Shown here in pieces: positions 1-64,000 of a stretch of 64,000 nt of DNA. Each line of letters starts with the position of its first letter. Position 1 is the first letter of the stretch. Below the pieces are notes generated by a model that was given only the letters and a program-made list of their open reading frames with translations, had not been told where the DNA came from and ran no database searches. Source of the stretch: Chloracidobacterium sp. CP2_5A (GTDB taxonomy: Bacteria > Acidobacteriota > Blastocatellia > Chloracidobacteriales > Chloracidobacteriaceae); the NCBI GenBank assembly GCA_002254845.1, contig NKPT01000001.1, forward strand, positions 15,001 to 79,000. The letters are read 5' to 3'. The translations under genes and the position numbers were made by a program.

Positions 1-17
1 CAGCCTTAGGAGCGCCC

Positions 18-1571
18 ATGCTTGACGTCCCATCCGCCGCGCGGCAGCTCGCCCCATCCGCCTGGCGGGCCGCCGCCGCGCGCCCGCTTGACCGTGAATC
101 GCTCTGCGCCGCGCTCGCCGAGCAAAATCGCCGCTGGCAAGCCGGCCCGGCGACCGCTGCCGCCATCGAGCGATTACGCGACCCCAAAACAGTCGCCGTA
201 GTCACCGGGCAGCAAGCCGGACTCTTTGGCGGTCCGGCACTGACCGCCTGGAAGATCCTCACATCCATCCGCCTCGCCGAGCAGCTTCAGCGGCAAGGGC
301 AGCCGGCCGCGCCGGTGTTCTGGATAGCGTCCGAAGACCATGATTTTGAAGAAGCGCGCCAGACGACCATTCTGACCCGCGATGGGAAACTCCTCGCGAT
401 CGCCTGCCGTCCCGCTTTTGACGGGCAGCCGTCAGTGGGCGCGATCCGGCTGGACGCCGCCGCGACCGCGTCCCTCGCGCAGCTCTCCGACGCCCTGCCG
501 CACAGCGACTTCGCGCCCGATCTGCTGCGCCGCTTGGGAGCGTGTTATCGCCCCGGCCACGGATGGTGCGACGCCTTCGCGATGTGGCTTCATGAGATGT
601 TCGCGCCCTTCGGGCTGATTATTCTCGACCCGCGTGACGCGCGCCTGCGCGCCCTGACGCAGTCGACCTTCGAGTCCGTCATAGACCTTATGCCCTCTGT
701 CATGGAGAGGCTTCTTCGCCAAGCGCGCAACTGGCGAGCGAGCGGAAAGACGCCCCAAGTTAACATCCGCGAAAATGCCACGCCGCTCTTCCTCGAAATC
801 GAAGGCCGCCGGACGGCGCTACTCTCAGATGGTCAGAGCTTTTACCCGAAATCCAACCCGGAGAGCCGCTACACATCGCGCGAGCTGCTTCACATTCTGC
901 GCGACGCCCCGCTGCGCATCACGCCCAACGCTCTGCTGCGCCCGGTGATTCAGGATCAGCTCCTGCCAACCGTCGCCCAAGTCGTGGGACCTGCGGAAGC
1001 CGCTTACTTAGAGCAGTCGCGGTTGATTTATGAAGCCTTGCAGCTGGCGCCGCCGGCGCGCTGGCCGCGAGCTAGCGTCACGCTTGTTGAAAAGCGCCAC
1101 GCTAAGCTGCTTTCTAAGCTGGCGCTCGTGCCGGAAGACATTTTCCTTGGCAGCCAAGCGCTGCTCCGCCGCGCAGCGCTCGCGTCAGCCGACAAACAGG
1201 CACTTGACGCCTTTGAGCGCGTCAAGACGACCATTGAAGGCGAGCTTGACCGCCTTCAGGGCGCGCTCCGCGCGAGCGATTCGTCACTGGCGGATGCATT
1301 ACATCGCGGGCGCGAGAAAATTTTTCATCAGATTAGCGGTCTTGAACAACGATTCCTGGCCAATCAGGCGCAACGGCAGGAGGCCCTGGCGCGCCAACTT
1401 GAGCGCGCGACCGACGCCCTCGCGCCCTACGGGAAGCCGCAGGAGCGAGCCCTGAACCTGCTATCGTTTCTGGTCAAGTACGGCCCAGGCCTCATCGGGC
1501 GCGTCTACGAGCGGATTCGCCTCGACACGGATGAGCATCAGTGGCTCGCCGTCGAGCCGGAAGTCGCCTGA
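18..1571 (+). CDS. bshC: BshC, putative cysteine-adding enzyme of bacillithiol synthesis
   Basis: BshC is the proposed ligase that joins cysteine to GlcN-malate in the last step of bacillithiol synthesis in the cytoplasm. The family signature VVTGQQAGLFGGP lies at residues 61-73, followed by PVFWIASEDHDFEE near 99-112. A helical stretch that could form a coiled coil lies near 370-440. The chosen ATG has AGGAG at positions 8-12 with a 5-base gap. The frame is open back to the window edge, however, and relatives usually carry about 25-30 more N-terminal residues, so the true start may lie outside the window. The 3' end overlaps the convergent membrane protein gene by 34 bp. No other bsh gene is in view, so the pathway is inferred from this protein alone. 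Confidence 0.88.
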   Translation: MLDVPSAARQLAPSAWRAAAARPLDRESLCAALAEQNRRWQAGPATAAAIERLRDPKTVAVVTGQQAGLFGGPALTAWKILTSIRLAEQLQRQGQPAAPVFWIASEDHDFEEARQTTILTRDGKLLAIACRPAFDGQPSVGAIRLDAAATASLAQLSDALPHSDFAPDLLRRLGACYRPGHGWCDAFAMWLHEMFAPFGLIILDPRDARLRALTQSTFESVIDLMPSVMERLLRQARNWRASGKTPQVNIRENATPLFLEIEGRRTALLSDGQSFYPKSNPESRYTSRELLHILRDAPLRITPNALLRPVIQDQLLPTVAQVVGPAEAAYLEQSRLIYEALQLAPPARWPRASVTLVEKRHAKLLSKLALVPEDIFLGSQALLRRAALASADKQALDAFERVKTTIEGELDRLQGALRASDSSLADALHRGREKIFHQISGLEQRFLANQAQRQEALARQLERATDALAPYGKPQERALNLLSFLVKYGPGLIGRVYERIRLDTDEHQWLAVEPEVA

Positions 1572-3154
1572 TAGATGCGAAGCCGCGGATCGCCGCCGCC
1601 AGTGATCTCCGTCCCCCAAACAACGCTGGGGAACTCGCCCAGCTCGTCAGACCACGCCAAGTAGTAGTCGATTTGATGAGCGTCGAGGGCGCGGGCGATG
1701 GCGTCCGGCGCGGCGGCGGGCGCAACGCCGTAGTAGCGCCCGCCAAGAAAGTAGGTCAGATAGAGCGAATAGTGCCACTCGGCGCTTGAGGCCAGGCGCC
1801 CCCGCACGCCTAGCTGTTTCCGCATCGCCTGCGCCGCGCGATACAATCCCCGACAAGTTTCCAGTCCCTCGTCCTTGCCCTGCGCCGCAACCCGCAGCGC
1901 CTGCGCCGGTTGCCAAGCCAGCGCTATTGCGCAAAGCGCGAGCGCGGCGGACCAGGCGGCGCGCGGGCCGCGCGCTATCCAGCCCGCGAAGAGCCAGACG
2001 ACCATCGCGCAGAACAGGTAGGCGAGCGTCCACAAATGACGCGCCTCAACGTAAATAAGCGCGTATCCGGCAAGGTATATCGCGATGGCCGACAGCGCCG
2101 CCCGGCAGCGCCTTCCAGTCTCGGTCTCCGCCTGACGCCACGCGACGACCAAGGCGACGAGCAACAAGGGCAGCGCCAGCGGAAAAAGCTCCGGCAAGAA
2201 GTCACAGGCGATGACGCGCAGCCGCTCAAGCGTCATGACGAGCTGGTACCAGGCAAAGTCGGGCGATTCAAAAACGCTCCAGGGCTGAATCGGCAGGCGC
2301 GTCGGATCCGTCCAGGCGCTGGTATCGCCTGGCTCAAAAGGCGCCCAAAAGCCCTTCTCCATCGGATGCGCAAAGGCCATGCGCGGCCCGGCCCACGCTT
2401 GATTGTACCGCCCGGCCGAGCCGGTCATCCACACGCCGTACTTCCAGCGCAGAGCGACAATCCACAAGCCGCTCAGGGCGCAAAAAGACGCCAGCCCGGC
2501 GACAAAGCTTGCCGCTGAAACGCGCCGGCGCCGCCATTGGAGAAAGCCCCAGAGCGCCCAGTGCGCCAGAAAGAAAGGCAGCGCGAAGGCCTTCGCCATA
2601 TAAGCCAGCGCGCCCAGCGCGCCGCACCCCAAGCCGCGTCGCCAGCTTGGCGGCGACGTGCGGCTCACAAGGAAGCTCAGGTACCACGCCAGCGCCGCCG
2701 CCACGACCAAATCCGGCGTGATGACCGACAGCGCGAAGCGCAGCGTCATCGGGACAGCAGCGGCGACAGCGACGATTCGCGTCCAGACTGGATAACCGCG
2801 CGTCAGGGCCCAGAGTCCAGCCAACGCCGCCGCGCCGCTCCCCAGCAAAGCCAGCTTCACGGCAATTTGAGGCGGCAGCCCGACAACGCGCAGCGCCGCG
2901 GTCAGCCACGACAGCAGCGGCCCCCAGTAAGCGTTTATCGCCCCGCCCAGGTCGCCCCGCGCGTACTTTTCGGCGATGTCGAGATAGGCGATACCGTCGG
3001 GGTTGATCTGAAACTGAAATGCGGGCAGCAGCGTCAACCCCAGCCCAAGGTAGCCGAGCAGCATCCACAGCAGCGGATGACGCAGCCGGGACGATGGGCG
3101 CCGGGTCGACAGGCGAGTCGTGTCAAGCTCGCTGGCTTGGGCTGCATCGCTCAC
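1538..3154 (-). CDS. GT39-like polytopic membrane glycosyltransferase
   Basis: A 538-residue protein with about ten hydrophobic segments. Early in the first loop is the acidic motif INPDGIAYLD, in the place where GT39/ArnT-like (GT-C) enzymes hold catalytic Asp residues. This suggests transfer of a sugar from a polyprenyl-phosphate donor on the outer face of the inner membrane. Donor and acceptor are unknown. The start is GTG at 3154. Its GTGA overlaps the TGA stop of the upstream ABC gene by 4 bp, and AAGGAT sits a suitable distance upstream. A longer in-frame extension to 3229 would run into that gene and lacks a ribosome site. It is the last gene of the leftward operon and converges on bshC with a 34 bp overlap. 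Confidence 0.72.
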   Translation of the reverse strand: MSDAAQASELDTTRLSTRRPSSRLRHPLLWMLLGYLGLGLTLLPAFQFQINPDGIAYLDIAEKYARGDLGGAINAYWGPLLSWLTAALRVVGLPPQIAVKLALLGSGAAALAGLWALTRGYPVWTRIVAVAAAVPMTLRFALSVITPDLVVAAALAWYLSFLVSRTSPPSWRRGLGCGALGALAYMAKAFALPFFLAHWALWGFLQWRRRRVSAASFVAGLASFCALSGLWIVALRWKYGVWMTGSAGRYNQAWAGPRMAFAHPMEKGFWAPFEPGDTSAWTDPTRLPIQPWSVFESPDFAWYQLVMTLERLRVIACDFLPELFPLALPLLLVALVVAWRQAETETGRRCRAALSAIAIYLAGYALIYVEARHLWTLAYLFCAMVVWLFAGWIARGPRAAWSAALALCAIALAWQPAQALRVAAQGKDEGLETCRGLYRAAQAMRKQLGVRGRLASSAEWHYSLYLTYFLGGRYYGVAPAAAPDAIARALDAHQIDYYLAWSDELGEFPSVVWGTEITGGGDPRLRIYQATSGSTASH

Positions 3155-6100
3155 AGGATATCCTTGCTCCGCAGGGCGAGCGCCGTGAACGCGATGAACA
3201 GGAAAAAGAAAACGCCCAGCGCCGCCCAATCAAGCCGCAATCGGCTGAAGTCGTTTAAGAAGCCGACAAAGCGCGACTTGTCCGCAGGCGGATACTTCAC
3301 CTCTGGCGCTTTTGGCTCCGGGTCGAGCGTCGGGAATTGGGGACGCAGGCTGCCAGTTCGCAGAAACGACTCCAGGTCGTCCTTGTATTCATCAAACTTC
3401 GCCTGCTGGCGCCGGCGATAGTCGGCAAGCTCCCGCTTGAAGCTATTTATCGCTCTTTGATTTTCAGCTTTGACGCGCCCGATTTCGCCAGCCTCATCAT
3501 CGTCGTCTTTGCCGCGCAACACGCCGAGTCCGCCCCACGCGACGCCCACCCGCTTGAGCGCGTCATACGACCACATAGCCGGCATCGCTAGGCTCGCGCC
3601 CCTGGATAGGCCCTCATTCGGAAGCAAGAGCCCGCCAAACAAAATCTGCGGAATCAGCGCGAGCGGGACGAGGCTGGTCGCCATTTCCGATGTGCGCACC
3701 AGGGCCGAAATCAACAAGCCCATGGCGATGCCAACCAAGTGTGACAAGAGCAAGTGGGGGAAAACCAGCCACGGCGGGCCCGGCACGGACTCAAAAGCGG
3801 CGGTGACGCCGTAAAGCAAGGCGATCTGCGCCATTCCAAGCAAGGCGAGAACCAGCAGCTTTGAGCCAACATAGGGCAGTATGCCCAGATTGACCATCCG
3901 CTCGCGCCGATAGATGCTGGCTTCCTTGACGATTTCGCGGGCCGCGTTTGAGCAGCCAAACCAGATGGACGAGAGCGCCAACACAAAGTACGGGAAATCC
4001 CGCGCCCAAGTCTCGCCCACCGCCAGCGCGGTCAGGAGCGCGATAATCGGCGCTTGTCCGAATAAAATCGCCAGGTTGAGACGGTCGGCTAGCATGACGC
4101 GCGCATATCGGTCCGAAAGCGTCGCCATCTGCCGCAGGCTTTGAAAGAGTGTAAGGTCGTTGGCGGACGGGCGGGCGGCGATCGAGCCGGTCCGCGCCAG
4201 CTCCGCCAGCGGGGCGGCGATATACTGCCGATAGGCTGCCGACTGCTCGAATTTTTGGCGCCAAGCTTCAGCCTTGGCATCGCTATTCGGATCGCCTAGC
4301 GCGTCAAAAAGCTCCTTGAAGCTCGGGACATTGAAATAGGCCACCGCTTCCTGCGGCGGGCCGTACCACACCAGCCGGCCGCGCATCAGCACCACGATCT
4401 TGTCAAAGAGCTTGACGTTCTCCATCGCATGGGTGGTGAGAATGACCGAGTGACCGCCGGAGGCGATCCGCCGGAAGAGGTGCATGATTTTCTCTTCCGC
4501 GCCCGGGTCGAGGCCCGAGGTCGGCTCGTCCAGAAAAATGATGCCCGGCTGCGTCACCAGCTCGACGGCGATGGAAACGCGCTTGCGCTGCCCGCCGGAA
4601 AGCTGCCCGATGGGCACGGCGCGCCGCGAAGTTAGCCCCGTCACGTCCAGCGCCTCGGCGATGATGCGGTCAATGTCTTCGTCGCTCGTGTCGGACGACA
4701 GCCGCATTTTGGCCACGTAGTAAAGCGTCCGCTCGACGGTCAGCTCCCGGTGAATGATGTCGTCCTGCGGCACGTACCCGATGGACTGCTTGAAGCTGTT
4801 GATGTTTTCATACAGGCTCAAGCCGTTGATCAGCACCAGGCCCTGCTCCGCCGGGCGCATGCCGTTGAGCGCGTCCATGAGCGTGGATTTTCCCGCCCCC
4901 GACGGCCCTAGCAGGCCAACGAACTCATTCGGCGCAATCGCCAGTCGCACCCGATCCAGCAGTCGAATCGTGCCCGAGCCGTCCCGGCTGCGGACCTCCC
5001 TCGTCAAGTCGAGCGCGTCAATGCGCGCCCGGCTGCGCGTGTCAAAAACGGCGACGGCGTCCGGTTCCAGCCGCAGCAGAAACGGCCCGATCTGCACCAC
5101 ATCCGCCGCCCGCAATCGGCATCGAGCGACGCGTCGGCCATTGACATAGACGCCGTTCGTGCTGCCCAGGTCCTCCAGCGTCCAGCCTTGCGCGTCGCGA
5201 CCCAGAGCGGCGTGACGCTTTGAAATCTGAAGCAAGTCAAGCTGGATATCGTTGTCGGGCGCGCGCCCAACCGTGAGGCGGCCCGGCGTCGCGCCCTGCC
5301 CAAAGGGCTTGCGCAGAACGAAGTTTTTGGACTCGCCCATCCGTGGCGCTAAAGTCGCGGACGCGGAGATAACCGTGCCGTCGCCGCCCGTCGCCGACGA
5401 GCCGCCCGACGGGGCGACAAAGCGCAACCGCGCGCCCCCCAAGCCGATTTCAATCACCGCGCCGGACTCGAGCGGCGTGGGCCCGGCAATCCGCCGACCG
5501 TTGACGAACGTGCCATTGAACGACCCCAAATCGCGCGCGACATACGCCCCGCCCTGCCGCTCAATGACGGCATGCCGCCGCGATGCGGTTGGAAACTGGA
5601 CTGGATCCAAGCGAATGGCGTTGCCTTCGTCGCGTCCGACGCCGACCATCGCCTCCGACAAGACAAAGCGCGGCGCGCCTGAGCCATTGAGGAGTTCAAC
5701 GTAGGGAAGCTCGCCGGGAGGCGGCGGCGGGAATGATGACGCGCTTCCCCGGTCGTCGCCGGTCGCGCCGCCGTTGACGGCCGACATCTGCAAGCGCGTG
5801 GCGGGTAGCGCGGCGCTGGGTTGCGGGCGCAACGACGGCGCCGGCGACGCGAGGGAGGTCAATTCAACCCGCTCCAGCCGAATGCTTGGGCCGCCGGGGC
5901 TAAACTGCGCCACATCGCCCGGCGCAAACGGGGCAGGCTCATGCGGCTGAAGGCGCCGCCCGTTGACGAAGGTGCCATAGGCGCTGCCAACATCCGTGAT
6001 GGTCAAGGCGCCGTCGCGGAAGGCGATTTCCGCATGCCGCCGCGAAACGCCTTGCTCGTGATCCTCAAAGCGCAGCCGACACTGCGCCGGATCGCGCCCA

Positions 6101-6177
6101 ACCAGAAAGCTCGTCTCGGCAATCGCTTCCTGTTGGCCGGCGCGCGAGCCAGCCAGATGCGTCACTACCAGCTTCAT
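3151..6177 (-). CDS. Triple-FHA ABC transporter (ABCG-like ATPase fused to permease)
   Basis: A 1008-residue fusion. Three forkhead-associated domains come first: FHA1 about 1-105 (SRRH 45-48), FHA2 about 160-255 (SRRH 199-202), FHA3 about 285-375 (SKRH 319-322). Each keeps the GR, S-x-R-H and N-G positions that bind phosphothreonine. The ATPase has GPSGAGKST at 424-432, signature LSGGQ at 526-530, IIFLDEP at 546-552 and an H-loop TTH. An ABC-2 type membrane domain follows. Between its last membrane segments lies an acidic run and a charged helical stretch of about 90 residues. Known relatives such as mycobacterial Rv1747 have two FHA domains and are controlled by Ser/Thr kinases; no kinase gene lies nearby. 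The ATG at 6177 overlaps the upstream stop by 4 bp (ATGA), which fixes the start. The substrate is unknown, perhaps a lipid or envelope precursor given the neighbours. Confidence 0.9.
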   Translation of the reverse strand: MKLVVTHLAGSRAGQQEAIAETSFLVGRDPAQCRLRFEDHEQGVSRRHAEIAFRDGALTITDVGSAYGTFVNGRRLQPHEPAPFAPGDVAQFSPGGPSIRLERVELTSLASPAPSLRPQPSAALPATRLQMSAVNGGATGDDRGSASSFPPPPPGELPYVELLNGSGAPRFVLSEAMVGVGRDEGNAIRLDPVQFPTASRRHAVIERQGGAYVARDLGSFNGTFVNGRRIAGPTPLESGAVIEIGLGGARLRFVAPSGGSSATGGDGTVISASATLAPRMGESKNFVLRKPFGQGATPGRLTVGRAPDNDIQLDLLQISKRHAALGRDAQGWTLEDLGSTNGVYVNGRRVARCRLRAADVVQIGPFLLRLEPDAVAVFDTRSRARIDALDLTREVRSRDGSGTIRLLDRVRLAIAPNEFVGLLGPSGAGKSTLMDALNGMRPAEQGLVLINGLSLYENINSFKQSIGYVPQDDIIHRELTVERTLYYVAKMRLSSDTSDEDIDRIIAEALDVTGLTSRRAVPIGQLSGGQRKRVSIAVELVTQPGIIFLDEPTSGLDPGAEEKIMHLFRRIASGGHSVILTTHAMENVKLFDKIVVLMRGRLVWYGPPQEAVAYFNVPSFKELFDALGDPNSDAKAEAWRQKFEQSAAYRQYIAAPLAELARTGSIAARPSANDLTLFQSLRQMATLSDRYARVMLADRLNLAILFGQAPIIALLTALAVGETWARDFPYFVLALSSIWFGCSNAAREIVKEASIYRRERMVNLGILPYVGSKLLVLALLGMAQIALLYGVTAAFESVPGPPWLVFPHLLLSHLVGIAMGLLISALVRTSEMATSLVPLALIPQILFGGLLLPNEGLSRGASLAMPAMWSYDALKRVGVAWGGLGVLRGKDDDDEAGEIGRVKAENQRAINSFKRELADYRRRQQAKFDEYKDDLESFLRTGSLRPQFPTLDPEPKAPEVKYPPADKSRFVGFLNDFSRLRLDWAALGVFFFLFIAFTALALRSKDIL

Positions 6178-6761
6178 AGGCTTTCGCGCATCGCGGATGA
6201 TGCCGCTGGACGCAGCCAGACGCGGCATAGGATAACGAGCGCCGCCGCCGCCAGAATGTTGAACGCCATCAGCCAGACCGAATACTGATGCCAGGCGGCG
6301 AAGGTCAGACGAATGGGGTCGTCTAGCGGGAGCTTTTCAATTTCGCCGCCCAGCCCGGCGCGCAGCGCGGACAGCCGCGCCGAAACAACGAGCTTCGACA
6401 GGGCGACATTGAGGGTCATCATCGCCGGCAACGCCAGCAACAGCCCCCCTTTCCACGAGGCAAGCCGCCCCGCGCGCAGCAGCTGCAGCCACTGGAGACC
6501 TATCAGGAGCAGCCCGCACGTCAGCCCCCACCATTCCAGCTTGCCCAGGACGCTGTTGACCAGCGCCCCGGCCAGGGCGCGCGTCGGCAAGACCCCGAAC
6601 GCGCTCGGCGCGACAGCCGCGCTGAAAAAGACCATCGCCCCAAGCCAGAGACTCAAGACGAGCGAATGCGCGGCGTCGAGCGCCGTATCCAAAGGCGTCG
6701 CCCGCGCGACGCGCAGGGCCGAGTTCGCCGCGGGCGCGGCGGCGGAAATAGCTGGCGTCAT
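6174..6761 (-). CDS. DUF4149 (TMEM205-like) membrane protein
   Basis: A 195-residue protein with four to five hydrophobic helices. LWLGAMVFFSAAVAPSAF near residue 40 is typical of the DUF4149/TMEM205-like family, whose function is unknown. The N-terminal 25 residues are Ala-rich and may be disordered. Both ends overlap neighbours by 4 bp (ATGA at 6758-6761 and at 6174-6177), so it is probably translationally coupled to the AI-2E-type permease upstream and the FHA-ABC transporter downstream. A role linked to one of these transporters is an inference from position only. Confidence 0.7.
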   Translation of the reverse strand: MTPAISAAAPAANSALRVARATPLDTALDAAHSLVLSLWLGAMVFFSAAVAPSAFGVLPTRALAGALVNSVLGKLEWWGLTCGLLLIGLQWLQLLRAGRLASWKGGLLLALPAMMTLNVALSKLVVSARLSALRAGLGGEIEKLPLDDPIRLTFAAWHQYSVWLMAFNILAAAALVILCRVWLRPAASSAMRESL

Positions 6762-8044
6762 GGCGTGGAAGCGGTGGCTTCCGCCGTCGCCTCCGCCGGG
6801 GAAGACGACAACGGCGCATTAGGCGAAAGCAAGCCGGACCCGGGCGCGCCGTAGCGATAAAAAGCGGACCTTTCGTAATGCTCGATGGCCAAGGCGGCAA
6901 GGACCTTCCCGACCGCCAGCGCCGGCACGGTGAGGATCACGCCCAAAATGCCAAGCAAATGATGCCCGACTACCAAGCCGATAATGACCAGAAACGGGTG
7001 CAAGTCGAGCCGCTCGCCCAGAACGAACGGCGTTAGATAAAAGCTTTCGACGCTCTGCACAATGACGTAAACGCCGATAATCAGCCCCAGCTGCATCCAG
7101 GATGGCGCGTCCGACATCGCCAGCGTGCAGGTCAGCAGCCCCGCCAAAAACGTGCCGATATAGGGAATCAAGTGCCCAAAGCCCGATAGAAACCCCAGCG
7201 ACAGCGCCGATGGAACGCCCAGCAGGCTAAACCCAAGCGCGTACATCACGGCCATCGACGAGCAAACGACCAGCTGCCCGCGCACGAAAGCGCTCAAAGC
7301 CTCGTCAACTTTCGCCAGCGCGTCCATCACTGTCGCCCGGTGGCGCGCCGGCACGAGCTGCAACGACCGCCGCTGCAAGCCGCTGGCGTCTTTGAGCATG
7401 TAATAGACGAAAAACGGAATGAGCAGCAGGTTGATCAGGCTCGTCACAACCCCAATGGCGTTCGAGAAAGTCGCGCTCAGCCCGACCAAAACCGGCTCAA
7501 TCAATGTCAAGGGGTTGTCAACTCGCTCGCGGACGCTCCCCGCCACCTGCTCGTATTGCGTCGGATAGCGCTCGCGAAGACCTTCGAGGATGGGCTGCGC
7601 AAGCGCCGTAAGCCGCTGGAAGCCTCCCGGAAGCCTCTGGACAGCCTGGGCGAGCTGCGCCGCCAGATTCGGGACAACGATAAACAGCCCGACCGCCAGC
7701 CCCCCAACGGCCACCGCCATGGCGTTCAGCACGGACAGCGTGTGCCGAACATGGGCGCGGCGAATCCAGCGGGCCGTGATGCCATCCAGCCAGTCCGCCA
7801 GCGGCTTGATGAGGTAAGCGAGCGCGCCCGAAATCATAAGCGGCACCAACACTGGCTGAAAGACCCAGGCCAGGCTTTTGAAAGCCGCGGAGAGCAGCTC
7901 CCACGACACCAGCAAAAGCAGCAGGGCCGCCAGTGACGGCAGCCATCGCGCCCAGCGCAGTTGCCGCCAGCTCGCGAGGAGGGGCGCATTCGACGCTTCC
8001 GCGGACGGCGCGCCGCCGCCGTTGGTGATTTGAGATTCATTCAT
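6758..8044 (-). CDS. AI-2E family (PerM/YdiK-like) permease
   Basis: A 428-residue protein with about eight membrane helices. The family-like stretches LINLLLIPFFVYYMLKD and GFGHLIPYIGTFLAG are present, and the VxSxxFYLTPFVLG region lies near residue 340. The family was named for autoinducer-2 export (TqsA), but many members do other jobs, including Na+/H+ exchange, so no substrate is assigned. The N-terminal 25 residues are polar and the C-terminal 30 are Pro/Ala/Ser-rich, both probably disordered. The ATG overlaps the pgsA stop by 4 bp, and its own stop overlaps the DUF4149 start by 4 bp. Confidence 0.88.
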   Translation of the reverse strand: MNESQITNGGGAPSAEASNAPLLASWRQLRWARWLPSLAALLLLLVSWELLSAAFKSLAWVFQPVLVPLMISGALAYLIKPLADWLDGITARWIRRAHVRHTLSVLNAMAVAVGGLAVGLFIVVPNLAAQLAQAVQRLPGGFQRLTALAQPILEGLRERYPTQYEQVAGSVRERVDNPLTLIEPVLVGLSATFSNAIGVVTSLINLLLIPFFVYYMLKDASGLQRRSLQLVPARHRATVMDALAKVDEALSAFVRGQLVVCSSMAVMYALGFSLLGVPSALSLGFLSGFGHLIPYIGTFLAGLLTCTLAMSDAPSWMQLGLIIGVYVIVQSVESFYLTPFVLGERLDLHPFLVIIGLVVGHHLLGILGVILTVPALAVGKVLAALAIEHYERSAFYRYGAPGSGLLSPNAPLSSSPAEATAEATASTP

Positions 8045-8649
8045 GACGAGCGTCCCGCCTGACGACGAAATTCACTCACTTCCTGCGACACAAGCCAGAC
8101 GTAGTGTAAGCCGGAATACGCCGTCATGACAAAAACAACCGCCACGCACCACGGCAGCGCCGGATGCAGCGCGGTCATCGTCTGCGCCAAGAGGTAAATG
8201 ACAATGAGCGCAACCTGGCAAAGCGTGCTGATTTTTCCGGGCAGCGACGGCTTGAAGTCTCGAAAGCCGGTGACGTGGGCGATGATAGCCGCCGCGGTCA
8301 CGATCCCGACGTCGCGCCCGATGACCACGACCGACAGCCACCACGGAATCGGCGCGTTCGCTTCCGAGGGAATCGCCATGACGATGTAGCTCGACAGCAT
8401 CAGCAGCTTATCGGCAATTGGGTCAAGCGCCTGCCCAAGCTGACTCTGGGCGTTGAGCCGCCGCGCCAGCCAGCCGTCCGCCGCGTCAGACAATCCGGCC
8501 AGCGCGAATGCCGCCGTCGCCCACCAAAACCGCCCGCGCACAAAGCAAACCACAAAGACTGGCACCAGCAAAATCCGAAACAGCGTGATGACGTTCGGAG
8601 CGGTCAGGATGTCACGGTAGTGGTCGTTCGACAGCGCGCGCGACTTCAA
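8041..8649 (-). CDS. pgsA: CDP-diacylglycerol-glycerol-3-phosphate 3-phosphatidyltransferase
   Basis: PgsA makes phosphatidylglycerol phosphate from CDP-diacylglycerol and glycerol 3-phosphate at the inner membrane. The CDP-alcohol phosphotransferase motif D-x2-D-G-x2-A-R-x8-G-x3-D-x3-D is complete, starting SDAADGWLARR and closing GQALDPIADK. Several hydrophobic helices surround it and the 202-residue length is normal. The start is a TTG at 8649 with GGAGGG seven bases upstream; no ATG or GTG fits. It overlaps the 3' end of the antiporter gene by 38 bp and its stop overlaps the next start by 4 bp. Family members are hard to tell apart, so a related CDP-alcohol transferase is possible, but the NVITLFRI N-terminus fits PgsA well. 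Confidence 0.87.
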   Translation of the reverse strand: MKSRALSNDHYRDILTAPNVITLFRILLVPVFVVCFVRGRFWWATAAFALAGLSDAADGWLARRLNAQSQLGQALDPIADKLLMLSSYIVMAIPSEANAPIPWWLSVVVIGRDVGIVTAAAIIAHVTGFRDFKPSLPGKISTLCQVALIVIYLLAQTMTALHPALPWCVAVVFVMTAYSGLHYVWLVSQEVSEFRRQAGRSS

Positions 8650-10657
8650 AGGGCGTCCCTCCCCCGACCTGGGCGACTTCGGTGGTCAGGCTTTCCATGG
8701 CTTTCTCCAGACTCTGCGGACCGCCCAGCAAAACGAGCACATCGCCGGCCGCGAGCCTGAAATCGGCGTCGGGATTGATGAGCGTTTCCGAGCCGCGCTG
8801 AACGGCCACGACCGTCACGCCAAAGGTCGGACGCAGCGCCAACTCGCGTAGCGACCGTCCCGCCGCCAGCGCATCCGGTGGCAGGCGCATGGCGGCCGTC
8901 GTGGCGTTTTCAATGACCGTCGCCAACTCGGTAATCAGCCGCTCGCGCCCCGGACACTCCGCGTCAAGCAAGCGATAGCCCTCGCGCCGAATCGCCTCGA
9001 CCTGCTGCTGGATGTACTGGCGCGAAAGCCCGTACTCGCTCAGCGCGCGGGCAAAAATCTCCAGGCTCGTCTCAAACTCCTCCGGGATAACCTGGTTGAC
9101 GCCCAGCGCGTACAGCCCGTTCATCTCCGAAACAAAGCGCGTGCGCACAATAATGTGCAGGTCGGGCTTCATCTCCCGCGCCAGCGCCGCGATGCGCCGG
9201 GTCGCCGTGGCGTCGGAAATGGCGACGACCAAAATGCGCGCGCCCTCGATCCCGGCGGCGTGCAACACTTCACGGCGCGTCCCGTCGCCGTAGATAATCG
9301 GCTCGCTCTGTTTGCGCCCGGCTCGGATGGACTCGATGTTGAGCTCGATGATGCGGTAGGGAATGCTCGCCGCCCGCAGCACTCGCGCCAAGTTGCGCCC
9401 GTTGAGACCATAGCCGGCAATGACGACGTGGCCGCTCGCGGGCGGCAGCTCCGTCGGCGCGACATCGGGCGCGTCCGGCAAGCCCGTCAGACGGCAGAGC
9501 CAATAGCCAAAATCCGGCGCGACGCCCATAAGCAACGGCGTCGCCAGCATGGTGACGATCGAAGCCGCTAGAAAGACCTGATAATCCGCCTGGCTCAACA
9601 AACTCAACTCCGAGCCAGTCTTGAGCAGGATAAACGAAAACTCGCCGATCTGGGCGAGCCCCAGCGCCGCCGTCAGCGCGATGCGCGTCGCGCGTCCCAG
9701 CGCCTTGACCGCCGCGAGCGCGAGCAGCGTCTTTCCGACGATAATCAGCGCAACCAGCCCGGCGACCGGCAGCCAAGCGTCCGCCAGCGTGTCGAATGAC
9801 AGCAGCATGCCGACCGAAACGAAGAAAATCCCATTGAAAATGTCGCGAAAAGGCAAGATGTCGGCGACAATCTGATGGCTGTATTCCGACTCCGACAGCA
9901 CCACCCCGGCGATAAACGCCCCCAGCGCCAGCGACAACCCGGCTTGCGCCGTCAGCCAGGCCGTTCCCAGACAAGCGAGCACGGCGAAGCTCACAAAGAC
10001 TTCCCGGCTGCGGAGCGTCACCAGCCAGCGCAGCAGAAACGGAAACACGCGCCGCGCCATAACCACAATCAACAACACGGCGACGGCCGCCTTCCCCAGC
10101 GTCTTGACCATCTCGGCCGCCGTCACTTGCCCTTTCCCGGCCAGCAGCGGCACGAAGAGCATCATCGGGACAATGCACAAATCCTGAAACAGCAAGATCC
10201 CGATGCCGACGCGCCCGTAGGGCGTGTCCGACTCTGCTCGATCCACATAGGTTTTGAGCACAATCGCCGTGCTCGACAAAGCCACCAGGAAGCCGACAAA
10301 GATCGCCGGCGACCAGGCGAAGTCGGCGATGTAATGCGCGGCGACCGTCCCGGCTGCAACCGTGAGGAAAACTTGAAGCCCGCCGCCCAAGAGGACGACC
10401 CGCTTCATGGCGACCAGCTTTTCCAGCGAAAACTCCAGACCGATCGTGAACAACAACAGGACGACGCCGATTTCCGCCAGCGTCTCCACGGCGTGAATGT
10501 CCTGGACCACGCGCAGCGCTGACGGACCAATCACGATGCCAGTCAGCATATAACCAATCAGCGTCGGCAGTCGCAGCCGCCCGCAAACAAACACGATCGG
10601 CAGGGAAATCAGCAGCAGGAGGACAAGATCCCGAAGCAGCGGTATTTCAATATGCAT
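8612..10657 (-). CDS. Kef-type monovalent cation:proton antiporter with RCK domains
   Basis: A 681-residue CPA2 family protein. Residues 1-390 hold about twelve membrane helices. A TrkA-N (RCK) nucleotide-binding domain follows, with GHVVIAGYGLNGRNLARVL at 409-427 and a GDGT motif about 50 residues on. A TrkA-C domain closes the protein and ends in a typical AGDVLVLLGG stretch. This points to K+ or Na+ efflux in exchange for protons, gated by NAD(H) or another ligand. The ATG at 10657 begins right at the first membrane segment; a 38-residue in-frame extension overlaps hisS and is basic and unlike the family. It lies 23 bp after hisS. Confidence 0.88.
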   Translation of the reverse strand: MHIEIPLLRDLVLLLLISLPIVFVCGRLRLPTLIGYMLTGIVIGPSALRVVQDIHAVETLAEIGVVLLLFTIGLEFSLEKLVAMKRVVLLGGGLQVFLTVAAGTVAAHYIADFAWSPAIFVGFLVALSSTAIVLKTYVDRAESDTPYGRVGIGILLFQDLCIVPMMLFVPLLAGKGQVTAAEMVKTLGKAAVAVLLIVVMARRVFPFLLRWLVTLRSREVFVSFAVLACLGTAWLTAQAGLSLALGAFIAGVVLSESEYSHQIVADILPFRDIFNGIFFVSVGMLLSFDTLADAWLPVAGLVALIIVGKTLLALAAVKALGRATRIALTAALGLAQIGEFSFILLKTGSELSLLSQADYQVFLAASIVTMLATPLLMGVAPDFGYWLCRLTGLPDAPDVAPTELPPASGHVVIAGYGLNGRNLARVLRAASIPYRIIELNIESIRAGRKQSEPIIYGDGTRREVLHAAGIEGARILVVAISDATATRRIAALAREMKPDLHIIVRTRFVSEMNGLYALGVNQVIPEEFETSLEIFARALSEYGLSRQYIQQQVEAIRREGYRLLDAECPGRERLITELATVIENATTAAMRLPPDALAAGRSLRELALRPTFGVTVVAVQRGSETLINPDADFRLAAGDVLVLLGGPQSLEKAMESLTTEVAQVGGGTPFEVARAVERPLP

Positions 10658-10680
10658 CAAGACCCCGTGAAGCGGCGGCG

Positions 10681-11988
10681 CTAGGTTGCGGTTGTTCTTG
10701 TAATGTGGCGAAGCCACTCGCCCGCCGGAACCGACAGTTGCTCGCCGCGCGCTAGGTCGCGCAGCGCCCACTGTTCAGTGACCAGCTCGGCTTCGCCAAG
10801 AATGAGCGCAAAGCGCGCGCCGAGCTTGTTCGCCAGCCGCAGCGCGCCTTTGAGGCTGCGCGGCGTCACATCGAGCAGCGCCGCGACGCCAGCGCGGCGA
10901 GCGTCGCGGACGACGCTCACGGCGCGTTCAAAGGCCGCCTCGCCCAAGTGGATGACGAATACATCGGGCCGCTCCTCCGGCGCGCGGTCCTCGGGCATCG
11001 CCAAAACGACGCGGTCAAGCCCAAGCGCAAAGCCGAAGCCCTTGGTCGGCGGGCCGCCCAGGGTTTCCACGAGGCCGTCGTAGCGCCCGCCGCCCGCCAA
11101 GGCGTTCTGCGCGCCGACGCTCGGCGCATGCGACACGACCTCAAACACCGTCTTCGTGTAGTAGTCCAGCCCGCGCACCAGCCGCGCATCCACAACGCAG
11201 GGAATCCCCGCGGCGTCCAGGTAGCGCTGGACGGCGTCGAAGTGCCTCCGGCACTCGTCATTGAGAAAGTCATAGATGGGCGGCAGCGCGGCAATCAGCG
11301 GCTGATCCTGCTCGGCCTTCGAGTCGAGGATGCGCAGCGGGTTGGTTTCAAAGCGCCGCCGGGAATCATCGGAAAGCTCCTCCAGCCGGTCGGCAAGGGC
11401 CTGCCGAATGGCGGCGACGAAGCGCGGTCGGGTTTCAGCATCGCCGACGGTGTTGACGCGCAGCTCCAGATCGCGCAGGCCGGCGTCGGACAGAATGCCC
11501 ATCACAAGCTCAACGCCCTCGACATCGAGCGCCGGATGATCGCTCGCCCCAAGCGTTTCCGCGCCAATCTGGAAAAACTGTCGGTAGCGGCCGCGCTGCC
11601 CGCGCTCGCGCCGGAACTGTGGCCCGATGTAATAGAGCCGCGCCGTTTCCGCGCGCTTCCACATCTGATGCTGGATGTAGGCGCGGGCCACCGGCGCGGT
11701 GCTTTCCGGGCGCAGCGTAAGGCTTTCGCCCTCGCCGTCGTCGCCGGCGCGGTCGCGCCAGGTATACATTTCCTTCGTCACAATGTCGGTTTCGGCCCCG
11801 ACGCCGCGCGCAAACAGCTCGGCGCGCTCAAATATTGGCGTGCGGATTTCCTGAAACCCATAGCGGCGGAACCAGTCGCGGGCCAGGCTTTCAACAAGCT
11901 GAAAGCGGTGAATAAACGCCGATGCATCGCCGTCATTTGACAGCGCCGCCGGCAGCAGATCGCGCGTATGGGAAGCGGTGCGAATCAT
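10681..11988 (-). CDS. hisS: Histidyl-tRNA synthetase
   Basis: A class II aminoacyl-tRNA synthetase of normal length (435 residues). Motif 2 is FRRERGQRGRYRQF near 125-138, the histidine-specific signature LVRGLDYYTKTVFE lies near 270, GGGRYDGL follows, and motif 3 is GFGFALGLDRVVLA. The C-terminal anticodon-binding domain is present. It appears to head the leftward seven-gene operon that ends near 1538. It is divergent from pyrR, with about 130 bp between the two starts. Confidence 0.97.
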   Translation of the reverse strand: MIRTASHTRDLLPAALSNDGDASAFIHRFQLVESLARDWFRRYGFQEIRTPIFERAELFARGVGAETDIVTKEMYTWRDRAGDDGEGESLTLRPESTAPVARAYIQHQMWKRAETARLYYIGPQFRRERGQRGRYRQFFQIGAETLGASDHPALDVEGVELVMGILSDAGLRDLELRVNTVGDAETRPRFVAAIRQALADRLEELSDDSRRRFETNPLRILDSKAEQDQPLIAALPPIYDFLNDECRRHFDAVQRYLDAAGIPCVVDARLVRGLDYYTKTVFEVVSHAPSVGAQNALAGGGRYDGLVETLGGPPTKGFGFALGLDRVVLAMPEDRAPEERPDVFVIHLGEAAFERAVSVVRDARRAGVAALLDVTPRSLKGALRLANKLGARFALILGEAELVTEQWALRDLARGEQLSVPAGEWLRHITRTTAT

Positions 11989-12117
11989 AGCCCCAATCTA
12001 AACCAGCCGCCCGCCAAGACCAACCATTTCGCCGCCTTGCTTTCAGCCGAGGCAAGCGCCATGGTTACGCGTAGCGGCCCAGCGCCGGCTCACTCCCGTT
12101 TTTTGGCCAGACTGCTT

Positions 12118-12672
12118 ATGGAGTTCATTGAGAAAGTCCGCTTGATGGACGCCGCCGCCATGCAGCGCGCGCTGGCGCGAATGGCGTCTGAAATTGTCGA
12201 GCGCAATCGCGGCGCGGAGAACCTCATCGTGGCCGGCATCCGGCGGCGCGGCGTGCCGCTGGCGGAGCGCATTGCCGACGCGATTGAAAAGCTCGAAGGC
12301 GCCCGACCCAAGCTCGGCGCGCTTGACATCACGCTCTACCGCGACGACCTGTCGCTGGTCGCGCCCAAGCCGGTCATCAACGCGACCGCCATGCCAGACG
12401 ATCTTTCACAGGCGACAGTCGTCATCGTGGACGACGTGCTGTACACCGGGCGAACCATCCGCGCGGCGCTCGACGCTCTGTTTGATCTGGGCCGCCCCCG
12501 GCGGGTGCAGTTGGCGGTCCTGATTGACCGCGGCCACCGCGAAGTGCCCATTCAGGCCGATTTTGTCGGCGAGCGGATTCCGACCAAGGCGACCGAAATC
12601 GTCAAGGTCATGGTCGCCAGCATTGATGGCGACGAGCAGGCGCTGATTGTCGAGCCGAAGACCGCGGCCTGA
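12118..12672 (+). CDS. pyrR: PyrR, bifunctional pyrimidine regulator / uracil phosphoribosyltransferase
   Basis: A 185-residue PRTase-fold protein. The PRPP-binding loop is VVIVDDVLYTGRT, and the N-terminus (ALARMASEIVERNRGAEN) aligns with PyrR from memory. In many bacteria PyrR binds pyr mRNA when UMP is high and also makes UMP from uracil. The ATG at 12118 gives the normal family length; the frame is open further upstream (an ATG at 12061), but that part does not resemble the family. No clear ribosome site was seen, and no obvious PyrR-binding loop or attenuator in the leader. pyrB follows after 3 bp. Confidence 0.92.
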   Translation: MEFIEKVRLMDAAAMQRALARMASEIVERNRGAENLIVAGIRRRGVPLAERIADAIEKLEGARPKLGALDITLYRDDLSLVAPKPVINATAMPDDLSQATVVIVDDVLYTGRTIRAALDALFDLGRPRRVQLAVLIDRGHREVPIQADFVGERIPTKATEIVKVMVASIDGDEQALIVEPKTAA

Positions 12673-12675
12673 CCC

Positions 12676-13599
12676 ATGAAGGACCTCCTTGACACCAGCG
12701 ACCTGACGCCGGCGCTCGTGACCGAGCTGCTCGACCGGGCGGAGCGGTTTTTGCCGCCGACGACAGCCCCGGACGCCATCCGCGACCGCCTGCGCGGCAA
12801 GCATCTGGTGACGCTGTTTTCAGAAGCCTCCACCCGCACCCGCACGTCGTTTGAGCTAGCCGCCAAGCGGCTGGGCTTGAAGGTGGTCAATATCGTCGTC
12901 GGCATGTCAAGCCTGGCCAAGGGCGAAACCCTGCGCGACACCATCCTGACGCTCGACGCCATGATGCCGGATGTGGTCGTCGTGCGGCACGCCGTGGCAG
13001 GCGTGCCGCATTTTATGGCGCGGCTCTCGAAAGCGCATTTCATCAACGCGGGCGACGGCGAGCATGAGCATCCCACGCAGGCGCTGCTCGACGCCTTCAC
13101 GCTCCGGCGGCATTTCGGACGCTTGGAAGGGCTGGAAATCGCCATTTTGGGCGATATTCGCCACAGCCGCGTGGCGCGGTCGAATGTCCGCCTGCTGGCG
13201 ATGATGGGCGCGCATGTGCGGCTTGGCGGACCCCGAACGCTGCGCGCGCCCGGCATCGAAAGGTTCGCCGATGGACAACCCGGCACCGTGCGGGTCGCCG
13301 ATTCGCTGCGGGAAGCTATCGCTGGCGCCGACGCCGTCATGGCGCTGCGCATCCAACAGGAACGCCTCAGCGGCGCGTTTTTCCCGTCGCTCAGCGAATA
13401 CTTCGCCCACTTTGGACTGACCCGCGAGCGGCTGGCCTGGGCCAAGCCCAACGCGCTGGCGCTGCATCCTGGACCCATCAACCGCGAAGTTGAAATCGCC
13501 TCGGACGTCGCCGATGGCGCCCAGTCCGCGATTCAGGCGCAGGTGACGCACGGCGTGGCTGTCCGCATGGCGCTGCTCGATTGGCTTTTGAGCCCATGA
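12676..13599 (+). CDS. pyrB: Aspartate carbamoyltransferase catalytic chain
   Basis: This enzyme condenses carbamoyl phosphate with aspartate, the first committed step of pyrimidine synthesis. The carbamoyl phosphate site STRTRTSFE lies at 52-60, HPTQALLD near 132-139, and GDIRHSRVARSN near 150. The length (307 residues) is standard. It is coupled to pyrR by a 3 bp gap. The usual next gene, dihydroorotase (pyrC), is absent; a 280 bp spacer and a sugar kinase follow instead. Confidence 0.96.
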   Translation: MKDLLDTSDLTPALVTELLDRAERFLPPTTAPDAIRDRLRGKHLVTLFSEASTRTRTSFELAAKRLGLKVVNIVVGMSSLAKGETLRDTILTLDAMMPDVVVVRHAVAGVPHFMARLSKAHFINAGDGEHEHPTQALLDAFTLRRHFGRLEGLEIAILGDIRHSRVARSNVRLLAMMGAHVRLGGPRTLRAPGIERFADGQPGTVRVADSLREAIAGADAVMALRIQQERLSGAFFPSLSEYFAHFGLTRERLAWAKPNALALHPGPINREVEIASDVADGAQSAIQAQVTHGVAVRMALLDWLLSP

Positions 13600-13784
13600 G
13601 CGCCGGCCAGGCAAAGCCCTGGGCAATCAGGCTCGGCGATAAAGCCTGGCGGATGCCGCGAGCGACGCCGCGCCTTTCTTGCCTTACGCGATCTAGTACC
13701 GAGCCGGCGCTCGAAGCTTCCAGCCCGAATCCTCCAGTCGGCCGCCGCCGGCGACCCGCTCGCCACGGGTTTTCCGGGCCGACC

Positions 13785-13807
13785 GCAAGTTTTTCAGACT
13801 TGCTTTT
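13785..13807 (+). terminator. Short hairpin with T run after pyrB
   Basis: GCAAGT at 13785-13790 pairs with ACTTGC at 13798-13803 around a 7-base loop, followed by TTTT. This is a weak Rho-independent terminator shape in the 280 bp spacer between pyrB and the PfkB kinase. The rest of that spacer shows no gene. Confidence 0.4.
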
Positions 13808-13879
13808 CAGATGGATTTTTCTTCATTCTGTGAAGCAAGGATTTTCCCAACCCTGCGCCCAGGAATTTACCTAAAGCCC

Positions 13880-14803
13880 ATGAGTATCCTCGTTGTGGGG
13901 ACGGTCGCCTTCGATCACGTCAAGACCCCCTTTGACGAGCGCGCCAATGTCTTGGCCGGCGCGGCGACCTACTTTTCCATCGCAGCCTCTTTCTTCACGC
14001 CCGTCAGCATCGTCGGGATCGTCGGGGACGACTTCACGGCCGAACACGAGCGCGTCTTCGATGCGCGCGGCATCGATTTATCCGGGCTTGAGCGCCGCGC
14101 CGGCGGGAAAACGTTCCGCTGGACGGGCGAGTACGGCTATGACTTCAACACCCGGACGACGCTTGACACCCAACTCAACGTCTTTGCCGACTTTCAGCCG
14201 CGCATCTCCGCCGCCCAGCAAGATATTCCCTACCTGTTTCTCGGCAACGCGCACCCGTCGCTTCAGCGCGACGTTCAGCGGCAGAGCCGGGCGCGCCTGA
14301 CGGTCATGGACACCATGGACTTCTGGATTCAGGGCACGCCCGACGAGCTGCGCGAGACGCTTCAGCGCATAGACATGCTGATTATCAATGACGAGGAAGC
14401 CCGCCAGCTGGCGCGCGACCCGAATGTGATCCGCGCCGCCAAGGCCATTATGGCCATGGGTCCGAAGCGCTTGATCGTCAAGCGCGGCGAGTATGGCGCG
14501 ACGCTCTTCGGCGACGGCTCATTTTTCGCCATCCCCGGCTTTCCGCAGGAAAATGTCGCCGATCCGACTGGCGCGGGCGATACGTTCGCGGGCGGCGTCC
14601 TGGGCTACCTTGCCGCCACCGGGAGCGGACTGGAAGAGGAATCGCTGCGCAAAGCGATGATTTACGGCTCGGTTATGGCGTCATTCGCCATTGAAGCGTT
14701 TGGAACGGAACGCCTGCTGTCGCTGACCCGCGACGAAATCAATGACCGTTACCGGCAGTTCAAGAGCATGACCTACTTTGACAGCATCGAGCACCGCTTC
14801 TAA
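13880..14803 (+). CDS. PfkB family carbohydrate/nucleoside kinase
   Basis: A ribokinase-fold kinase of 307 residues. The ATP/anion-hole motif DPTGAGDTFAGG carries the catalytic Asp (GAGD), and the N-terminal SILVVGTVAFDHVKTP strand is typical. The substrate cannot be told from sequence; ribokinase, adenosine kinase and sugar kinases all share this fold. The ATG at 13880 starts at the first beta strand; an in-frame extension of 23 residues is unlike the family. A weak AGGA lies 15 bases upstream. It stands between pyrB and pilT, 31 bp before the pilT start, so it may be co-transcribed with pilT. Confidence 0.88.
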   Translation: MSILVVGTVAFDHVKTPFDERANVLAGAATYFSIAASFFTPVSIVGIVGDDFTAEHERVFDARGIDLSGLERRAGGKTFRWTGEYGYDFNTRTTLDTQLNVFADFQPRISAAQQDIPYLFLGNAHPSLQRDVQRQSRARLTVMDTMDFWIQGTPDELRETLQRIDMLIINDEEARQLARDPNVIRAAKAIMAMGPKRLIVKRGEYGATLFGDGSFFAIPGFPQENVADPTGAGDTFAGGVLGYLAATGSGLEEESLRKAMIYGSVMASFAIEAFGTERLLSLTRDEINDRYRQFKSMTYFDSIEHRF

Positions 14804-14834
14804 CCGCCACGTCAGCTCACGGGAGTCCCGGCCT

Positions 14835-16025
14835 ATGCAATCCCCGCTCACCATTGATACGCTTCTCGCCCTGGCCTGCTCCAAAGGCGCTTCCGACCTC
14901 CATATCAAGGCTGGCAGCCATCCGTTTATTCGCGTCAATGGCGAGCTGCTGCCGCTGACAGATGTTCAGCGCCTGGCGCCGGAGGACACGCTCGCCATGG
15001 CGTTTAGCATCATGAACAACCGCCAGAAGCAGCGCTTCAAGGACGCTTGCGAGGTGGATATCGCCTATGGCGTCTCCGGGCTAGGGCGCTTTCGGTGCAA
15101 CGTCTTTCAGCAACGCGGCGCGGTGGGGATGGTCTTTCGCGTCATCCCGATGACGGTGCGAACCATCGCGGAGCTACAGCTTCCAAGCGTGATCGAAAAA
15201 ATCGCCGAAGAGCGGCGCGGGCTGGTGCTGGTGACCGGCACGACTGGCTCGGGCAAGTCCACGACGCTGGCAGCGATGATTGATTGCATCAATCGCAACC
15301 GAATGGAGCACATCATCACGATCGAGGATCCGATCGAATTCCTCCACCGCGACCGGCGCTCGTTTATTAATCAGCGCGAAGTGGATGTGGATACGCGCAA
15401 CTTTCACGAAGCGCTGCGGGGCGCGCTGCGCCAGGACCCGGACGTGATTCTCGTCGGCGAAATGCGCGATCAGGAAACCATCGAGACGGCGCTGACGGCC
15501 GCGGAAACCGGGCACCTGGTGCTTTCCACGCTGCACACGCTCGACGCGACGGAAACCATCACGCGCATTGTTTCCATCTTTCCGCCGCACCAGCAGCAGG
15601 CCATTCGCCTGCAACTGGCCTCAGTGCTCAGGGCCGTCGTCTCGCAGCGGCTGATTCGCAACAAGGACGGCAGCGGGCGCGTGCCGGCCGTCGAGGTGCT
15701 GATTTCGACCGCCTACATCCGCGACTGCATCGTGAACCAGGAAAAAACGCCGCACATCCGCGACGCCATCGCGCAGGGCACGTCGCAGTACGGCATGCAG
15801 ACCTTTGATCAATCCCTTCACGACCTGCTCGCCCGCGGCTTGATCTCCTATGAGCAGGCGCTGGCTGGAGCGAGTAATCGGGACGAGTTTGTGCTCCGCA
15901 CAAAGGGCATTCAGACCACGACCGACCAAGCGCGCGAGGAAATGGAAAAGCTCATCACGACGCGCGCCGGCGACGTCAGCCTGACGCCCGCGGCGCCGGC
16001 AACGCCGCCAATTAGTCGGTACTAG
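14835..16025 (+). CDS. pilT: PilT, type IV pilus retraction ATPase
   Basis: A hexameric secretion-type ATPase that depolymerises type IV pili for twitching. It has GASDLHI near residue 18, Walker A GTTGSGKST at 135-143, the Asp box IITIEDPIEF, Walker B DPDVILVGEMRD and the His box GHLVLSTLHT. The last 20 residues are a Pro/Ala tail. ATG 14835 has GGGAG nine bases upstream. No other pil gene is in the window. The stop is 19 bp from the convergent phoR stop. Confidence 0.93.
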   Translation: MQSPLTIDTLLALACSKGASDLHIKAGSHPFIRVNGELLPLTDVQRLAPEDTLAMAFSIMNNRQKQRFKDACEVDIAYGVSGLGRFRCNVFQQRGAVGMVFRVIPMTVRTIAELQLPSVIEKIAEERRGLVLVTGTTGSGKSTTLAAMIDCINRNRMEHIITIEDPIEFLHRDRRSFINQREVDVDTRNFHEALRGALRQDPDVILVGEMRDQETIETALTAAETGHLVLSTLHTLDATETITRIVSIFPPHQQQAIRLQLASVLRAVVSQRLIRNKDGSGRVPAVEVLISTAYIRDCIVNQEKTPHIRDAIAQGTSQYGMQTFDQSLHDLLARGLISYEQALAGASNRDEFVLRTKGIQTTTDQAREEMEKLITTRAGDVSLTPAAPATPPISRY

Positions 16026-16044
16026 CTTAGCTGGCGCTTGCCAA

Positions 16045-17166
16045 TTAGCCGGCGCATGCGCCGTCGGGGGCGGCGGCGGTCTCCAAAGCCGGCGCGCGCG
16101 CCGCGGCGCCTGGCGGGCGAGGGAGGCGAACGCGAAATTCCGAGCCGACGCCCGGAACGCTATCCACCGAAACGTCGCCGCCGTGGTTGAGGACAAGGTG
16201 CTTGACGATGGCCAGCCCAAGGCCCGTCCCGCCCACTTCCTGCGAGCGCGACTTATCCACGCGATAGAGGCGCTCGAAGATTCGCGGCAGGTGCTTGGCT
16301 TCGATGCCCACGCCCGTGTCGCGCACGACAATCAGCGTTCGGAGGTCGCCCTCGAAGCCGGCTGTCACGCTGACCTCCCCTTCCGGGCGATTGAACTTGA
16401 CGGCGTTGATGATGAGGTTCATCAGAATTTGCTCAAGCGCCTGCGGGTCGGCTTGCACCTGAACGCCCGGCGCGACCTCATTGCGAAACCGGACCTTGCG
16501 CGCCTCGGCTTCCGGCGCCACCAGGACGGCCAAGTTATCCACAAAAGCCTTGAGGTCAATGGCGACGGGTTCCAGCCTGAACTCGCCGGCCTCGATCGCG
16601 GAGAGGTCGGCGATGTCGCACACCAAATTCTGCATGCGCGCGGCGTGCTTATTGATGATGCGCAGGAACTGGAGATTATTTTCGCTATCGTAGATCGCCC
16701 CGTTGAGCAGGGTTTCCACGTAAGCCAGAATCGAGGTAAGCGGCGTGCGCAGCTCATGGGAGAGATTGGCGAAAAACTCGCGCCGGACGCGCTCCAGCCG
16801 CACCAGTTGCGTCACGTCAAAAAACACGCCGATGGCCCCGACGACCTCATGCGCGGAGGGCATCAGCAGCGGCGTCGCCCGAAAGCTGAACGCGCGCTCC
16901 TGAACGCCGGAAATCTCCAGATTAGCGTCGAAGGGACGGCTTTCTTCAAGCACTTGGCGAAAGCCATCGTGAATCGTCTTGTTGCGCGTAATGTCTATCA
17001 AGCGCAGCGGCCCAGTCATAACGGGCGAGAGGTTGAAGACATCGACTGCCGCCTGGTTGTAGAGAACAACCTCCATTTGGCGGTCAATCACGATAATCCC
17101 TTCGCGGAGCGAGCCAAGCACGGCTTCAAGCAGCGGCTGGGAATATTGGTCAAGTCGAAAGCTCAT
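16045..17166 (-). CDS. phoR: PhoR-like sensor histidine kinase without membrane segments
   Basis: A 373-residue kinase: one PAS domain (about 12-120), a HisKA H-box FFANLSHELRTP with His137, an N-box NLIINAVKFN, and G boxes DTGVGIEAKHLPRIFERLYR and GGTGLGLAIVK. It should phosphorylate the PhoB-like regulator next to it. Most PhoR proteins carry one or two N-terminal membrane helices; none is visible here, so the sensor is probably cytoplasmic and relies on PhoU or a PAS ligand. ATGA overlap (16-17 kb junction at 17163-17166) couples it to phoB. A 12 bp palindrome, GGCGCATGCGCC at 16051-16062, lies inside its last codons and could help end transcription. Confidence 0.88.
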   Translation of the reverse strand: MSFRLDQYSQPLLEAVLGSLREGIIVIDRQMEVVLYNQAAVDVFNLSPVMTGPLRLIDITRNKTIHDGFRQVLEESRPFDANLEISGVQERAFSFRATPLLMPSAHEVVGAIGVFFDVTQLVRLERVRREFFANLSHELRTPLTSILAYVETLLNGAIYDSENNLQFLRIINKHAARMQNLVCDIADLSAIEAGEFRLEPVAIDLKAFVDNLAVLVAPEAEARKVRFRNEVAPGVQVQADPQALEQILMNLIINAVKFNRPEGEVSVTAGFEGDLRTLIVVRDTGVGIEAKHLPRIFERLYRVDKSRSQEVGGTGLGLAIVKHLVLNHGGDVSVDSVPGVGSEFRVRLPRPPGAAARAPALETAAAPDGACAG

Positions 17167-17900
17167 AATCTTTTCAAGGCTTTGGTGGCCTTAGCGGCAC
17201 CCTTGCCGCTTTCAACCGACTTGCCGGCCTCGACAAATCGGTAGCCAATTCCGACCGCCGTTTCAATGTAGCCGTCCACGCCAAGCTTCTGGCGCACCCG
17301 GCGAATGTGAACGTCCAGCGTTCGCGTTTCGCCGTCGTAGTCAATCCCCCACACCCGATCAAGCAGGTACTCGCGCGTCAAGACCCGCCCCTTGCTCTGC
17401 GCCAGCAGCTTGAGCAGCGCGAACTCCTTGCGAGTCAAGCTGATTTCCTGCCCCGAACAGCGAACGATGAAGTGGCTGTAGTCTATGAACAGCGTGCCGT
17501 CGTCATAGACAGACGCCGTATTGCCCTCGGTTCGGCGCAGGATGGCATTGATGCGCGCCATCAGCTCGCGCACGCTAAAGGGCTTCGTCACATAGTCATC
17601 CGCGCCCAGCCCCAGCCCGTGAATCTTATCGGTCTCATCCGTGCGCGCCGTCAGCATGATGATCGGCACCTGAGCGGTAGACTCCTCGCGCCGCAGCCGC
17701 CGGCAAATCTCGAAGCCATTCATGAGCGGCAGGTTGAGGTCAAGCAAGATCAAATTCGGCGGATGCTCCAGAACCGTTCGCAGCCCGGCTTCCCCAGTCG
17801 TCGTGATCGTGACGTGGAAGCTCCCGTCTTGCTCAAGGTTATAGCGGATGGACTGGGCGATATCGGTATCATCCTCAATGATCACAATGTTTCGTTTCAT
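17163..17900 (-). CDS. phoB: PhoB-like OmpR-family response regulator
   Basis: A 245-residue regulator with a receiver domain (Glu9, Asp10, Asp11 acidic pocket, phospho-acceptor Asp54, Lys106) and a winged-helix DNA-binding domain ending TAVGIGYRF. The last 20 residues are Lys/Ala-rich, a non-standard tail. The ribosome site AAGGAG lies about 11 bases before the ATG. Gene order phoU, phoB, phoR is typical of phosphate control. It starts 66 bp after the phoU stop and overlaps phoR by 4 bp. Confidence 0.92.
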   Translation of the reverse strand: MKRNIVIIEDDTDIAQSIRYNLEQDGSFHVTITTTGEAGLRTVLEHPPNLILLDLNLPLMNGFEICRRLRREESTAQVPIIMLTARTDETDKIHGLGLGADDYVTKPFSVRELMARINAILRRTEGNTASVYDDGTLFIDYSHFIVRCSGQEISLTRKEFALLKLLAQSKGRVLTREYLLDRVWGIDYDGETRTLDVHIRRVRQKLGVDGYIETAVGIGYRFVEAGKSVESGKGAAKATKALKRL

Positions 17901-17966
17901 TAATAACGCTTCTCCTTATCAGGCTGCCTGCTGCAGATGGTCACTCGCCCCTTGGCAAGCCTCGAT

Positions 17967-18644
17967 TCAGTCGCGCTGCCAAGCGTCGGGGGTATGCTTG
18001 ATGGCGCGGCCCTCGGCCAGATACACCACCTGCTCGCAAATATTGGTGGCGTAATCGGCAATCCGTTCCAGGTGCTTGATCACAAACAGCAGCTCCGCCG
18101 CCCGCAGGACGGCCGCGGAATCCTTGGTCATAAAAGCTGTTAGCTCGGCGAAGATGCGGCGGTAAAGCAGGTCCACCTCGTCATCGCGCCGGATGGTTTG
18201 GCGCGCTTTGGCGGCATCGCTCTGGGTCAGCGCGTCGAGCGCGTCGGAAAGCATCTCCTGGGCCAGCGCCGCCATCCGCGGAAGCGCAATGTACGGCTTC
18301 AGCTCCGGCTCGTCGTTGAGGCGCAGCGCGTGGCGGGCGATGTTGACCGCGTGATCGGCAATGCGCTCGATCATCGGCGTTGTGCGAAGCACGCCGATGA
18401 CAAACCTGAGATCGGACGGGCTGAGATGGGCCGCCTTGATAAGCAGGCTGGCGCAGTCCTCGTCAAGTTCCGACTCCACCAAGTCAATCGCGTCATCGTC
18501 GCGGATGACTTGCTCCGCCAACGCTGAATTGCGGCGGACAAGCGCTCCAATGGCGCGCGATAATGAGTCTTCCGCCTGTCCGCCCAGAAGCAGGACCTTG
18601 TCACGCAAGCCTTGCACCCGCGCGTCCAATGCGAAGGCATCCAT
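17967..18644 (-). CDS. phoU: PhoU phosphate signalling protein
   Basis: A 225-residue all-helical protein with the two PhoU repeats; each holds an acidic helix cluster (RDDDAIDLVESELDED near 70, RRDDEVDLLYRRIF near 165) that binds metal in this family. PhoU links phosphate uptake to the PhoR kinase. ATG 18644 has AGGGGGT nine bases upstream; a 27-residue extension has no such site. No pstSCAB genes are in the window, but a PiT permease lies at 57.9-59.3 kb. It diverges from the glycerophosphodiesterase gene across a 249 bp spacer. Confidence 0.92.
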   Translation of the reverse strand: MDAFALDARVQGLRDKVLLLGGQAEDSLSRAIGALVRRNSALAEQVIRDDDAIDLVESELDEDCASLLIKAAHLSPSDLRFVIGVLRTTPMIERIADHAVNIARHALRLNDEPELKPYIALPRMAALAQEMLSDALDALTQSDAAKARQTIRRDDEVDLLYRRIFAELTAFMTKDSAAVLRAAELLFVIKHLERIADYATNICEQVVYLAEGRAIKHTPDAWQRD

Positions 18645-18795
18645 TTTTTTGTACCCCCTATGGACGCTTCCGATTCTCTTGACGAGGGATGCAGAAACAT
18701 ACCCGCAGGCATGACAGTTAGCCATGTGCGCGAACCAAAAGCTTGGAGGTTCAGAACTTCGCTCGCCGCTAGCCTAAAAAGCGTCCATTACGCCA

Positions 18796-18813
18796 ATGTA
18801 ACACAGTCGTAAA
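18796..18813 (+). promoter_or_regulatory. Candidate Pho-box-like operator between phoU and GDPD
   Basis: ATGTAAC-ACAG-TCGTAAA shows two 7-base half sites with an 11 bp period, as in the E. coli Pho box, though with only partial agreement to CTGTCAT. The core CAATGT(AA)CACAGTC recurs upstream of pit at 59377-59389. It lies 81 bp before the GDPD start and 152 bp before phoU on the other strand. Confidence 0.3.
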
Positions 18814-18893
18814 TTTCAGCGAAGACAACTCTGCTCTCTTATCGCGCGCAGTCGCTTGCGCGGCCTTGAATTTGTATTTTCGGAGAATAGCTG

Positions 18894-19853
18894 ATGTCGC
18901 TTTCATTTTTTCGGACCGCCCTTGCCCTGCCGCTTGCCACTATTGCCTTAGCCGGACTGCCGTTGCTGACGCCGGGGCAGTACCCGCGCGGGCGCAAAAT
19001 CAACATCGCTCACCGGGGCGCGTCGGCCTACGCGCCGGAGCACACGCTGGCGGCCTATCGGCTGGCGATTGAGCAAGGGGCGGATTATGTCGAGCCAGAC
19101 CTTCAGATGACCAAGGACGGCGTCTTGGTCTGCCTCCACGACGCCACGCTGGAGCGAACGACCAATGTTCGGACGGTTTATCCCGACCGGGGGCGGATGG
19201 AAACCATCGGCCGCGAAGCCCGATCAGTCTGGCCGGTCGCGGACTTCACGCTTGAGGAAATCAAGCGGCTCGACGCCGGGTCGTGGTTTGGCCCGCAATT
19301 CGCCGGCGAGCGAGTGCTGACCTTTCAGGAAATGATCGACGCGGTTCGCGGTCAAGCCGGGATCTACCCCGAAATCAAACATCCGGCGCGCTATGCCGCG
19401 CTTGGGCTGGACCTGCCTAGGGCCTTGCTCGACAGCCTCAAGAAAAATGGGCTGGATCGTCCCGGCGCCGACCCGCGGACGCCGGTGATTATCCAATCCT
19501 TTGAGGCCGACAGCCTGCGCCGCCTGCGCCGCCTCGGCTGCCGATTGCCATTGGTCTTTCTGGTTGACGACGAAGCGCCGGGCGACTGGATTTCGCCAGC
19601 CGGCATGCGGCGGATTCGGCGCTTTGCCGACGGCGTTAGCCCCTCCAAGCGCATCGTGGCGCAAACGCCGGAGATGGTTCGCTGGGCGCGCGCCGCCGGG
19701 CTTTCAGTGACGCTTTACACCTTCAAGTCGAGCGCCACCGGCGACTTCCCCGACGTGGAAGCCGAAATGCGGCACTTCCTCTATGAGCGCGACGTGGACG
19801 CCGTCTTTACCAACAACCCTGACCGCTTTCCGCGGCAACCGCGTCCAGAATAG
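18894..19853 (+). CDS. Exported glycerophosphodiester phosphodiesterase
   Basis: This enzyme hydrolyses glycerophosphodiesters to glycerol 3-phosphate and an alcohol. Catalytic signatures are IAHRGASAYAPEHT (His40, Arg41, Glu49), a YVEPDLQMTKDG metal site near 65-76 and LHDATLERT. Residues 1-25 are a hydrophobic signal-like segment, so it probably acts in the periplasm. GGAGA is eight bases before the ATG. Its place opposite phoU suggests a role in scavenging phosphorus from lipid debris. The 3' end overlaps convergent mqnB by 47 bp. Confidence 0.9.
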   Translation: MSLSFFRTALALPLATIALAGLPLLTPGQYPRGRKINIAHRGASAYAPEHTLAAYRLAIEQGADYVEPDLQMTKDGVLVCLHDATLERTTNVRTVYPDRGRMETIGREARSVWPVADFTLEEIKRLDAGSWFGPQFAGERVLTFQEMIDAVRGQAGIYPEIKHPARYAALGLDLPRALLDSLKKNGLDRPGADPRTPVIIQSFEADSLRRLRRLGCRLPLVFLVDDEAPGDWISPAGMRRIRRFADGVSPSKRIVAQTPEMVRWARAAGLSVTLYTFKSSATGDFPDVEAEMRHFLYERDVDAVFTNNPDRFPRQPRPE

Positions 19854-20547
19854 CTTTCACTCCGCGCGCCAGCGCGGCGCGCGCGGCGGGAAAATCCCAC
19901 TGCTGGCGGTCGCGGTCGCCGGTGAAGTTGCTGATGGCGCGCAGAGCGGCGTAAGGAACGCCGAACTGGGCGGCCGTCCAGGCCACGGCCAGCCCTTCCA
20001 TGTTTTCCACCGCCGCCGCCGAGCGGGCGCTCATCGCCTCGGCGGCAGCGTCCGTCCCTGAACAACACTGCACGGTGGCAAACGGCAGCCGCGGCGCCGG
20101 CGCGACTTGGCGGGCCATCCAGGCGGCCCACGGGCTGTCGAAGGCCAGGCGGTTAGGAAAGGCGCGTGTCAGCGGAAAGCCCAGCCCGCCCAAATCCTGG
20201 TAGCCGTCGGGCGTGACAATCCCGGACTGCGGATCGCATTCGCTGGCCGCCGCCGCGAGGTCGCCCGTCTGAAGCTGGCATCCCGGATAAGCGCCGCCCA
20301 CCCCAGCGTGCAGGAGCGCGGCATAGTCGCGCCGACTGAGCGCCAAAGCCGTTGCCGCCGCGCTGCGCGCCATGCCGACCCCCGTCACCAGCGCCGCGAC
20401 CTGCGGTCCCGCCAGGACTAACTCGCCGATCGGGAGTCGCTCGACCGCCAAGCTTGACCAGTCGCTAAAGGCGTCCTGGATCTCGGCAGCGACGGCAGCG
20501 ACAATGAGCAGCGGCGAAAACCGGAAAAATTCGGGCACTTTTTCCAA
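19807..20547 (-). CDS. mqnB: Futalosine hydrolase
   Basis: A nucleosidase-fold enzyme that splits futalosine in the alternative menaquinone pathway. Family marks are GVGGAYPG, the GFPLTRAFPN segment, ENMEG near 185 and AISNFTGDRDRQQW, where the Asp is catalytic. The 246-residue length is typical. The first codon shown is TTG 20547; a GTG three codons on (20538) has AAGG nine bases upstream and may be the real start. No other mqn gene is in the window. A related MTA/SAH nucleosidase is less likely given the ENMEG and RAISN motifs. Confidence 0.87.
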   Translation of the reverse strand: MEKVPEFFRFSPLLIVAAVAAEIQDAFSDWSSLAVERLPIGELVLAGPQVAALVTGVGMARSAAATALALSRRDYAALLHAGVGGAYPGCQLQTGDLAAAASECDPQSGIVTPDGYQDLGGLGFPLTRAFPNRLAFDSPWAAWMARQVAPAPRLPFATVQCCSGTDAAAEAMSARSAAAVENMEGLAVAWTAAQFGVPYAALRAISNFTGDRDRQQWDFPAARAALARGVKAILDAVAAESGQGCW

Positions 20548-20614
20548 CCTTGGGCGTGAGAGCTTACATCAATGAAACCAAAAACGCCGATGCGTTTGAG
20601 AGCGAGGTCACTGT

Positions 20615-20875
20615 ATGGGTAAAGCTATGTCCAGGAAGAATCCGCGTATCAAGGCCCTTGAGGAGCAATTTGGCGGGACGACAGCTCAAATGCTTGACCG
20701 ACTTATGCGCGAAGTCATGCGCGCCCGCGCGGCAGCGAGCGACGCTCTCCGGCGGCTTCGCGTGAAATCGTCCGACGAAAAGGCGCTTGAAGACTTTCGG
20801 CGCGCTCGGCAGGCCGTTATCCACCACCGGCAGCGCCTGCTGCGCGTTCTCGAAGCGCATACCGAAGGGTGCTAA
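20615..20875 (+). CDS. Small charged helical protein, unknown function
   Basis: An 86-residue protein, rich in Arg, Ala, Glu and Leu, predicted by eye to be nearly all helix with heptad-like spacing (LRRLRVKSSDEKALEDFRRA). I do not recognise a family. GAGG lies about eight bases before the ATG, and a second in-frame ATG follows four codons later. It is divergent from mqnB and is followed by a strong hairpin, which supports it as a separate transcription unit. Confidence 0.6.
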   Translation: MGKAMSRKNPRIKALEEQFGGTTAQMLDRLMREVMRARAAASDALRRLRVKSSDEKALEDFRRARQAVIHHRQRLLRVLEAHTEGC

Positions 20876-20887
20876 CCCGCTCAACCT

Positions 20888-20945
20888 AAAAGCTTTCCAG
20901 CCGCGCTCTCGTCTCGCGCGAGGCGAGCGCGCGGCTGAAGCTTTT
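20888..20945. terminator. Long GC-rich hairpin with A and T ends
   Basis: AAAAGCTT plus CAGCCGCGC on the left pairs with GCGCGGCTG plus AAGCTTTT on the right, with a small bulge. The loop itself holds the palindrome CTCGCGCGAG. The run of A on one side and T on the other allows use on both strands. It follows the 86-residue gene. Confidence 0.7.
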
Positions 20946-21115
20946 GGGCGAGCTTTTGCGCGCCTCCCTGAGCGAGCCGGGCGATGGCGGCTTTCAAGCT
21001 GCCAGGATCGCGACCATCCTCAGCCCGGCGAACCCGCCGGTGACAGGGGCGCGCCGACGGACTACACTACGACGACCTCATACATTTCATCTTCCTTTCG
21101 GGAGATTGACCGATC

Positions 21116-23158
21116 ATGCTACGTCGCGTTACCTCGGGACTGCTCTGGACGCTTTTGATTTGGAGCGCCGCGCGCGCCGCGCCGCGACCGATGACCTTCG
21201 ACGACCAAATGAAATTTCGGCGCATCGCCGCCGTCGCGGTCGCGCCCGACGGCAAGCATATCGCTTATGTCCAGGGGGTGACGGACAAGGCGGCCAATCG
21301 CGTGCAATACGATATTTGGGTCATGCCGGCTGGCGGCGGCGAAGCCCGCCAACTGACTTCCGGGACGCGCTCAGCGAGCGATCCCTGCTGGTCGCCCGAC
21401 GGTCAGACCATCGCGTTCGTCTCCAACCGCGACGGCCGGGCGCAAATCTGGACGGTCGGGCTCGACGGCGGCGAGCCGCGCAAGGTCACGGATTTCTACG
21501 CGAGCGTTTCGGGCGTCCTCTGGACGGCCGACGGGCGGCATTTGATCTTTGTCGCGGAAGTTTACCCCGAATGCCCGGACGAAGACTGCAATCGCCGCCG
21601 ATATGCCGCCGCCGAGGCGAGCAAAGTCAAAGCGCACATTGCCGACCGACTGCTCTATCGTCACTGGGACAGCTTCAAGGAAGGGCGCCGAGCGCACATT
21701 TTCGTCGTTCCGGCTGACGGCGGGCCGGCGCGCGACCTGACGCCGGGCGATTACGACGCGCCGCCGTTCAGCCTTGGCGGACGCGATTACGACGTATCGC
21801 CGGACGGCAAGGAGCTGGCCTTCGCCCGCAATACCGATCGCGACGAAGCCCTGAGCACCAACCATGACATCTTTCTCGTTCCGCTCGCGGGCGGCGAAGC
21901 CAAGCGCGTTTCCACGAGCCCTGGCTCCGACGCCCATCCGCGCTATTCGCCGGACGGCCGCTACATCGCCTGGCTGTCGCAGGAGCGGGCGATGTTTGAA
22001 TCCGACAAAAAGCAGGTCATCCTCTACGAGCGCGCCACTGGCAAACTGCGCCGCCTGAGCGCGAAGGTGGACATTTCCTTTGATGAAATGGTCTGGTCGC
22101 CCGACGGCCGCGCGCTCTTTCTGACCGGCGACCAGCGCGGCCAAAAGCCTATTTTTTCCCTGACGCTGGACGGCGACGACGCCCGGCCGCTTGTCGCGCA
22201 GGGGCAAAACGGCAACCTGTCGGTCGCGCCGGACGGCAAGACGCTCTATTTCACGCAGTCCACGCTGACGCGCCCCAACGAGGTCTTCGCCGTGACGACA
22301 ACGGGCGGCGAACCCAACCAACTGACGCGCGTCAACGAGCCGTTCCTCTCTGAAATCCGCTTCGGCAAGGTGGAGGAAACCTGGTTCGCGGGCGCGGACA
22401 ACGCCCGCGTCCACGCCTTTGTTGTCAAGCCGCCGCAGTTTGCCGAAGGCAAAAAGTACCCGATGATTTTCCTCATTCACGGCGGGCCGCAGGGCGCTTG
22501 GTCAAATGGCTGGAGCTTCCGCTGGAACGCGCAGCTTTTCGCCGCGCCGGGCTACGTCGTCGTCATGGTCAACCCGCGCGGCTCGACCGGCTATGGGCAG
22601 CGGTTCACCGACGAGATCAGCGGCGACTGGGGCGGCAAAGTCTATGTTGATTTGCTCAAGGGCGTGGATCACGTCGTTGGAATGGGCTTCGTGGACGCCG
22701 ACCGCATCGGCGCGGCCGGCGGCAGCTACGGCGGCTATATGGTCAACTGGATGCTTGGCCACAACGCGGACAAGCGTTTCAAGGCGTTTGTCTCGCACGC
22801 GGGCATCTATAACCTCGCCAGCATGTATGGCGCGACCGAAGAGCTGTGGTTCACCGAATGGGAGTTCAAGGGCAATCCCTGGGACCACCCCGAACTTTAT
22901 GAAAAGTGGTCGCCGCACCGGTTGGCCAAAAACTTTGCGACGCCGACGCTGGTCATTCACGGGGAGCTGGATTACCGCGTGCCAGTTGGCGAAGGGCTGC
23001 AACTGTTCACGACGCTCCAGCGCCGGGGCGTGCCGTCCCGGCTGCTCTACTTCCCGGACGAAGGCCACTGGATCTTGAAGCCGCAAAACAGCGAGCTCTG
23101 GTACAAAACCGTTCACGAGTGGTTCGCAACCTACCTGAAGCCTGATTCGCCGCAATGA
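21116..23158 (+). CDS. Exported prolyl oligopeptidase family (DPP5-like, S9) peptidase
   Basis: A 680-residue peptidase. A signal peptide (residues 1-22) precedes WD40-like beta-propeller repeats (SPDGQTIAFVSNRDG and similar, about 30-400) and an alpha/beta hydrolase domain. The triad is visible: Ser537 in GGSYGG, Asp619 in GELDYRVP and His651 in EGHWI. Members cut dipeptides or acyl-amino acids from peptide ends. The extended WMLGHN...GATEELWFTEWEFKG part resembles DPP5-type enzymes. GGGAG lies upstream of the ATG. The next gene starts 9 bp after the stop, so the two are probably co-transcribed with aroB. Confidence 0.92.
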   Translation: MLRRVTSGLLWTLLIWSAARAAPRPMTFDDQMKFRRIAAVAVAPDGKHIAYVQGVTDKAANRVQYDIWVMPAGGGEARQLTSGTRSASDPCWSPDGQTIAFVSNRDGRAQIWTVGLDGGEPRKVTDFYASVSGVLWTADGRHLIFVAEVYPECPDEDCNRRRYAAAEASKVKAHIADRLLYRHWDSFKEGRRAHIFVVPADGGPARDLTPGDYDAPPFSLGGRDYDVSPDGKELAFARNTDRDEALSTNHDIFLVPLAGGEAKRVSTSPGSDAHPRYSPDGRYIAWLSQERAMFESDKKQVILYERATGKLRRLSAKVDISFDEMVWSPDGRALFLTGDQRGQKPIFSLTLDGDDARPLVAQGQNGNLSVAPDGKTLYFTQSTLTRPNEVFAVTTTGGEPNQLTRVNEPFLSEIRFGKVEETWFAGADNARVHAFVVKPPQFAEGKKYPMIFLIHGGPQGAWSNGWSFRWNAQLFAAPGYVVVMVNPRGSTGYGQRFTDEISGDWGGKVYVDLLKGVDHVVGMGFVDADRIGAAGGSYGGYMVNWMLGHNADKRFKAFVSHAGIYNLASMYGATEELWFTEWEFKGNPWDHPELYEKWSPHRLAKNFATPTLVIHGELDYRVPVGEGLQLFTTLQRRGVPSRLLYFPDEGHWILKPQNSELWYKTVHEWFATYLKPDSPQ

Positions 23159-23167
23159 GAGGAAGCG

Positions 23168-24034
23168 ATGGACGACGAGCGTGAAAGCGAGCGCGAGGAC
23201 GAACTCGACCCGCCGCCTGAAATTAGCGAAGCCGAAACAGCGTCCAAACAAGCCGCGCTCGCCAAGCTGGATGTGCTTCGGCGCGTCCAGCGCGCGCGGG
23301 GCGGGACGCTGGAAGAGCGCCTCGACTTGGCGTTTGACGCCACCGATGACGTGCTCAACGCGCTGCTTGACAACGAAGCGACCGGCGAGGAAGAGCTGAC
23401 CATCATTGCCCGGCGGCGCGATGTCTCGCATGAGGTCTTGCGGCGCATGGCTGGCGACCGGCGGATACAGGAAAGCCACCGCCTGCGGCGCATCCTGGTT
23501 CTCAATCCGAAGCTTCCGGCTTCCGCCGGCCTGCGTCTTGTGCCGAGCCTCTTTCTGTTTGACTTGGTGACGGTACTCGTCACGCCGGCGCTGCCGCTCG
23601 AAATCAAGACCGCGGCGGAGAACGCCATCCTGCAGCAGTACCAAAGCCTTCCGCTGGGGCAAAAGATCACGCTGGCGCGGCGCGGGAACGGCGGCCGACT
23701 GCTTCCGCAAATGCTCAACGATGCCAACGGGGAGGTCGTGCGGGCCGCGCTCAACAATCCGTTTCTGACGGAGAGCGTGGTTTCAACCGCCGTGTGGAAG
23801 GCAACCCACCAACACGTGGTCGTCTTGATTGCTGACGCCGCCCGGTGGGCGAACCGCAACTACGTCAAAATGGCGCTCCTGCGCAACCGCATGCTGCCGT
23901 TGGGGCGCGCGATCACCTTGGTGGCGACGCTCACGCCGTCGCAGCTCAAGGAACTGAGCAATGATCCGACCGTGCCGGTTCAGGTGCGGAATCTGGTCAT
24001 TCAGCAAATGAAGAAAAAGCCGGGCGGCGCATGA
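23168..24034 (+). CDS. Helical-repeat protein, unknown function
   Basis: A 288-residue protein with an acidic N-terminus (first 25 residues) and then short helices with spaced N-P and D-x-x-x-L motifs (LVLNPKLPAS, LLPQMLNDANGEVVRAALNNPFLT, ELSNDPTVPVQVRNL). These look like HEAT or leucine-rich-variant repeats. The C-terminus is basic. No enzyme motif is visible and I do not recognise a named family. AGAGGAAG precedes the ATG. The stop overlaps the aroB start by 4 bp (ATGA). Confidence 0.75.
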   Translation: MDDERESEREDELDPPPEISEAETASKQAALAKLDVLRRVQRARGGTLEERLDLAFDATDDVLNALLDNEATGEEELTIIARRRDVSHEVLRRMAGDRRIQESHRLRRILVLNPKLPASAGLRLVPSLFLFDLVTVLVTPALPLEIKTAAENAILQQYQSLPLGQKITLARRGNGGRLLPQMLNDANGEVVRAALNNPFLTESVVSTAVWKATHQHVVVLIADAARWANRNYVKMALLRNRMLPLGRAITLVATLTPSQLKELSNDPTVPVQVRNLVIQQMKKKPGGA

Positions 24035-25206
24035 CGGGCGCATCAGGCAGGATGGACGCCGGCCGCGGCCAGGCCCTCGCGGATCTTTCCGTGACTGTCC
24101 CGGTTGCAAGCCCCGGCGGGCGGTACGACATTCGCATTGGCCCCGGACTGTATCGCTCGCTGGGCGATCAGCTTCGGCAAGCTTTTGGCGACAGCCCGCG
24201 CTCGGTTGTTGTCGTCGCCAACCCTAAGGTGGCGAGTCTTTATGCCGCCGCCGTCCTGGCCGGCGTCGCGGCGGCCGGGTTTCGCGGTCATTTGTGCCTG
24301 ATACCCGACGGGGAGCGTTACAAGACCCTGCGGACGGCGGCGCGCGTCTGGGATGACTGCGTCGCGCGCCGGCTGGAGCGGCGCGACCTGCTGTTGGCGC
24401 TGGGCGGCGGCGTGGTCGGCGATGTGACCGGCTTTGCCGCCGCGACCTACCTGCGCGGCGTGAACTACGTTCAGTTGCCCACGACGCTGCTGGCGATGAT
24501 TGACAGCTCGGTTGGCGGCAAAACTGGCGTCAATCACCGCGCCGGCAAAAACCTCATTGGCGCGTTTCATCAACCGGCGCTGGTCGTCGCCGATCTGGAA
24601 ACGCTGGCCACGCTGCCGCGCCGCGAATGGAACGCCGGCTGGCACGAGGCCGTCAAGTATGGGGTTATCCGCGACGCCGATCTCTTTGCCCGGCTGGAAG
24701 CCCGCCTGCCGCTCGCGCTGCGCCGCGAGCGGCCCTGGGACTGGCTAGCGGAAGTCATCGCCGACTGCTGCCGCATCAAGGCGGAGATTGTCGCCCGCGA
24801 CGAGCGCGAGAGCGGCGAGCGCAAAGTCTTGAACTTCGGTCACACAGTCGGACACGCGCTGGAGGCCGTCACCGCCTACCGGCGGTTTCGCCACGGCGAA
24901 GCGGTGGGCATCGGCATGGTCGCCGCCTGCCAGATCGCCGTCCGGCTGGGGAAGCTTTCCGAGGCGGAAGCGGCGCGGGTAGAGCGTCTGGTTCAGCGGA
25001 TTGGACGCCTGCCCAACACGGAGGGCATCGCGATGCCAGCTCTGCTGGCGGCGATGAAGCAGGACAAAAAAGTCGCCCGCGGTCAGCTCCGTTTTATTCT
25101 GCCGTCTCGCATCGGCTTTGCCGATGAGCAAGCGGTTGAGGCGGAAAGCGTCATCGCCGAGGCCGCCGCAGCCGCGCTGGAGACCTTTTCAAGGCGGCGA
25201 CGCTGA
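24031..25206 (+). CDS. aroB: 3-Dehydroquinate synthase
   Basis: AroB turns DAHP into 3-dehydroquinate, the second shikimate step, using NAD+ and a metal. Signatures: ALGGGVVGDVTGFAAATYLRG, PTTLLAMIDSSVGGKTGVN, and the metal-site stretches GWHEAVKYG and NFGHTVGHALE; RHGEAV also fits. The coupled ATG at 24031 overlaps the upstream stop by 4 bp; an ATG at 24052 is also possible, since the first 20 residues are not conserved-looking. Chorismate from this route also feeds menaquinone made through MqnB. Confidence 0.95.
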   Translation: MTGASGRMDAGRGQALADLSVTVPVASPGGRYDIRIGPGLYRSLGDQLRQAFGDSPRSVVVVANPKVASLYAAAVLAGVAAAGFRGHLCLIPDGERYKTLRTAARVWDDCVARRLERRDLLLALGGGVVGDVTGFAAATYLRGVNYVQLPTTLLAMIDSSVGGKTGVNHRAGKNLIGAFHQPALVVADLETLATLPRREWNAGWHEAVKYGVIRDADLFARLEARLPLALRRERPWDWLAEVIADCCRIKAEIVARDERESGERKVLNFGHTVGHALEAVTAYRRFRHGEAVGIGMVAACQIAVRLGKLSEAEAARVERLVQRIGRLPNTEGIAMPALLAAMKQDKKVARGQLRFILPSRIGFADEQAVEAESVIAEAAAAALETFSRRRR

Positions 25207-25245
25207 TGGCCGGCGGCTGCCGGAACGTGGTCGTCGTCTCGCGGA

Positions 25246-25662
25246 TTAGGAAGCCGACGGTTGCGGAGCGCCCGCGCGGCGGTTGATGTAGTCAATAATC
25301 GCGTCCATCGTCGCGCCGGGCGTGAAGATCTCATCCACGCCGGCGGCCTTGAGCTTGGGAATGTCTTCGTCAGGAATGATGCCGCCGCCGAACAGCGGCA
25401 CGTCATCCAGCCCTTGCTCGCGCATCAGCTCCAGAATGCGCGGGAAAAGCGTCATATGCGCGCCGGAGAGAATGGAGACGCCAATGGCGTCCACGTCTTC
25501 CTGCACGGCGGCGGCCACGATTTGCTCCGGCGTTTGGCGCAAGCCGGTGTAAATGACTTCCATCCCGGCGTCCCGCAGCGCGCGCGCGATGACCTTGGCG
25601 CCGCGGTCGTGACCATCCAGTCCCGGTTTGGCGATAAGAATGCGAAGGCGTCGTTGCGTCAT
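25246..25662 (-). CDS. Cobalamin-binding subunit of methylmalonyl-CoA mutase type
   Basis: A 138-residue stand-alone B12 domain. The DxHxxG motif (DGHDRG, Asp16, His18, Gly21), the SIL motif ([10 protein letters not shown]) and the GGGII loop near 90 are complete. It probably pairs with a catalytic mutase subunit coded elsewhere, as for other split methylmalonyl-CoA mutases. Ribosome site GGAAAGAAG lies about 8-16 bases upstream. It lies 36 bp after the dipeptidase gene on the same strand. Another acyl-CoA mutase is possible. Confidence 0.9.
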
Positions 25663-25698
25663 AGTCCAGCTTCTTTCCTTCGGGGCCCCGCGAGGCGA

Positions 25699-26919
25699 TT
25701 ACGGCAACGCGGCGAGTAAGACGCGCTGGACGTTGCCGCCCATAATCAGGGCAATTTCGTCTTCCGAGAATCCTTCTTCAAGCAAAGCATCAGTGATTTC
25801 CGCCAGATGCGCCGTGTCGAACGGCACGCTGACCGCGCCATCATAATCCGATCCAAGCGCGACATGCGCCACGCCCGCGACGTCCGCGGCGTGCCGTATG
25901 GCGCGCGCAATCGAGCGAGCGTCCTGACCACACACGGCCGCGAAAAAGTACCCAATCCCGACGACGCCCCCGGAGCGGGCGACGGCCCGCAATTGGTCGT
26001 CCGTGATGTTGCGCAGGCCGCCGCACGTGCCGCGGACGCCGGTGTGCGAAATAACGACCGGGCGCGTCGCTATGGCCAGCGTCTCATCTATGACGGCCGG
26101 AGAGGCATGAGCCAAATCCACAATCATGCCTTTCCGCTCCATGCGACGAATGAGTTCGCGCCCGAGGTCGGTCAGCCCGCCCTTGACCAAGCCGTGCGCC
26201 GAGCCGCCGAGTTCATTGTCGAAAAAGTGCGTCAGCGCCATCATGCGGACGCCGGCTTCATACAGGCGGTCGAGGTTGGCCAAGTCGCCGTCGAGGGCGT
26301 GCGCGCCTTCCACGCCAAGAAACGCGCCGACGAGCTTTGGATTGGCGGCGCGCCATTCCAGAAAGCGCTCGAGGTCAGCCCGGCCGCGAATCACGACTAA
26401 CTGACCGCCGGAGCGCGCCGCGGCCGCGTCTAGTCGGCGGCACTGGTAGAGCGCTCGCTCCACGAGACTTGTCCACGTGGCAAGCGGCCACAACTGGGCG
26501 ACGCTCAGCGCGGCGACGAGGTTGAAGCGGTCGCCATCGGTGCGGTCGTTGTTCATGCCGCGCGGGGCCTTGGTTACAATCGTGAACGCCTGGAGCGCGA
26601 CGTTGCCTTCCTGCAAGCGCGGCAGGTCAACGTGGCCGCGCGTTCCCCGGGCGAGCAGGTCGCGATTCCACAGCAGCGTGTCGGCATGTAAATCAGCCAC
26701 AAACAAGCGGCGATGCAGATCTTGGGCGCGCGACGACGGCGGCTTGCGGGTCGTGGCGGCAATGCCGTTCATCTCGCGCTCGGCGATTTCCGGCAGCCAA
26801 ATCAAGGCCGCGACCACAAGCGGCAAACAGCCGACAGCGACCGCCGCTAGGCGGCGGCGAATTTTTCGGCGCGCGGGACGGGTGACGGGCGTCGTCATGG
26901 GTATTGAGCAGCATTCCAT
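25699..26919 (-). CDS. Membrane-anchored M19 (renal-type) dipeptidase
   Basis: A zinc peptidase that cuts dipeptides. Metal and catalytic motifs are DLHADTL, VEGAHAL, THFFDN, VDLAHASP, ISHTGVRG and LGSDYDG, in the family order; it ends with the MGGNVQRVL motif. A basic stretch and one hydrophobic segment (about 20-45) anchor it to the inner membrane, with the enzyme outside. Two starts are possible, 26919 or 26898; neither has a clear ribosome site. It lies directly after yvcK. Confidence 0.9.
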   Translation of the reverse strand: MECCSIPMTTPVTRPARRKIRRRLAAVAVGCLPLVVAALIWLPEIAEREMNGIAATTRKPPSSRAQDLHRRLFVADLHADTLLWNRDLLARGTRGHVDLPRLQEGNVALQAFTIVTKAPRGMNNDRTDGDRFNLVAALSVAQLWPLATWTSLVERALYQCRRLDAAAARSGGQLVVIRGRADLERFLEWRAANPKLVGAFLGVEGAHALDGDLANLDRLYEAGVRMMALTHFFDNELGGSAHGLVKGGLTDLGRELIRRMERKGMIVDLAHASPAVIDETLAIATRPVVISHTGVRGTCGGLRNITDDQLRAVARSGGVVGIGYFFAAVCGQDARSIARAIRHAADVAGVAHVALGSDYDGAVSVPFDTAHLAEITDALLEEGFSEDEIALIMGGNVQRVLLAALP

Positions 26920-26928
26920 GCGACACGG

Positions 26929-28050
26929 TCAGCGCGCCACTAGCCGCAGTCCCGGCTTGCGCTGTGTCGCCGGCAGGCGGCGGGCGTACACATCCAAAAC
27001 AACGCGCGCCAATTTTTCCGGCGCATGGCGGATGACTTCCGTTTCCTCAACGAGGTTGGCGGTGACGACTGGAATCCGATGCCGTTCGAAGACAAGAAAC
27101 TTGTCCGTCGCGATCCGCGCCGCGGACGGCGGCACGCTCATCCGCCGGATGGCGGAGCGCCCGGTCAGCGGGCGCGCCCCCTCGAGCCGATAGCGCGCGC
27201 GCGCCGCTTTGGAAATCGCGCCATGATTGATAATGACCGCGTCGAGCGTGGCCGGGGAAAGGGCGTCCAACAGGGTCGCCACATGGTCGGCGATGGAGAA
27301 ATCCGTTGTCTCGCCGGGCTGCGTCATGAGGTTGCAAATATACACTTTTAGAGCGCTCGACGCCGCGATGGCGGTGGTCACGCCGGAGACCAGCAAGTTG
27401 GGAATGACGCTCGTGAACAGCGATCCCGGACCCAGCGTGATGAGATCGGCCTCGGCAATCGAGGTCAGCGTTTCCGGGAGCGGCGCGCAATCCGGCGGAT
27501 CAAGCGCGATGCTTTGGATACGCCCGCCGGCGGCGCTGATCTTCGACTCGCCGCGCACGATAAAGCCATCATCCAGCTCAGCCACCAGCGTGACATCCGC
27601 TGTCGTCGAGGGAACAATTTTGCCTTTGATGGCCAGAACTTCGCTGCACAGCCGGATGGCTTCGACGAAATCGCCGGTAATGCCGGTCAGAGCCGCCAGA
27701 AACAAGTTGCCAAAGCTGTGCCCGCGCACGCTGCCCTGACCCGGAAACCGATACTGAAACAGCCGCGCAAAGAGGCGCTCATCCTCTGAAAGCGCCACCA
27801 GACAGTTGCGCACGTCGCCCGGCGGAAGCATCTGGAACTCCTCGCGCAGCCGCCCCGAGCTGCCGCCGTCGTCGGTCACGGTGACAACGGCGGTCAAGCT
27901 TTCAATACACTGGCCTGGAAGGTAAACGCCATCTTCCAGGACGTGCCGCTTGAGACCGCGCAGAAGCGTCGCCAAGCCAGTTCCGCCGCCAATCGCAACG
28001 CACTTGATAGGCGACGGGAACGGGCTACAGAGGGAAGCAGTGGAAGTCAT
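26929..28050 (-). CDS. yvcK: YvcK/CofD-like gluconeogenesis factor
   Basis: A Rossmann-like protein of the YvcK family. CVAIGGGTGLATLLRGLK near 17-34 and TAVVTVTDDGGSSGRLR near 53-69 are the typical signature, followed by PPGDVRNCLVAL and SFGNLFLAALT. In Gram-positive bacteria YvcK binds UDP-sugars and is needed for wall growth on gluconeogenic carbon; the same job here is inference. ATG 28050 is used; GTG 28056 is an alternative. A structured spacer lies 33 bp upstream. It is followed after 9-30 bp by the dipeptidase. Confidence 0.92.
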   Translation of the reverse strand: MTSTASLCSPFPSPIKCVAIGGGTGLATLLRGLKRHVLEDGVYLPGQCIESLTAVVTVTDDGGSSGRLREEFQMLPPGDVRNCLVALSEDERLFARLFQYRFPGQGSVRGHSFGNLFLAALTGITGDFVEAIRLCSEVLAIKGKIVPSTTADVTLVAELDDGFIVRGESKISAAGGRIQSIALDPPDCAPLPETLTSIAEADLITLGPGSLFTSVIPNLLVSGVTTAIAASSALKVYICNLMTQPGETTDFSIADHVATLLDALSPATLDAVIINHGAISKAARARYRLEGARPLTGRSAIRRMSVPPSAARIATDKFLVFERHRIPVVTANLVEETEVIRHAPEKLARVVLDVYARRLPATQRKPGLRLVAR

Positions 28051-28082
28051 CGGCACCAGAAGCCGCGTCGGGACGACACAGA

Positions 28083-28148
28083 CGCGTCAAGCCGCCCTAC
28101 CGCTGACCTAACGATGATCAGCGGTTGAGGACGGGCGGCTTTGACGCG
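28083..28148. other. Nested two-stem inverted repeat upstream of yvcK
   Basis: CGCGTCAA-GCCGCCC on the left pairs with GGGCGGC-(T)-TTGACGCG on the right with one bulge. Inside it ACCGCTGA (28099-28106) pairs with TCAGCGGT (28118-28125). It lies between the stop of the Lys/Ala-rich gene and the yvcK start. It may be a terminator without a T run, or a structured leader RNA. Confidence 0.6.
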
Positions 28149-28162
28149 ACGTGGCCAGCGGC

Positions 28163-28999
28163 TCATAACGCAGCCAAGTTCAGCTTTTGCTCGCAAATCT
28201 TCAAGAACACGCGGGCGCGGTCGGCAATTTCGCTTTCGAGAACAAAGTCATTCAGAAGCAGCAGCAATACATCCCGCGCCCGGTCGTAATCAGTCTGCTT
28301 AAATGACTCCATCGCCGTCGTGTAGAGGTTGAGCGCCTCACGCTCGCGATTGCGCCGCGCTGAAGAAGCGAAGCCAGCCTCCGCCTCAGCCGCCGTCGGC
28401 TTCTTGCTTTTTTTCTTTGGCAAGCCCGCCTCGGCCGAGGCGACCGCCTGCGCCGCCAACGCGGACGGCTTGGGCGCAGCTTCCTTCGCCTTCTTCTCAG
28501 CCTTTGACGTTTCTTTTGAAACTTCTGATTTTGACGCGTCTGACTTGGGCCTCGCCGCCGCCGCGGCAGCCTTGGACTCAGCCGCCGGATGCACCGTCTT
28601 GCGGGCGGGCGCAGTGGCCTGGCTGCGCGCCGAAGCCTTTACTGACGAAGCCTTTGCGGCCACTTCCTGAACGGCCTTGACCACCGCCTCGACCGTCTTG
28701 CGGGTGGCGCGCGGACCTAAAGCGGCGGATAGGCTCGGCTTAGGCGATTCCGCCGCTTTCGGCTTCGCCGCCGTCTCGCCAGCTGAGCTGGGCGCGGACA
28801 ACTTCGAGCGCGTTCTGGCGCGGGTCGCCGGCTCGGCGCTGGGCAGGGCGGGGGGCGCTGATTCTGAAGCGCGTCCCTTCGACCTGGTCGCCGCAACCGT
28901 TGTCCGCGGGGAGGAAGCGGGCGACGGCAACGAGGCTGGGAGTTGGGAGCTAGATGCTATTTTGCGTGACGATTTAGAGCCGGAAACGGACAGAGACAT
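28163..28999 (-). CDS. Lys/Ala/Ser/Pro-rich protein with C-terminal TPR-like part
   Basis: A 278-residue protein. Residues 1-205 are low complexity, basic and rich in Lys, Ala, Ser and Pro, like histone H1 tails or AlgP-type proteins. Residues 206-278 look folded and helical (ALNLYTTAMESFKQTDYDRA and on), close to one or two TPR units. GGGAGG is nine bases before the ATG. DNA binding by the tail is only a suggestion from composition. A second basic-tailed protein of this kind is coded at 43.2 kb. Confidence 0.72.
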   Translation of the reverse strand: MSLSVSGSKSSRKIASSSQLPASLPSPASSPRTTVAATRSKGRASESAPPALPSAEPATRARTRSKLSAPSSAGETAAKPKAAESPKPSLSAALGPRATRKTVEAVVKAVQEVAAKASSVKASARSQATAPARKTVHPAAESKAAAAAARPKSDASKSEVSKETSKAEKKAKEAAPKPSALAAQAVASAEAGLPKKKSKKPTAAEAEAGFASSARRNREREALNLYTTAMESFKQTDYDRARDVLLLLLNDFVLESEIADRARVFLKICEQKLNLAAL

Positions 29000-29287
29000 T
29001 CGCCAAACCTCCCATAACCTAAAATTGTCAATAGCGGAACTGTGGTAAGATAAACTTTTATCTCGTCAGGGTAGCTCAGCTAAGCGCTTTTTGTCAAGGA
29101 ACATACCTAAAGCGCCGCGTTTTGAGGCGACTGCCCGAACAGCGATGCGGGGCTGAAATTTGGTCAGCCGAGCCACGAACGGCAGCGCGGTCGCCGCGCG
29201 GGTCGCGAGCAGGATCGTCGCCGCCGTTGCCGTCGGCGCGGATAAGGCGGCGCGTCGGCGCGCCATCTTCGCGCCAGGCAAGGGCGT

Positions 29288-29485
29288 TCAGCCTGGCGGC
29301 GCGGGCCTTTCAAAGGCTGTCCATTTACATCCTGTGACGTGGCCGATCTCGGGGAACCCGGCGGGCTCGAACCGGTCGTCGGCGATCAGCTCGAGCGGCG
29401 CGGTCAGGACGAGCGGCGACTCGCCCCTCGGAACCTTGGCGGGCGCGAGCTTCTGCGGAGGACTTTTCTTTTCCGCTTCAGACAC
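29288..29485 (-). pseudogene. Truncated reading frame like the N-terminus of CRISPR Csb1 (Cas7u/GSU0053)
   Basis: A GTG at 29485 with an excellent ribosome site (AGAGGAG about 6 bases upstream) opens a 65-codon frame. After a basic leader it reads LVLTAPLELIADDRFEPAGF and then PEIGHV, which from memory resembles the conserved start of Csb1 RAMP proteins (pattern RFxPxGFPxxG). The likeness stops at about 29335; the last 15 residues look random and the frame ends at 29288. A full Csb1 would be about 300 residues. No other cas gene or repeat array is in the window. This is probably a remnant; the family call is tentative. Confidence 0.35.
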
Positions 29486-29861
29486 GCGCTTCTCCTCTTT
29501 GTGGCCGGCGGCGAGGACGAAGCCAGCCTTCAAATCGGCCCGCCCGATCGCGGTTCGAGATGGCGAACAGCAAAGCCGCGGCGAGGCGGTCGGGTGGAGC
29601 GCGGCGAAGGCGCGTGGCGCTAGCGCTCGACTAGCAACGCTGATGAACGCGCGCCTGACGTCCAAAAGTTGTCAAGTCCGTTTCGAAGCCTCATTGCGCC
29701 GCGCTAACCCAATTCGCGCGCTGACTGCGCAAGCGCAGCGGCTCCAAGCTTTTCCTGCCAATTTGGATCGCAAAGCCGGCTGTCATTTTTGCCGTCCAGC
29801 GCCCGCGGGCGCGCTTCGGCGCGGTCCCGGCGCCAAGTCTGCCGGCGATTCGGATCGGCGC
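29486..29861. other. Non-coding spacer after bamA
   Basis: No gene that I can support. It contains the perfect 14 bp palindrome GCGCCCGCGGGCGC at 29799-29812, which may help end bamA transcripts, and TTGACA on the minus strand (29670-29675) without a good -10 partner. The stretch 29000-29287 on the other side of the Csb1-like remnant is likewise without a convincing gene. Confidence 0.5.
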
Positions 29862-32834
29862 CTAGAAAGCTTGTCCGAAGGTAATATGAAGCTGGAAATT
29901 CGTTAGCCGCCGATTCGGGGTTGCAACAAAAAACGGCGGGTCAATCAGGCATGCCGCATCCACGCGCAGCGGCCCCAACGGCGTCTTGATGCGAAAGCCG
30001 CCGCCGAGGCTGTTGGCGAACTGCCCAAAGCCGATATCTGAAATCCGAGCGAAGACATTTCCGACATCATAGAACACCGCGCCCTCGACATTGCGCAGCA
30101 GCGGAAACCGCGCTTCCCCAGTGGCCGCCACCAGCGCGTTGCCGCCAATGGGCGCGTCCGTCACCGGATCGCGCGGACCGGCCTGCTCAAAGCCCAGACC
30201 GCGCAGGGTCGTCGGGCCGCCGGAGAAAAATCGCTCGCTGATGGGCAAAATTTGGGTATCGCCGTAGGGCCGCGCCAAGCCAACCTGCAACCTGCCCGCC
30301 AGAATGACCGGCGACCGCTCCGTCACTCGACGATAACCCTGAATCTGCCCAAGGAACCGAACGAAACGCTCCGAGCCGCCAATCCGGGGCGTGGCTACGG
30401 TGAAGTCCGCCGACGCGAAGGAGCCGCGGGTGGCGTCGAGCGGCGCGTCGCGGGTGTCGCGCACATAAGTCGCCGAGAACGTTCCCAGATTGAGAGGCTC
30501 ATCAACTCGCTGGAGCGGCGGGTTGGTCACGCGTAAGTCCAGCACCCGCACGTTCTGCAACCGATAGCGGAAAATTAGGGCGCTCTGGGCGTCAAAGCGC
30601 GCTTCCGACTGAATCAGCGCCACTAGCCGCTGCGCCGTAAAGCTCACCCGCGCCTGTCGCTGAACCAACGCCGAGATGAGAATTGGCGCCGTGATGCCAT
30701 CGCTGAGCGTCGTGACGCGCGGCAGGTTGAGGCGCGGAAATTGGTAGGAGACCTGCGCTAACTGCTCCCGCCGACTGAGGCGAACAATGCCGCTCCCGAC
30801 CTCCAGTCGCCCAAACATGTTGGCGTTTGAAATCTCAAACGAGCCGCGCGGGCCGTCATTCGTCTGGTAGCCAAAGCCGTACGCCAGCGTGTAAGGCTTT
30901 GACTCAATGACATCGAGCGTGACATCCGCCAGCGCGTCGGTCGGGCTCGTCGCCTGAACGTAGGGGGTTTGAATCAGCACCTGCCGAAAGGCCCCGGTGG
31001 CATAGAGGGCTTGCTCCGCCTGCGTCAGCCGGTCGCGGCGCAGCCGCTCTCCCGGACGCAGGGCGAGAAAGCGGCGCAGGGTTTGCTCCGAAGTTCGACC
31101 GCGGGCGCTGACAATCACCCGATTGATGGTGAAGCGCTTGCCTTCCTCGACTTCATAGACAATCGCCACGCGCGACGGATCGCCGGGAACATCGTCCAAC
31201 TCCTGCCGAATGCGCGCTTCGGCGAAGCCTTCGCTCAAGTAAAGCGCGGTGAGGCGCTCCAGGTCAGCGCGCACTTGGGCCTGGGTGACAAAATCGCCGA
31301 GACCCAGCTTCAGCTCGCGCTTGAGCCGCTCGTCATCAAAAAGCTGGTTGCCCTCGATCCGAATCTCGTCCACCTGCACTCGCGGCCCGGCTTCGACCTG
31401 GAAGAGAACCGTCAGCGACTCGTCGTTGAGTCCGGTGCCGACGCGGCGCTCCGTCACTTGGGCGCGCAGGTAGCCGGCATTGCGCAAGTCGCGCGCAATC
31501 ACTTCGGCGTCCCGCGCCAGCGTGTCTTCCGTCACCAGCCCGCGCGAAGGCGGCACAAGCGAAGCCGGGCGAGTCTTGAAGTCATCCGCGACATCGCGGT
31601 AAGACAACGCCTCTGTCCCAACTACCCGCACTTCCTGCACCCGATAGCGCCGATTGGGCTCAATCGCGTAGGTGACAACCACGCGGTCCTCGCCGACGAG
31701 CCGCTGGCGCGACCACTCCACCTCGGCAAAGAAATACCCGCGCTGCTGAAGCGCGGCTAGTAAGCGACGCGCGCCATCTTCCAGCGTGAAGTCATCCAGA
31801 CCGCCCTCCCGCAACACCGGCAAAAGTCGGCGCTGCTCCTCGCGGCGCAGCTCAAAGCCCTCGACCTTGACTGTCACCAAAGGGCCGGAAATGACATTCA
31901 CGGTTACGGCAACCCGATTGGCGGCGGGGTCATAGGCAATGCGCGGCTCGCTTATGCGCGGATCGAGGTAGCCGCGCGCTACGTGCAAGGCGCGCATGCG
32001 CTGGACGTCCGACTGAATGAACTCAATCGAGTAGGGCGCTCCGACCGGATGCCGGATCACCTTAGCGTCAAAGTCGCTGAGCGGGATCTTCAAGTCGCCG
32101 TCAATGCGCCAAGCGCCAATCGTCGCCTGCGAGCCGGGACTCACAGCGAACGTTACCCGCGACCGAGCGGCATCGTTCGGGGCGGCAACGCGGGCTGCGA
32201 CCGCGGCCTGGAAGTAACCTCGCTCGCGGTAAAACGATCGCAGGGTTTCCTCGCCCTCCAGCAGCGCCCGCTGAGTGATTTTGTCGCCGCGGTCAAGCGC
32301 CGCCAGACGCGGCCGCAACTCCTCAACAGGAAAGATGGTGTCGCCGTCAAACGCGACTTCGGCGACGCGCAACTGGCGCGTCACGACGAAGCGCGCGGAG
32401 ACGCCGTCCGCGCCGTCGGGGACGGCCCGGACTTCCGCGTTGGCGACGCGCTCCGAGCGATAGAGCCGCGCCAGCGCCGCCCGCAGCCGCGCCGCCGTCA
32501 GCGGCTCGCCAACCTGCAAGCCAATCGCCTCGGTCAGCGATGGCTCAGGGGGCAACCCGTCTTTCACCTCGATGTCGAGCCGCGTGATGATCCGCCCATC
32601 CAGCCGTCCGACAGGCGGGCGCGGGGCATCCAGCGCGCCCGTCTCCTGGGCGGCCGGCAGGACGTTCTGCGCCCAAGCCGCCGGCCCGGCCGGCAGCAGC
32701 CCGAAGCCAAGCGACAGGGCGGAAACAACCGCCCGGACAACCCAGCCGCCACGTCGGCGCGCAGCGCCCAACGGCTTCAGAAGCCAAACCGGAGGCTGTC
32801 GCGTCACCGTTTTTTTCAGTTCAGAAGCCGACAT
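29862..32834 (-). CDS. bamA: Omp85 family outer membrane assembly protein (BamA-like) with seven POTRA-like repeats
   Basis: A 990-residue protein with a signal sequence (about 30-55, ending AWAQ), seven successive POTRA-like repeats (about 75-640) and a 16-strand type barrel. The conserved GGPTTLRGLGFEQAGPRD loop near 880 is the Omp85 R-G-F motif, and the chain ends in Phe. BamA inserts beta-barrel proteins into the outer membrane. Typical BamA has five POTRA domains. GGAA lies 13 bases upstream of the ATG. TamA is an alternative, though the number of repeats and size favour BamA. The upstream leftward gene is alr. Confidence 0.88.
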   Translation of the reverse strand: MSASELKKTVTRQPPVWLLKPLGAARRRGGWVVRAVVSALSLGFGLLPAGPAAWAQNVLPAAQETGALDAPRPPVGRLDGRIITRLDIEVKDGLPPEPSLTEAIGLQVGEPLTAARLRAALARLYRSERVANAEVRAVPDGADGVSARFVVTRQLRVAEVAFDGDTIFPVEELRPRLAALDRGDKITQRALLEGEETLRSFYRERGYFQAAVAARVAAPNDAARSRVTFAVSPGSQATIGAWRIDGDLKIPLSDFDAKVIRHPVGAPYSIEFIQSDVQRMRALHVARGYLDPRISEPRIAYDPAANRVAVTVNVISGPLVTVKVEGFELRREEQRRLLPVLREGGLDDFTLEDGARRLLAALQQRGYFFAEVEWSRQRLVGEDRVVVTYAIEPNRRYRVQEVRVVGTEALSYRDVADDFKTRPASLVPPSRGLVTEDTLARDAEVIARDLRNAGYLRAQVTERRVGTGLNDESLTVLFQVEAGPRVQVDEIRIEGNQLFDDERLKRELKLGLGDFVTQAQVRADLERLTALYLSEGFAEARIRQELDDVPGDPSRVAIVYEVEEGKRFTINRVIVSARGRTSEQTLRRFLALRPGERLRRDRLTQAEQALYATGAFRQVLIQTPYVQATSPTDALADVTLDVIESKPYTLAYGFGYQTNDGPRGSFEISNANMFGRLEVGSGIVRLSRREQLAQVSYQFPRLNLPRVTTLSDGITAPILISALVQRQARVSFTAQRLVALIQSEARFDAQSALIFRYRLQNVRVLDLRVTNPPLQRVDEPLNLGTFSATYVRDTRDAPLDATRGSFASADFTVATPRIGGSERFVRFLGQIQGYRRVTERSPVILAGRLQVGLARPYGDTQILPISERFFSGGPTTLRGLGFEQAGPRDPVTDAPIGGNALVAATGEARFPLLRNVEGAVFYDVGNVFARISDIGFGQFANSLGGGFRIKTPLGPLRVDAACLIDPPFFVATPNRRLTNFQLHITFGQAF

Positions 32835-32905
32835 AAGGCGTTATTGTTCCCTATGTCGCCGCCAGTTTTCCACCGTGGCGGGCCGATTTGGTTGAAACAA
32901 CTTGA

Positions 32906-34135
32906 TTAGGCGGAGCTTGTATCCGTCGGATCGAACAGGTAGCGCCGCGTTACCCGCGCCGTCAGCGATGTCGTGGCTTCCAGCGCGATGGTGTCCATGA
33001 CGGCGGCGTAGTCCTCAGCTGAAATGACGGCCGCGCCCTGCGCGCCAATGAAGGTAGCGACGTCGCCTAGCGCGACGTCAGGAACTTCGGTGACATCCAG
33101 CATTGTGACATCCATGCTCACGCGACCAATGATGGGCGCTTTTCGCCCGCGAACCAGCGCGTCGCCTCGGTTGGACTGAATCCGATGCAGCCCGTCGCCG
33201 TAGCCGAGCGGCACGGTCGCGACGCGGGTGGGGCGGCGCGTTGTAAACGTGCAGCCGTAGCCGAGCGGCGTTCCGGCTGGCACGGCTTTGAGACCCAGAA
33301 TTCGCGCATGCAGCGACAAGACTGGGCCGGTCGGCGGCGGCGGAAAGGCCGGCGAGAGCGCATCTCCGGCGATGCCATAGAGCAACCCGCCAATCCGAGC
33401 CAGGTTTCCAGTCGCCGCCGGCGGAAAGGCGTGGAGTCCGGCGCTGTTGGCCAGGTGAACGTAGCGCGGCGCGAAGCCGGCCGCCCGCGTCTGCTCAAGC
33501 GCCAGCGCGTGACGACGGATCTGCTCGCGAGTAAAATCCGCCTGCTCCGGCGCGTCAGCCGCCGCGAAATGCGTCATTAGCCCGTCGACCCGAATGTGGC
33601 GACACGGCTGAAGCGCCTTGAGCGTCGCCGTCAGTTGGTCAGGCGAAAGCCCCAGCCGACCGATGCCAGTGTCAACTTCGAGGTGAACGGCGGCAATGAC
33701 GCCGCGCGCCGCCGCCGCGCGCTCCAGAACCGCGACGTAGCTTGGGTCGGGCAGCGTCGTTGCCAAGTCGTAGTCAACAACCGCCGCTTCCTGCCCAAGC
33801 CAAAAGCCGCCGATAACCAGAATCGGCCTGGCAATGCCGGCTTGACGTAGCGCCACGCCTTCCTCCGGCGTCGCCACGCCAAACCAATCCGCTTGGGCGG
33901 CGTCTTGCAGATAGGTCGCTACCGGGAGCAGGCCGTGGCCGTAGGCGTTCGCCTTGACCATCGCCATGACCGGCGCGCCGGCCCTTTGCCTAAGCCACTG
34001 GTAGTTGCGCTTCAGTTGGCGGAGATCAATCTCCGCCCAGGCCGCTAAGCCGGCGGTCGTGGCTGGAGCAGCCTGACCGCCGGGCGCAAGCCGCAGTCGG
34101 GCAAAAGCGTCATTGCAGCTCGACACGATCCCCAA
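32906..34135 (-). CDS. alr: Alanine racemase
   Basis: A PLP enzyme making D-alanine for the cell wall. The PLP lysine is in MAMVKANAYGHG (Lys61) and the catalytic Tyr in VPLGYGDGL; SMDVTMLDVT is the second conserved block. Length is 409 residues from a TTG start at 34135; a GTG at 34126 is also possible, and the first 30 residues are not conserved-looking. It overlaps the 3' end of the exported protein gene by 26 bp, and bamA follows 71 bp later. Confidence 0.93.
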   Translation of the reverse strand: MGIVSSCNDAFARLRLAPGGQAAPATTAGLAAWAEIDLRQLKRNYQWLRQRAGAPVMAMVKANAYGHGLLPVATYLQDAAQADWFGVATPEEGVALRQAGIARPILVIGGFWLGQEAAVVDYDLATTLPDPSYVAVLERAAAARGVIAAVHLEVDTGIGRLGLSPDQLTATLKALQPCRHIRVDGLMTHFAAADAPEQADFTREQIRRHALALEQTRAAGFAPRYVHLANSAGLHAFPPAATGNLARIGGLLYGIAGDALSPAFPPPPTGPVLSLHARILGLKAVPAGTPLGYGCTFTTRRPTRVATVPLGYGDGLHRIQSNRGDALVRGRKAPIIGRVSMDVTMLDVTEVPDVALGDVATFIGAQGAAVISAEDYAAVMDTIALEATTSLTARVTRRYLFDPTDTSSA

Positions 34136-35060
34136 TCACGGCTTCGCGGGTCGTGCGGGTCAGCAGGCCAACCGCCGTATTGGCTTCCGTCCGAATGATG
34201 ACGATTTCGCCCACGAGGGTGCGCGGAAGCTCGTTGCGGGGCGTCCGCTCAGCCACTTGCGGATAACCTTTCTGGGAAGAGGCTAAAGAAGAATTGTCGC
34301 GAGTTCGGAAGCGGTCGCTGGGAAAGCCGTCACTGCGCCGCGCCCCGACTTTGTCATCCCGAAAACGCAAAATGGGATCGGTCGCCAGCGGCCGATAAAC
34401 GGTCAGATAGTCGCCCACCTTGATGCCGTTGTCAGCGCCAATGTTGATATAGACCACGTCGTTGCGGACAAGCTGCTCGCGGGACAGTTGCGAAGCGGTG
34501 ATTTGCCCGGTCGCCCGCCCCGTCGGAGCGCCAACGATGGACAGCGGGCGATACGCGCGGATGGTCGGGATTGGGCGTCGCTCGTAGGGTACCAGCGCGT
34601 CCCCCAAGTTAACTGTTCCAGTGCAAATCAACGTGATTTCCCCGGTGGACGACGTATCGCGCACTTCCGCGATGCGCAATACGCCAAGCTCCTGCACGAG
34701 CGTGCCCAGCACGCGGCCGCGATCCGTCAAATCCCTGACCGGCCCGATGTTGCGGATGATTTGGTATTCCGCGCCGGGTTGCAGTCCCGCATCGCGCCCG
34801 CGATTGATATAAACCAAATCGCCCTGCGTGAACTCGCGCACATAGGCTTCCTTTTCGCTTCCGACAATTTGGAGGTCTTCCGGGACTTCCGCGCCAATGT
34901 AACCGGCGCACACGCGCATGGCTTCCGACATCACCGAGCGTGGCACCGTCGCTTCGGCTGGATTTTGCGCGCGGACAAATCCGCCGACCGATGCCAAAGC
35001 CGCGAGCGTCAGTCCCGTCAATGAACGAACGAGCGCCAGGCGAAGGGGAGTAAGTGACAT
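34110..35060 (-). CDS. Exported protein, FlgT-C-like repeats, unknown function
   Basis: A 316-residue protein with a signal peptide (residues 1-31, cut after VRA or AQ). The body has two beta-rich units with similar phrases, GDLVYINRGRDAGLQPGAEY near 80 and NDVVYINIGADNGIKVGDYL near 205, which resemble the C-terminal domain of FlgT-type proteins. This looks like an internal duplication. A periplasmic place is likely; no enzyme motif is visible. GAAGGTG precedes the ATG. It overlaps alr by 26 bp and is two genes upstream of bamA, so an envelope role is plausible but not shown. Confidence 0.75.
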   Translation of the reverse strand: MSLTPLRLALVRSLTGLTLAALASVGGFVRAQNPAEATVPRSVMSEAMRVCAGYIGAEVPEDLQIVGSEKEAYVREFTQGDLVYINRGRDAGLQPGAEYQIIRNIGPVRDLTDRGRVLGTLVQELGVLRIAEVRDTSSTGEITLICTGTVNLGDALVPYERRPIPTIRAYRPLSIVGAPTGRATGQITASQLSREQLVRNDVVYINIGADNGIKVGDYLTVYRPLATDPILRFRDDKVGARRSDGFPSDRFRTRDNSSLASSQKGYPQVAERTPRNELPRTLVGEIVIIRTEANTAVGLLTRTTREAVIGDRVELQ

Positions 35061-35296
35061 GTCAGCACCTTCTAAAAAAGTCAGCTCGGCCGCTGCTCGC
35101 AGCCAACCGCGGAACGAACCGATGGGACTCGACCTGGATCAAACAGCTTTCAATGTGAAACGTAGCTACGAGTTACCAGAGATCAGCCCTTCGCGTCAAC
35201 CGCTCGCCCTGAAATTATTAAAACCGCGCGGGCGAAGCCAAGGCGCTCCAGCGCGGCTGGCGATTTCTCCGGCTTGGCGCAACGCGACTAACCGGC

Positions 35297-36259
35297 TCAA
35301 CAACCCGCCCGCAAGAGCGTCTTCAACGCGCCCGGCAGAGTCGCCCGCCGGAAGGCCGCGACGCCATCCGCCAGATCGTAAACGGCGTCAATCAAGGCGA
35401 CCGGGCGAACCGCTTTTCGAGCCAGCAGGTCGAGCGCCTTGGTCAAGTCGCCGCACCGGGATCCGACCATCGTGATTTCTGGAACCACTGCCGCGCCGGG
35501 CGGGAGCGACCAGGCGCCCTGAAAGGTGGATTTCAACACGATGGTTCCGCCCGGGCGCGCCAGCCGCAGCGCGGCGGCAAACCCGGACTCGCGCCCAGTC
35601 GCCTCAACGACCACGTCAAAGACGCGGCGGGCGGCACTGAGCTCATCCGCCAGCCGGACGGCGATGCCAAGCCGGGCGGCGACCTCCAGCTTGCGAGCGT
35701 GGCGACCGATGAGCGTCACCGACGCTCCCTGGGCCTGGACCGCCTGCGCGATTAACTGGCCAAGCTTGCCATCGCCAAGAACGCCAATCATCGCCCCCGA
35801 CGGCGCGGCGACTTGCTCTAAAACGCGACAAGCGGCGGCGAGCGGCTCGGCAAAAACCGCTTCCAGCGGCGAAACGCCATCGGGCACGGCGTAGAGATTC
35901 GCCACCGGAAGCGCCACATACTCGGCGAAAGCGCCGTCCCGCCCGCGAATGCCCAGCGTGGCGCGCGCGGCGCAGTGGCGGGCGTTGCCCGCGGCGCAGT
36001 CAGCGCATCGGCCGCACCCAATGTTGATGTCAGCGACGACCCGACGCCCAACCCACGCCGGATCGGGCGACGCCTCCACAACGCCAACGAACTCATGCCC
36101 AAGCGTGCCGGAAAACCCGGCATACCCCTCGTTCACGATGGCCACATCCGTGGCGCAGATGCCGGCGTACTCGACGCGCGCCACGGCCTCGCCCGCCGCC
36201 TCCGGGCGCGGAACGTCCTCTATCCGAAGCTGACGGTTGACAAGTCGCAGGGCGCGCAT
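35297..36259 (-). CDS. Zinc-dependent alcohol dehydrogenase (MDR superfamily)
   Basis: A 320-residue medium-chain dehydrogenase. Catalytic-zinc residues are in GICATD and GHEFVG; the structural-zinc loop CGRCADCAAGNARHC has all four Cys; the NAD-binding loop is IGVLGDGKLGQLIAQA. Substrate is unknown; threonine- or sorbitol-type dehydrogenases are the nearest by pattern. ATG 36259 has GAGG about eight bases upstream. It is divergent from the [2Fe-2S] gene and monocistronic as far as can be seen. Confidence 0.9.
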   Translation of the reverse strand: MRALRLVNRQLRIEDVPRPEAAGEAVARVEYAGICATDVAIVNEGYAGFSGTLGHEFVGVVEASPDPAWVGRRVVADINIGCGRCADCAAGNARHCAARATLGIRGRDGAFAEYVALPVANLYAVPDGVSPLEAVFAEPLAAACRVLEQVAAPSGAMIGVLGDGKLGQLIAQAVQAQGASVTLIGRHARKLEVAARLGIAVRLADELSAARRVFDVVVEATGRESGFAAALRLARPGGTIVLKSTFQGAWSLPPGAAVVPEITMVGSRCGDLTKALDLLARKAVRPVALIDAVYDLADGVAAFRRATLPGALKTLLRAGC

Positions 36260-36384
36260 GCCAATCACCTCGCTGAGTAGACACCATCGCCATCGTTCGG
36301 CTAGCATGCCCAATTTCGCGCCGGCGAGCCCCTCAGGGCGGGCTTGATCGCTGGCGCTTCATCGCCGTTAGCCTTTGTCGGACA

Positions 36385-37344
36385 ATGTCGATCATGCCAG
36401 ACGCCGCGCATCAGTTCATTGAATTTCTACGCCGTCACGACGACCAGGATTGGGCGGACATTGTCGCCAGCCTGGCGCCGGATGTTCACGAAGCGGATCG
36501 AAACGCCCTGCGCGTATGGTTTGCCTTTTACCCGGTCAAGCTGTTCCGAATCCTCATGGAGGACGAGGCGCGGGCGCGGCGCGACTGCCTGCTTGGCGGG
36601 CGCTACCGCCTGAGCGATCATATCCATACGTCGCATCGCTTCTTCTATGGTCACCGCTTCTGGCCGCAGGCTCAAAAAGCCGTGTTGCTCGACTTGAAAA
36701 CCCCGCCGCGGACAACGCTTGAAAGCCATATTCGTCAGGCGGCGCGCCGCGCCGGAGCGGATTCGCGACTCACGCTCGCCATCACGGCGGTAGCCTATGC
36801 CACGCTCCAGCAAGTCGGGGCTGAGGCTTTCAGCCAGCCTTCCCCGCCCGTCGCCGCGCCGCCAATCGAGCCGGACGCCATCGTCGCCGAGCGGCGTCGC
36901 CCGGAGCCGCGCTCCCTCTGGGACATGTTGCTGCGGAGCGAAGTCAACCAGACTTACACCATTCGCTTTGACGAGACCGATCCGGCGGCGTCCTTTCGGG
37001 CGGTTCGCGGCCAGACCCTGACCATGGCGGCCGCGGAAATGCCCAACGCGACATCCTTCAAGGCAAAGGATCCGCGCTGCGTCACGGGCCCGATTCCCGT
37101 GGAGTGCCAAACCGGAGCGTGCGGCACATGCTGGGTCGGCATTCTGAGCGGCGCTGAAAGCCTGAACGCCATCACGCCCTTCGAGGTCTCGCGGCTGAAG
37201 AAGATTGGCTACCCCTATGACGGCGCGACGCATCCGCTCATTCGACTGGGCTGCAAGGCCGTCTGCGAGGGGCGGGTGTCGCTGGCCATCCCGCCCTGGA
37301 ACGGCGTCCTGTCCAATTGGGAAAAGCCGCCCATTCGCGGCTAG
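36385..37344 (+). CDS. Protein with novel N-terminal domain and C-terminal [2Fe-2S] ferredoxin fold
   Basis: A 319-residue protein. The C-terminal 120 residues carry ferredoxin-type cluster ligands in CQTGACGTC (Cys241, Cys246, Cys249) and LGCKAVCEG (Cys290, with Cys294 nearby), spaced as in plant-type or SDH-type [2Fe-2S] domains. The N-terminal 180 residues are helical with several His and Trp (SDHIHTSHRFFYGHRFWPQA near 75-94) and match no family I know. A role in electron transfer is likely. The ATG has no clear ribosome site; a second ATG lies three codons on. Confidence 0.82.
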   Translation: MSIMPDAAHQFIEFLRRHDDQDWADIVASLAPDVHEADRNALRVWFAFYPVKLFRILMEDEARARRDCLLGGRYRLSDHIHTSHRFFYGHRFWPQAQKAVLLDLKTPPRTTLESHIRQAARRAGADSRLTLAITAVAYATLQQVGAEAFSQPSPPVAAPPIEPDAIVAERRRPEPRSLWDMLLRSEVNQTYTIRFDETDPAASFRAVRGQTLTMAAAEMPNATSFKAKDPRCVTGPIPVECQTGACGTCWVGILSGAESLNAITPFEVSRLKKIGYPYDGATHPLIRLGCKAVCEGRVSLAIPPWNGVLSNWEKPPIRG

Positions 37345-37348
37345 CGCG

Positions 37349-38515
37349 CTAATCCGCCGCGACCAGCGCGGGAGGCGACTGGACAAGCCGCGCTTGAACC
37401 CGCTCGCGCAGCGCGGCGATGGGCTCCTGCTCCGCGTAGGCCGCGATCGCCGCCCTCACGGCGGGCAGCGCTTCAAAGGGCTGGAGCGCCTCGACCGCCA
37501 GGCGACGGATGTAGCCGCGGCGCGAAGTCAGCCCCCGCAGCGCCAGCGGCTCGATGGCGGACTCATCGCCCAGCGCGGCCAAGGCTCGCGCGGCGTGAAA
37601 GGCCAAGTCTTCATCCGCGGCGGACAGGAGCGGCGTCAGCGCGTCGCGCGTATCCCGCCCCAATCGCCCCAGCGCCACCGCCGCGTAGGCGCGCAGCCCG
37701 TCGCCAATTTCGCTCGCGTACAGCGCTTCCAGCGCGGGCAGGCTGGCGCGGTCGCCTAGCTCGCCAAGAGCGAAAACAATTTCAGCTCGCGACAGCGCTA
37801 CGCGCTCTTCCGCCGTGAGGAGTCGCGCCAGCGGCGCGCGAGCCTCAGCGTCGCCAAGCAACGCCAGCGCATGAAGGCACATTTCGTGAACCTGCTCGTT
37901 GAGTTGTCCAAAGTCATCGCCGATGCGCAGGCCGCGCAGCGCCCGCAAGTCGGGGATGGCCTGCGGGTCGCCAAGCTTGCCTAACGCGACGACGCAGGCG
38001 AAGCGAACGCCGGGCCGCCAATCGGAAAGCCACTGAGTCAGCGGCGCGCGCGCGCGCGCATCGTTGAGGTCGCCCAACGCGAGGGCGGCGTCCTCGCGCA
38101 GCGCGGACTGATTCTCGCTAAGGCGCAAGTCGCCCAGCGTGGCGGCGAGCGGCTCGAAGGCGCGCGCATCGCCGTAATCGCCAAGGGCGACGGCCAATTC
38201 GCCTCGCGTCTGGGCCGCCATCCCGGCATCGGACGCCAGCCAGTCCGCGACTTCATCCGCCGCCTGTTGCCGTTGCGCGTCGGAGGCTTGCTCATCGAGC
38301 AAAATGGCCGCGAGTCGCCGCGCGCGGTCGCGCTCCCCGCGCTCTTGCTCCGCGGCCGCTTGCCCAAAATCGCCTAGGCGGGTTTTGTAGGGGCAGGCCG
38401 CTACAAACGGGCAGTTGACACAGGACAAATACATCGCCAGCGCGGGGCAAAGACCGCGGGATTGTCCTTCGGGACGAGCGGCCAGCGATAGAAGCGGATT
38501 GATGGAAGTCGCCAT
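37349..38515 (-). CDS. HEAT-repeat protein with N-terminal four-cysteine cluster
   Basis: A 388-residue protein. Near the N-terminus four Cys (23, 32, 35, 41; pattern C-x8-C-x2-C-x5-C) could bind an Fe-S cluster or zinc. From about 95 to the end, eight or more HEAT/PBS-lyase-like repeats follow (ALGDYGDARAFEPLAATLGD, ALGKLGDPQAIPDLRALRG, ALGRLGRDTRDALTPLLSAA). Such repeats are protein-binding scaffolds. GAGGAGG lies six bases before the ATG at 38515; a 61-residue extension is implausible. Near 38044 the gene has a (GC)n run of about 15 bases. It is divergent from recA; function is unknown. Confidence 0.8.
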   Translation of the reverse strand: MATSINPLLSLAARPEGQSRGLCPALAMYLSCVNCPFVAACPYKTRLGDFGQAAAEQERGERDRARRLAAILLDEQASDAQRQQAADEVADWLASDAGMAAQTRGELAVALGDYGDARAFEPLAATLGDLRLSENQSALREDAALALGDLNDARARAPLTQWLSDWRPGVRFACVVALGKLGDPQAIPDLRALRGLRIGDDFGQLNEQVHEMCLHALALLGDAEARAPLARLLTAEERVALSRAEIVFALGELGDRASLPALEALYASEIGDGLRAYAAVALGRLGRDTRDALTPLLSAADEDLAFHAARALAALGDESAIEPLALRGLTSRRGYIRRLAVEALQPFEALPAVRAAIAAYAEQEPIAALRERVQARLVQSPPALVAAD

Positions 38516-38752
38516 GGAACCTCCTCGGGGTAACTCATAAAGCCTATGGAGAAACCCGGCTTGCGGTAAGGCCTTGAGCGCGCGGGGCGGGAAAGGCCGC
38601 CGATCGCGCTCGCGTCGTCCGCAAGGCGGATGCATCAGGGGCGCTCTTTTCAATCTAGTCCCAAGCAGGTATGGTTCAAAGACGATTTCCGAAGCCATTC
38701 AATACCCGCTCCCCGCGACCTCCGACTGCCGATCTTCCAGCGAGAAACCTCT

Positions 38753-39811
38753 ATGACCGACGAGCGACAGGAACGTAACAAGGCGATTGACGCCGCTATT
38801 GCCGGGCTTGAAAAGCAATTTGGGAAAGGCGTCATCATGCGCCTCGGCGAGCGCCAGGCGATTGAAGTGCCGGCCATTTCCACGACTTGTCTGAGCTTGG
38901 ACGCCGCCATCGGCGTTGGCGGCATGCCGCGCGGGCGGATTGTTGAAATCTATGGGCCGGAGTCCGGCGGCAAGACGACGCTGGCGCTGCACGTGGTTGC
39001 CGAGGCGCAGCGCGCCGGCGGGCAAGTGGCGTTCATTGACGCCGAGCACGCGCTTGATCCGAGTTACGCAGCCAAGCTGGGCGTGGATACTGAAAACCTC
39101 TTTGTCTCGCAGCCCGACAGCGGCGAGCAGGCGCTGGAAATCGCCGAAGCCCTCGTTCGCTCAACGGCTTTTGATCTCGTCGTCGTGGACTCCGTCGCCG
39201 CCCTTGTACCCAAGGCCGAGCTCGACGGCGATATGGGCGATTCGCTGCCGGGGCTTCAGGCGCGGCTGATGTCGCAGGCGCTCCGCAAGCTGACGGCGGT
39301 GGCGAATCGGACCAACACCTGCCTTATTTTCATCAACCAAATCCGCGAGAAGATTGGCGTTATGTGGGGGTCGCCCGAAACGACGACCGGCGGCCGCGCG
39401 TTGAAGTTTTACGCTTCCGTGCGGATTGACATCCGCCGGACAGCCTCCATCAAGGACGGCGAGGAGATCATCGGAAGCCGCACCAAGGCCAAGATTGCGA
39501 AAAACAAGCTGGCGCCGCCCTTCAAGGAAGTCGAGTTTGACATCATTTACGGCAAGGGCATTTCGCGCGAGGGCGATTTGCTCGACCTCGGCGTGGAGCA
39601 CAAGCTCATCGAGAAAAGCGGAGCGTGGTTTTCCATCAAGGGCGGCGAGCGTTTAGGACAGGGACGCGAAAATGCCAAGCAGGCGCTGGCAACGAATCCG
39701 GACCTGCGCGAGCGATTGGAGCGGGAGCTGCGGGCTATTCTCATGCCGAGCCGCGTCGCGGCGACGCCGGCGGCGGACGTCAGCGCCAAGGCCAAGGGCG
39801 CGCCGGAGTAG
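38753..39811 (+). CDS. recA: RecA recombinase
   Basis: RecA forms filaments on single-stranded DNA for homologous recombination and SOS induction. Walker [10 protein letters not shown] at 68-76, Walker [11 protein letters not shown], loop L1 MGSDSLPG-like ([14 protein letters not shown]) and loop L2 ([11 protein letters not shown]) are present. The 352-residue length is normal. The start ATG 38753 matches the family; the frame is open upstream but unlike RecA. No clear SOS box was seen in the 237 bp divergent spacer. The gene is followed by an unusual 15 bp repeat that runs into its terminator. Confidence 0.98.
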
Positions 39812-39820
39812 GCGAGCGAT

Positions 39821-39910
39821 CTTTCCAAGCCGACGCTTTCCAAGCCGACGCTTTCCAAGCCGACGCTTTCCAAGCCGACGCTTTCCAAGCCGACGCTTTC
39901 CAAGCCGACG
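39821..39910. repeat. Six perfect tandem copies of a 15 bp unit after recA
   Basis: CTTTCCAAGCCGACG is repeated six times without a mismatch, starting 9 bp after the recA stop. The last copy supplies the left arm (CCAAGCCG) of a hairpin whose right arm (CGGCTTGG) follows once. It lies between convergent genes and codes for nothing I can support. Confidence 0.97.
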
Positions 39911-39921
39911 CAGCGGCTTGG
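39900..39921. terminator. Hairpin built on the last 15 bp repeat
   Basis: CCAAGCCG at 39900-39907 pairs with CGGCTTGG at 39914-39921 around a 6-base loop. Any of the six repeat copies could offer the left arm. There is no T run. Confidence 0.55.
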
Positions 39922-39933
39922 GAACAGCGACCG

Positions 39934-39960
39934 CCGCAAGGTCGCGCTACGCCCTTGCGG
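39934..39960. terminator. Second hairpin between recA and the desaturase gene
   Basis: CCGCAAGG at 39934-39941 pairs with CCTTGCGG at 39953-39960 around an 11-base loop. Placed between two convergent genes, it can serve both strands. Confidence 0.5.
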
Positions 39961-40006
39961 GAAGACCGCCCTCATCTCTCCAGCCGCAATCCTCTCAGCC
40001 GCCGCC

Positions 40007-41374
40007 TCAGCTCGCCGCGCTCCGCCACCGCTCCAGAATGGCTTTGGCGGCGAGCCGCCCGCTGGCGGTCGCGCCCTCCATGCTGTCAAAGAAGCGATGC
40101 CCGCGCGTGAAGCCGCCGGCCAGGAAAAAGTTGGGCACCGGCGAAGCCTGCGTCGGACGATACCGCTCCAGCCCCGGCTTCGGGTGATAGACCGACTGCG
40201 GAATGCGCACCACGGAAGCCTTGACGATCGCGAGCCGCGGCGCGACCGCCGGATAGTACGACTTCATCCGCTCCCACACCGCCGCGACAATTTCCGCGTC
40301 GCTCAGCCGGAACAGGTCGCGCGCGGGCGCGACGACCGCCTCAAGCAGGGTGTTGCCGCTAGCCGGCGCGTAGCGCGGCGTCGTCACGCGCATGTCGGCA
40401 TAGACCGGCGTCAGACCGCCGCCGCCAAAGAGCAGGTTGTCGCGCTCAGTGAGGCGACCGTCGAGCCAAAGCTGGACGTTCATCACCGGAACGCCCGTGA
40501 AGCGGCGCAAATCGTCAAAGTATGGATACTGCGCTCGCCAAGCGGACGGAATCAGGCGATTCAGCTGATGAACTGGCAGCGCGCACAGGTAGGCGTCGCC
40601 CTGATGCAGCGCATCCCCGACAACCAAGCCGCGCGCCTGTCCGCGCTCGTCCAGCTCGATCCGCGTCACTTTGCATCCCGTATGGACGCGACCGCCGGCC
40701 ACCTCGATGGCGCGCGCGATGGGCTGCGTCAGGCACTCCTCCGGCGAGCCTTCCAGAAAGGCGACCTGGAAGCCGTCGTCCCGCCGCAAAAACAGCCGAA
40801 AAACGTTCAGCACCACCTGGGCCGACAGCTCTTCGGGCGGCAAAAACTTCAGGGCCAGCGTTTGCGGCAGCAGCATGCCGCCGAGCAGATTGTCCCCGAC
40901 GCCCTGTCGGCGATGCCAGTCGGCGTAACTGAGCTCGTCCTGCGCGTCGGCGTAACCGCTATCGCCAAACAGCGCCGGCAGGAGCGCCCGCCCATAGGCC
41001 AGCTTTTCGCTCAATGAAAACTGGCTGGCGGTCACAAGGTTTGGCAGCAGGTGCAGCGGGAACGGCAGCCCGCGCCACGAAACAATGTCGTAGGTGACGC
41101 CGCCCGGCAGCGTGAAATGGCAAACCGGGTCTTTCCACCGCAGGTAGGCGTCCGCGCCGACGGCCCGCATGAGCTTGAACAGCTCTTCATAGCAGCCGAA
41201 AAATACGTGCAGCCCCGACTCAATCCAGTCCCCGTCACTATCTTTCCAAGCCGAAACCTTGCCGCCGAGGATTGGGCGGGCTTCAAACAGCTCGACGGCG
41301 CAACCGGCTTGCGTCAAATCATAAGCGGCGGCGAGGCCGGCAAGGCCGCCACCCGCAATCACGACTTTCTTCAT
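40007..41374 (-). CDS. Plant/cyanobacteria-type carotene desaturase (CrtP/CrtQ-like)
   Basis: A 455-residue FAD enzyme. The N-terminal VVIAGGGLAGLAAAYDL is the FAD-binding loop, followed by GGKVSAWKDSDGDWIESGLH and VFFGCYEELF, which match the plant-type PDS/ZDS desaturases rather than bacterial CrtI. The C-terminal FFLAGGFTRGHRFFDSMEGA with ASGRLAAKAI is the second FAD motif. It probably inserts double bonds into phytoene or zeta-carotene at the inner membrane. HpnE-like squalene enzymes share the fold and are an alternative. It starts 36 bp after the sigma-54 regulator on the same strand. No other carotenoid gene is in the window. Confidence 0.83.
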   Translation of the reverse strand: MKKVVIAGGGLAGLAAAYDLTQAGCAVELFEARPILGGKVSAWKDSDGDWIESGLHVFFGCYEELFKLMRAVGADAYLRWKDPVCHFTLPGGVTYDIVSWRGLPFPLHLLPNLVTASQFSLSEKLAYGRALLPALFGDSGYADAQDELSYADWHRRQGVGDNLLGGMLLPQTLALKFLPPEELSAQVVLNVFRLFLRRDDGFQVAFLEGSPEECLTQPIARAIEVAGGRVHTGCKVTRIELDERGQARGLVVGDALHQGDAYLCALPVHQLNRLIPSAWRAQYPYFDDLRRFTGVPVMNVQLWLDGRLTERDNLLFGGGGLTPVYADMRVTTPRYAPASGNTLLEAVVAPARDLFRLSDAEIVAAVWERMKSYYPAVAPRLAIVKASVVRIPQSVYHPKPGLERYRPTQASPVPNFFLAGGFTRGHRFFDSMEGATASGRLAAKAILERWRSAAS

Positions 41375-41410
41375 AGCTTTAGCTCAGCGGGGGCGGAGTG
41401 GGGCGCCGGA

Positions 41411-42853
41411 CTAGGGCGCGTCCGAGGCGTCGCCGGCGCGGTACGCGCCGCTTTCCCGAAATATGCTCGCCGTTTGGCGAATTTTGTGCTTATCGAGCAA
41501 GTGGCGCAGACTGCGCACCGACATGTTGAGCAGCTCCGCGGCTTTGGTCTGATTGCCGCGGGTCCGGCGGAGCGACTGCAAGATGTACGACTTCTCGACT
41601 TCCATGAGGAAGTTTTCGAGATGGATGCCTTGCTCCGGCAAATCAAAAGCCGAGGCCGCGCGCGCCGGGTCGTAGCGCAGGACGCTTTCCGGCAAGCGTT
41701 CCGGCTGAATTTCGGGCGTTGGCTCAAGCGCGACGGCGCGCTCAATAATGTTTTCCAACTCCCGGACGTTCCCTGGAAACGAATAGCTCTCAAGCTGTTT
41801 CAGCGTGGCTTCCGCGATGCCGGTTACGGGGGGCGTCCGATTCTGACCGTATTTCTTGAGAAAATGTAAGGCCAAGTCACGAATATCTTCCCGGCGCTCG
41901 CGCAGCGGCGGCACGGTAATGGGAATGACGTTGACCCGAAAATAGAGGTCCTTGCGGAAGCTTCCGTCTTCAACCATCTGTGACAGGTCGCGGTTTGTAG
42001 CGGCCACCACCCGCACGTCCACTGGAATTTCTTCCGTGCCGCCAACGCGGCGAATGGATCGTTCCTGGAGCGCGCGCAGCAGCTTGACCTGCATCCCTAA
42101 GCTCATCTCTCCGATTTCATCGAGGAAGAGCGTGCCGCCGTCCGCCGCCTCAAACAGCCCCTTCTTGTTGGCAATGGCGCCGGTAAACGCTCCCTTTATG
42201 TAGCCAAATAGCTCGGATTCGAGGAGCGTTTCCGTGAACGCGCCGCAGTTGATCGAAACAAACGGCCGCTCGCTGCGCGGGCTACAGGCATGGATGCCGC
42301 GCGCGACCAGCTCCTTTCCGGTCCCGGACTCGCCCGTGATGAGCACGGTGCTGTTCGTGCCGGCGATGGTTTGCATCAACTGGAGGACTTCCTGCATCGC
42401 CCGGCTGCGCCCAATGATGTTTTCCAGGCGCGTCCGGTCGCCCAGCTCGCGCTTGAGCAGCGCGACTTCGCGGCGCAGAAGGCTTTTCTCAAAGGCGTTT
42501 TTGACAACGAGCTTGAGCTCGTCAATGTCGAAGGGCTTTTGAATAAAATCATCCGCGCCGAGCTTGAAGGCTTCGCGGGCTTGCTCAACCGTGCCGTGGG
42601 CCGTCATGAGGATGACCACCGTATCGGGCGAGAGCTTCCGGCATTCAAGCAAAAGCTCTGTTCCCGAAAGGCGCGGCATCTTGACATCTGACAGCACAAT
42701 GTCAAAAACCGTGCCGCGCAGGGCCTCCAGCGCCTGCGCGCCGTTTTCGGCAATAAACGTGCGGTAGCCCGCCCGCCGGAACACGTGGTCGAGCAGCTCG
42801 CGCATGCTCAACTCGTCATCCACGATGAGAATCGTCGGCACGTGGTCAGTCAT
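41411..42853 (-). CDS. NtrC-family sigma-54 response regulator
   Basis: A 480-residue activator. The receiver domain has Asp56 and Lys106. The AAA+ domain has Walker A GESGTGKE (174-181), the sigma-54 contact loop GAFTGA (221-226) and Walker [13 protein letters not shown] Fis-type helix-turn-helix ends it ([20 protein letters not shown]). The pattern is close to PilR- and AtoC-like activators. No kinase gene is adjacent. It lies 36 bp upstream of the carotene desaturase gene and may share its transcript. The 9 bp word CTCAGGTCG occurs twice with a 16 bp period just before the start (42859 and 42875), a possible binding site. Confidence 0.93.
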
Positions 42854-42921
42854 AATATCTCAGGTCGGTAAGGCCTCAGGTCGTTCGCGCTTGATCGAGC
42901 ATCACTCGCTCAGCCAGCCTG

Positions 42922-42937
42922 CCAACCGCCCGGTTGG
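42922..42937. promoter_or_regulatory. 16 bp palindrome in the regulator/DUF2934 spacer
   Basis: CCAACCG-CC-CGGTTGG is a near-perfect dyad, a plausible site for a dimeric regulator. It lies 69 bp before the NtrC-family gene and about 215 bp before the DUF2934 gene. The rest of this 297 bp spacer shows no gene and no clear -24/-12 promoter. Confidence 0.35.
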
Positions 42938-43150
42938 ACAAGCGCAGGGTTTTCAAAAGCGGAAGCCGCATGGTAGTGTCTGCAAAGGCTGTCGTCCAAG
43001 AAAATCTTTACGTGGCGCGTTCACAGACAGGACGACCTGCATTTTGCACGCCTTTGCCGCGCTCGCGCGTTGGTCGCCGCCCACGGCTGAAGCCCTTTTG
43101 CGCGGCGCGCCGGCGAGGGAGGAAGGCTCACGGAGGAATCAGGAACGGAA

Positions 43151-43726
43151 ATGATTGATACAAAAAGCGTTCGTCAGTCACTGCTGCAAGATCGAGCCGT
43201 CCTGGACGCGATTCGTCGCCGGGCGCACCAGCTTTCGCTCGAGCGTGGCTACAGCACGCCGCAGCACATGGCTGACGATTGGTTTCGCGCCGAGAGCGAA
43301 GTTCTTGAAAAGCTCCTTGAGGAGGAAGTCAAGCGCCGCCAAAAGATGAATGCAGCGATCAGCGAAGGCGCGATGGCGGAGGAAGCGGTGCCGGCTGTGA
43401 CGCTTCCGCCGGCTTTGGCGCACCGGCTCGCGGAGTTGCCGGCGGCGGCGAAAAAGCCGGTCGCCCAGCGCAAAAAGGCAACCGCGCCGTCCGCCAACGA
43501 ACCCGCCAATCAAGACGGCGCGCCGGCGATCCAGCCGATCGCCCCAGCGTCGCCGCCGGCAGACGCGGTCGCGGCGACAACTTCTGAGTCGGCGAGTTCC
43601 GAGCCGGCGAGCGCCGCCGCCAGCAAGCCGAAACGGACACGCAAGCCGTCGGCACCCAAAGCCGCCCCCGCGACGCCCGCGTCCAAATCCAAGGCCGCCA
43701 AGCCAGCCAAGAAAAAATTATCCTGA
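43151..43726 (+). CDS. DUF2934-like protein with basic Ala/Pro/Lys-rich tail
   Basis: A 191-residue protein. Residues 12-65 (VLDAIRRRAHQLSLERGYST and HMADDWFRAESEVLEKLLEE) fit the DUF2934 pattern, whose function is not known. Residues 95-191 are low complexity: Ala, Pro, Ser and Lys, ending in a Lys-rich stretch like histone H1. AGGA lies seven bases before the ATG. A 103 bp gap separates it from the SpoIIE gene on the same strand. Confidence 0.75.
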   Translation: MIDTKSVRQSLLQDRAVLDAIRRRAHQLSLERGYSTPQHMADDWFRAESEVLEKLLEEEVKRRQKMNAAISEGAMAEEAVPAVTLPPALAHRLAELPAAAKKPVAQRKKATAPSANEPANQDGAPAIQPIAPASPPADAVAATTSESASSEPASAAASKPKRTRKPSAPKAAPATPASKSKAAKPAKKKLS

Positions 43727-43829
43727 CCGAAAGACTGGCGGCTTCCCTTTTCGAAGGCGTCGGGCGTTCATCTGGCGAACCTGGATTTCTCCCTGAGCCA
43801 AGCCTGCATTTTGGAAAGCAGCCTGCCAA

Positions 43830-46361
43830 ATGCGTGACTCAGTCAGCCGGTTGCCATTTCCGCCTATCGCCGCGCTGGCTGTCGCCGCGCTCGTCGGGCT
43901 TGTTCTCGGGCTGACGCTCACGAGCCAGTCCCTGCCGGACCTGTCGCTTCTCGACCCGCTCGACCGTCCGGCGAACGCGGCGCTGGCACAGGATATCTTC
44001 ATCCGCCAAACCGGTCACGCGCCGCCCGCCGGACTGACGCTTCAACTCATCCAGATTGATCAGCCAACCGTCGCGGCGCTCTGCCAACACGCCAACGGCG
44101 CGGACTTGGCGCGGCTGATCCGCCAGTCGCGCCTTCCGGCGGTCATTGATCATGTGGTCTGGTTTCGCCCCAACGGAAGCTTAGCCGCCTGCATCGGCTT
44201 CTCTAGTGTCGGCGACCTAGCGATCTACCTCAACGGCGATGCGCGGGCTGCGGCCGACAAGCCGCCGACCCAAGACATCGCCCTTTCGCAAGCGCGCGCC
44301 TTTCTTGCCACGGCGACTGGCGTCAGCCCGACTTGGCTAGGCAATCCGCAAATCGAGCAGGTGACGGGTCAGCCTGAAACCGAGGTGCGCTGGCAACAGC
44401 CTTTGCCGGAGCTGCCGGAACTCACCCGCGTAGTCATTGTCCGGCTGCGCGGCGAGACGGTCTGGTACTTTCAGCACCGCATTCAGCCAACCGCCAACGA
44501 CTGGGCCCGCCCATTTAACACAAGCGTTTTTGTGGCGCTGCTGAGCCTGCCGCCTTACCTGGCGTTACTGATCGCGGCGGTCGTGTACTTATTCAAAACG
44601 TCCCGTCGTCACGCTATTCTCTGGCGCGCGCCGACCGTATGCGCCGCCGTGGCGGGGATCGCCTCGATAACGACTCTGGTCCCGCTGGTGCCGTTTTCAG
44701 TCAGCAAGGCCTTGTTTGAAAATCCAGTTGCGGATAGCGCCCCGGCGAAACTGGACACGATCCTGCAATCGCCGCGATTCTTGATCTTTGTCGTGGGCGC
44801 CTACGCCGTATCGAGCCTGCTGACCGTTGTTTTGTCTATGGTCACGGCCTGGGTGGTCTGCGCGGCGTTGCTGCACATTGAATATGACGCCAAGCGCGCC
44901 TGTACGGAGGTGTTCCGCGCAGTCCTGCTGCTGCGGCGCGTCCCCTATACGACAACCTTGCAGCGTGGATTGATTGGTGGCGCCACGGGATGGGCGCTGC
45001 TGGGCTTCAGCGGCGCGGTTTACTGGCTGACAGCCGATACCACGGCTTCCATCCGGCTGTTCAACGACAACATCGCCCCGCTGCTAGACGCCTGGTCTCC
45101 GAATCTTTTTGCGGCGGGGACGCTCCTGCGGAATACGCTTGAACAAAGCCTGGTCCTCGTTGCCTTCGCCTGGGCGGCGCTGACGGATTGGCTTCGCTTG
45201 CCGCCTCGGCTGGCCTGGGTCGCGGTGGCGCTCCTGGGCGGCGTGACGTGGACGGATCCCTTTGCGCTGGTCACGCCGCCGTCTTTTGAGACGCCTTGGC
45301 TTTTTGCGCGGAACGCCGCCGTGACAGTGGCGCTGGCGGCGACGTTTGAGCGCTTTGGGCTCTGGACGACGCTGTGCGCTGTCTGGGCCTACCAGGGCGC
45401 GGGGCTGGCCATCGTGGCGGCGACGTTCCCTGTTTTCGGCTTCTCGCCTTGGCTGCCAGCGCTGCTCGTCCCGCTGCCGCTCGCGGCGGTCATCTTGACG
45501 TGGCGACCGCCCGAAAGCGAGCGGGATAATCAGCCAACGCTCCTTGACCGAGTGGCTGAAGAGCAGCGCCATGCGCGGCAGCTCGCGTTAGCGGCGCGAA
45601 TCCAGGCGTCGTTTCTCCCAGCGGGCGTTCCAAGGCTTGATGGCTGGGAAATCGCGGCGTTCAGTCTGCCGGCGCGCGAGGTAGGCGGAGATTTCTACGA
45701 CTTCTTTCACGGGTCGGCCGGCAGACTGGGCGTCTTTGTGGGCGACGTTTCCGGCAAGAGCGTGCCGGGCGCGCTGTTTGCCGCCGTCGCGACGACCGCC
45801 TTCCGCAGCGAGGCTGAGGAAGACGAGCTGGGCTGCGCCGCGATGCTTGCCCGGCTGAATGAGCTGCTCCACCCGGATATGAAGCGCGTGCGGATGTTTG
45901 TGGCGGCCGCCTATGTGCAGCTTGAGCTTCAGAGCGGGGTATTCACGGCAGCTAACGCCGGACTGCCGGCCCTGGCCTGTTGGCGGCACGCGCCGCGCCA
46001 AGAGGAGTCTTCGGTCGAATTTCTTGAAGCGGGCGGGCTGCCGCTCGGCAGCATGCGCCGCGCGACGTACGAAGAAGTGCAGGACTCGCTGCGCCTTGAA
46101 GGACAGGAGTGTCTTGTCATAACCAGCGATGGCATTGTTGAGGCCCTCAACGAGCAGGGCGAAGTCTATGGCTACGAAGCGCTGGCCTCTGTCATGCGCC
46201 GCCACGCGAGGCGCGGGGCGCAGGCGCTTTGCGACGCCATCGTTTCGGATGTCAAGCGGCACATGGGCAACGCCGAGCAGTCGGATGACATAACCATCAT
46301 TGTCATCCAGCGTCGCCCGCGGCGACTGGGCGCGCCCGCTGCCGAACTAAATGACGTCTAG
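43830..46361 (+). CDS. Membrane SpoIIE/RsbU-type PP2C phosphatase
   Basis: An 843-residue protein. One N-terminal membrane helix precedes a soluble, probably periplasmic domain of about 190 residues. Then come about nine to ten membrane segments (230-570) and a C-terminal PP2C domain. Metal ligands are in REVGGDFYDFF and VGDVSGKSVPGAL, with ITSDGIVEALN and SDDITIIVI at the end. Such enzymes dephosphorylate anti-anti-sigma factors (STAS proteins), but no such partner is coded nearby. The signal sensed by the N-terminal part is unknown. It overlaps the convergent epimerase gene by 4 bp. Confidence 0.87.
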   Translation: MRDSVSRLPFPPIAALAVAALVGLVLGLTLTSQSLPDLSLLDPLDRPANAALAQDIFIRQTGHAPPAGLTLQLIQIDQPTVAALCQHANGADLARLIRQSRLPAVIDHVVWFRPNGSLAACIGFSSVGDLAIYLNGDARAAADKPPTQDIALSQARAFLATATGVSPTWLGNPQIEQVTGQPETEVRWQQPLPELPELTRVVIVRLRGETVWYFQHRIQPTANDWARPFNTSVFVALLSLPPYLALLIAAVVYLFKTSRRHAILWRAPTVCAAVAGIASITTLVPLVPFSVSKALFENPVADSAPAKLDTILQSPRFLIFVVGAYAVSSLLTVVLSMVTAWVVCAALLHIEYDAKRACTEVFRAVLLLRRVPYTTTLQRGLIGGATGWALLGFSGAVYWLTADTTASIRLFNDNIAPLLDAWSPNLFAAGTLLRNTLEQSLVLVAFAWAALTDWLRLPPRLAWVAVALLGGVTWTDPFALVTPPSFETPWLFARNAAVTVALAATFERFGLWTTLCAVWAYQGAGLAIVAATFPVFGFSPWLPALLVPLPLAAVILTWRPPESERDNQPTLLDRVAEEQRHARQLALAARIQASFLPAGVPRLDGWEIAAFSLPAREVGGDFYDFFHGSAGRLGVFVGDVSGKSVPGALFAAVATTAFRSEAEEDELGCAAMLARLNELLHPDMKRVRMFVAAAYVQLELQSGVFTAANAGLPALACWRHAPRQEESSVEFLEAGGLPLGSMRRATYEEVQDSLRLEGQECLVITSDGIVEALNEQGEVYGYEALASVMRRHARRGAQALCDAIVSDVKRHMGNAEQSDDITIIVIQRRPRRLGAPAAELNDV

Positions 46362-47257
46362 GTTACGTCGCGCAGCGCGCTTTCGAGTTCGGGAAAGCGA
46401 AACGCATAGCCACCCCGCAGGGCCGCCTTAGGCAGGACGCGCTGCCCATCCAGCACAACTTGCGCCGACTCCCCCAGAATGAGATTGAGCGCGAAGGCCG
46501 GCGCCGGCAAGAAGGCGGGGCGATTGAGAACCTTGCCGAGCGTGGCGGCGAAGTCTTTCATCCGCGTCGGGTTTGGCGCAACCGCGTTGAGCGGGCCCTG
46601 GACCGCATCGGACGACAGCGCCCACAGGATGAGGCCGACCACATCCGCGATGTGAATCCAGGAAAACCACTGCTTACCGTCGCCAAGCGGCCCGCCCAGG
46701 CCCAGCTTGAACACCGGCAACATGCGCGCCAGCGCGCCGCCGTCTCGCCCGAGCGCGACGCCAATGCGCAGCAGCGCCACCCGGACGCCGTGGACTTCAG
46801 CCACCTTGGCGGCGTCTTCCCACTCCTGGCAGAGCTTGCCCAGAAAGTCATCCGCCGGACGACTGGCTTCGTCAAGCTCGATTTCCTGGTTTTTGGGATA
46901 CAGCCCAATCGCGGAAGCCGATACCAACACGGATGGCTTGCGCTTCGCTTGAGCGATGGCGGCAACGAGGTTTTGGGTCGTCACGACGCGACTGTCGCGG
47001 AGCGTTTTCTTCTGCTCCGGCGTCCAGCGTTTGCCCACAATCGGCTCGCCGGCCAAGTTGATGACGCCAAAGGCGCCATCAACTTCCCTTTGCCAGTCGT
47101 CAGCCTCCAGCGGGTTGCCTAAAACCCACCGGATGCCGCTGGAGGCGTCGCGCACCTTCCGCGACAACGCCACCACGTCGTAGCCCTCAAGCTTGAGCGC
47201 CGGCAAGAGCGCCTGCCCGACAAAGCCGCTTGCTCCAGTCACGAAAAGCTTTTTCAT
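46358..47257 (-). CDS. TIGR01777-type NAD-dependent epimerase/dehydratase-like protein
   Basis: A 299-residue extended SDR protein. The cofactor loop is VTGASGFVGQALLPAL, INLAGEPIVGKRW is the family hallmark, SASAIGLYP holds the active-site Tyr region, and the C-terminal DUF1731-like part (LPKAALRGGYAFRFPELESAL) is complete. Relatives include E. coli YfcH, with no proven substrate. It stands alone between the SpoIIE gene and the two-component pair. Confidence 0.92.
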   Translation of the reverse strand: MKKLFVTGASGFVGQALLPALKLEGYDVVALSRKVRDASSGIRWVLGNPLEADDWQREVDGAFGVINLAGEPIVGKRWTPEQKKTLRDSRVVTTQNLVAAIAQAKRKPSVLVSASAIGLYPKNQEIELDEASRPADDFLGKLCQEWEDAAKVAEVHGVRVALLRIGVALGRDGGALARMLPVFKLGLGGPLGDGKQWFSWIHIADVVGLILWALSSDAVQGPLNAVAPNPTRMKDFAATLGKVLNRPAFLPAPAFALNLILGESAQVVLDGQRVLPKAALRGGYAFRFPELESALRDVT

Positions 47258-47381
47258 CGCTTCAAAAGTTAAACCAGTTTAGGGGCAAGCCAAGCAAACC
47301 ATACCCGAAGGCGAACTGGAAGCCGAGCTGCCTCTCGCAATTCGACATTAGAGCCATAAACAAAGAACTGACAACGCTTTA

Positions 47382-48767
47382 TCAACTCGCTTCCTGATCG
47401 CGCCGGGCTGGCGGCAACCGCCCGTACTCCGCCAGCTTGCGGCGCAGCGTGGAAAGCGACAGACCCAGGGCCTGGGCCGTTCTGGTCAAGTTTCCGCCGT
47501 GCTGGTCATAGGTCCGCAGCACATGCTCGCGTATCACCGCTTCCAGCGGACGCGCCGCGCCAGCCAGCTCAGACGCTTGCCCAGGCTCTTCGGCGGACTT
47601 GGTCGCCCGCGCGCCGGCGGCGGCGTCCAGGAGTCGCGCCGGATGCAGTTGCGGCCCTTCCTCCAGAATGAGGCAGCGCTCGAGAATGTTCCGCAGCTCG
47701 CGGACGTTGCCGGGAAAGGCGTACCGCATGAGCTCCTCAAGATCGGCGGGCGCGACCTGAGCCGTCCGACCAGGCGCAAGCTCCCGAATGAACCGCTCGC
47801 ACAGGAGCGGAATGTCAGCGCGCCGCTCCCGCAGCGGCGGCAGGGCAATTGAAACGACATTGAGGCGGTAAAACAGATCGCGACGAAACTTGCCGGCGGC
47901 AATCGCGTCCGCAGGCGACACATTGGTCGCCGCGATCATCCGCGTTTCGATGACTCGGCTGCGCTCGCCGCCAAGACGGCGCACCTGGCGGTCTTCAATG
48001 ACGCTGAGCAGCTTCGCCTGCGTCGCCGGCGGCATTTCAGCAATCTCGTCGAGAAAAAGCGTGCCGCCTTCGGCCAGCTCAATAAGGCCGCGCCGCTGGG
48101 TCGCGCCGGTGTAGGCGCCTTTCTCCACGCCAAACAGCTCGGCCTCGACGAGCGTTTCGGGCAACGCGGCGCAGTTGACGCTGATGAGCGGATGCTTCGC
48201 CCGGGCGGAGCCGTAGTGAATCGCCTTGGCGACGAGCGTTTTCCCAGTCCCGGTCTCGCCTGTGATCAAAACGTTGGCCGACGTTTCCTGAGCGCGCTGG
48301 ATGAGACGCTTGATGTCGCCGGCGCGCTCGCTGCGACCAATGAATAGCGCGCCGGCTTCGTCATAGCTCGCCGTGAGGCGGTGCACTTCCGCGACCCGCT
48401 CCAGCGCCGCAGTGCGCAGCAGCGTCTCGACGGCGTGGCGCACCTCAGCCACCTCCACCGGCTTGGACAAATAGTCGTGGATTCCGTTCCGCAGCGCCTG
48501 AACGGCATGGTCGTAGTTCGGAAAAGCCGTCAGGAGCAGGAGCTTGGTCGCGTCGTTGACGCGCAGCGCCAGCGGCGCAACCTCCAAGCCGTCGCCGTCG
48601 GGAAGGCGCTGGTCGAGCAAAACGACATCAAACGCGCCGCGCTCGAGCTCGGCGCGGGCGGCGGCGACGCTCCCGACGGCGACGACCGCCAGTCCGTCGC
48701 GCGCGAAGTTGGCGGACAGGGCGTCGCGGAAGAGCGCCTCGTCGTCAACGATGAGCAGTCGAGTCAT
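47382..48767 (-). CDS. NtrC-family sigma-54 response regulator, partner of the PAS kinase
   Basis: A 461-residue activator: receiver (Asp52, Lys102), AAA+ domain with Walker A GETGTGKT (170-177) and Walker [12 protein letters not shown], and a Fis-type HTH (GNLTRTAQALGLSLSTLRRKL). The sigma-54 contact loop reads GAYTGA (217-222) where GAFTGA is usual; Tyr is the best tolerated change in this loop. It starts 21 bp after the kinase gene, so the two are very likely a cognate pair. Target genes are not evident. Confidence 0.93.
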   Translation of the reverse strand: MTRLLIVDDEALFRDALSANFARDGLAVVAVGSVAAARAELERGAFDVVLLDQRLPDGDGLEVAPLALRVNDATKLLLLTAFPNYDHAVQALRNGIHDYLSKPVEVAEVRHAVETLLRTAALERVAEVHRLTASYDEAGALFIGRSERAGDIKRLIQRAQETSANVLITGETGTGKTLVAKAIHYGSARAKHPLISVNCAALPETLVEAELFGVEKGAYTGATQRRGLIELAEGGTLFLDEIAEMPPATQAKLLSVIEDRQVRRLGGERSRVIETRMIAATNVSPADAIAAGKFRRDLFYRLNVVSIALPPLRERRADIPLLCERFIRELAPGRTAQVAPADLEELMRYAFPGNVRELRNILERCLILEEGPQLHPARLLDAAAGARATKSAEEPGQASELAGAARPLEAVIREHVLRTYDQHGGNLTRTAQALGLSLSTLRRKLAEYGRLPPARRDQEAS

Positions 48768-48788
48768 GGCTTATGCCGAGTCGCCCGC

Positions 48789-51779
48789 TCACGGCTCGCG
48801 GCCGTCATCCACGGCTTCGAGCGTGATAACGGCCTCGCAACCTCCCTTGGCGAGCGATCGCAACTCCACCGTGCCATTCATTTTCGAGAGCAGCTTCCGG
48901 GTGATGACAAGGCCCAGTCCTGTTCCGTGGGGCTTGGAGGTGTAAAACGGCTTGAAGGTATGCCTCATCTGCTCGGCGTCAATCCCGCGCCCATTGTCGC
49001 GGACGGTAATGACCGCCAGCCGCCCGCAACGCTCCGCCAGCAGGGTCAGGCGCGGCTCAGGCGTGTCGGTCATGGCATCCACGGCGTTTGAGATCAGGTT
49101 CATCAGCGCCTGATGCAGTGCCCGCTCGTCGAATTGCGCCAATCCTAACGCCGCGGAAAATCGCGTCTCCAGCTCAATTCGCCGCGTGGTCAGCCCATCT
49201 TTGATCAAGGCGCAGAAACGCTCCAAGAACGGCGCGAGCGGATTCGCGTTGAGCTCAAGGCTCTCATGCAAGCTGAAGGAACGCAACGTCCGCAGCAGAT
49301 ACTCCACCCGCCCAATCTCCGCCAGACACCGATCAAGCCAGGTTTTGACGGCGTCCGGCGATAGCTGTTCGGTTCCCCGTAAGACCGAGAGCGCTGTCTT
49401 GATGGAGTTAATCGGGTTGCCTATTTCGTGCCGGATGGCTGAAAAAATGTAACTGGCGTTCTCCGTGACGTTCAAAGCCTCGGCAATGGACTCATAGCGA
49501 AGCGCTTCCGTGACATCGCGGCACACAACCACGACATTCCGCAGCTCGCCGCGCGCATTGTGAACGGGCGACACGGTCGCCTGCTCCCAGTAGATTGTTC
49601 CGTCCTGGCGGCGCGCCTTGTAACGCCCCTGCCAACTCTGCCCCCGCGCAAGACAACCGAGGATTTTCCGGCGAATGGCCGAGTCAACTGGCCCGAGTCC
49701 GAGGCGAGTAAAGCGCTGCCCGATAGCCTCCCAGCGTTGCAGACCGGAGATTTTTTCAAAGGCCGAGGTGCAAGACAGTATCCGCCCGCGCCGGTCAAAC
49801 ATCGCCACGCCCTCGCCGAATTCCTCGATAGCGGTTGCCAGCCGGCGCATATCCTGCTCGGCCAATCGCGCCGCCGTGATGTCGCTGATGACATGAACCC
49901 AGCCGACGCCGATCCCGCGTTCCTGCTCAATCCAGTGACTCTCGATCCGAAACCACTGGTCATCATTCCCAATTTGAGCTTCTGCAGGGTTGTCTATGGC
50001 CTCGAGCAACGAGCCGCCCGTCCGCCCAAAGAAAAGCTTTCCTGACATTTGACCGATGATGGCCGAGTAGGGCAGGTTGAGAAACTTGGCGACGGCGCGG
50101 TTGCAGCGCCAAACTCTGCCCTCCGGATCTTCAAGCAGAATCATGTTCGGAAGCGAGTCGGCAACCATCTCCCATTCCTCGCTGCGGCGGCGCAGGGCTT
50201 CGCTCGCTTTGAGTTGTTGGGCGAGGCTCTCAACCAGCGCAAGCCACACTCTTCCCCCCTCAATGGCTCTTAGGAAAAGCGAAACCGGGATGAGGCATCC
50301 ATCATCCGTGCGGAGCGTCACGTTTCGCTGCAGGGCTGGCCCTTGCGCGCCGCCGCTCCAGGCTCGCTGATCGGCGAGAAAAGGGCGCAAGAACTGCTTG
50401 AACTGTTGCCAGCCGGTGAAGCTCAGATATCGCTTGGCGCGCCGCCCGCGACACTGCGCCGGCGATTCGCCGAGCAGGCCCGCCAGATATTCGTTGACAA
50501 ACAGGATGCGCCTGCGACGGCTTATCAGGGCCAGCCCATGGGGAAACGCATCCAGAAGGGGGCCGGCATCCAGCAGCGTCTCCGTCCATAAGTCCTCGCG
50601 CTGTGGCTGCCCGGTCGCGCTTTTGCGGCTCGCGAGCCTGCGCGCCGGCGACAGACCATCCACGGCGGCAGCCTGCGTTAGAAACCGGCGCCCCTTATCG
50701 GGATCGTCGCGCGGGCATTCCAAGTCAAACCGCCGGGCTTGCTCCTTCGTCACCAGGCGGATCGCCGCGCCCAGCGCGCGCGCTTCGGGGTAAGGCCCCA
50801 AGTCGGCTTCCTCGCAAAGTCGAAGGCGGTTCAGCCTGACGCCAGGGCGCTCGCTCGCCGGCAGCCCGCTGGCTTCGGCGAATTCGCGCCAGCGTTTGTT
50901 GACCATCTGGATGCTCCCATCCGCGTCCGAAAGCGCCACTGCGTCCGACAGCGCGTCAAGCGCCAACGCGAGGAGATGATGCGAGGCTTGCAGTGCCTGC
51001 TCGGCGCGCCTGCGCTCGGTAATATCCTGTAAAAACAGCATGTAGCGCTGGCGCCCCAGGCTGGGAAAGGAACAGCACGCCAGCTCAACCGTTCCAGACG
51101 AGCCCTGCGCGTTTCTGATGACCGCCTCCATGGCGCGCCCGGTTTGCGCTAGGCTCGGCAGGACAGCGCTCAGCGGGCGCCCAGCGTCAATCAAATCCGC
51201 CGCGGATTGCCCAACGGCGGCTCCAAGCAAGCTTTCCGCCTTCGGGTTGAGTTCAATAACCCGCAGCGCGGCGTCAAGCGTCAGCATGGCGGCGTTGGCG
51301 CGCTGCACAATGGAGCGCATCCGCTTTTCCACCGCGCGCAGCTCCCGCTCAGCTCGATAGGCGCGAATGAGATGGCTCGCTTTGCGCTTGAGCGCCTCCG
51401 GGTGGATAGGCTTGAGGATGTAATCGGTTGCCCCGGCGGCAAAGGCGGCCGTCACGACATTGTCATCTGCCAGAGCGGTGAGCATGGCAATGGGGGGACG
51501 CTGATAACGCTCAAGCTGCCGTAGGCGGTCGCACAGCGCGATGCCATTCATTACCGGCAGGTTCACGTCAATCAGCGCCAAATCCGGCTCTAACAAGGGA
51601 GCTTGCGCTAGGGCGGCATAGGCATCGCCGTGCTCGATGACGCGCAGGCCCTGCCCTTTAAGGAGCTTGACCATCATCCAGCGTATAGCCAAGTCGTCTT
51701 CCACGACGTGAACCAGCGGCGGAAGCGCCTCGGCGGAAGCGAGCTCGTCTTGCCCGAATGCAGCGACATTATTATCCAT
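48789..51779 (-). CDS. Multi-PAS histidine kinase with N-terminal receiver domain
   Basis: A 996-residue soluble hybrid kinase. An N-terminal receiver (Asp71 in LALIDVNLP) is followed by about five PAS segments (roughly 150-265, 275-390, 420-530, 545-665 and 670-785; one ends FLQDITERRRAEQAL, another VVVCRDVTEAL). HisKA carries His784 in AIRHEIGNPINSIK, and the ATPase has NLISNAVDAM, DNGRGIDAEQ and GTGLGLVITRKLL. No membrane segment is seen. Phosphate may pass to the NtrC-type regulator next to it; the N-terminal receiver suggests extra input from another kinase. Confidence 0.92.
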   Translation of the reverse strand: MDNNVAAFGQDELASAEALPPLVHVVEDDLAIRWMMVKLLKGQGLRVIEHGDAYAALAQAPLLEPDLALIDVNLPVMNGIALCDRLRQLERYQRPPIAMLTALADDNVVTAAFAAGATDYILKPIHPEALKRKASHLIRAYRAERELRAVEKRMRSIVQRANAAMLTLDAALRVIELNPKAESLLGAAVGQSAADLIDAGRPLSAVLPSLAQTGRAMEAVIRNAQGSSGTVELACCSFPSLGRQRYMLFLQDITERRRAEQALQASHHLLALALDALSDAVALSDADGSIQMVNKRWREFAEASGLPASERPGVRLNRLRLCEEADLGPYPEARALGAAIRLVTKEQARRFDLECPRDDPDKGRRFLTQAAAVDGLSPARRLASRKSATGQPQREDLWTETLLDAGPLLDAFPHGLALISRRRRILFVNEYLAGLLGESPAQCRGRRAKRYLSFTGWQQFKQFLRPFLADQRAWSGGAQGPALQRNVTLRTDDGCLIPVSLFLRAIEGGRVWLALVESLAQQLKASEALRRRSEEWEMVADSLPNMILLEDPEGRVWRCNRAVAKFLNLPYSAIIGQMSGKLFFGRTGGSLLEAIDNPAEAQIGNDDQWFRIESHWIEQERGIGVGWVHVISDITAARLAEQDMRRLATAIEEFGEGVAMFDRRGRILSCTSAFEKISGLQRWEAIGQRFTRLGLGPVDSAIRRKILGCLARGQSWQGRYKARRQDGTIYWEQATVSPVHNARGELRNVVVVCRDVTEALRYESIAEALNVTENASYIFSAIRHEIGNPINSIKTALSVLRGTEQLSPDAVKTWLDRCLAEIGRVEYLLRTLRSFSLHESLELNANPLAPFLERFCALIKDGLTTRRIELETRFSAALGLAQFDERALHQALMNLISNAVDAMTDTPEPRLTLLAERCGRLAVITVRDNGRGIDAEQMRHTFKPFYTSKPHGTGLGLVITRKLLSKMNGTVELRSLAKGGCEAVITLEAVDDGREP

Positions 51780-51943
51780 GGCGTATTGGTTCGGCGATTG
51801 AAAGGCGACTTGCCGCGCCCTGATCCATTGCCGCTAAGTCGGCGCAAGCTTACCGACACAGCCGCCTGCCGCCAAGCCTGGAGTCGGCTTTCCAAAGCCT
51901 AGCGAGACGGGGTTGCGGCGCGCGCAGACGGTTTGATAGCCGT

Positions 51944-53068
51944 CTATCCCGCGACAAGCCGCCGCGGCGGCGGGCGGCGCCGCGGCGGCTTGACGACGCC
52001 GGCTAACTCGCCGCGGTACCTCAGCAGAATGGCCGCTTGAGGGGATTTATCCTGAAGCGTGATGACGCTAACCAGCCGGTCGTCGCCATTCGCCCAGTCA
52101 GTGGTCGAAAACTCTTCGCCTTCAGACCAGCTCACGCGCTCGAAACCAAGCCGCAAGTATGGCTCCTTGAGCAAGTCATTGTAGAACCGATGCGCCTGGC
52201 GCTGATCTCGCTCGGTCACCATCAACAAAAAGCCGGTTTTCTTTTTCGAGTCCATCGCTCCGGCGATAATCCTCGCGCCGGGATAGACAACCGCCCAGGG
52301 CGGCAGGCGATGCCGACCGCCCGCCAGCAGCCTCGCGCTGGCGTCCCTGGAGCGCCCTGCCTCGATCAAAGGCTGGATATCCAGCGCCACGCTCGCCAAG
52401 CTTTGACAGTGGGTAAAGTGAATGGCTCTTAAGTAGGCTCGCGGCGCGAAAAAATCGTCCTCGCCGCTGATTTCACACTCAAAGCGCAGCGGCTGAAGAT
52501 CAAGGTCGGCCAGCGCGCCAACATCGTGCATTGGATAACGATAGGGCGACTCAACCGGGGCGCCGCGCGCGTACGAGACATGGATTGCCGTTTTGCGCTC
52601 CGTCGCGGACGACAAAACGGCTAAGCGAATCTGCTCGCTTGATACCCCGGCGAGCCAGAGCTCGCGATAGCCCGGCGCGTAGGCGATGAAGTCGCAGGCG
52701 AATGACACTCCGTTGACCTTGCCGCCATAGGCTTGCTTGTAAAAGTCAAAGGCGCTGTCCCCCGGATCGTCAGTGACCAGCGTGAAGTAGCCGCTCTCCA
52801 GCTGCGCGTCGGCGACGACCTGCGTTTCAAACGTCGCATTGGGATAGGCCAAAACCCATGGCGGCAGCCTGGGGACGCCCGTTGTCGCCTCCTGTCGCTC
52901 AGGGCGGCGCGCGCTGGCTGCGACAGGCGGCTCCAAGCCGCCGGGGCAAGCAGCGAGCAGCGCGAAGGCGAGCCACGTCGCAGCCAATCCGATGCAGACG
53001 AGCGACAGCCGGACCGTCAAGGCGGGTTTCGACAGCTTTCGCGAAGCAGCGGAAAGCGGGACTAGCAT
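51944..53068 (-). CDS. Predicted lipoprotein with internal domain duplication
   Basis: A 374-residue protein with a hydrophobic signal and lipobox LAAC (Cys41). Two copies of a domain are visible: one begins LPPWVLAYPNATF (68-80), the other LPPWAVVYPGARI (255-267). Each continues with a K/E-S/T-G-x-x-x-x-VT strand and an FY near 35 residues on. The C-terminus is Pro/Arg-rich. I know no family. AGAGGA precedes the ATG by six bases. It is upstream of the PAS kinase on the same strand, 164 bp away, so it may report an envelope signal; that is inference. Confidence 0.75.
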   Translation of the reverse strand: MLVPLSAASRKLSKPALTVRLSLVCIGLAATWLAFALLAACPGGLEPPVAASARRPERQEATTGVPRLPPWVLAYPNATFETQVVADAQLESGYFTLVTDDPGDSAFDFYKQAYGGKVNGVSFACDFIAYAPGYRELWLAGVSSEQIRLAVLSSATERKTAIHVSYARGAPVESPYRYPMHDVGALADLDLQPLRFECEISGEDDFFAPRAYLRAIHFTHCQSLASVALDIQPLIEAGRSRDASARLLAGGRHRLPPWAVVYPGARIIAGAMDSKKKTGFLLMVTERDQRQAHRFYNDLLKEPYLRLGFERVSWSEGEEFSTTDWANGDDRLVSVITLQDKSPQAAILLRYRGELAGVVKPPRRRPPPRRLVAG

Positions 53069-53112
53069 GGGCGTTCCTCTTACTGGGCGTCCTTATTACG
53101 GGGCAAGCAACA

Positions 53113-53140
53113 TTTATACGGCACCGTAATTTCTAGTAAA
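53113..53140 (-). promoter_or_regulatory. Candidate promoter of the lipoprotein gene
   Basis: On the minus strand TTTACT (53140-53135) and TATAAA (53118-53113) are 16 bp apart, 45 bp before the start. They match TTGACA 4/6 and TATAAT 5/6. The rest of the spacer up to 53453 shows no gene I can support. Confidence 0.35.
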
Positions 53141-53453
53141 GCGCCGGAGTTAACCAGTAAGCTACCGTACCCTGCAGCTGTTTGCTCCTGCCTTGCTCTT
53201 GCCGGCGACGCGCCGAAAAAACCGCTCCCTGACACAGGCGCGCCTTTTTTCGCTTGGGCAGGCGCAGGGCTATTGGGCGCAAGCTTGCTGATCGGCGCGG
53301 CCCGCGCGCGCGGCGTCGCCCCCGTCAGACTGAGCCGCCTGTCAGGCTTAGCCAAGGCGAAGAAGGGCAAGTCAATCATGCCGCTTCCATCTGGACGACC
53401 GATGTCAGAGGTCTCTAAGCGACGGCCAAGCCGCCTTTTCAAATAGCCAGGAC

Positions 53454-54536
53454 GCTCCTTCGCCATCCATCTATGAAGCCGCTCTTGCGCGACACCTGGT
53501 TGATCGCGCGTCGCCCGCTTTCTGGATAGCGACGCTGCCGGAACGGCGACTACCGTTTGCCAGCCAGGCGCTTGAGACGATCCGGGGATTTCCCCCCGAC
53601 CTGGGCATCCGCGAGCCGGAACGACTGGTCGCCGCGGTCTGCCCGGACGACCGCGCGCGGCGGGCAGCGTGGAAAGCTCCGCTCTTGAGCATCGCATTCA
53701 TCGTTCTAACGGCGATATGCCGCGGCTTCGGGAAAGCGTCTTCCCGGCTCGCGACGCTTCGGGGCAGCCAGCGCGCTTGGCGGGCAAATCCAGGATGCGA
53801 CCGTCTCGACCAGCTTGGCGACCATTACTGAGCGACCATCAACGGACAGCGGCGCGTCATCGCGGCGGCGACGGATATGACGGCGCTGAATCGCCTGCGC
53901 GTTGGCTCGCGGAAAGCGAAGACCGCTTTCGCTCGCTTGTCGAGAAGCCCCCCGCTATTGCGCGACGCTATTGCACGGCGCTCGATGGCGAGGCGACGCG
54001 CCTCAACCCTGCCGATTGGGCTACCGGGAAAGCGACCTCATCGGGCATAACCTGCTCGACTGGGCGGCTGACGCCAATAGCCTGCGCGAGGGCATGCGCC
54101 AGGTCGCCGCGACGGGGCAATCCGCTTCCTTTGAAACACAGCTCCGCTTCACGGGCTGCGCGGCGCGGGCAACCTCCTCGCCAACGCGGTCAAGCTTACC
54201 CCGCGGGGCGGCTCCATCACGGTCAGCGACGCCATCGTCAACGGCGCGGGCGTCAACATTGGCGGCGATTTTGCCGCAATCAGCGTGCCAGATACCGGCA
54301 TCGGCATTCCGCCGGAAGATTAGCCCTGCGTCTTTGACGTTTACCGGCAGTCGCGCAACCCCCGCCTGGGCGTCGGCGCCGGGCTGGGACTCTCTATTGT
54401 CAAAATTGTCAAAAGCGTCATCGCCGCTCACGGCCGGGATGCGCGGGTTGAACGTCAGCTCGGCGTTGGAACCAGCTTTTGCGCTGCTGGTTCAAGCCCC
54501 ATCCGATCAAAACGCCGGCGCGCGCCAAACGCTTGA
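53454..54536 (+). pseudogene. Wrecked PAS-PAS histidine kinase
   Basis: Kinase pieces occur in order but in changing frames. First PAS: ASPAFWIATLPERRLPFASQ and on, ending AAVCPDDRARR (frame of 53490). PAC: LRESVFPARDASGQPARLAG and second PAS start SEDRFRSLVEKPP (frame of 53669). PAS core: GYRESDLIGHNLLDWA and on (frame of 53902). ATPase: NLLANAVKLTPRGG, VPDTGIGIPPED, GAGLGLSIVK and QLGVGTSF (frame of 54168). A TAG at 54321-54323 cuts the ATPase where a Leu codon is usual. The rest of the PAS and the whole HisKA domain are missing between 54150 and 54168. With at least three frameshifts, one stop and a deletion, it cannot make a working kinase. Confidence 0.85.
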
Positions 54537-54581
54537 CGCCGTTACCGAACCGGGCATCGCCACATAGTCTCGGAAAGCGCG

Positions 54582-55499
54582 CTAGCCTGAGCTGGTCGCT
54601 TGCTCTTCGCCTGAGCTGGTCGCTTGCTCTTCGCCTGAGCTGGTCGCTTGCTCTTCGCCTGAGCTGGTCGCTTGCTCTTCAAGGATGGATCGGGCGCGGG
54701 CAAAGCAGGCTTCGGCTTGCAGGCGGCGGCCCTGCCGATCGTGCAGGACGCCCAAGTTCTTGAGTGTTTCCGCGACTTTGGGATGACGCTCGCCCAACTG
54801 GCGCTCAAAAATTTCCAGCGCCCGCTCTAACAGCGATTGCGCCTCATCGCGCTTGCCGCGCAAATCGCAGGACACCGCCAGATTATTGAGCGTCACGGCA
54901 ACCGAGAGGTCATCCGGGCCATGCGCTCGCTCCCGAATCGCCAGCGCCCGCCGCAGCGCCGCCTCCGCCTGGGCGTAATCGCCGTCCTGGTCGCACATCC
55001 GCGCCATTTCGCTCAAAAGCGGCGCGATGTGCAGCGTGTCGTGACCATGCAACGCCTCCAGAAAGGCGATCGCCCGGTCATAGAGCTTGACCGCCTCCGC
55101 GATGCGGTCGTCATCAGCTAGCATTTGGGCAAGATTCGTCAGGCTCGTCACGAAACCGCCATAGCCGATTTCGAGCGCCTTGGCATCGGCCTCTATGGCC
55201 CGCCAATAGACGGCTTCGGCCTGGGAGGTTTCGCCTAGCATGTCAAAGGTCATCGCCAAATTGTTGAGACAGGTCGCAAAGCGAGCATCGGTTTCGCCAA
55301 AGCGCCGCGCCTCGCGCGCGGCGGCGGCAAAGCAAGACTGCGCTTTTTCATAGTCGCCGGCCTCAAAAGCCGTCACGCCCGCTTTCCAAAACCGCTTCCA
55401 TTCGTTGCGGCGACGCTTCTGAGCGCGAGCGAACGCCTCGCGCTGGGCATCCGTCCTGAGTTCCCCCGGACAAGCCGGGGCATCGGCCGCTTCTCTCAC
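54582..55499 (-). CDS. TPR protein with octapeptide-repeat tail
   Basis: A 305-residue protein. About five to six tetratricopeptide repeats run from residue 35 to 270 (AFEAGDYEKAQSCFAAAARE, LLERALEIFERQLGERHPKV), of the kinesin-light-chain-like type, a protein-binding scaffold. The C-terminus is four perfect copies of EEQATSSG, coded by a 24 bp tandem repeat that runs to the stop. The start is GTG with GAGGAGG 13 bases upstream, 19 bp after the aldehyde dehydrogenase stop, so it probably ends that transcript. No catalytic motif. Confidence 0.82.
   Translation of the reverse strand: MREAADAPACPGELRTDAQREAFARAQKRRRNEWKRFWKAGVTAFEAGDYEKAQSCFAAAAREARRFGETDARFATCLNNLAMTFDMLGETSQAEAVYWRAIEADAKALEIGYGGFVTSLTNLAQMLADDDRIAEAVKLYDRAIAFLEALHGHDTLHIAPLLSEMARMCDQDGDYAQAEAALRRALAIRERAHGPDDLSVAVTLNNLAVSCDLRGKRDEAQSLLERALEIFERQLGERHPKVAETLKNLGVLHDRQGRRLQAEACFARARSILEEQATSSGEEQATSSGEEQATSSGEEQATSSG
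54586..54681. repeat. Four tandem copies of a 24 bp unit in the TPR gene
   Basis: The unit codes EEQATSSG on the minus strand. The copies are identical except the last base of the copy next to the TPR domain. The unit is a multiple of three, so copy number can change without a frameshift. Confidence 0.97.
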
Positions 55500-55518
55500 C
55501 TTGGCTCACGCCTCCTCG

Positions 55519-56976
55519 TCACAGCTTCACGCAAACGTTTTTGATTTCGGTGTAAAAATCGAGCGAATAGCGTCCGCCCTCGCGTCCGACGCCGCTGAGC
55601 TTCATGCCGCCGAAGGGCGTCCGCAAGTCGCGCAGAAACCAGCTATTGATCCAAATAACGCCAACCTCCAGCGCCTGCGCCAGCCGATGAGCGCGCGCGA
55701 GGTCGCTTGTCCAGAGCGCTGCGCATAGCCCATAGTCCCCGGCATTGGCGAGCGCGAGAGCTTCCTCCTCCTCGTCAAAGGGCGCGACATGACAGACGGG
55801 GCCAAAAATTTCCTCCGTCACGCAAGCGGATTGTTCCGGCAGCCCCGTCCAGACAGTCGGCTCGACAAAGTAGCCCCCGTCGTAGGGCGGCGGCAGATCG
55901 GGGACGCCGCCGCCCGCGCGAGCCTCCGCGCCGGCGGCGCGCGCCGCCGCGTAGTAGCCCAACACCTTCTCCCGGTGCGCCGCCGAAATCAGCGGCCCCA
56001 GCGTCGTGGCGCTGTCTTCCGGCGCGCCAGGGCGTAGGCGGCGCGCTTCAGCCGCTAATGCGGCGACAAACCGCTCAAAGATGGGGCGCTCGACATACAC
56101 GCGCTCCGAGCAAAGGCACACCTGTCCGCCATTGAGAAAGCTTGACCGCGCCACGCCCGCGACGGCGCGCTCAAAATCCGCGTCGGCAAAGACAATTGCC
56201 GCGTTTTTCCCGCCGAGTTCAAAGGACAGGCGTTTGGCGCGGGTCGCGGCCGTCCGCATAATCGCCTGCCCGGTCCGCGTTTCGCCCGTGAACGTGATCG
56301 CCGCCACGTCGGGATGCGCCACCAGCCATTCCCCAACGCTTTCCGGGCCAAAGCCATGCACGACGTTGTAAACGCCCGGCGGAACGCCGGCCGTCGCCAT
56401 GACTTCGCCCAGCAGCGCCGCCGTCGCCGGGGTTTCCTCCGACGGCTTGACGACCACGGCGTTACCCATCGCCAGCGCCGGCGCGACCTTCCAGGTCAGG
56501 AGCAGCAACGGCAGATTCCAAGGACAAATGACGCCCACGACGCCTAGCGGCCGCCGCAGGCCGTAGTTGAGCGCCCCCGCGCCGTCCTCCGTATGGGTTT
56601 CAAAGCATTCAGTTCCTAGCCCGACAGCCAAGTCGGCAAAGATGCGGAAGTTTGCCGCGCCGCGCGGCACATCCAGCGCGCGCGCCAACCCGTAGGGCTT
56701 TCCAGTATCCGCGACCTCCGCGCGCAGAAACTCGTCAAACCGCGCTTCAATGCCGTCGGCGACGCGCCGCAGCAAGCGCGCGCGCTCGGCGACGGGCGTC
56801 TTGCGCCAAGCTGGAAGGGCCTTGTTAGCGGCGGCCACGGCGCGGTCAACATCCGCGCGGGTCGCCAAGGCGACTTCCGCCGCGACGACTCCGGTCGCCG
56901 GATTGTAATCGGGAAATGTCTCGCCGCCGCCGTCGCTATACGCCCCGGCAATGAACAACCGCCACTGCTGGCGCAT
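55519..56976 (-). CDS. Aldehyde dehydrogenase, ALDH8 / muconic semialdehyde type
   Basis: A 485-residue NAD(P)-linked aldehyde dehydrogenase with catalytic Cys287 (NGGQVCLCSERVYV) and Glu in FELGGKNAAIVF; PWNLPLLLLTWKVAPAL and the FTGETRTG loop bind cofactor. FGGMKLSGVGREGGRYSLDF near the end and the TEIKNVCVKL terminus resemble ALDH8A1 and 2-hydroxymuconic or 2-aminomuconic semialdehyde dehydrogenases. The real substrate is open; no ring-cleavage genes are nearby. GGAGGT lies eight bases before ATG 56976; the longer frame to 57330 overlaps the lipase gene and is rejected. The lipase gene ends 17 bp upstream. Confidence 0.9.
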   Translation of the reverse strand: MRQQWRLFIAGAYSDGGGETFPDYNPATGVVAAEVALATRADVDRAVAAANKALPAWRKTPVAERARLLRRVADGIEARFDEFLRAEVADTGKPYGLARALDVPRGAANFRIFADLAVGLGTECFETHTEDGAGALNYGLRRPLGVVGVICPWNLPLLLLTWKVAPALAMGNAVVVKPSEETPATAALLGEVMATAGVPPGVYNVVHGFGPESVGEWLVAHPDVAAITFTGETRTGQAIMRTAATRAKRLSFELGGKNAAIVFADADFERAVAGVARSSFLNGGQVCLCSERVYVERPIFERFVAALAAEARRLRPGAPEDSATTLGPLISAAHREKVLGYYAAARAAGAEARAGGGVPDLPPPYDGGYFVEPTVWTGLPEQSACVTEEIFGPVCHVAPFDEEEEALALANAGDYGLCAALWTSDLARAHRLAQALEVGVIWINSWFLRDLRTPFGGMKLSGVGREGGRYSLDFYTEIKNVCVKL

Positions 56977-56993
56977 GGGGCTTGACCTCCAGG

Positions 56994-57668
56994 TCACTGG
57001 ATGTGCCGCGCCCAGCGCGGCAGCGTCGTATCGTACCACGCCGGGCGGCCGGGGACGTGCTGGACGCCCTCGCACACTTCGTTTGTCGCGCCTTCGAGCT
57101 GCCCGCTTTCGACCGGCACGACGCCGTCGCCCCACACGCGCCCATCGCCACACACCAGCCGGTAGCTCTGATAAGCGGCCATTTCCGCAAGCGTGCCTGG
57201 AAACGCGCCGCGAATGGCGCGACCAATCAGGGCGACGTAGCGCGCCTGCGCATAGTACGCCCCCGGATAGCGCCCGTTGACGAAATCCATCGCGCGGCGC
57301 GTCCAGGAAAGCTGGCTGCGGTGCGGGCATCCGAGCGTCACGAGCGTGGCCGTCCGCCGCCAGCCGCCATAGGCGACGCCATCGTAGTCGTCCTCGCCCA
57401 TGTAAAGCCGCGCCACAATCCCCCCGGCGCTGTGGGTGACGAAGTTGAGGCGCTTGGCCGGGCGAGTCTTCTCGACCGTGGCATGGACCAGCTCCAGCAG
57501 GCTGCGGTAACTGCCGGTCGCCGAGGCGTAGAGCCAGCTCGCCGTCGTCAGCGGCGCGATGGCGACCGGGACGCGGCAGGTCGTCTCAAGCAGCGCGGCG
57601 AGCGACCGATAGGCCGTCCAATCCACCAGGAAGCCGCCAATGATCACGATGGGATAGCGATGCGTCAC
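56994..57668 (-). CDS. Alpha/beta hydrolase, lipase-like
   Basis: A 224-residue hydrolase. IVIIGGFLVDWTAYRSL forms the first strand and oxyanion region, and the nucleophile elbow is THSAGG with Ser80. GDGVVPVES offers the Asp and GVQHVPGRP the His. It resembles lipase-like proteins of cyanobacteria and chloroplasts from memory. No signal peptide is seen. It heads a probable operon with the aldehyde dehydrogenase and TPR genes. A structured spacer lies upstream. Confidence 0.82.
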   Translation of the reverse strand: MTHRYPIVIIGGFLVDWTAYRSLAALLETTCRVPVAIAPLTTASWLYASATGSYRSLLELVHATVEKTRPAKRLNFVTHSAGGIVARLYMGEDDYDGVAYGGWRRTATLVTLGCPHRSQLSWTRRAMDFVNGRYPGAYYAQARYVALIGRAIRGAFPGTLAEMAAYQSYRLVCGDGRVWGDGVVPVESGQLEGATNEVCEGVQHVPGRPAWYDTTLPRWARHIQ

Positions 57669-57800
57669 AGCGACTGGCTCGAAAACGGGTCTTCGCCGTC
57701 ACTATACATCGCCGCTGCGCGCCCTCGAATGGAGCGTCAGGGCGAAAGGTCGCTCAGTTTGACTCGCTTCCGCTGGCCCCGGGCCGGCCTTGCGCGAAGG

Positions 57801-57878
57801 CGGAGCCGCGCCTGACTGAGGTCGCCGACAACGGCGACCTTCCCGCAAGGCGGGCTGGAGCGACAGCCAGCGGCTCCG
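57801..57878. other. Multi-stem structured spacer between pit and the lipase gene
   Basis: CGGAGCCG (57801-57808) pairs with CGGCTCCG (57871-57878). Inside are three hairpins: AGGTCGCCG-ACAA-CGGCGACCT (57819-57840), CCCGC-AAG-GCGGG (57842-57854) and CTGG/CCAG (57855-57870). The first could end pit transcripts on the minus strand. The whole resembles a closed four-way junction. Confidence 0.6.
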
Positions 57879-57895
57879 CGCCGGTCAAAGGCGCG

Positions 57896-59296
57896 CTAAA
57901 CGAACAGCCAGTTGAACAACAGGAAAAGACCGCCAGAAAGGAAAATCGCCGCCGGCAGCGTCAGCACCCACGCCGAAGCGATCTTGATGACGGTCGCCGG
58001 CTGCAAGCCCGACCCTTTAGCCACCATCGTCCCGGCAACGCCGGACGACAGCACGTGCGTCGTGCTGACCGGCAGACCGAGATACGACGCCATCCCGATG
58101 CTGGACATTGCCACGAGCTCGGCCGACGCGCCCTGCCCGTAGGTGAGGTGATCCTTGCCGATTTTCTCGCCAATCGTAACGACGATGCGCTTCCAGCCAA
58201 CCATCGTCCCAATGCCAAGCGACACCGCAATCGCGACCTTGACCCAGAGCGGCGCAAAGTCGGTCAGCGTCTTGAGCGTCGCGGCGTCTTTCCTAAGGGC
58301 GTCGGCTTCGGCGACGGAAAAGACCGCCGACTCCGCCTTGAGGGCTTTTTTCACCGCCGCGTCCAGCTTGATGATGTCGGCTCGCGCGTTCTTGCGCTGC
58401 TCGCGCGGGATGTCGTTCAGCGTGGCGCGGCCGTCCAGCACCCCGCGTACCCGCGTCACGGCCGCCCGCAGCGCGTCGGCTTCGGCCGGCGCGAGCCGCG
58501 CCATCACGCTATCAATCCGCGCCAGGGCGGCCCGCGCCGTTTCTATCCGCTGCGAATCCGCCGCCATATCCAGCGCAAACGAAGCTGGGACGACGCCCGT
58601 CAGAATGAGCATCACCAGCCCAATGCCCTTCTGACCGTCGTTTGAGCCATGGGCGAAGCTGACGCCCGTGCAGGTCAGCACCAAAATCGCCCGAATCCAC
58701 AGCGGCGGCGGATTGCGCTCATCCGGCTTTTCATAGAGCCGCTTGTCCGAGATGAGCCTCTTCGACAGCAGCACCAAAATCGCCGCCAGCGAAAAGCCGA
58801 TGAGCGGCGAAAGCAGGAGCGACAGCCCGGTTTCCGAAACCTTGCCCCAGTTGACGCCGCCGCCCAGGCTGTGGCCGGGAAGCATCGAGTTGGCCAGCCC
58901 AACGCCGACAATCGCCCCAATCAGCGTGTGCGAACTCGACGCCGGCAGCCCGAAGTACCACGTGCCGAGATTCCAGATAATCGCGCCCAAAAGCAACGCG
59001 AGCGTCATGGCCAGGCCGGCCCCCGCGCTTTTTGAGATGAGCAACTCCACGGGCAGCAGGTACACAATCCCCATGGCGACGGCGATGCCGCCAAAAAACA
59101 CGCCGCAGAAGTTGCAGATGCCTGACCAAACAACGGCCGTCCAGGGGCGCAGCGACTTGGTGTAAATCACCGTGGCGACGGCGTTCGCCGTATCGTGAAA
59201 GCCGTTGACGAACTCAAAGCCAAAGGCCACCGCCAAAGACACAAGGAGCAATGCGAGGGTGCCGGACGGAAGCGCCTCGCCAAACAATGTATCCAT
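57896..59296 (-). CDS. pit: PiT family inorganic phosphate permease
   Basis: A 466-residue permease with about ten membrane helices in two halves. The duplicated signature appears as NGFHDTANAVATVIYT in the first half and FAHGSNDGQKGIGL in the second. A charged cytoplasmic loop of about 130 residues separates helices near the middle (DSQRIETARAALARIDSV and on). It carries phosphate as a metal complex with H+ or Na+. It is 40 kb from phoU-phoB-phoR but has a similar candidate operator 83 bp upstream. Confidence 0.93.
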   Translation of the reverse strand: MDTLFGEALPSGTLALLLVSLAVAFGFEFVNGFHDTANAVATVIYTKSLRPWTAVVWSGICNFCGVFFGGIAVAMGIVYLLPVELLISKSAGAGLAMTLALLLGAIIWNLGTWYFGLPASSSHTLIGAIVGVGLANSMLPGHSLGGGVNWGKVSETGLSLLLSPLIGFSLAAILVLLSKRLISDKRLYEKPDERNPPPLWIRAILVLTCTGVSFAHGSNDGQKGIGLVMLILTGVVPASFALDMAADSQRIETARAALARIDSVMARLAPAEADALRAAVTRVRGVLDGRATLNDIPREQRKNARADIIKLDAAVKKALKAESAVFSVAEADALRKDAATLKTLTDFAPLWVKVAIAVSLGIGTMVGWKRIVVTIGEKIGKDHLTYGQGASAELVAMSSIGMASYLGLPVSTTHVLSSGVAGTMVAKGSGLQPATVIKIASAWVLTLPAAIFLSGGLFLLFNWLFV

Positions 59297-59378
59297 ACAA
59301 GACGACTTTTCTCAAAGCGCAAGCTTGAATAGCTTTTGAGGTAACGTAGCAAAAAGCTGACAGGAGAACGTTAAAGCA

Positions 59379-59396
59379 ATGTCACAGTCATGTTTC
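59379..59396 (+). promoter_or_regulatory. Candidate Pho-box-like operator upstream of pit
   Basis: ATGTCAC-AGTC-ATGTTTC has two 7-base half sites with an 11 bp period; the first matches CTGTCAT at 5 of 7 if the middle TGTCA is counted. CAATGT and CACAGTC are shared with the phoU/GDPD spacer at 18794-18808. Confidence 0.3.
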
Positions 59397-59405
59397 AGAA
59401 ATCGC

Positions 59406-60788
59406 TCATGTCAGCGTTTTCTTAACCTTGGCTGGAACGCCGGCCACTAGGGCGTTCGGCGGGACATCCTCCGTCACCACCGCTCCGGCCCCGGTCATCG
59501 CCCCTTCGCCGACCCGTACCGGCGCCACCAGCATCGTGTCGCTGCCGATCTTCGCGCCATCTTCAATAATCGTGCGGTGCTTCTGCTTGCCGTCGTAGTT
59601 GCAGGTAATCGTGCCGGCGCCGATGTTGACCCGCTCGCCCAGCGCGGCGTCGCCCAAATAGCTCAAGTGCATAGCTTTGGCGCCGGCGCCCAGCGACGAC
59701 TGCTTGACTTCGACGAAATTGCCGACGGCGGCGGCTTCGTGCAGATGCGCGTTCAGGCGGAGGTGCGCAAACGGGCCAACGCTTGTTCGGTCGTCGAGGC
59801 GGCTGTCGAACACCAGCGAGTAGTCGCGCACCGTCACGTCGTCGCCCAGCCGCGCATTGACCAGTCGCGCGCCGGTGTGAATCCGGCAGTTTTCGCCAAT
59901 GATGGTCTGACCTTCGATGTGGACGTTGGGGTACACCACCGTATCCATCCCAATCCGCGCGTCCGCCTCGACGTAGGCCGTTGCCGGATCGAGAAACGTC
60001 ACGCCTGCGGCCATCAACTCGGCGACCTTGCGCCGGCGAAAAGCCTCCGCGACGGCAGCCAATTCGGCGCGAGTGTTGACGCCGCGCGCCTCCTCGGCGT
60101 CGGGATGGTGAACGATCTGCACGGGGCGGCCGGCGGCGCGCAGCAGCGCCAGCGCGTCGGGCAAATAGTATTCGCCCTGCGCGTTGTCATTCGAGATGCG
60201 AGCCAAAACCTCAAACAAGCCCTCAAGCTGGAAGGCGTAGACGCCGGCATTGATTTCCGTGACGGCTTTCTCGGCGGGCGTGGCGTCGCGCTCCTCCACG
60301 ATGCGGTCAAAGCCGCCATCCGCGCCGCGCAGAATCCGACCGTAGCCGGTCGGCGTCGCCATCGTGGCGGAAAGCGCGGTCGCCGCCGCGCCAGTTTCAA
60401 CATGCGTCGCCAGCAGGCGACGCAGCGTTTCCGCCCGCAGCAGCGGCGCGTCGCCCGAAAGCGTCAGCAGCGTCCCTGTCGCGCCCTGCAAAACGGCTTC
60501 CGTCATGCGGAGCGCGTGCGCCGTGCCGCGCCGTTCAGCCTGCGCGACGACCAGCGGCTGTAGGCGCGGATTCAGCGTCGCCCAGCGAGCGACAAACGCT
60601 TCCCGGACGGCATCCGCCTCGTGGCCGACGATGGCCACGACTTGCCGCGGGGCGAGCGCGGCCGCCGTTCGAATCACGTGGCCGAGCAGCGAATCCCCGG
60701 CGACTTCATGCAAGACTTTCGGGCGCCGCGACTTCAGGCGCGCGCCCTCGCCAGCCGCCAAAATGGCGATGGTAACTGGAATGGACAA
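59406..60788 (-). CDS. glmU: Bifunctional UDP-GlcNAc pyrophosphorylase / GlcN-1-P acetyltransferase
   Basis: A 460-residue enzyme making UDP-GlcNAc for peptidoglycan and LPS. The N-terminal uridyltransferase has LAAGEGARLKSRRPKVLHEV and SGDAPLL; the C-terminal left-handed beta helix has IGAGTITCNYDGKQKHRT and GAGAVVTEDVP. The start is TTG at 60788, with GAGGAG seven bases upstream; the frame extends to a TTG at 60809 with no such site. It is divergent from glmM with 127 bp between starts, a tidy pairing of successive pathway enzymes. Confidence 0.96.
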   Translation of the reverse strand: MSIPVTIAILAAGEGARLKSRRPKVLHEVAGDSLLGHVIRTAAALAPRQVVAIVGHEADAVREAFVARWATLNPRLQPLVVAQAERRGTAHALRMTEAVLQGATGTLLTLSGDAPLLRAETLRRLLATHVETGAAATALSATMATPTGYGRILRGADGGFDRIVEERDATPAEKAVTEINAGVYAFQLEGLFEVLARISNDNAQGEYYLPDALALLRAAGRPVQIVHHPDAEEARGVNTRAELAAVAEAFRRRKVAELMAAGVTFLDPATAYVEADARIGMDTVVYPNVHIEGQTIIGENCRIHTGARLVNARLGDDVTVRDYSLVFDSRLDDRTSVGPFAHLRLNAHLHEAAAVGNFVEVKQSSLGAGAKAMHLSYLGDAALGERVNIGAGTITCNYDGKQKHRTIIEDGAKIGSDTMLVAPVRVGEGAMTGAGAVVTEDVPPNALVAGVPAKVKKTLT

Positions 60789-60915
60789 AGCGATGACTCC
60801 TCGACACAATTCTCGGCTAGCGCGGACTTTTCCGCCAAACTATAAATTCTTAGGAAAGGCTGACGCCATACCTGCGCGGAATCGAATGGCGCCGACGCGG
60901 CCGGATGGGAAAGAC

Positions 60916-62280
60916 ATGAGGCGTTTTTTTGGCACAGATGGGATACGCGGCCGCGCCGGGGCGTTTCCGCTCCAGCCGGAAGCCCTGTCCGTCATTGGCG
61001 CGACCCTGACCAGCGTGTTCTTCTTGCGTGCCCGCCGCGCGCCGCGCTTTGTCATTGGCGGAGACACCCGCGAATCGAGCCCGTGGATAGCCGCCGCGCT
61101 GGCCCAGGGCATCGCCCAAGCAGGCGGGACGGTCAGTTGCGCCGGCGTGATCCCGACGCCGGGCGTGGCGTACCTCACCCGCGCGGAAGGCTTTGACGCC
61201 GGCATCGTGGTCTCGGCCTCCCACAATCCCTACCACGACAACGGCATCAAGTTTTTTCTGGCTTCGGGCGAGAAGCGCGACGACGACCTCGAAACCGCCA
61301 TCGAGGTCGCCCTTGACGCCTTGCCGCCCGCGCCGCCGACCGCGGACGCGCCCGACGCGCCGCCGCTGTGGGAGGACCCAACGCATGCGCTCAGCTATCT
61401 GGAGTTCCTCACGCAGCGCATCGCCGCCGATCTTGACCTCTCGCGCTGGCGCCTTGCGCTTGACTGCGCCAACGGCGCGGCCGCCCCGTACGCCAACATC
61501 ATGCTTCAGGCGCTCGGCGCGCAAACCTGCGTCACCGGCGCGACGCCGACGGGTCGCAACATCAACGACCAGCGCGGGACGACGCACATCCGCCATCTGG
61601 CGGAGTTCGCCCGCGCAACCGACGCGCAGCTTGGCATTGCGTTTGACGGCGACGCCGACCGCTGCCTCTTTGTAGACGAGCAGGGCGAAGTGGTGGACGG
61701 CGACGCCATCCTCTACGCCATGGCGCTGGACGCCGACGCGCGCAGCGAGCTGTCGCCGCGCTGCGTCGTGACGACCGTTATGAGCAACATGGGGCTGGAA
61801 GTCGCGCTGCGCGAGCGCGGCATCGAGCTGATCCGAACGCCAGTCGGCGACCGCGCCGTGCTGGCGGCGATGCTGGAGCGCGGCGCGCTGCTGGGAGGCG
61901 AGCAGTCCGGGCACATCATCTTTGCGCGGCAGAGCCTGGCGGGCGACGGCCTCATCACCGCCCTCAATGTTCTGCGGATGCTGACCGAGCGCAACCTGTC
62001 GCTGCGCGAGGCTGTCCGTGGACTCGCTCGCTTTCCGCAAACGCTGATCAACGTCCCCGTCCGCGAAAAGCGCCCGTTTGAGACGCTGCCCGGCCTCGCC
62101 GCGACCGTCCGCGACGTGGAAGCGCAGCTGGCCGGTCGCGGGCGGCTGCTGTTGCGCTATTCCGGGACGGAAAATCTGGCGCGCGTCATGCTCGAAGCCG
62201 CCAACGGCATTGACATCGGCGCGCTCGCGGCCCAGGTCGCCGCCGCCATTGCGCGCGACTTGGGCAACGGCCGCCCATGA
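60916..62280 (+). CDS. glmM: Phosphoglucosamine mutase
   Basis: This enzyme interconverts GlcN-6-P and GlcN-1-P, the step before GlmU. RRFFGTDGIRG starts the protein, the phospho-serine loop is VVSASHNP with Ser at residue 102 (the same number as in E. coli GlmM), the metal loop is FDGDADRC, and GEQSGHII and RYSGTEN bind sugar phosphate. The ATG 60916 is fixed by the MRRFFGTDG start; the frame runs upstream through glmU as a shadow. The stop overlaps the DUF362 start by 4 bp. Confidence 0.95.
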   Translation: MRRFFGTDGIRGRAGAFPLQPEALSVIGATLTSVFFLRARRAPRFVIGGDTRESSPWIAAALAQGIAQAGGTVSCAGVIPTPGVAYLTRAEGFDAGIVVSASHNPYHDNGIKFFLASGEKRDDDLETAIEVALDALPPAPPTADAPDAPPLWEDPTHALSYLEFLTQRIAADLDLSRWRLALDCANGAAAPYANIMLQALGAQTCVTGATPTGRNINDQRGTTHIRHLAEFARATDAQLGIAFDGDADRCLFVDEQGEVVDGDAILYAMALDADARSELSPRCVVTTVMSNMGLEVALRERGIELIRTPVGDRAVLAAMLERGALLGGEQSGHIIFARQSLAGDGLITALNVLRMLTERNLSLREAVRGLARFPQTLINVPVREKRPFETLPGLAATVRDVEAQLAGRGRLLLRYSGTENLARVMLEAANGIDIGALAAQVAAAIARDLGNGRP

Positions 62281-63065
62281 CGAGCGTCGCCGACAGCGTG
62301 GCGTTTCAATACGCGCCGCCCAAAGCCGCGCATGGCGCGCGCCGCATCATCGTCAAGCCCAACTTGGGCTATCCAGTTCCGGCCCCGGTAACCGTGGGGC
62401 TGCCGGTGTTGCGCGCCGTGTTGACCGGCCTGCGGCGCGTCGCCCCGCGCGCGGAAATCATCCTGCTGGAAGGCGTGTGCACAAAGGTCAGCTTTTCCGA
62501 AGTCATGGCGCGATTGGGCATCAACCAACTGCTGGCGGAACTGGATGACCCGGAGATTCGCCTGCTGGACGCCGACGCGCTGCCCGGCAGGCCCTACCCC
62601 AATCAGTCGCCGAAGCCCGAGCGCTTTGCCGAAATGTATGCGCCGGCGCTGCTGGACGAAGCTGACTGCCGCCTATCGGTCGCCGCCTTCAAGCGAACGA
62701 CGCTTCGGGAGCGCCCGCTGCTGAGCGCCGCGATCAAAAACCTCTACGGCTTGTTTCCCCGCGCCATCTATCGCGCGCGCAGCCCGCATGCGCGCGGGCA
62801 ACTGCACGTCCCCGATGTGCAGCGCATTCTCGTGGACGTCTATTTCACGCTGGGCGCGCGGTTTGACGGCGCGGTCGTGGATGTGACGCGCAAGTTCGTC
62901 AGCCGCGACTGGCAGCCTGACGTAGGGGCGGCCGTCCCAGTCGGCAAAGTCGTCGCCGGCGAAGACCTGCTGGCCGTGGACATGCAAGCGGCCGAGCTCG
63001 CTGAAGAGCCCCTTTCGGAATACTTCCAGACCATTGCCGAACGGCGACAGGCGACCGGCGCATGA
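62277..63065 (+). CDS. DUF362-family protein
   Basis: A 262-residue protein with the family start IIVKPNLGYPVPAPVTVGLP and VLRAVLTGLR, then LSVAAFKRTTLRERPLLSAA and IKNLYGLFPRAIYRAR. DUF362 proteins often carry Fe-S ferredoxin parts; none is seen here. Function is not known. It is coupled on both sides by ATGA overlaps, glmM upstream and the glycosylase gene downstream. Confidence 0.8.
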   Translation: MTSVADSVAFQYAPPKAAHGARRIIVKPNLGYPVPAPVTVGLPVLRAVLTGLRRVAPRAEIILLEGVCTKVSFSEVMARLGINQLLAELDDPEIRLLDADALPGRPYPNQSPKPERFAEMYAPALLDEADCRLSVAAFKRTTLRERPLLSAAIKNLYGLFPRAIYRARSPHARGQLHVPDVQRILVDVYFTLGARFDGAVVDVTRKFVSRDWQPDVGAAVPVGKVVAGEDLLAVDMQAAELAEEPLSEYFQTIAERRQATGA

Positions 63066-63625
63066 ACCGATTGGAAGCCGCCCTGACCGAAGACTTTTTC
63101 AGCCGGGACGCCGTCACGGTCGCGCAGGACCTGCTGGGGTGCATCCTGCTCCATGAGGATGTCGGGGGCATTATCGTCGAGACCGAAGCTTACGCGGACG
63201 ACCCGGCTTCGCATGCAACGCTTCGAGGTCCGCGTGGCCAACTGATGCGGGAGACCCACGGCCGGCTGTACGTTTATTTGATTTACGGAATGCACTACTG
63301 CCTAAACTTCACGACGGACGCCGCCGGCCCCGGCGCGGCGCTCATTCGCGCTGCCGCGCCAACCCGCGGCCTCGACCGGATGCAGGCGCGCGCGGCGCGC
63401 CCGCTGCCGGCGAGCGAGCTGGCGCGTGGACCCGGACGCCTGTGCCGCGCTTTTGGCATCGGGCGCGAGCATAACGGCGACCGCGTCGGCGACCGGGTGC
63501 GCGTCCTGCCCCGAGCGCGCCGCCCGGCCATCGCCTGCTCGCCGCGCATTGGCATTACGAAGGGCCGCGATTTACTCTGGCGGTTTTATATCCCCGACGA
63601 GCCGAGCGTGAGTCGTTTCCGATGA
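63062..63625 (+). CDS. mpg: 3-Methyladenine DNA glycosylase (AAG/MPG family)
   Basis: This monofunctional enzyme removes alkylated purines from DNA. The family signature VAQDLLGCILLHED, ETEAYADDPASHA (with the catalytic Glu) and YVYLIYGMHYCLN are present, followed by RGPGRLCRAFGI. Length is 187 residues, normal for bacterial members. The ATG overlaps the upstream stop by 4 bp. Confidence 0.93.
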   Translation: MNRLEAALTEDFFSRDAVTVAQDLLGCILLHEDVGGIIVETEAYADDPASHATLRGPRGQLMRETHGRLYVYLIYGMHYCLNFTTDAAGPGAALIRAAAPTRGLDRMQARAARPLPASELARGPGRLCRAFGIGREHNGDRVGDRVRVLPRARRPAIACSPRIGITKGRDLLWRFYIPDEPSVSRFR

Positions 63626-64000
63626 TGAGCGAGCCTCTCTTGACCGATCTCGATGCGGTTCTCGCCACCGCCTGGGCGGCGCTGGAAGCCGGCGCGCGGC
63701 AGGCGAAGCATCCGTTTCACACGCCGGTCGTGGCCACCGGTGGCGCGGACGACTGCGACGCGCGGGTGGTCGTGCTTCGGCGGGCGTCGCCCGAACGGCG
63801 CGAGCTAGCGTTTCATACCGACGCGCGAGCCCCCAAAGTTCGCTTGTTACAAGCTTGTCACACGACGGCATGGGCGTTTTATGACCCAGCGGCTAAGGTG
63901 CAGGTGCGCGCCAAAGGAACGACGCGGGTTCACATTGGCGACGCGGTGGCGGAACAGGCGTGGGCGCGGACGAAGCTCATGTCGCGGCGCTGCTACCTAG
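63622..64000 (+). CDS. PNPOx-like flavin-binding protein, cut off by the window end
   Basis: An open frame of at least 126 residues with no stop before the end. It begins ATGATG, overlapping the glycosylase stop. Near residues 54-75 it reads RVVVLRRASPERRELAFHTD, then ARAPKVRLL and AWAFYDPAAKVQVRAKG, a pattern of the pyridoxamine 5'-phosphate oxidase-like split-barrel family that binds FMN. The true enzyme PdxH differs at its ends; this may be an Alr4036-type relative. The 3' end is missing. Confidence 0.75.
   Translation, partial: MMSEPLLTDLDAVLATAWAALEAGARQAKHPFHTPVVATGGADDCDARVVVLRRASPERRELAFHTDARAPKVRLLQACHTTAWAFYDPAAKVQVRAKGTTRVHIGDAVAEQAWARTKLMSRRCYL

Follow-up and report, generated by a model that had tools for sequence, protein, structure and literature searches.

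The 64,000-nucleotide window analysed here, from Chloracidobacterium sp. CP2_5A, lies in contig 25 (C25) of a genome assembly (G000) of 3.41 Mb in 385 contigs. Seven genes form a leftward row between positions 11988 and 1538 (Table 1), as originally predicted and as confirmed by reading of the open reading frames. Start codons were read at all six junctions, and the predicted 4-bp overlaps were found at four of them, as was the 38-bp overlap between the antiporter and pgsA-like genes, given a TTG start for the latter (its next start option lies 40 nt past the antiporter stop). The hisS/antiporter junction, with a 23-nt gap, is the exception among the six. Alternative starts would give a 91-nt overlap of the antiporter with hisS (GTG), a 55-bp overlap of the FHA-ABC transporter gene with the DUF4149 gene (upstream ATG) and a 79-bp overlap of the last gene with the FHA-ABC gene (TTG).

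Table 1. Genes of the row, its two boundary genes and the domains of the FHA-ABC transporter.
Feature	Positions	Strand	Length and start	Evidence or remark
hisS, histidyl-tRNA synthetase	11988-10681	-	435 aa	TIGR00442 430.2 bits, cut-off 286.75
Kef/CPA2-type monovalent cation:proton antiporter	10657-8612	-	681 aa from ATG	Pfam Na_H_Exchanger, TrkA_N, TrkA_C
pgsA-like CDP-alcohol phosphatidyltransferase	8649-8041	-	202 aa, TTG	CDP-OH_P_transf E 1.1e-35
AI-2E family transporter	8044-6758	-	428 aa, ATG	PF01594 E 4.8e-55; ATGA overlap with pgsA
DUF4149 membrane protein	6761-6174	-	195 aa, ATG	PF13664 E 2.7e-10; ATGA overlap with AI-2E
Three-FHA ABC transporter (FHA-ABC)	6177-3151	-	1008 aa, ATG	Pfam FHA x3, ABC_tran, ABC2_membrane; 4-bp overlap with DUF4149
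FHA-ABC: FHA1	residues ~5-100
FHA-ABC: FHA2	residues ~160-262
FHA-ABC: FHA3	residues ~290-376
FHA-ABC: nucleotide-binding domain	residues ~400-615
FHA-ABC: membrane domain	residues ~699-end
Multi-pass membrane protein, labelled GT39-like	3154-1538	-	538 aa, GTG	hydropathy, 7-row alignment; GTGA 4-bp overlap with FHA-ABC
bshC, convergent boundary gene	18-1571	+		TIGR03998 430.9 bits
pyrR-like phosphoribosyltransferase, divergent boundary ORF	11968-12672	+		Pribosyltran; coordinates are those of the longest ORF, whose actual start is probably internal

The row is bounded by bshC, which overlaps the 3' end of the GT39-like gene by 34 bp, and on the divergent side by pyrR-pyrB. In relatives, some extremely long ORFs next to bshC proved to be artefacts of reading through runs of N and were discarded. 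Scans for promoter-like sites (3, with 1.6 expected) and terminator-like sites (22, with 14.5 expected) were uninformative, nearly all hits being intragenic, and an Rfam scan of window positions 1-16000 gave no match. With a home-made gene caller taking the longest ORFs, and in a comparison picked post hoc, 4-bp options occurred at 7 of the 34 same-strand neighbours in the window, namely at 4/6 within the row and 3/28 elsewhere (Fisher p 0.0096). The three options elsewhere speak for a reading in which the row reflects no more than the dense packing of a compact genome and has no joint meaning, FHA-ABC and its downstream neighbour merely sharing a transcript.

The pgsA-like protein resembles PgsA (CDP-diacylglycerol-glycerol-3-phosphate 3-phosphatidyltransferase) in its CDP-OH_P_transf domain, in the presence of DAADGWLARR...G...D...D, which we take to be the CDP-alcohol phosphatidyltransferase motif, and in its sole PDB match at E<=0.001, chain 7drj. 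However, it scored 91.6 bits with the NCBIfam PgsA model TIGR00560, under the equivalog cut-off of 109.1.

The last gene of the row had been predicted to encode a GT39 sugar transferase, a label that found no support in Pfam, NCBIfam or the PDB. Neither Pfam nor NCBIfam gave a match to the protein at E<=0.001, and a profile of its family had no match in the PDB at E up to 10. A GT39/PMT_2 assignment was not supported: at relaxed E only one of seven members matched PMT_2, with 9.5 bits against a cut-off of 26.1 (E 1.4). Of two homologues scanned as stepping stones, one matched nothing and the other matched an unrelated family below threshold; a single-sequence structure model was unusable (mean pLDDT 45.9), and a plasmid search with the protein found no match. 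Hydropathy indicates a multi-pass protein, and in the 7-row alignment the first helix is followed by an invariant INPDG...DIA stretch, presumably reminiscent of GT-C enzymes. Among 162 genomes searched, strong homologues were found in 9 of the 10 genomes of the family, and weak, partial matches in 17 further genomes of the class, all of them from the Pyrinomonadaceae-like family f4. In two family members outside the genus the homologue either lies on a contig other than that of FHA-ABC (G007, 37% identical) or gave no match (G009), so the pair is not required throughout the family. As judged from these searches, the GT39-like protein is a nearly family-specific membrane protein co-packed with FHA-ABC.

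The transporter encoded upstream of it carries FHA, nucleotide-binding and membrane domains in a single chain, in the order of Rv1747 of Mycobacterium tuberculosis, which places it in the FHA-ABC kind, and its Walker A, signature and Walker B strings were all found. Three FHA domains were detected both by Pfam and by a home-made profile, whereas Rv1747 has two (PMC3908365); with three domains rather than two, the row transporter was treated as a variant and not counted as an Rv1747 orthologue. The binding-loop Arg, Ser and Asn of FHA2 and FHA3 are kept in 18/18 alignment rows; in FHA1 the Arg and Ser are retained, but the Asn is replaced by Tyr or Phe in all 17 rows that reach it. We take these three residues to be those that bind phosphothreonine.

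By the home-made profile, three FHA domains are present in all seven genomes of the genus, 13/13 loci of f4, 5/5 ORFs from named Pyrinomonadaceae records (one of them already among the 13), 3/6 loci of other families of the class and two of three other family members, the third ending at a contig end. Among 80 ORFs whose records are named neither Acidobacteriota nor Pyrinomonadaceae, one (Ktedonobacterales, L088) had three FHA domains, 63 had two, 11 had one and five had none; the low counts are lower bounds, since contig ends or frame breaks truncate some of these ORFs.

The chain also continues for longer past residue 849, by 160 residues in the row transporter (160-162 across the genus) and by 145-176 in f4; the corresponding lengths are 88-107 for the cyanobacterial ORFs (17/17) and 80-97 for the mycobacterial ones (27/27). 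This stretch is not exclusive, as 5 of 74 measured outside ORFs have at least 125 residues there (up to 165), and two loci of the class (L058, L059) have just 93 and 97. By hydropathy, the extra length falls between the last two membrane helices, and with a topology like that of ABCG proteins it would presumably form a loop on the outside. Its extra FHA domain and the longer stretch between the last membrane helices mark the row protein, on sequence criteria, as a variant of the Rv1747-like FHA-ABC kind, which probably works as an exporter.

Mycobacterial homologues are 29-32% identical to the row transporter over the aligned part (27 ORFs from 20 loci, a set of fetched sequences without Rv1747 itself). 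The cyanobacterial FHA-ABC proteins, from Nostoc, Okeania, Microcoleus and others, share its domain order and are 36-38% identical, but 15 of 17 ORFs have two FHA domains and the two shortest none. The ORFs of named Pyrinomonadaceae records share the three FHA domains and, in the four that reach it, the long C-terminal stretch; unlike in the row, no GT39-like match lay beside the Pyrinomonadaceae-like loci examined (L041-L053). Literature searches found no match for ABC transporters with 'three FHA domains' and none for Chloracidobacterium together with FHA domain or serine threonine kinase, and the sole match for FHA domain, ABC transporter and Acidobacteria concerned toxin systems.

The joins of the row were followed in seven genomes of the genus, G000 and six others (G001-G006), close kin in which counts of 7/7 are non-independent. 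Two 4-bp overlaps, pgsA/AI-2E and FHA-ABC/GT39-like, were present in all seven, and the second also in G008, from another genus of the family. The start codon linking the GT39-like gene to FHA-ABC by 4 bp was therefore kept in 8/8 genomes, from two genera, where the two genes adjoin, while several other joins drift. The AI-2E/DUF4149 overlap is 4 bp in 5/7 genomes; G001 has a 27-nt gap, and in G004 ~6 kb lies between the two genes, holding a C5-cytosine methylase, a Vsr endonuclease and reverse-strand genes. Spacing ranges from -38 to +3 nt for antiporter/pgsA (six genomes measured) and from 18 to 62 nt for hisS/antiporter (five measured). The persistence of the FHA-ABC/GT39-like position stands against plain packing; the separate location of the homologue in G007 counts in its favour, and we consider that reading doubtful, though with a real chance of being correct.

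The DUF4149/FHA-ABC join divides the row into two halves. It was found in 5/7 genomes, with the 4-bp overlap in G000 and G002 only (the G002 locus being interrupted by contig ends) and a gap of 39-63 nt in G001, G004 and G005. In G003 and G006 the join is absent and both halves are intact. In G006, hisS-antiporter-pgsA-AI-2E-DUF4149 shares a contig with pyrR-pyrB, and FHA-ABC-GT39-like shares a different contig with bshC; in G003 a single contig carries both halves on opposite strands, DUF4149 lying past the GT39-like gene at a distance of ~10 kb. A tree built from 15 FHA-ABC proteins placed G003 and G006 as sisters (100/99), and likewise G000 and G002 (100/100), and the sister position of the first two fits a single loss of the join. 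In the simplest history the join would have arisen once, at the root of the genus or earlier, and been lost once, the alternative being two gains.

These observations bear on the reading of the row as one functional unit. The original prediction had proposed an envelope lipid modification or export unit under Ser/Thr kinase control. On such a reading the pgsA product would make a phospholipid, the last gene would glycosylate it, FHA-ABC would export it, the antiporter would balance ions and Ser/Thr kinases would control the whole. Its basis in tight packing held, with 5/6 junctions overlapping and the DUF4149/FHA-ABC join present in most of the genus. The claim of a single unit is weakened by G003 and G006, where each half is intact but stands apart from the other, by the ~6 kb inside the block in G004 and by a glycosyltransferase label without support.

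Gene order outside the genus weighs further against a single unit. Conservation in other Acidobacteriota had been put forward as a check, and in the family, order and class genomes the full order was absent and only sub-blocks were found. The fetched flanks of 21 FHA-ABC loci outside the genus with a readable upstream side (L039-L059; 19 from 18 genomes outside the family, plus G007 and G009) contained no gene of the hisS-to-DUF4149 block, and no DUF4149/FHA-ABC join was seen outside the genus; the contig of G008 stops at the FHA-ABC start, leaving its upstream side unreadable. The gene for pgsA adjoins AI-2E in G007, G008, G009, G010, G011 and G013, followed by DUF4149 in G008 and G009 and with DUF4149 ~3 kb away in G007. 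An AI-2E gene without a close pgsA match was found in G012, and in seven other genomes of the class the best pgsA and AI-2E matches, the latter weak, were on separate contigs (6) or ~650 kb apart (1). With FHA-ABC as query, the order relatives G010-G013 gave weak ABC-type matches only.

In all six family and order genomes having both genes (G007-G011, G013), hisS and pgsA were on different contigs, and an antiporter match at E<=1e-40, found in 3/7 of the family and order genomes (G009, G010, G012), was on a contig separate from both. The assemblies of these relatives are fragmented (20 to 1090 contigs), so different contigs do not prove distance. Taken with the two genomes of the genus in which the halves are separate and intact, which is why the whole row as one pathway is not our lead reading, we regard a single seven-gene unit as quite improbable. 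The distribution of the joins suggests instead that the seven genes are separate older units set side by side in one genus, and that the most stable core may be the three-FHA exporter joined to the membrane protein.

Control by Ser/Thr kinases, the other part of the original prediction, is plausible for the transporter, given its FHA domains and the kinase genes near FHA-ABC in other lineages, but the row itself contains no kinase gene. In G000, 35 Pkinase matches exceed the cut-off; the row contains none of them, and the sole match listed on C25 falls outside the window. Kinase neighbours were counted with a home-made profile, which may miss divergent kinases, for ORFs flanked on each side by 3.3 kb or more. 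Within 3.3 kb of FHA-ABC, a kinase ORF was found at 0/5 loci of the genus (readable sequence only, the flanks being partly N) and 0/1 other family locus, against 8/13 f4 loci, 2/4 other loci of the class, 6/11 cyanobacterial ORFs, 4/14 other actinobacterial ORFs and 2/19 mycobacterial ORFs. For f4 genomes, density would predict 4-6%, but the loci are kin. With 2/19 in mycobacteria, it is chiefly the Pyrinomonadaceae-like and cyanobacterial loci that support the claim of kinase neighbours.

In f4, a related kinase gene lies directly upstream of FHA-ABC in L041, L042 and L048, and two genes further away in L044, L045, L047 and L049; the two intervening genes belong to another cluster of related genes, scanned with Pfam in L044 as histidine kinase with receiver. 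Where it was scanned with Pfam (L041, L053), the kinase gene encodes a kinase and FGE-sulfatase, with PEGA too in L041, where the product is thus a kinase-PEGA-FGE-sulfatase fusion. Proximity to a kinase gene is frequent in Pyrinomonadaceae, unlike in the row; Rv1747 too forms a two-gene operon with the kinase gene pknF (PMC3908365), whereas the Chloracidobacterium row has no such gene.

The reading we favour, and hold to be somewhat more probable than not, is that the row is composite, with a phosphothreonine-regulated exporter and its membrane partner placed behind a housekeeping block. This block (hisS, the antiporter, the old pair pgsA-AI-2E and DUF4149) would have come to sit upstream of the FHA-ABC/GT39-like unit, and the two would have been brought together in or before the ancestor of the genus. 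Read-through from the upstream block could then give steady expression of both halves without a shared pathway. The join kept in five of the seven genomes, and a tree that fits an ancestral join, leave room for selection on co-expression of the whole row.

The transporter would act as an ABC exporter in dimeric form. The FHA domains at its N-terminus may bind phosphothreonine that one of the cell's Ser/Thr kinases has placed either on the transporter or on a partner. Binding could change the activity or clustering of the transporter, by analogy with what has been proposed for Rv1747, whose FHA region, once phosphorylated, forms condensates according to a review (PMC9312465). The cargo may be an envelope lipid or oligosaccharide, and the membrane protein encoded by the overlapping downstream gene may process or load it. 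Loss of Rv1747 lowers phosphatidylinositol mannosides, and their export has been proposed but not proven (PMC5549992). The cell wall of an Rv1747 mutant was of normal structure by microscopy (PMC3908365), which calls for caution about a lipid cargo.

A bolder proposal, which we consider rather unlikely, is that FHA-ABC and its membrane partner together make up a two-protein export machine, so far unrecognised, in Chloracidobacterium-like Acidobacteriota. Its three FHA domains, one with an altered loop, would read several phosphothreonines, possibly driving clustering, and the enlarged extracytoplasmic loop would pass the cargo on to a membrane enzyme specific to the family, to be completed outside. 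Having no kinase gene beside it, such a machine would answer to the general kinase network of the cell.

Overlaps of 4 bp in a single genome can mislead, and it is their persistence across species that tells likely partners apart from genes that simply adjoin. Among transporters read by phosphothreonine domains, Rv1747 is the one that has been studied, with its cargo not yet proven; a harmless three-FHA relative with a co-packed membrane partner would offer a second system for working out both the cargo and the control by kinases.

The first FHA domain (FHA1) of the three-FHA ABC transporter (FHA-ABC) carries Tyr or Phe in place of Asn in 17 of the 17 alignment rows covering it, and this Asn is conserved at the equivalent position of FHA2 and FHA3. 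FHA-ABC was present in family and class relatives, whereas in the four order relatives searched (G010-G013) the protein query gave weak ABC-type matches only. Tandem rows of two or three FHA-ABC ORFs were found in mycobacterial loci L115, L125, L127, L138 and L139.

Features and their coordinates
Feature	Location	Remarks
FHA-ABC gene	window:3151-6177	FHA1 at residues about 5-100
GT39-like/bshC gene ends	window:1538-1571	convergent, 34-bp overlap
AI-2E/DUF4149 interval, G004	L035:1865-7552	~6 kb
Second GT39-like copy, G001	L037:13213-14765	broken across two reading frames
Kinase fusion	L041:5811-8057	PEGA, FGE-sulfatase, Ser/Thr kinase

Genes of a single cluster recur near FHA-ABC in Pyrinomonadaceae-like genomes (L042, L044, L045, L047-L049, and L041, in which the fusion of a Ser/Thr kinase with PEGA and FGE-sulfatase domains was identified by Pfam scan; the others share its cluster).

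The multi-pass membrane protein gene labelled GT39-like converges on bshC not only in the window: all five further genus loci extending to bshC show this arrangement. This gene is duplicated in the same-genus genome G001, with the second copy behind the first and bshC standing after it.

In G004, also of the genus, the interval separating AI-2E and DUF4149 encodes a C5-cytosine DNA methylase along with a Vsr endonuclease. It also holds several ORFs on the reverse strand, of which the three scanned had no Pfam match; this interval may be a restriction-modification island.
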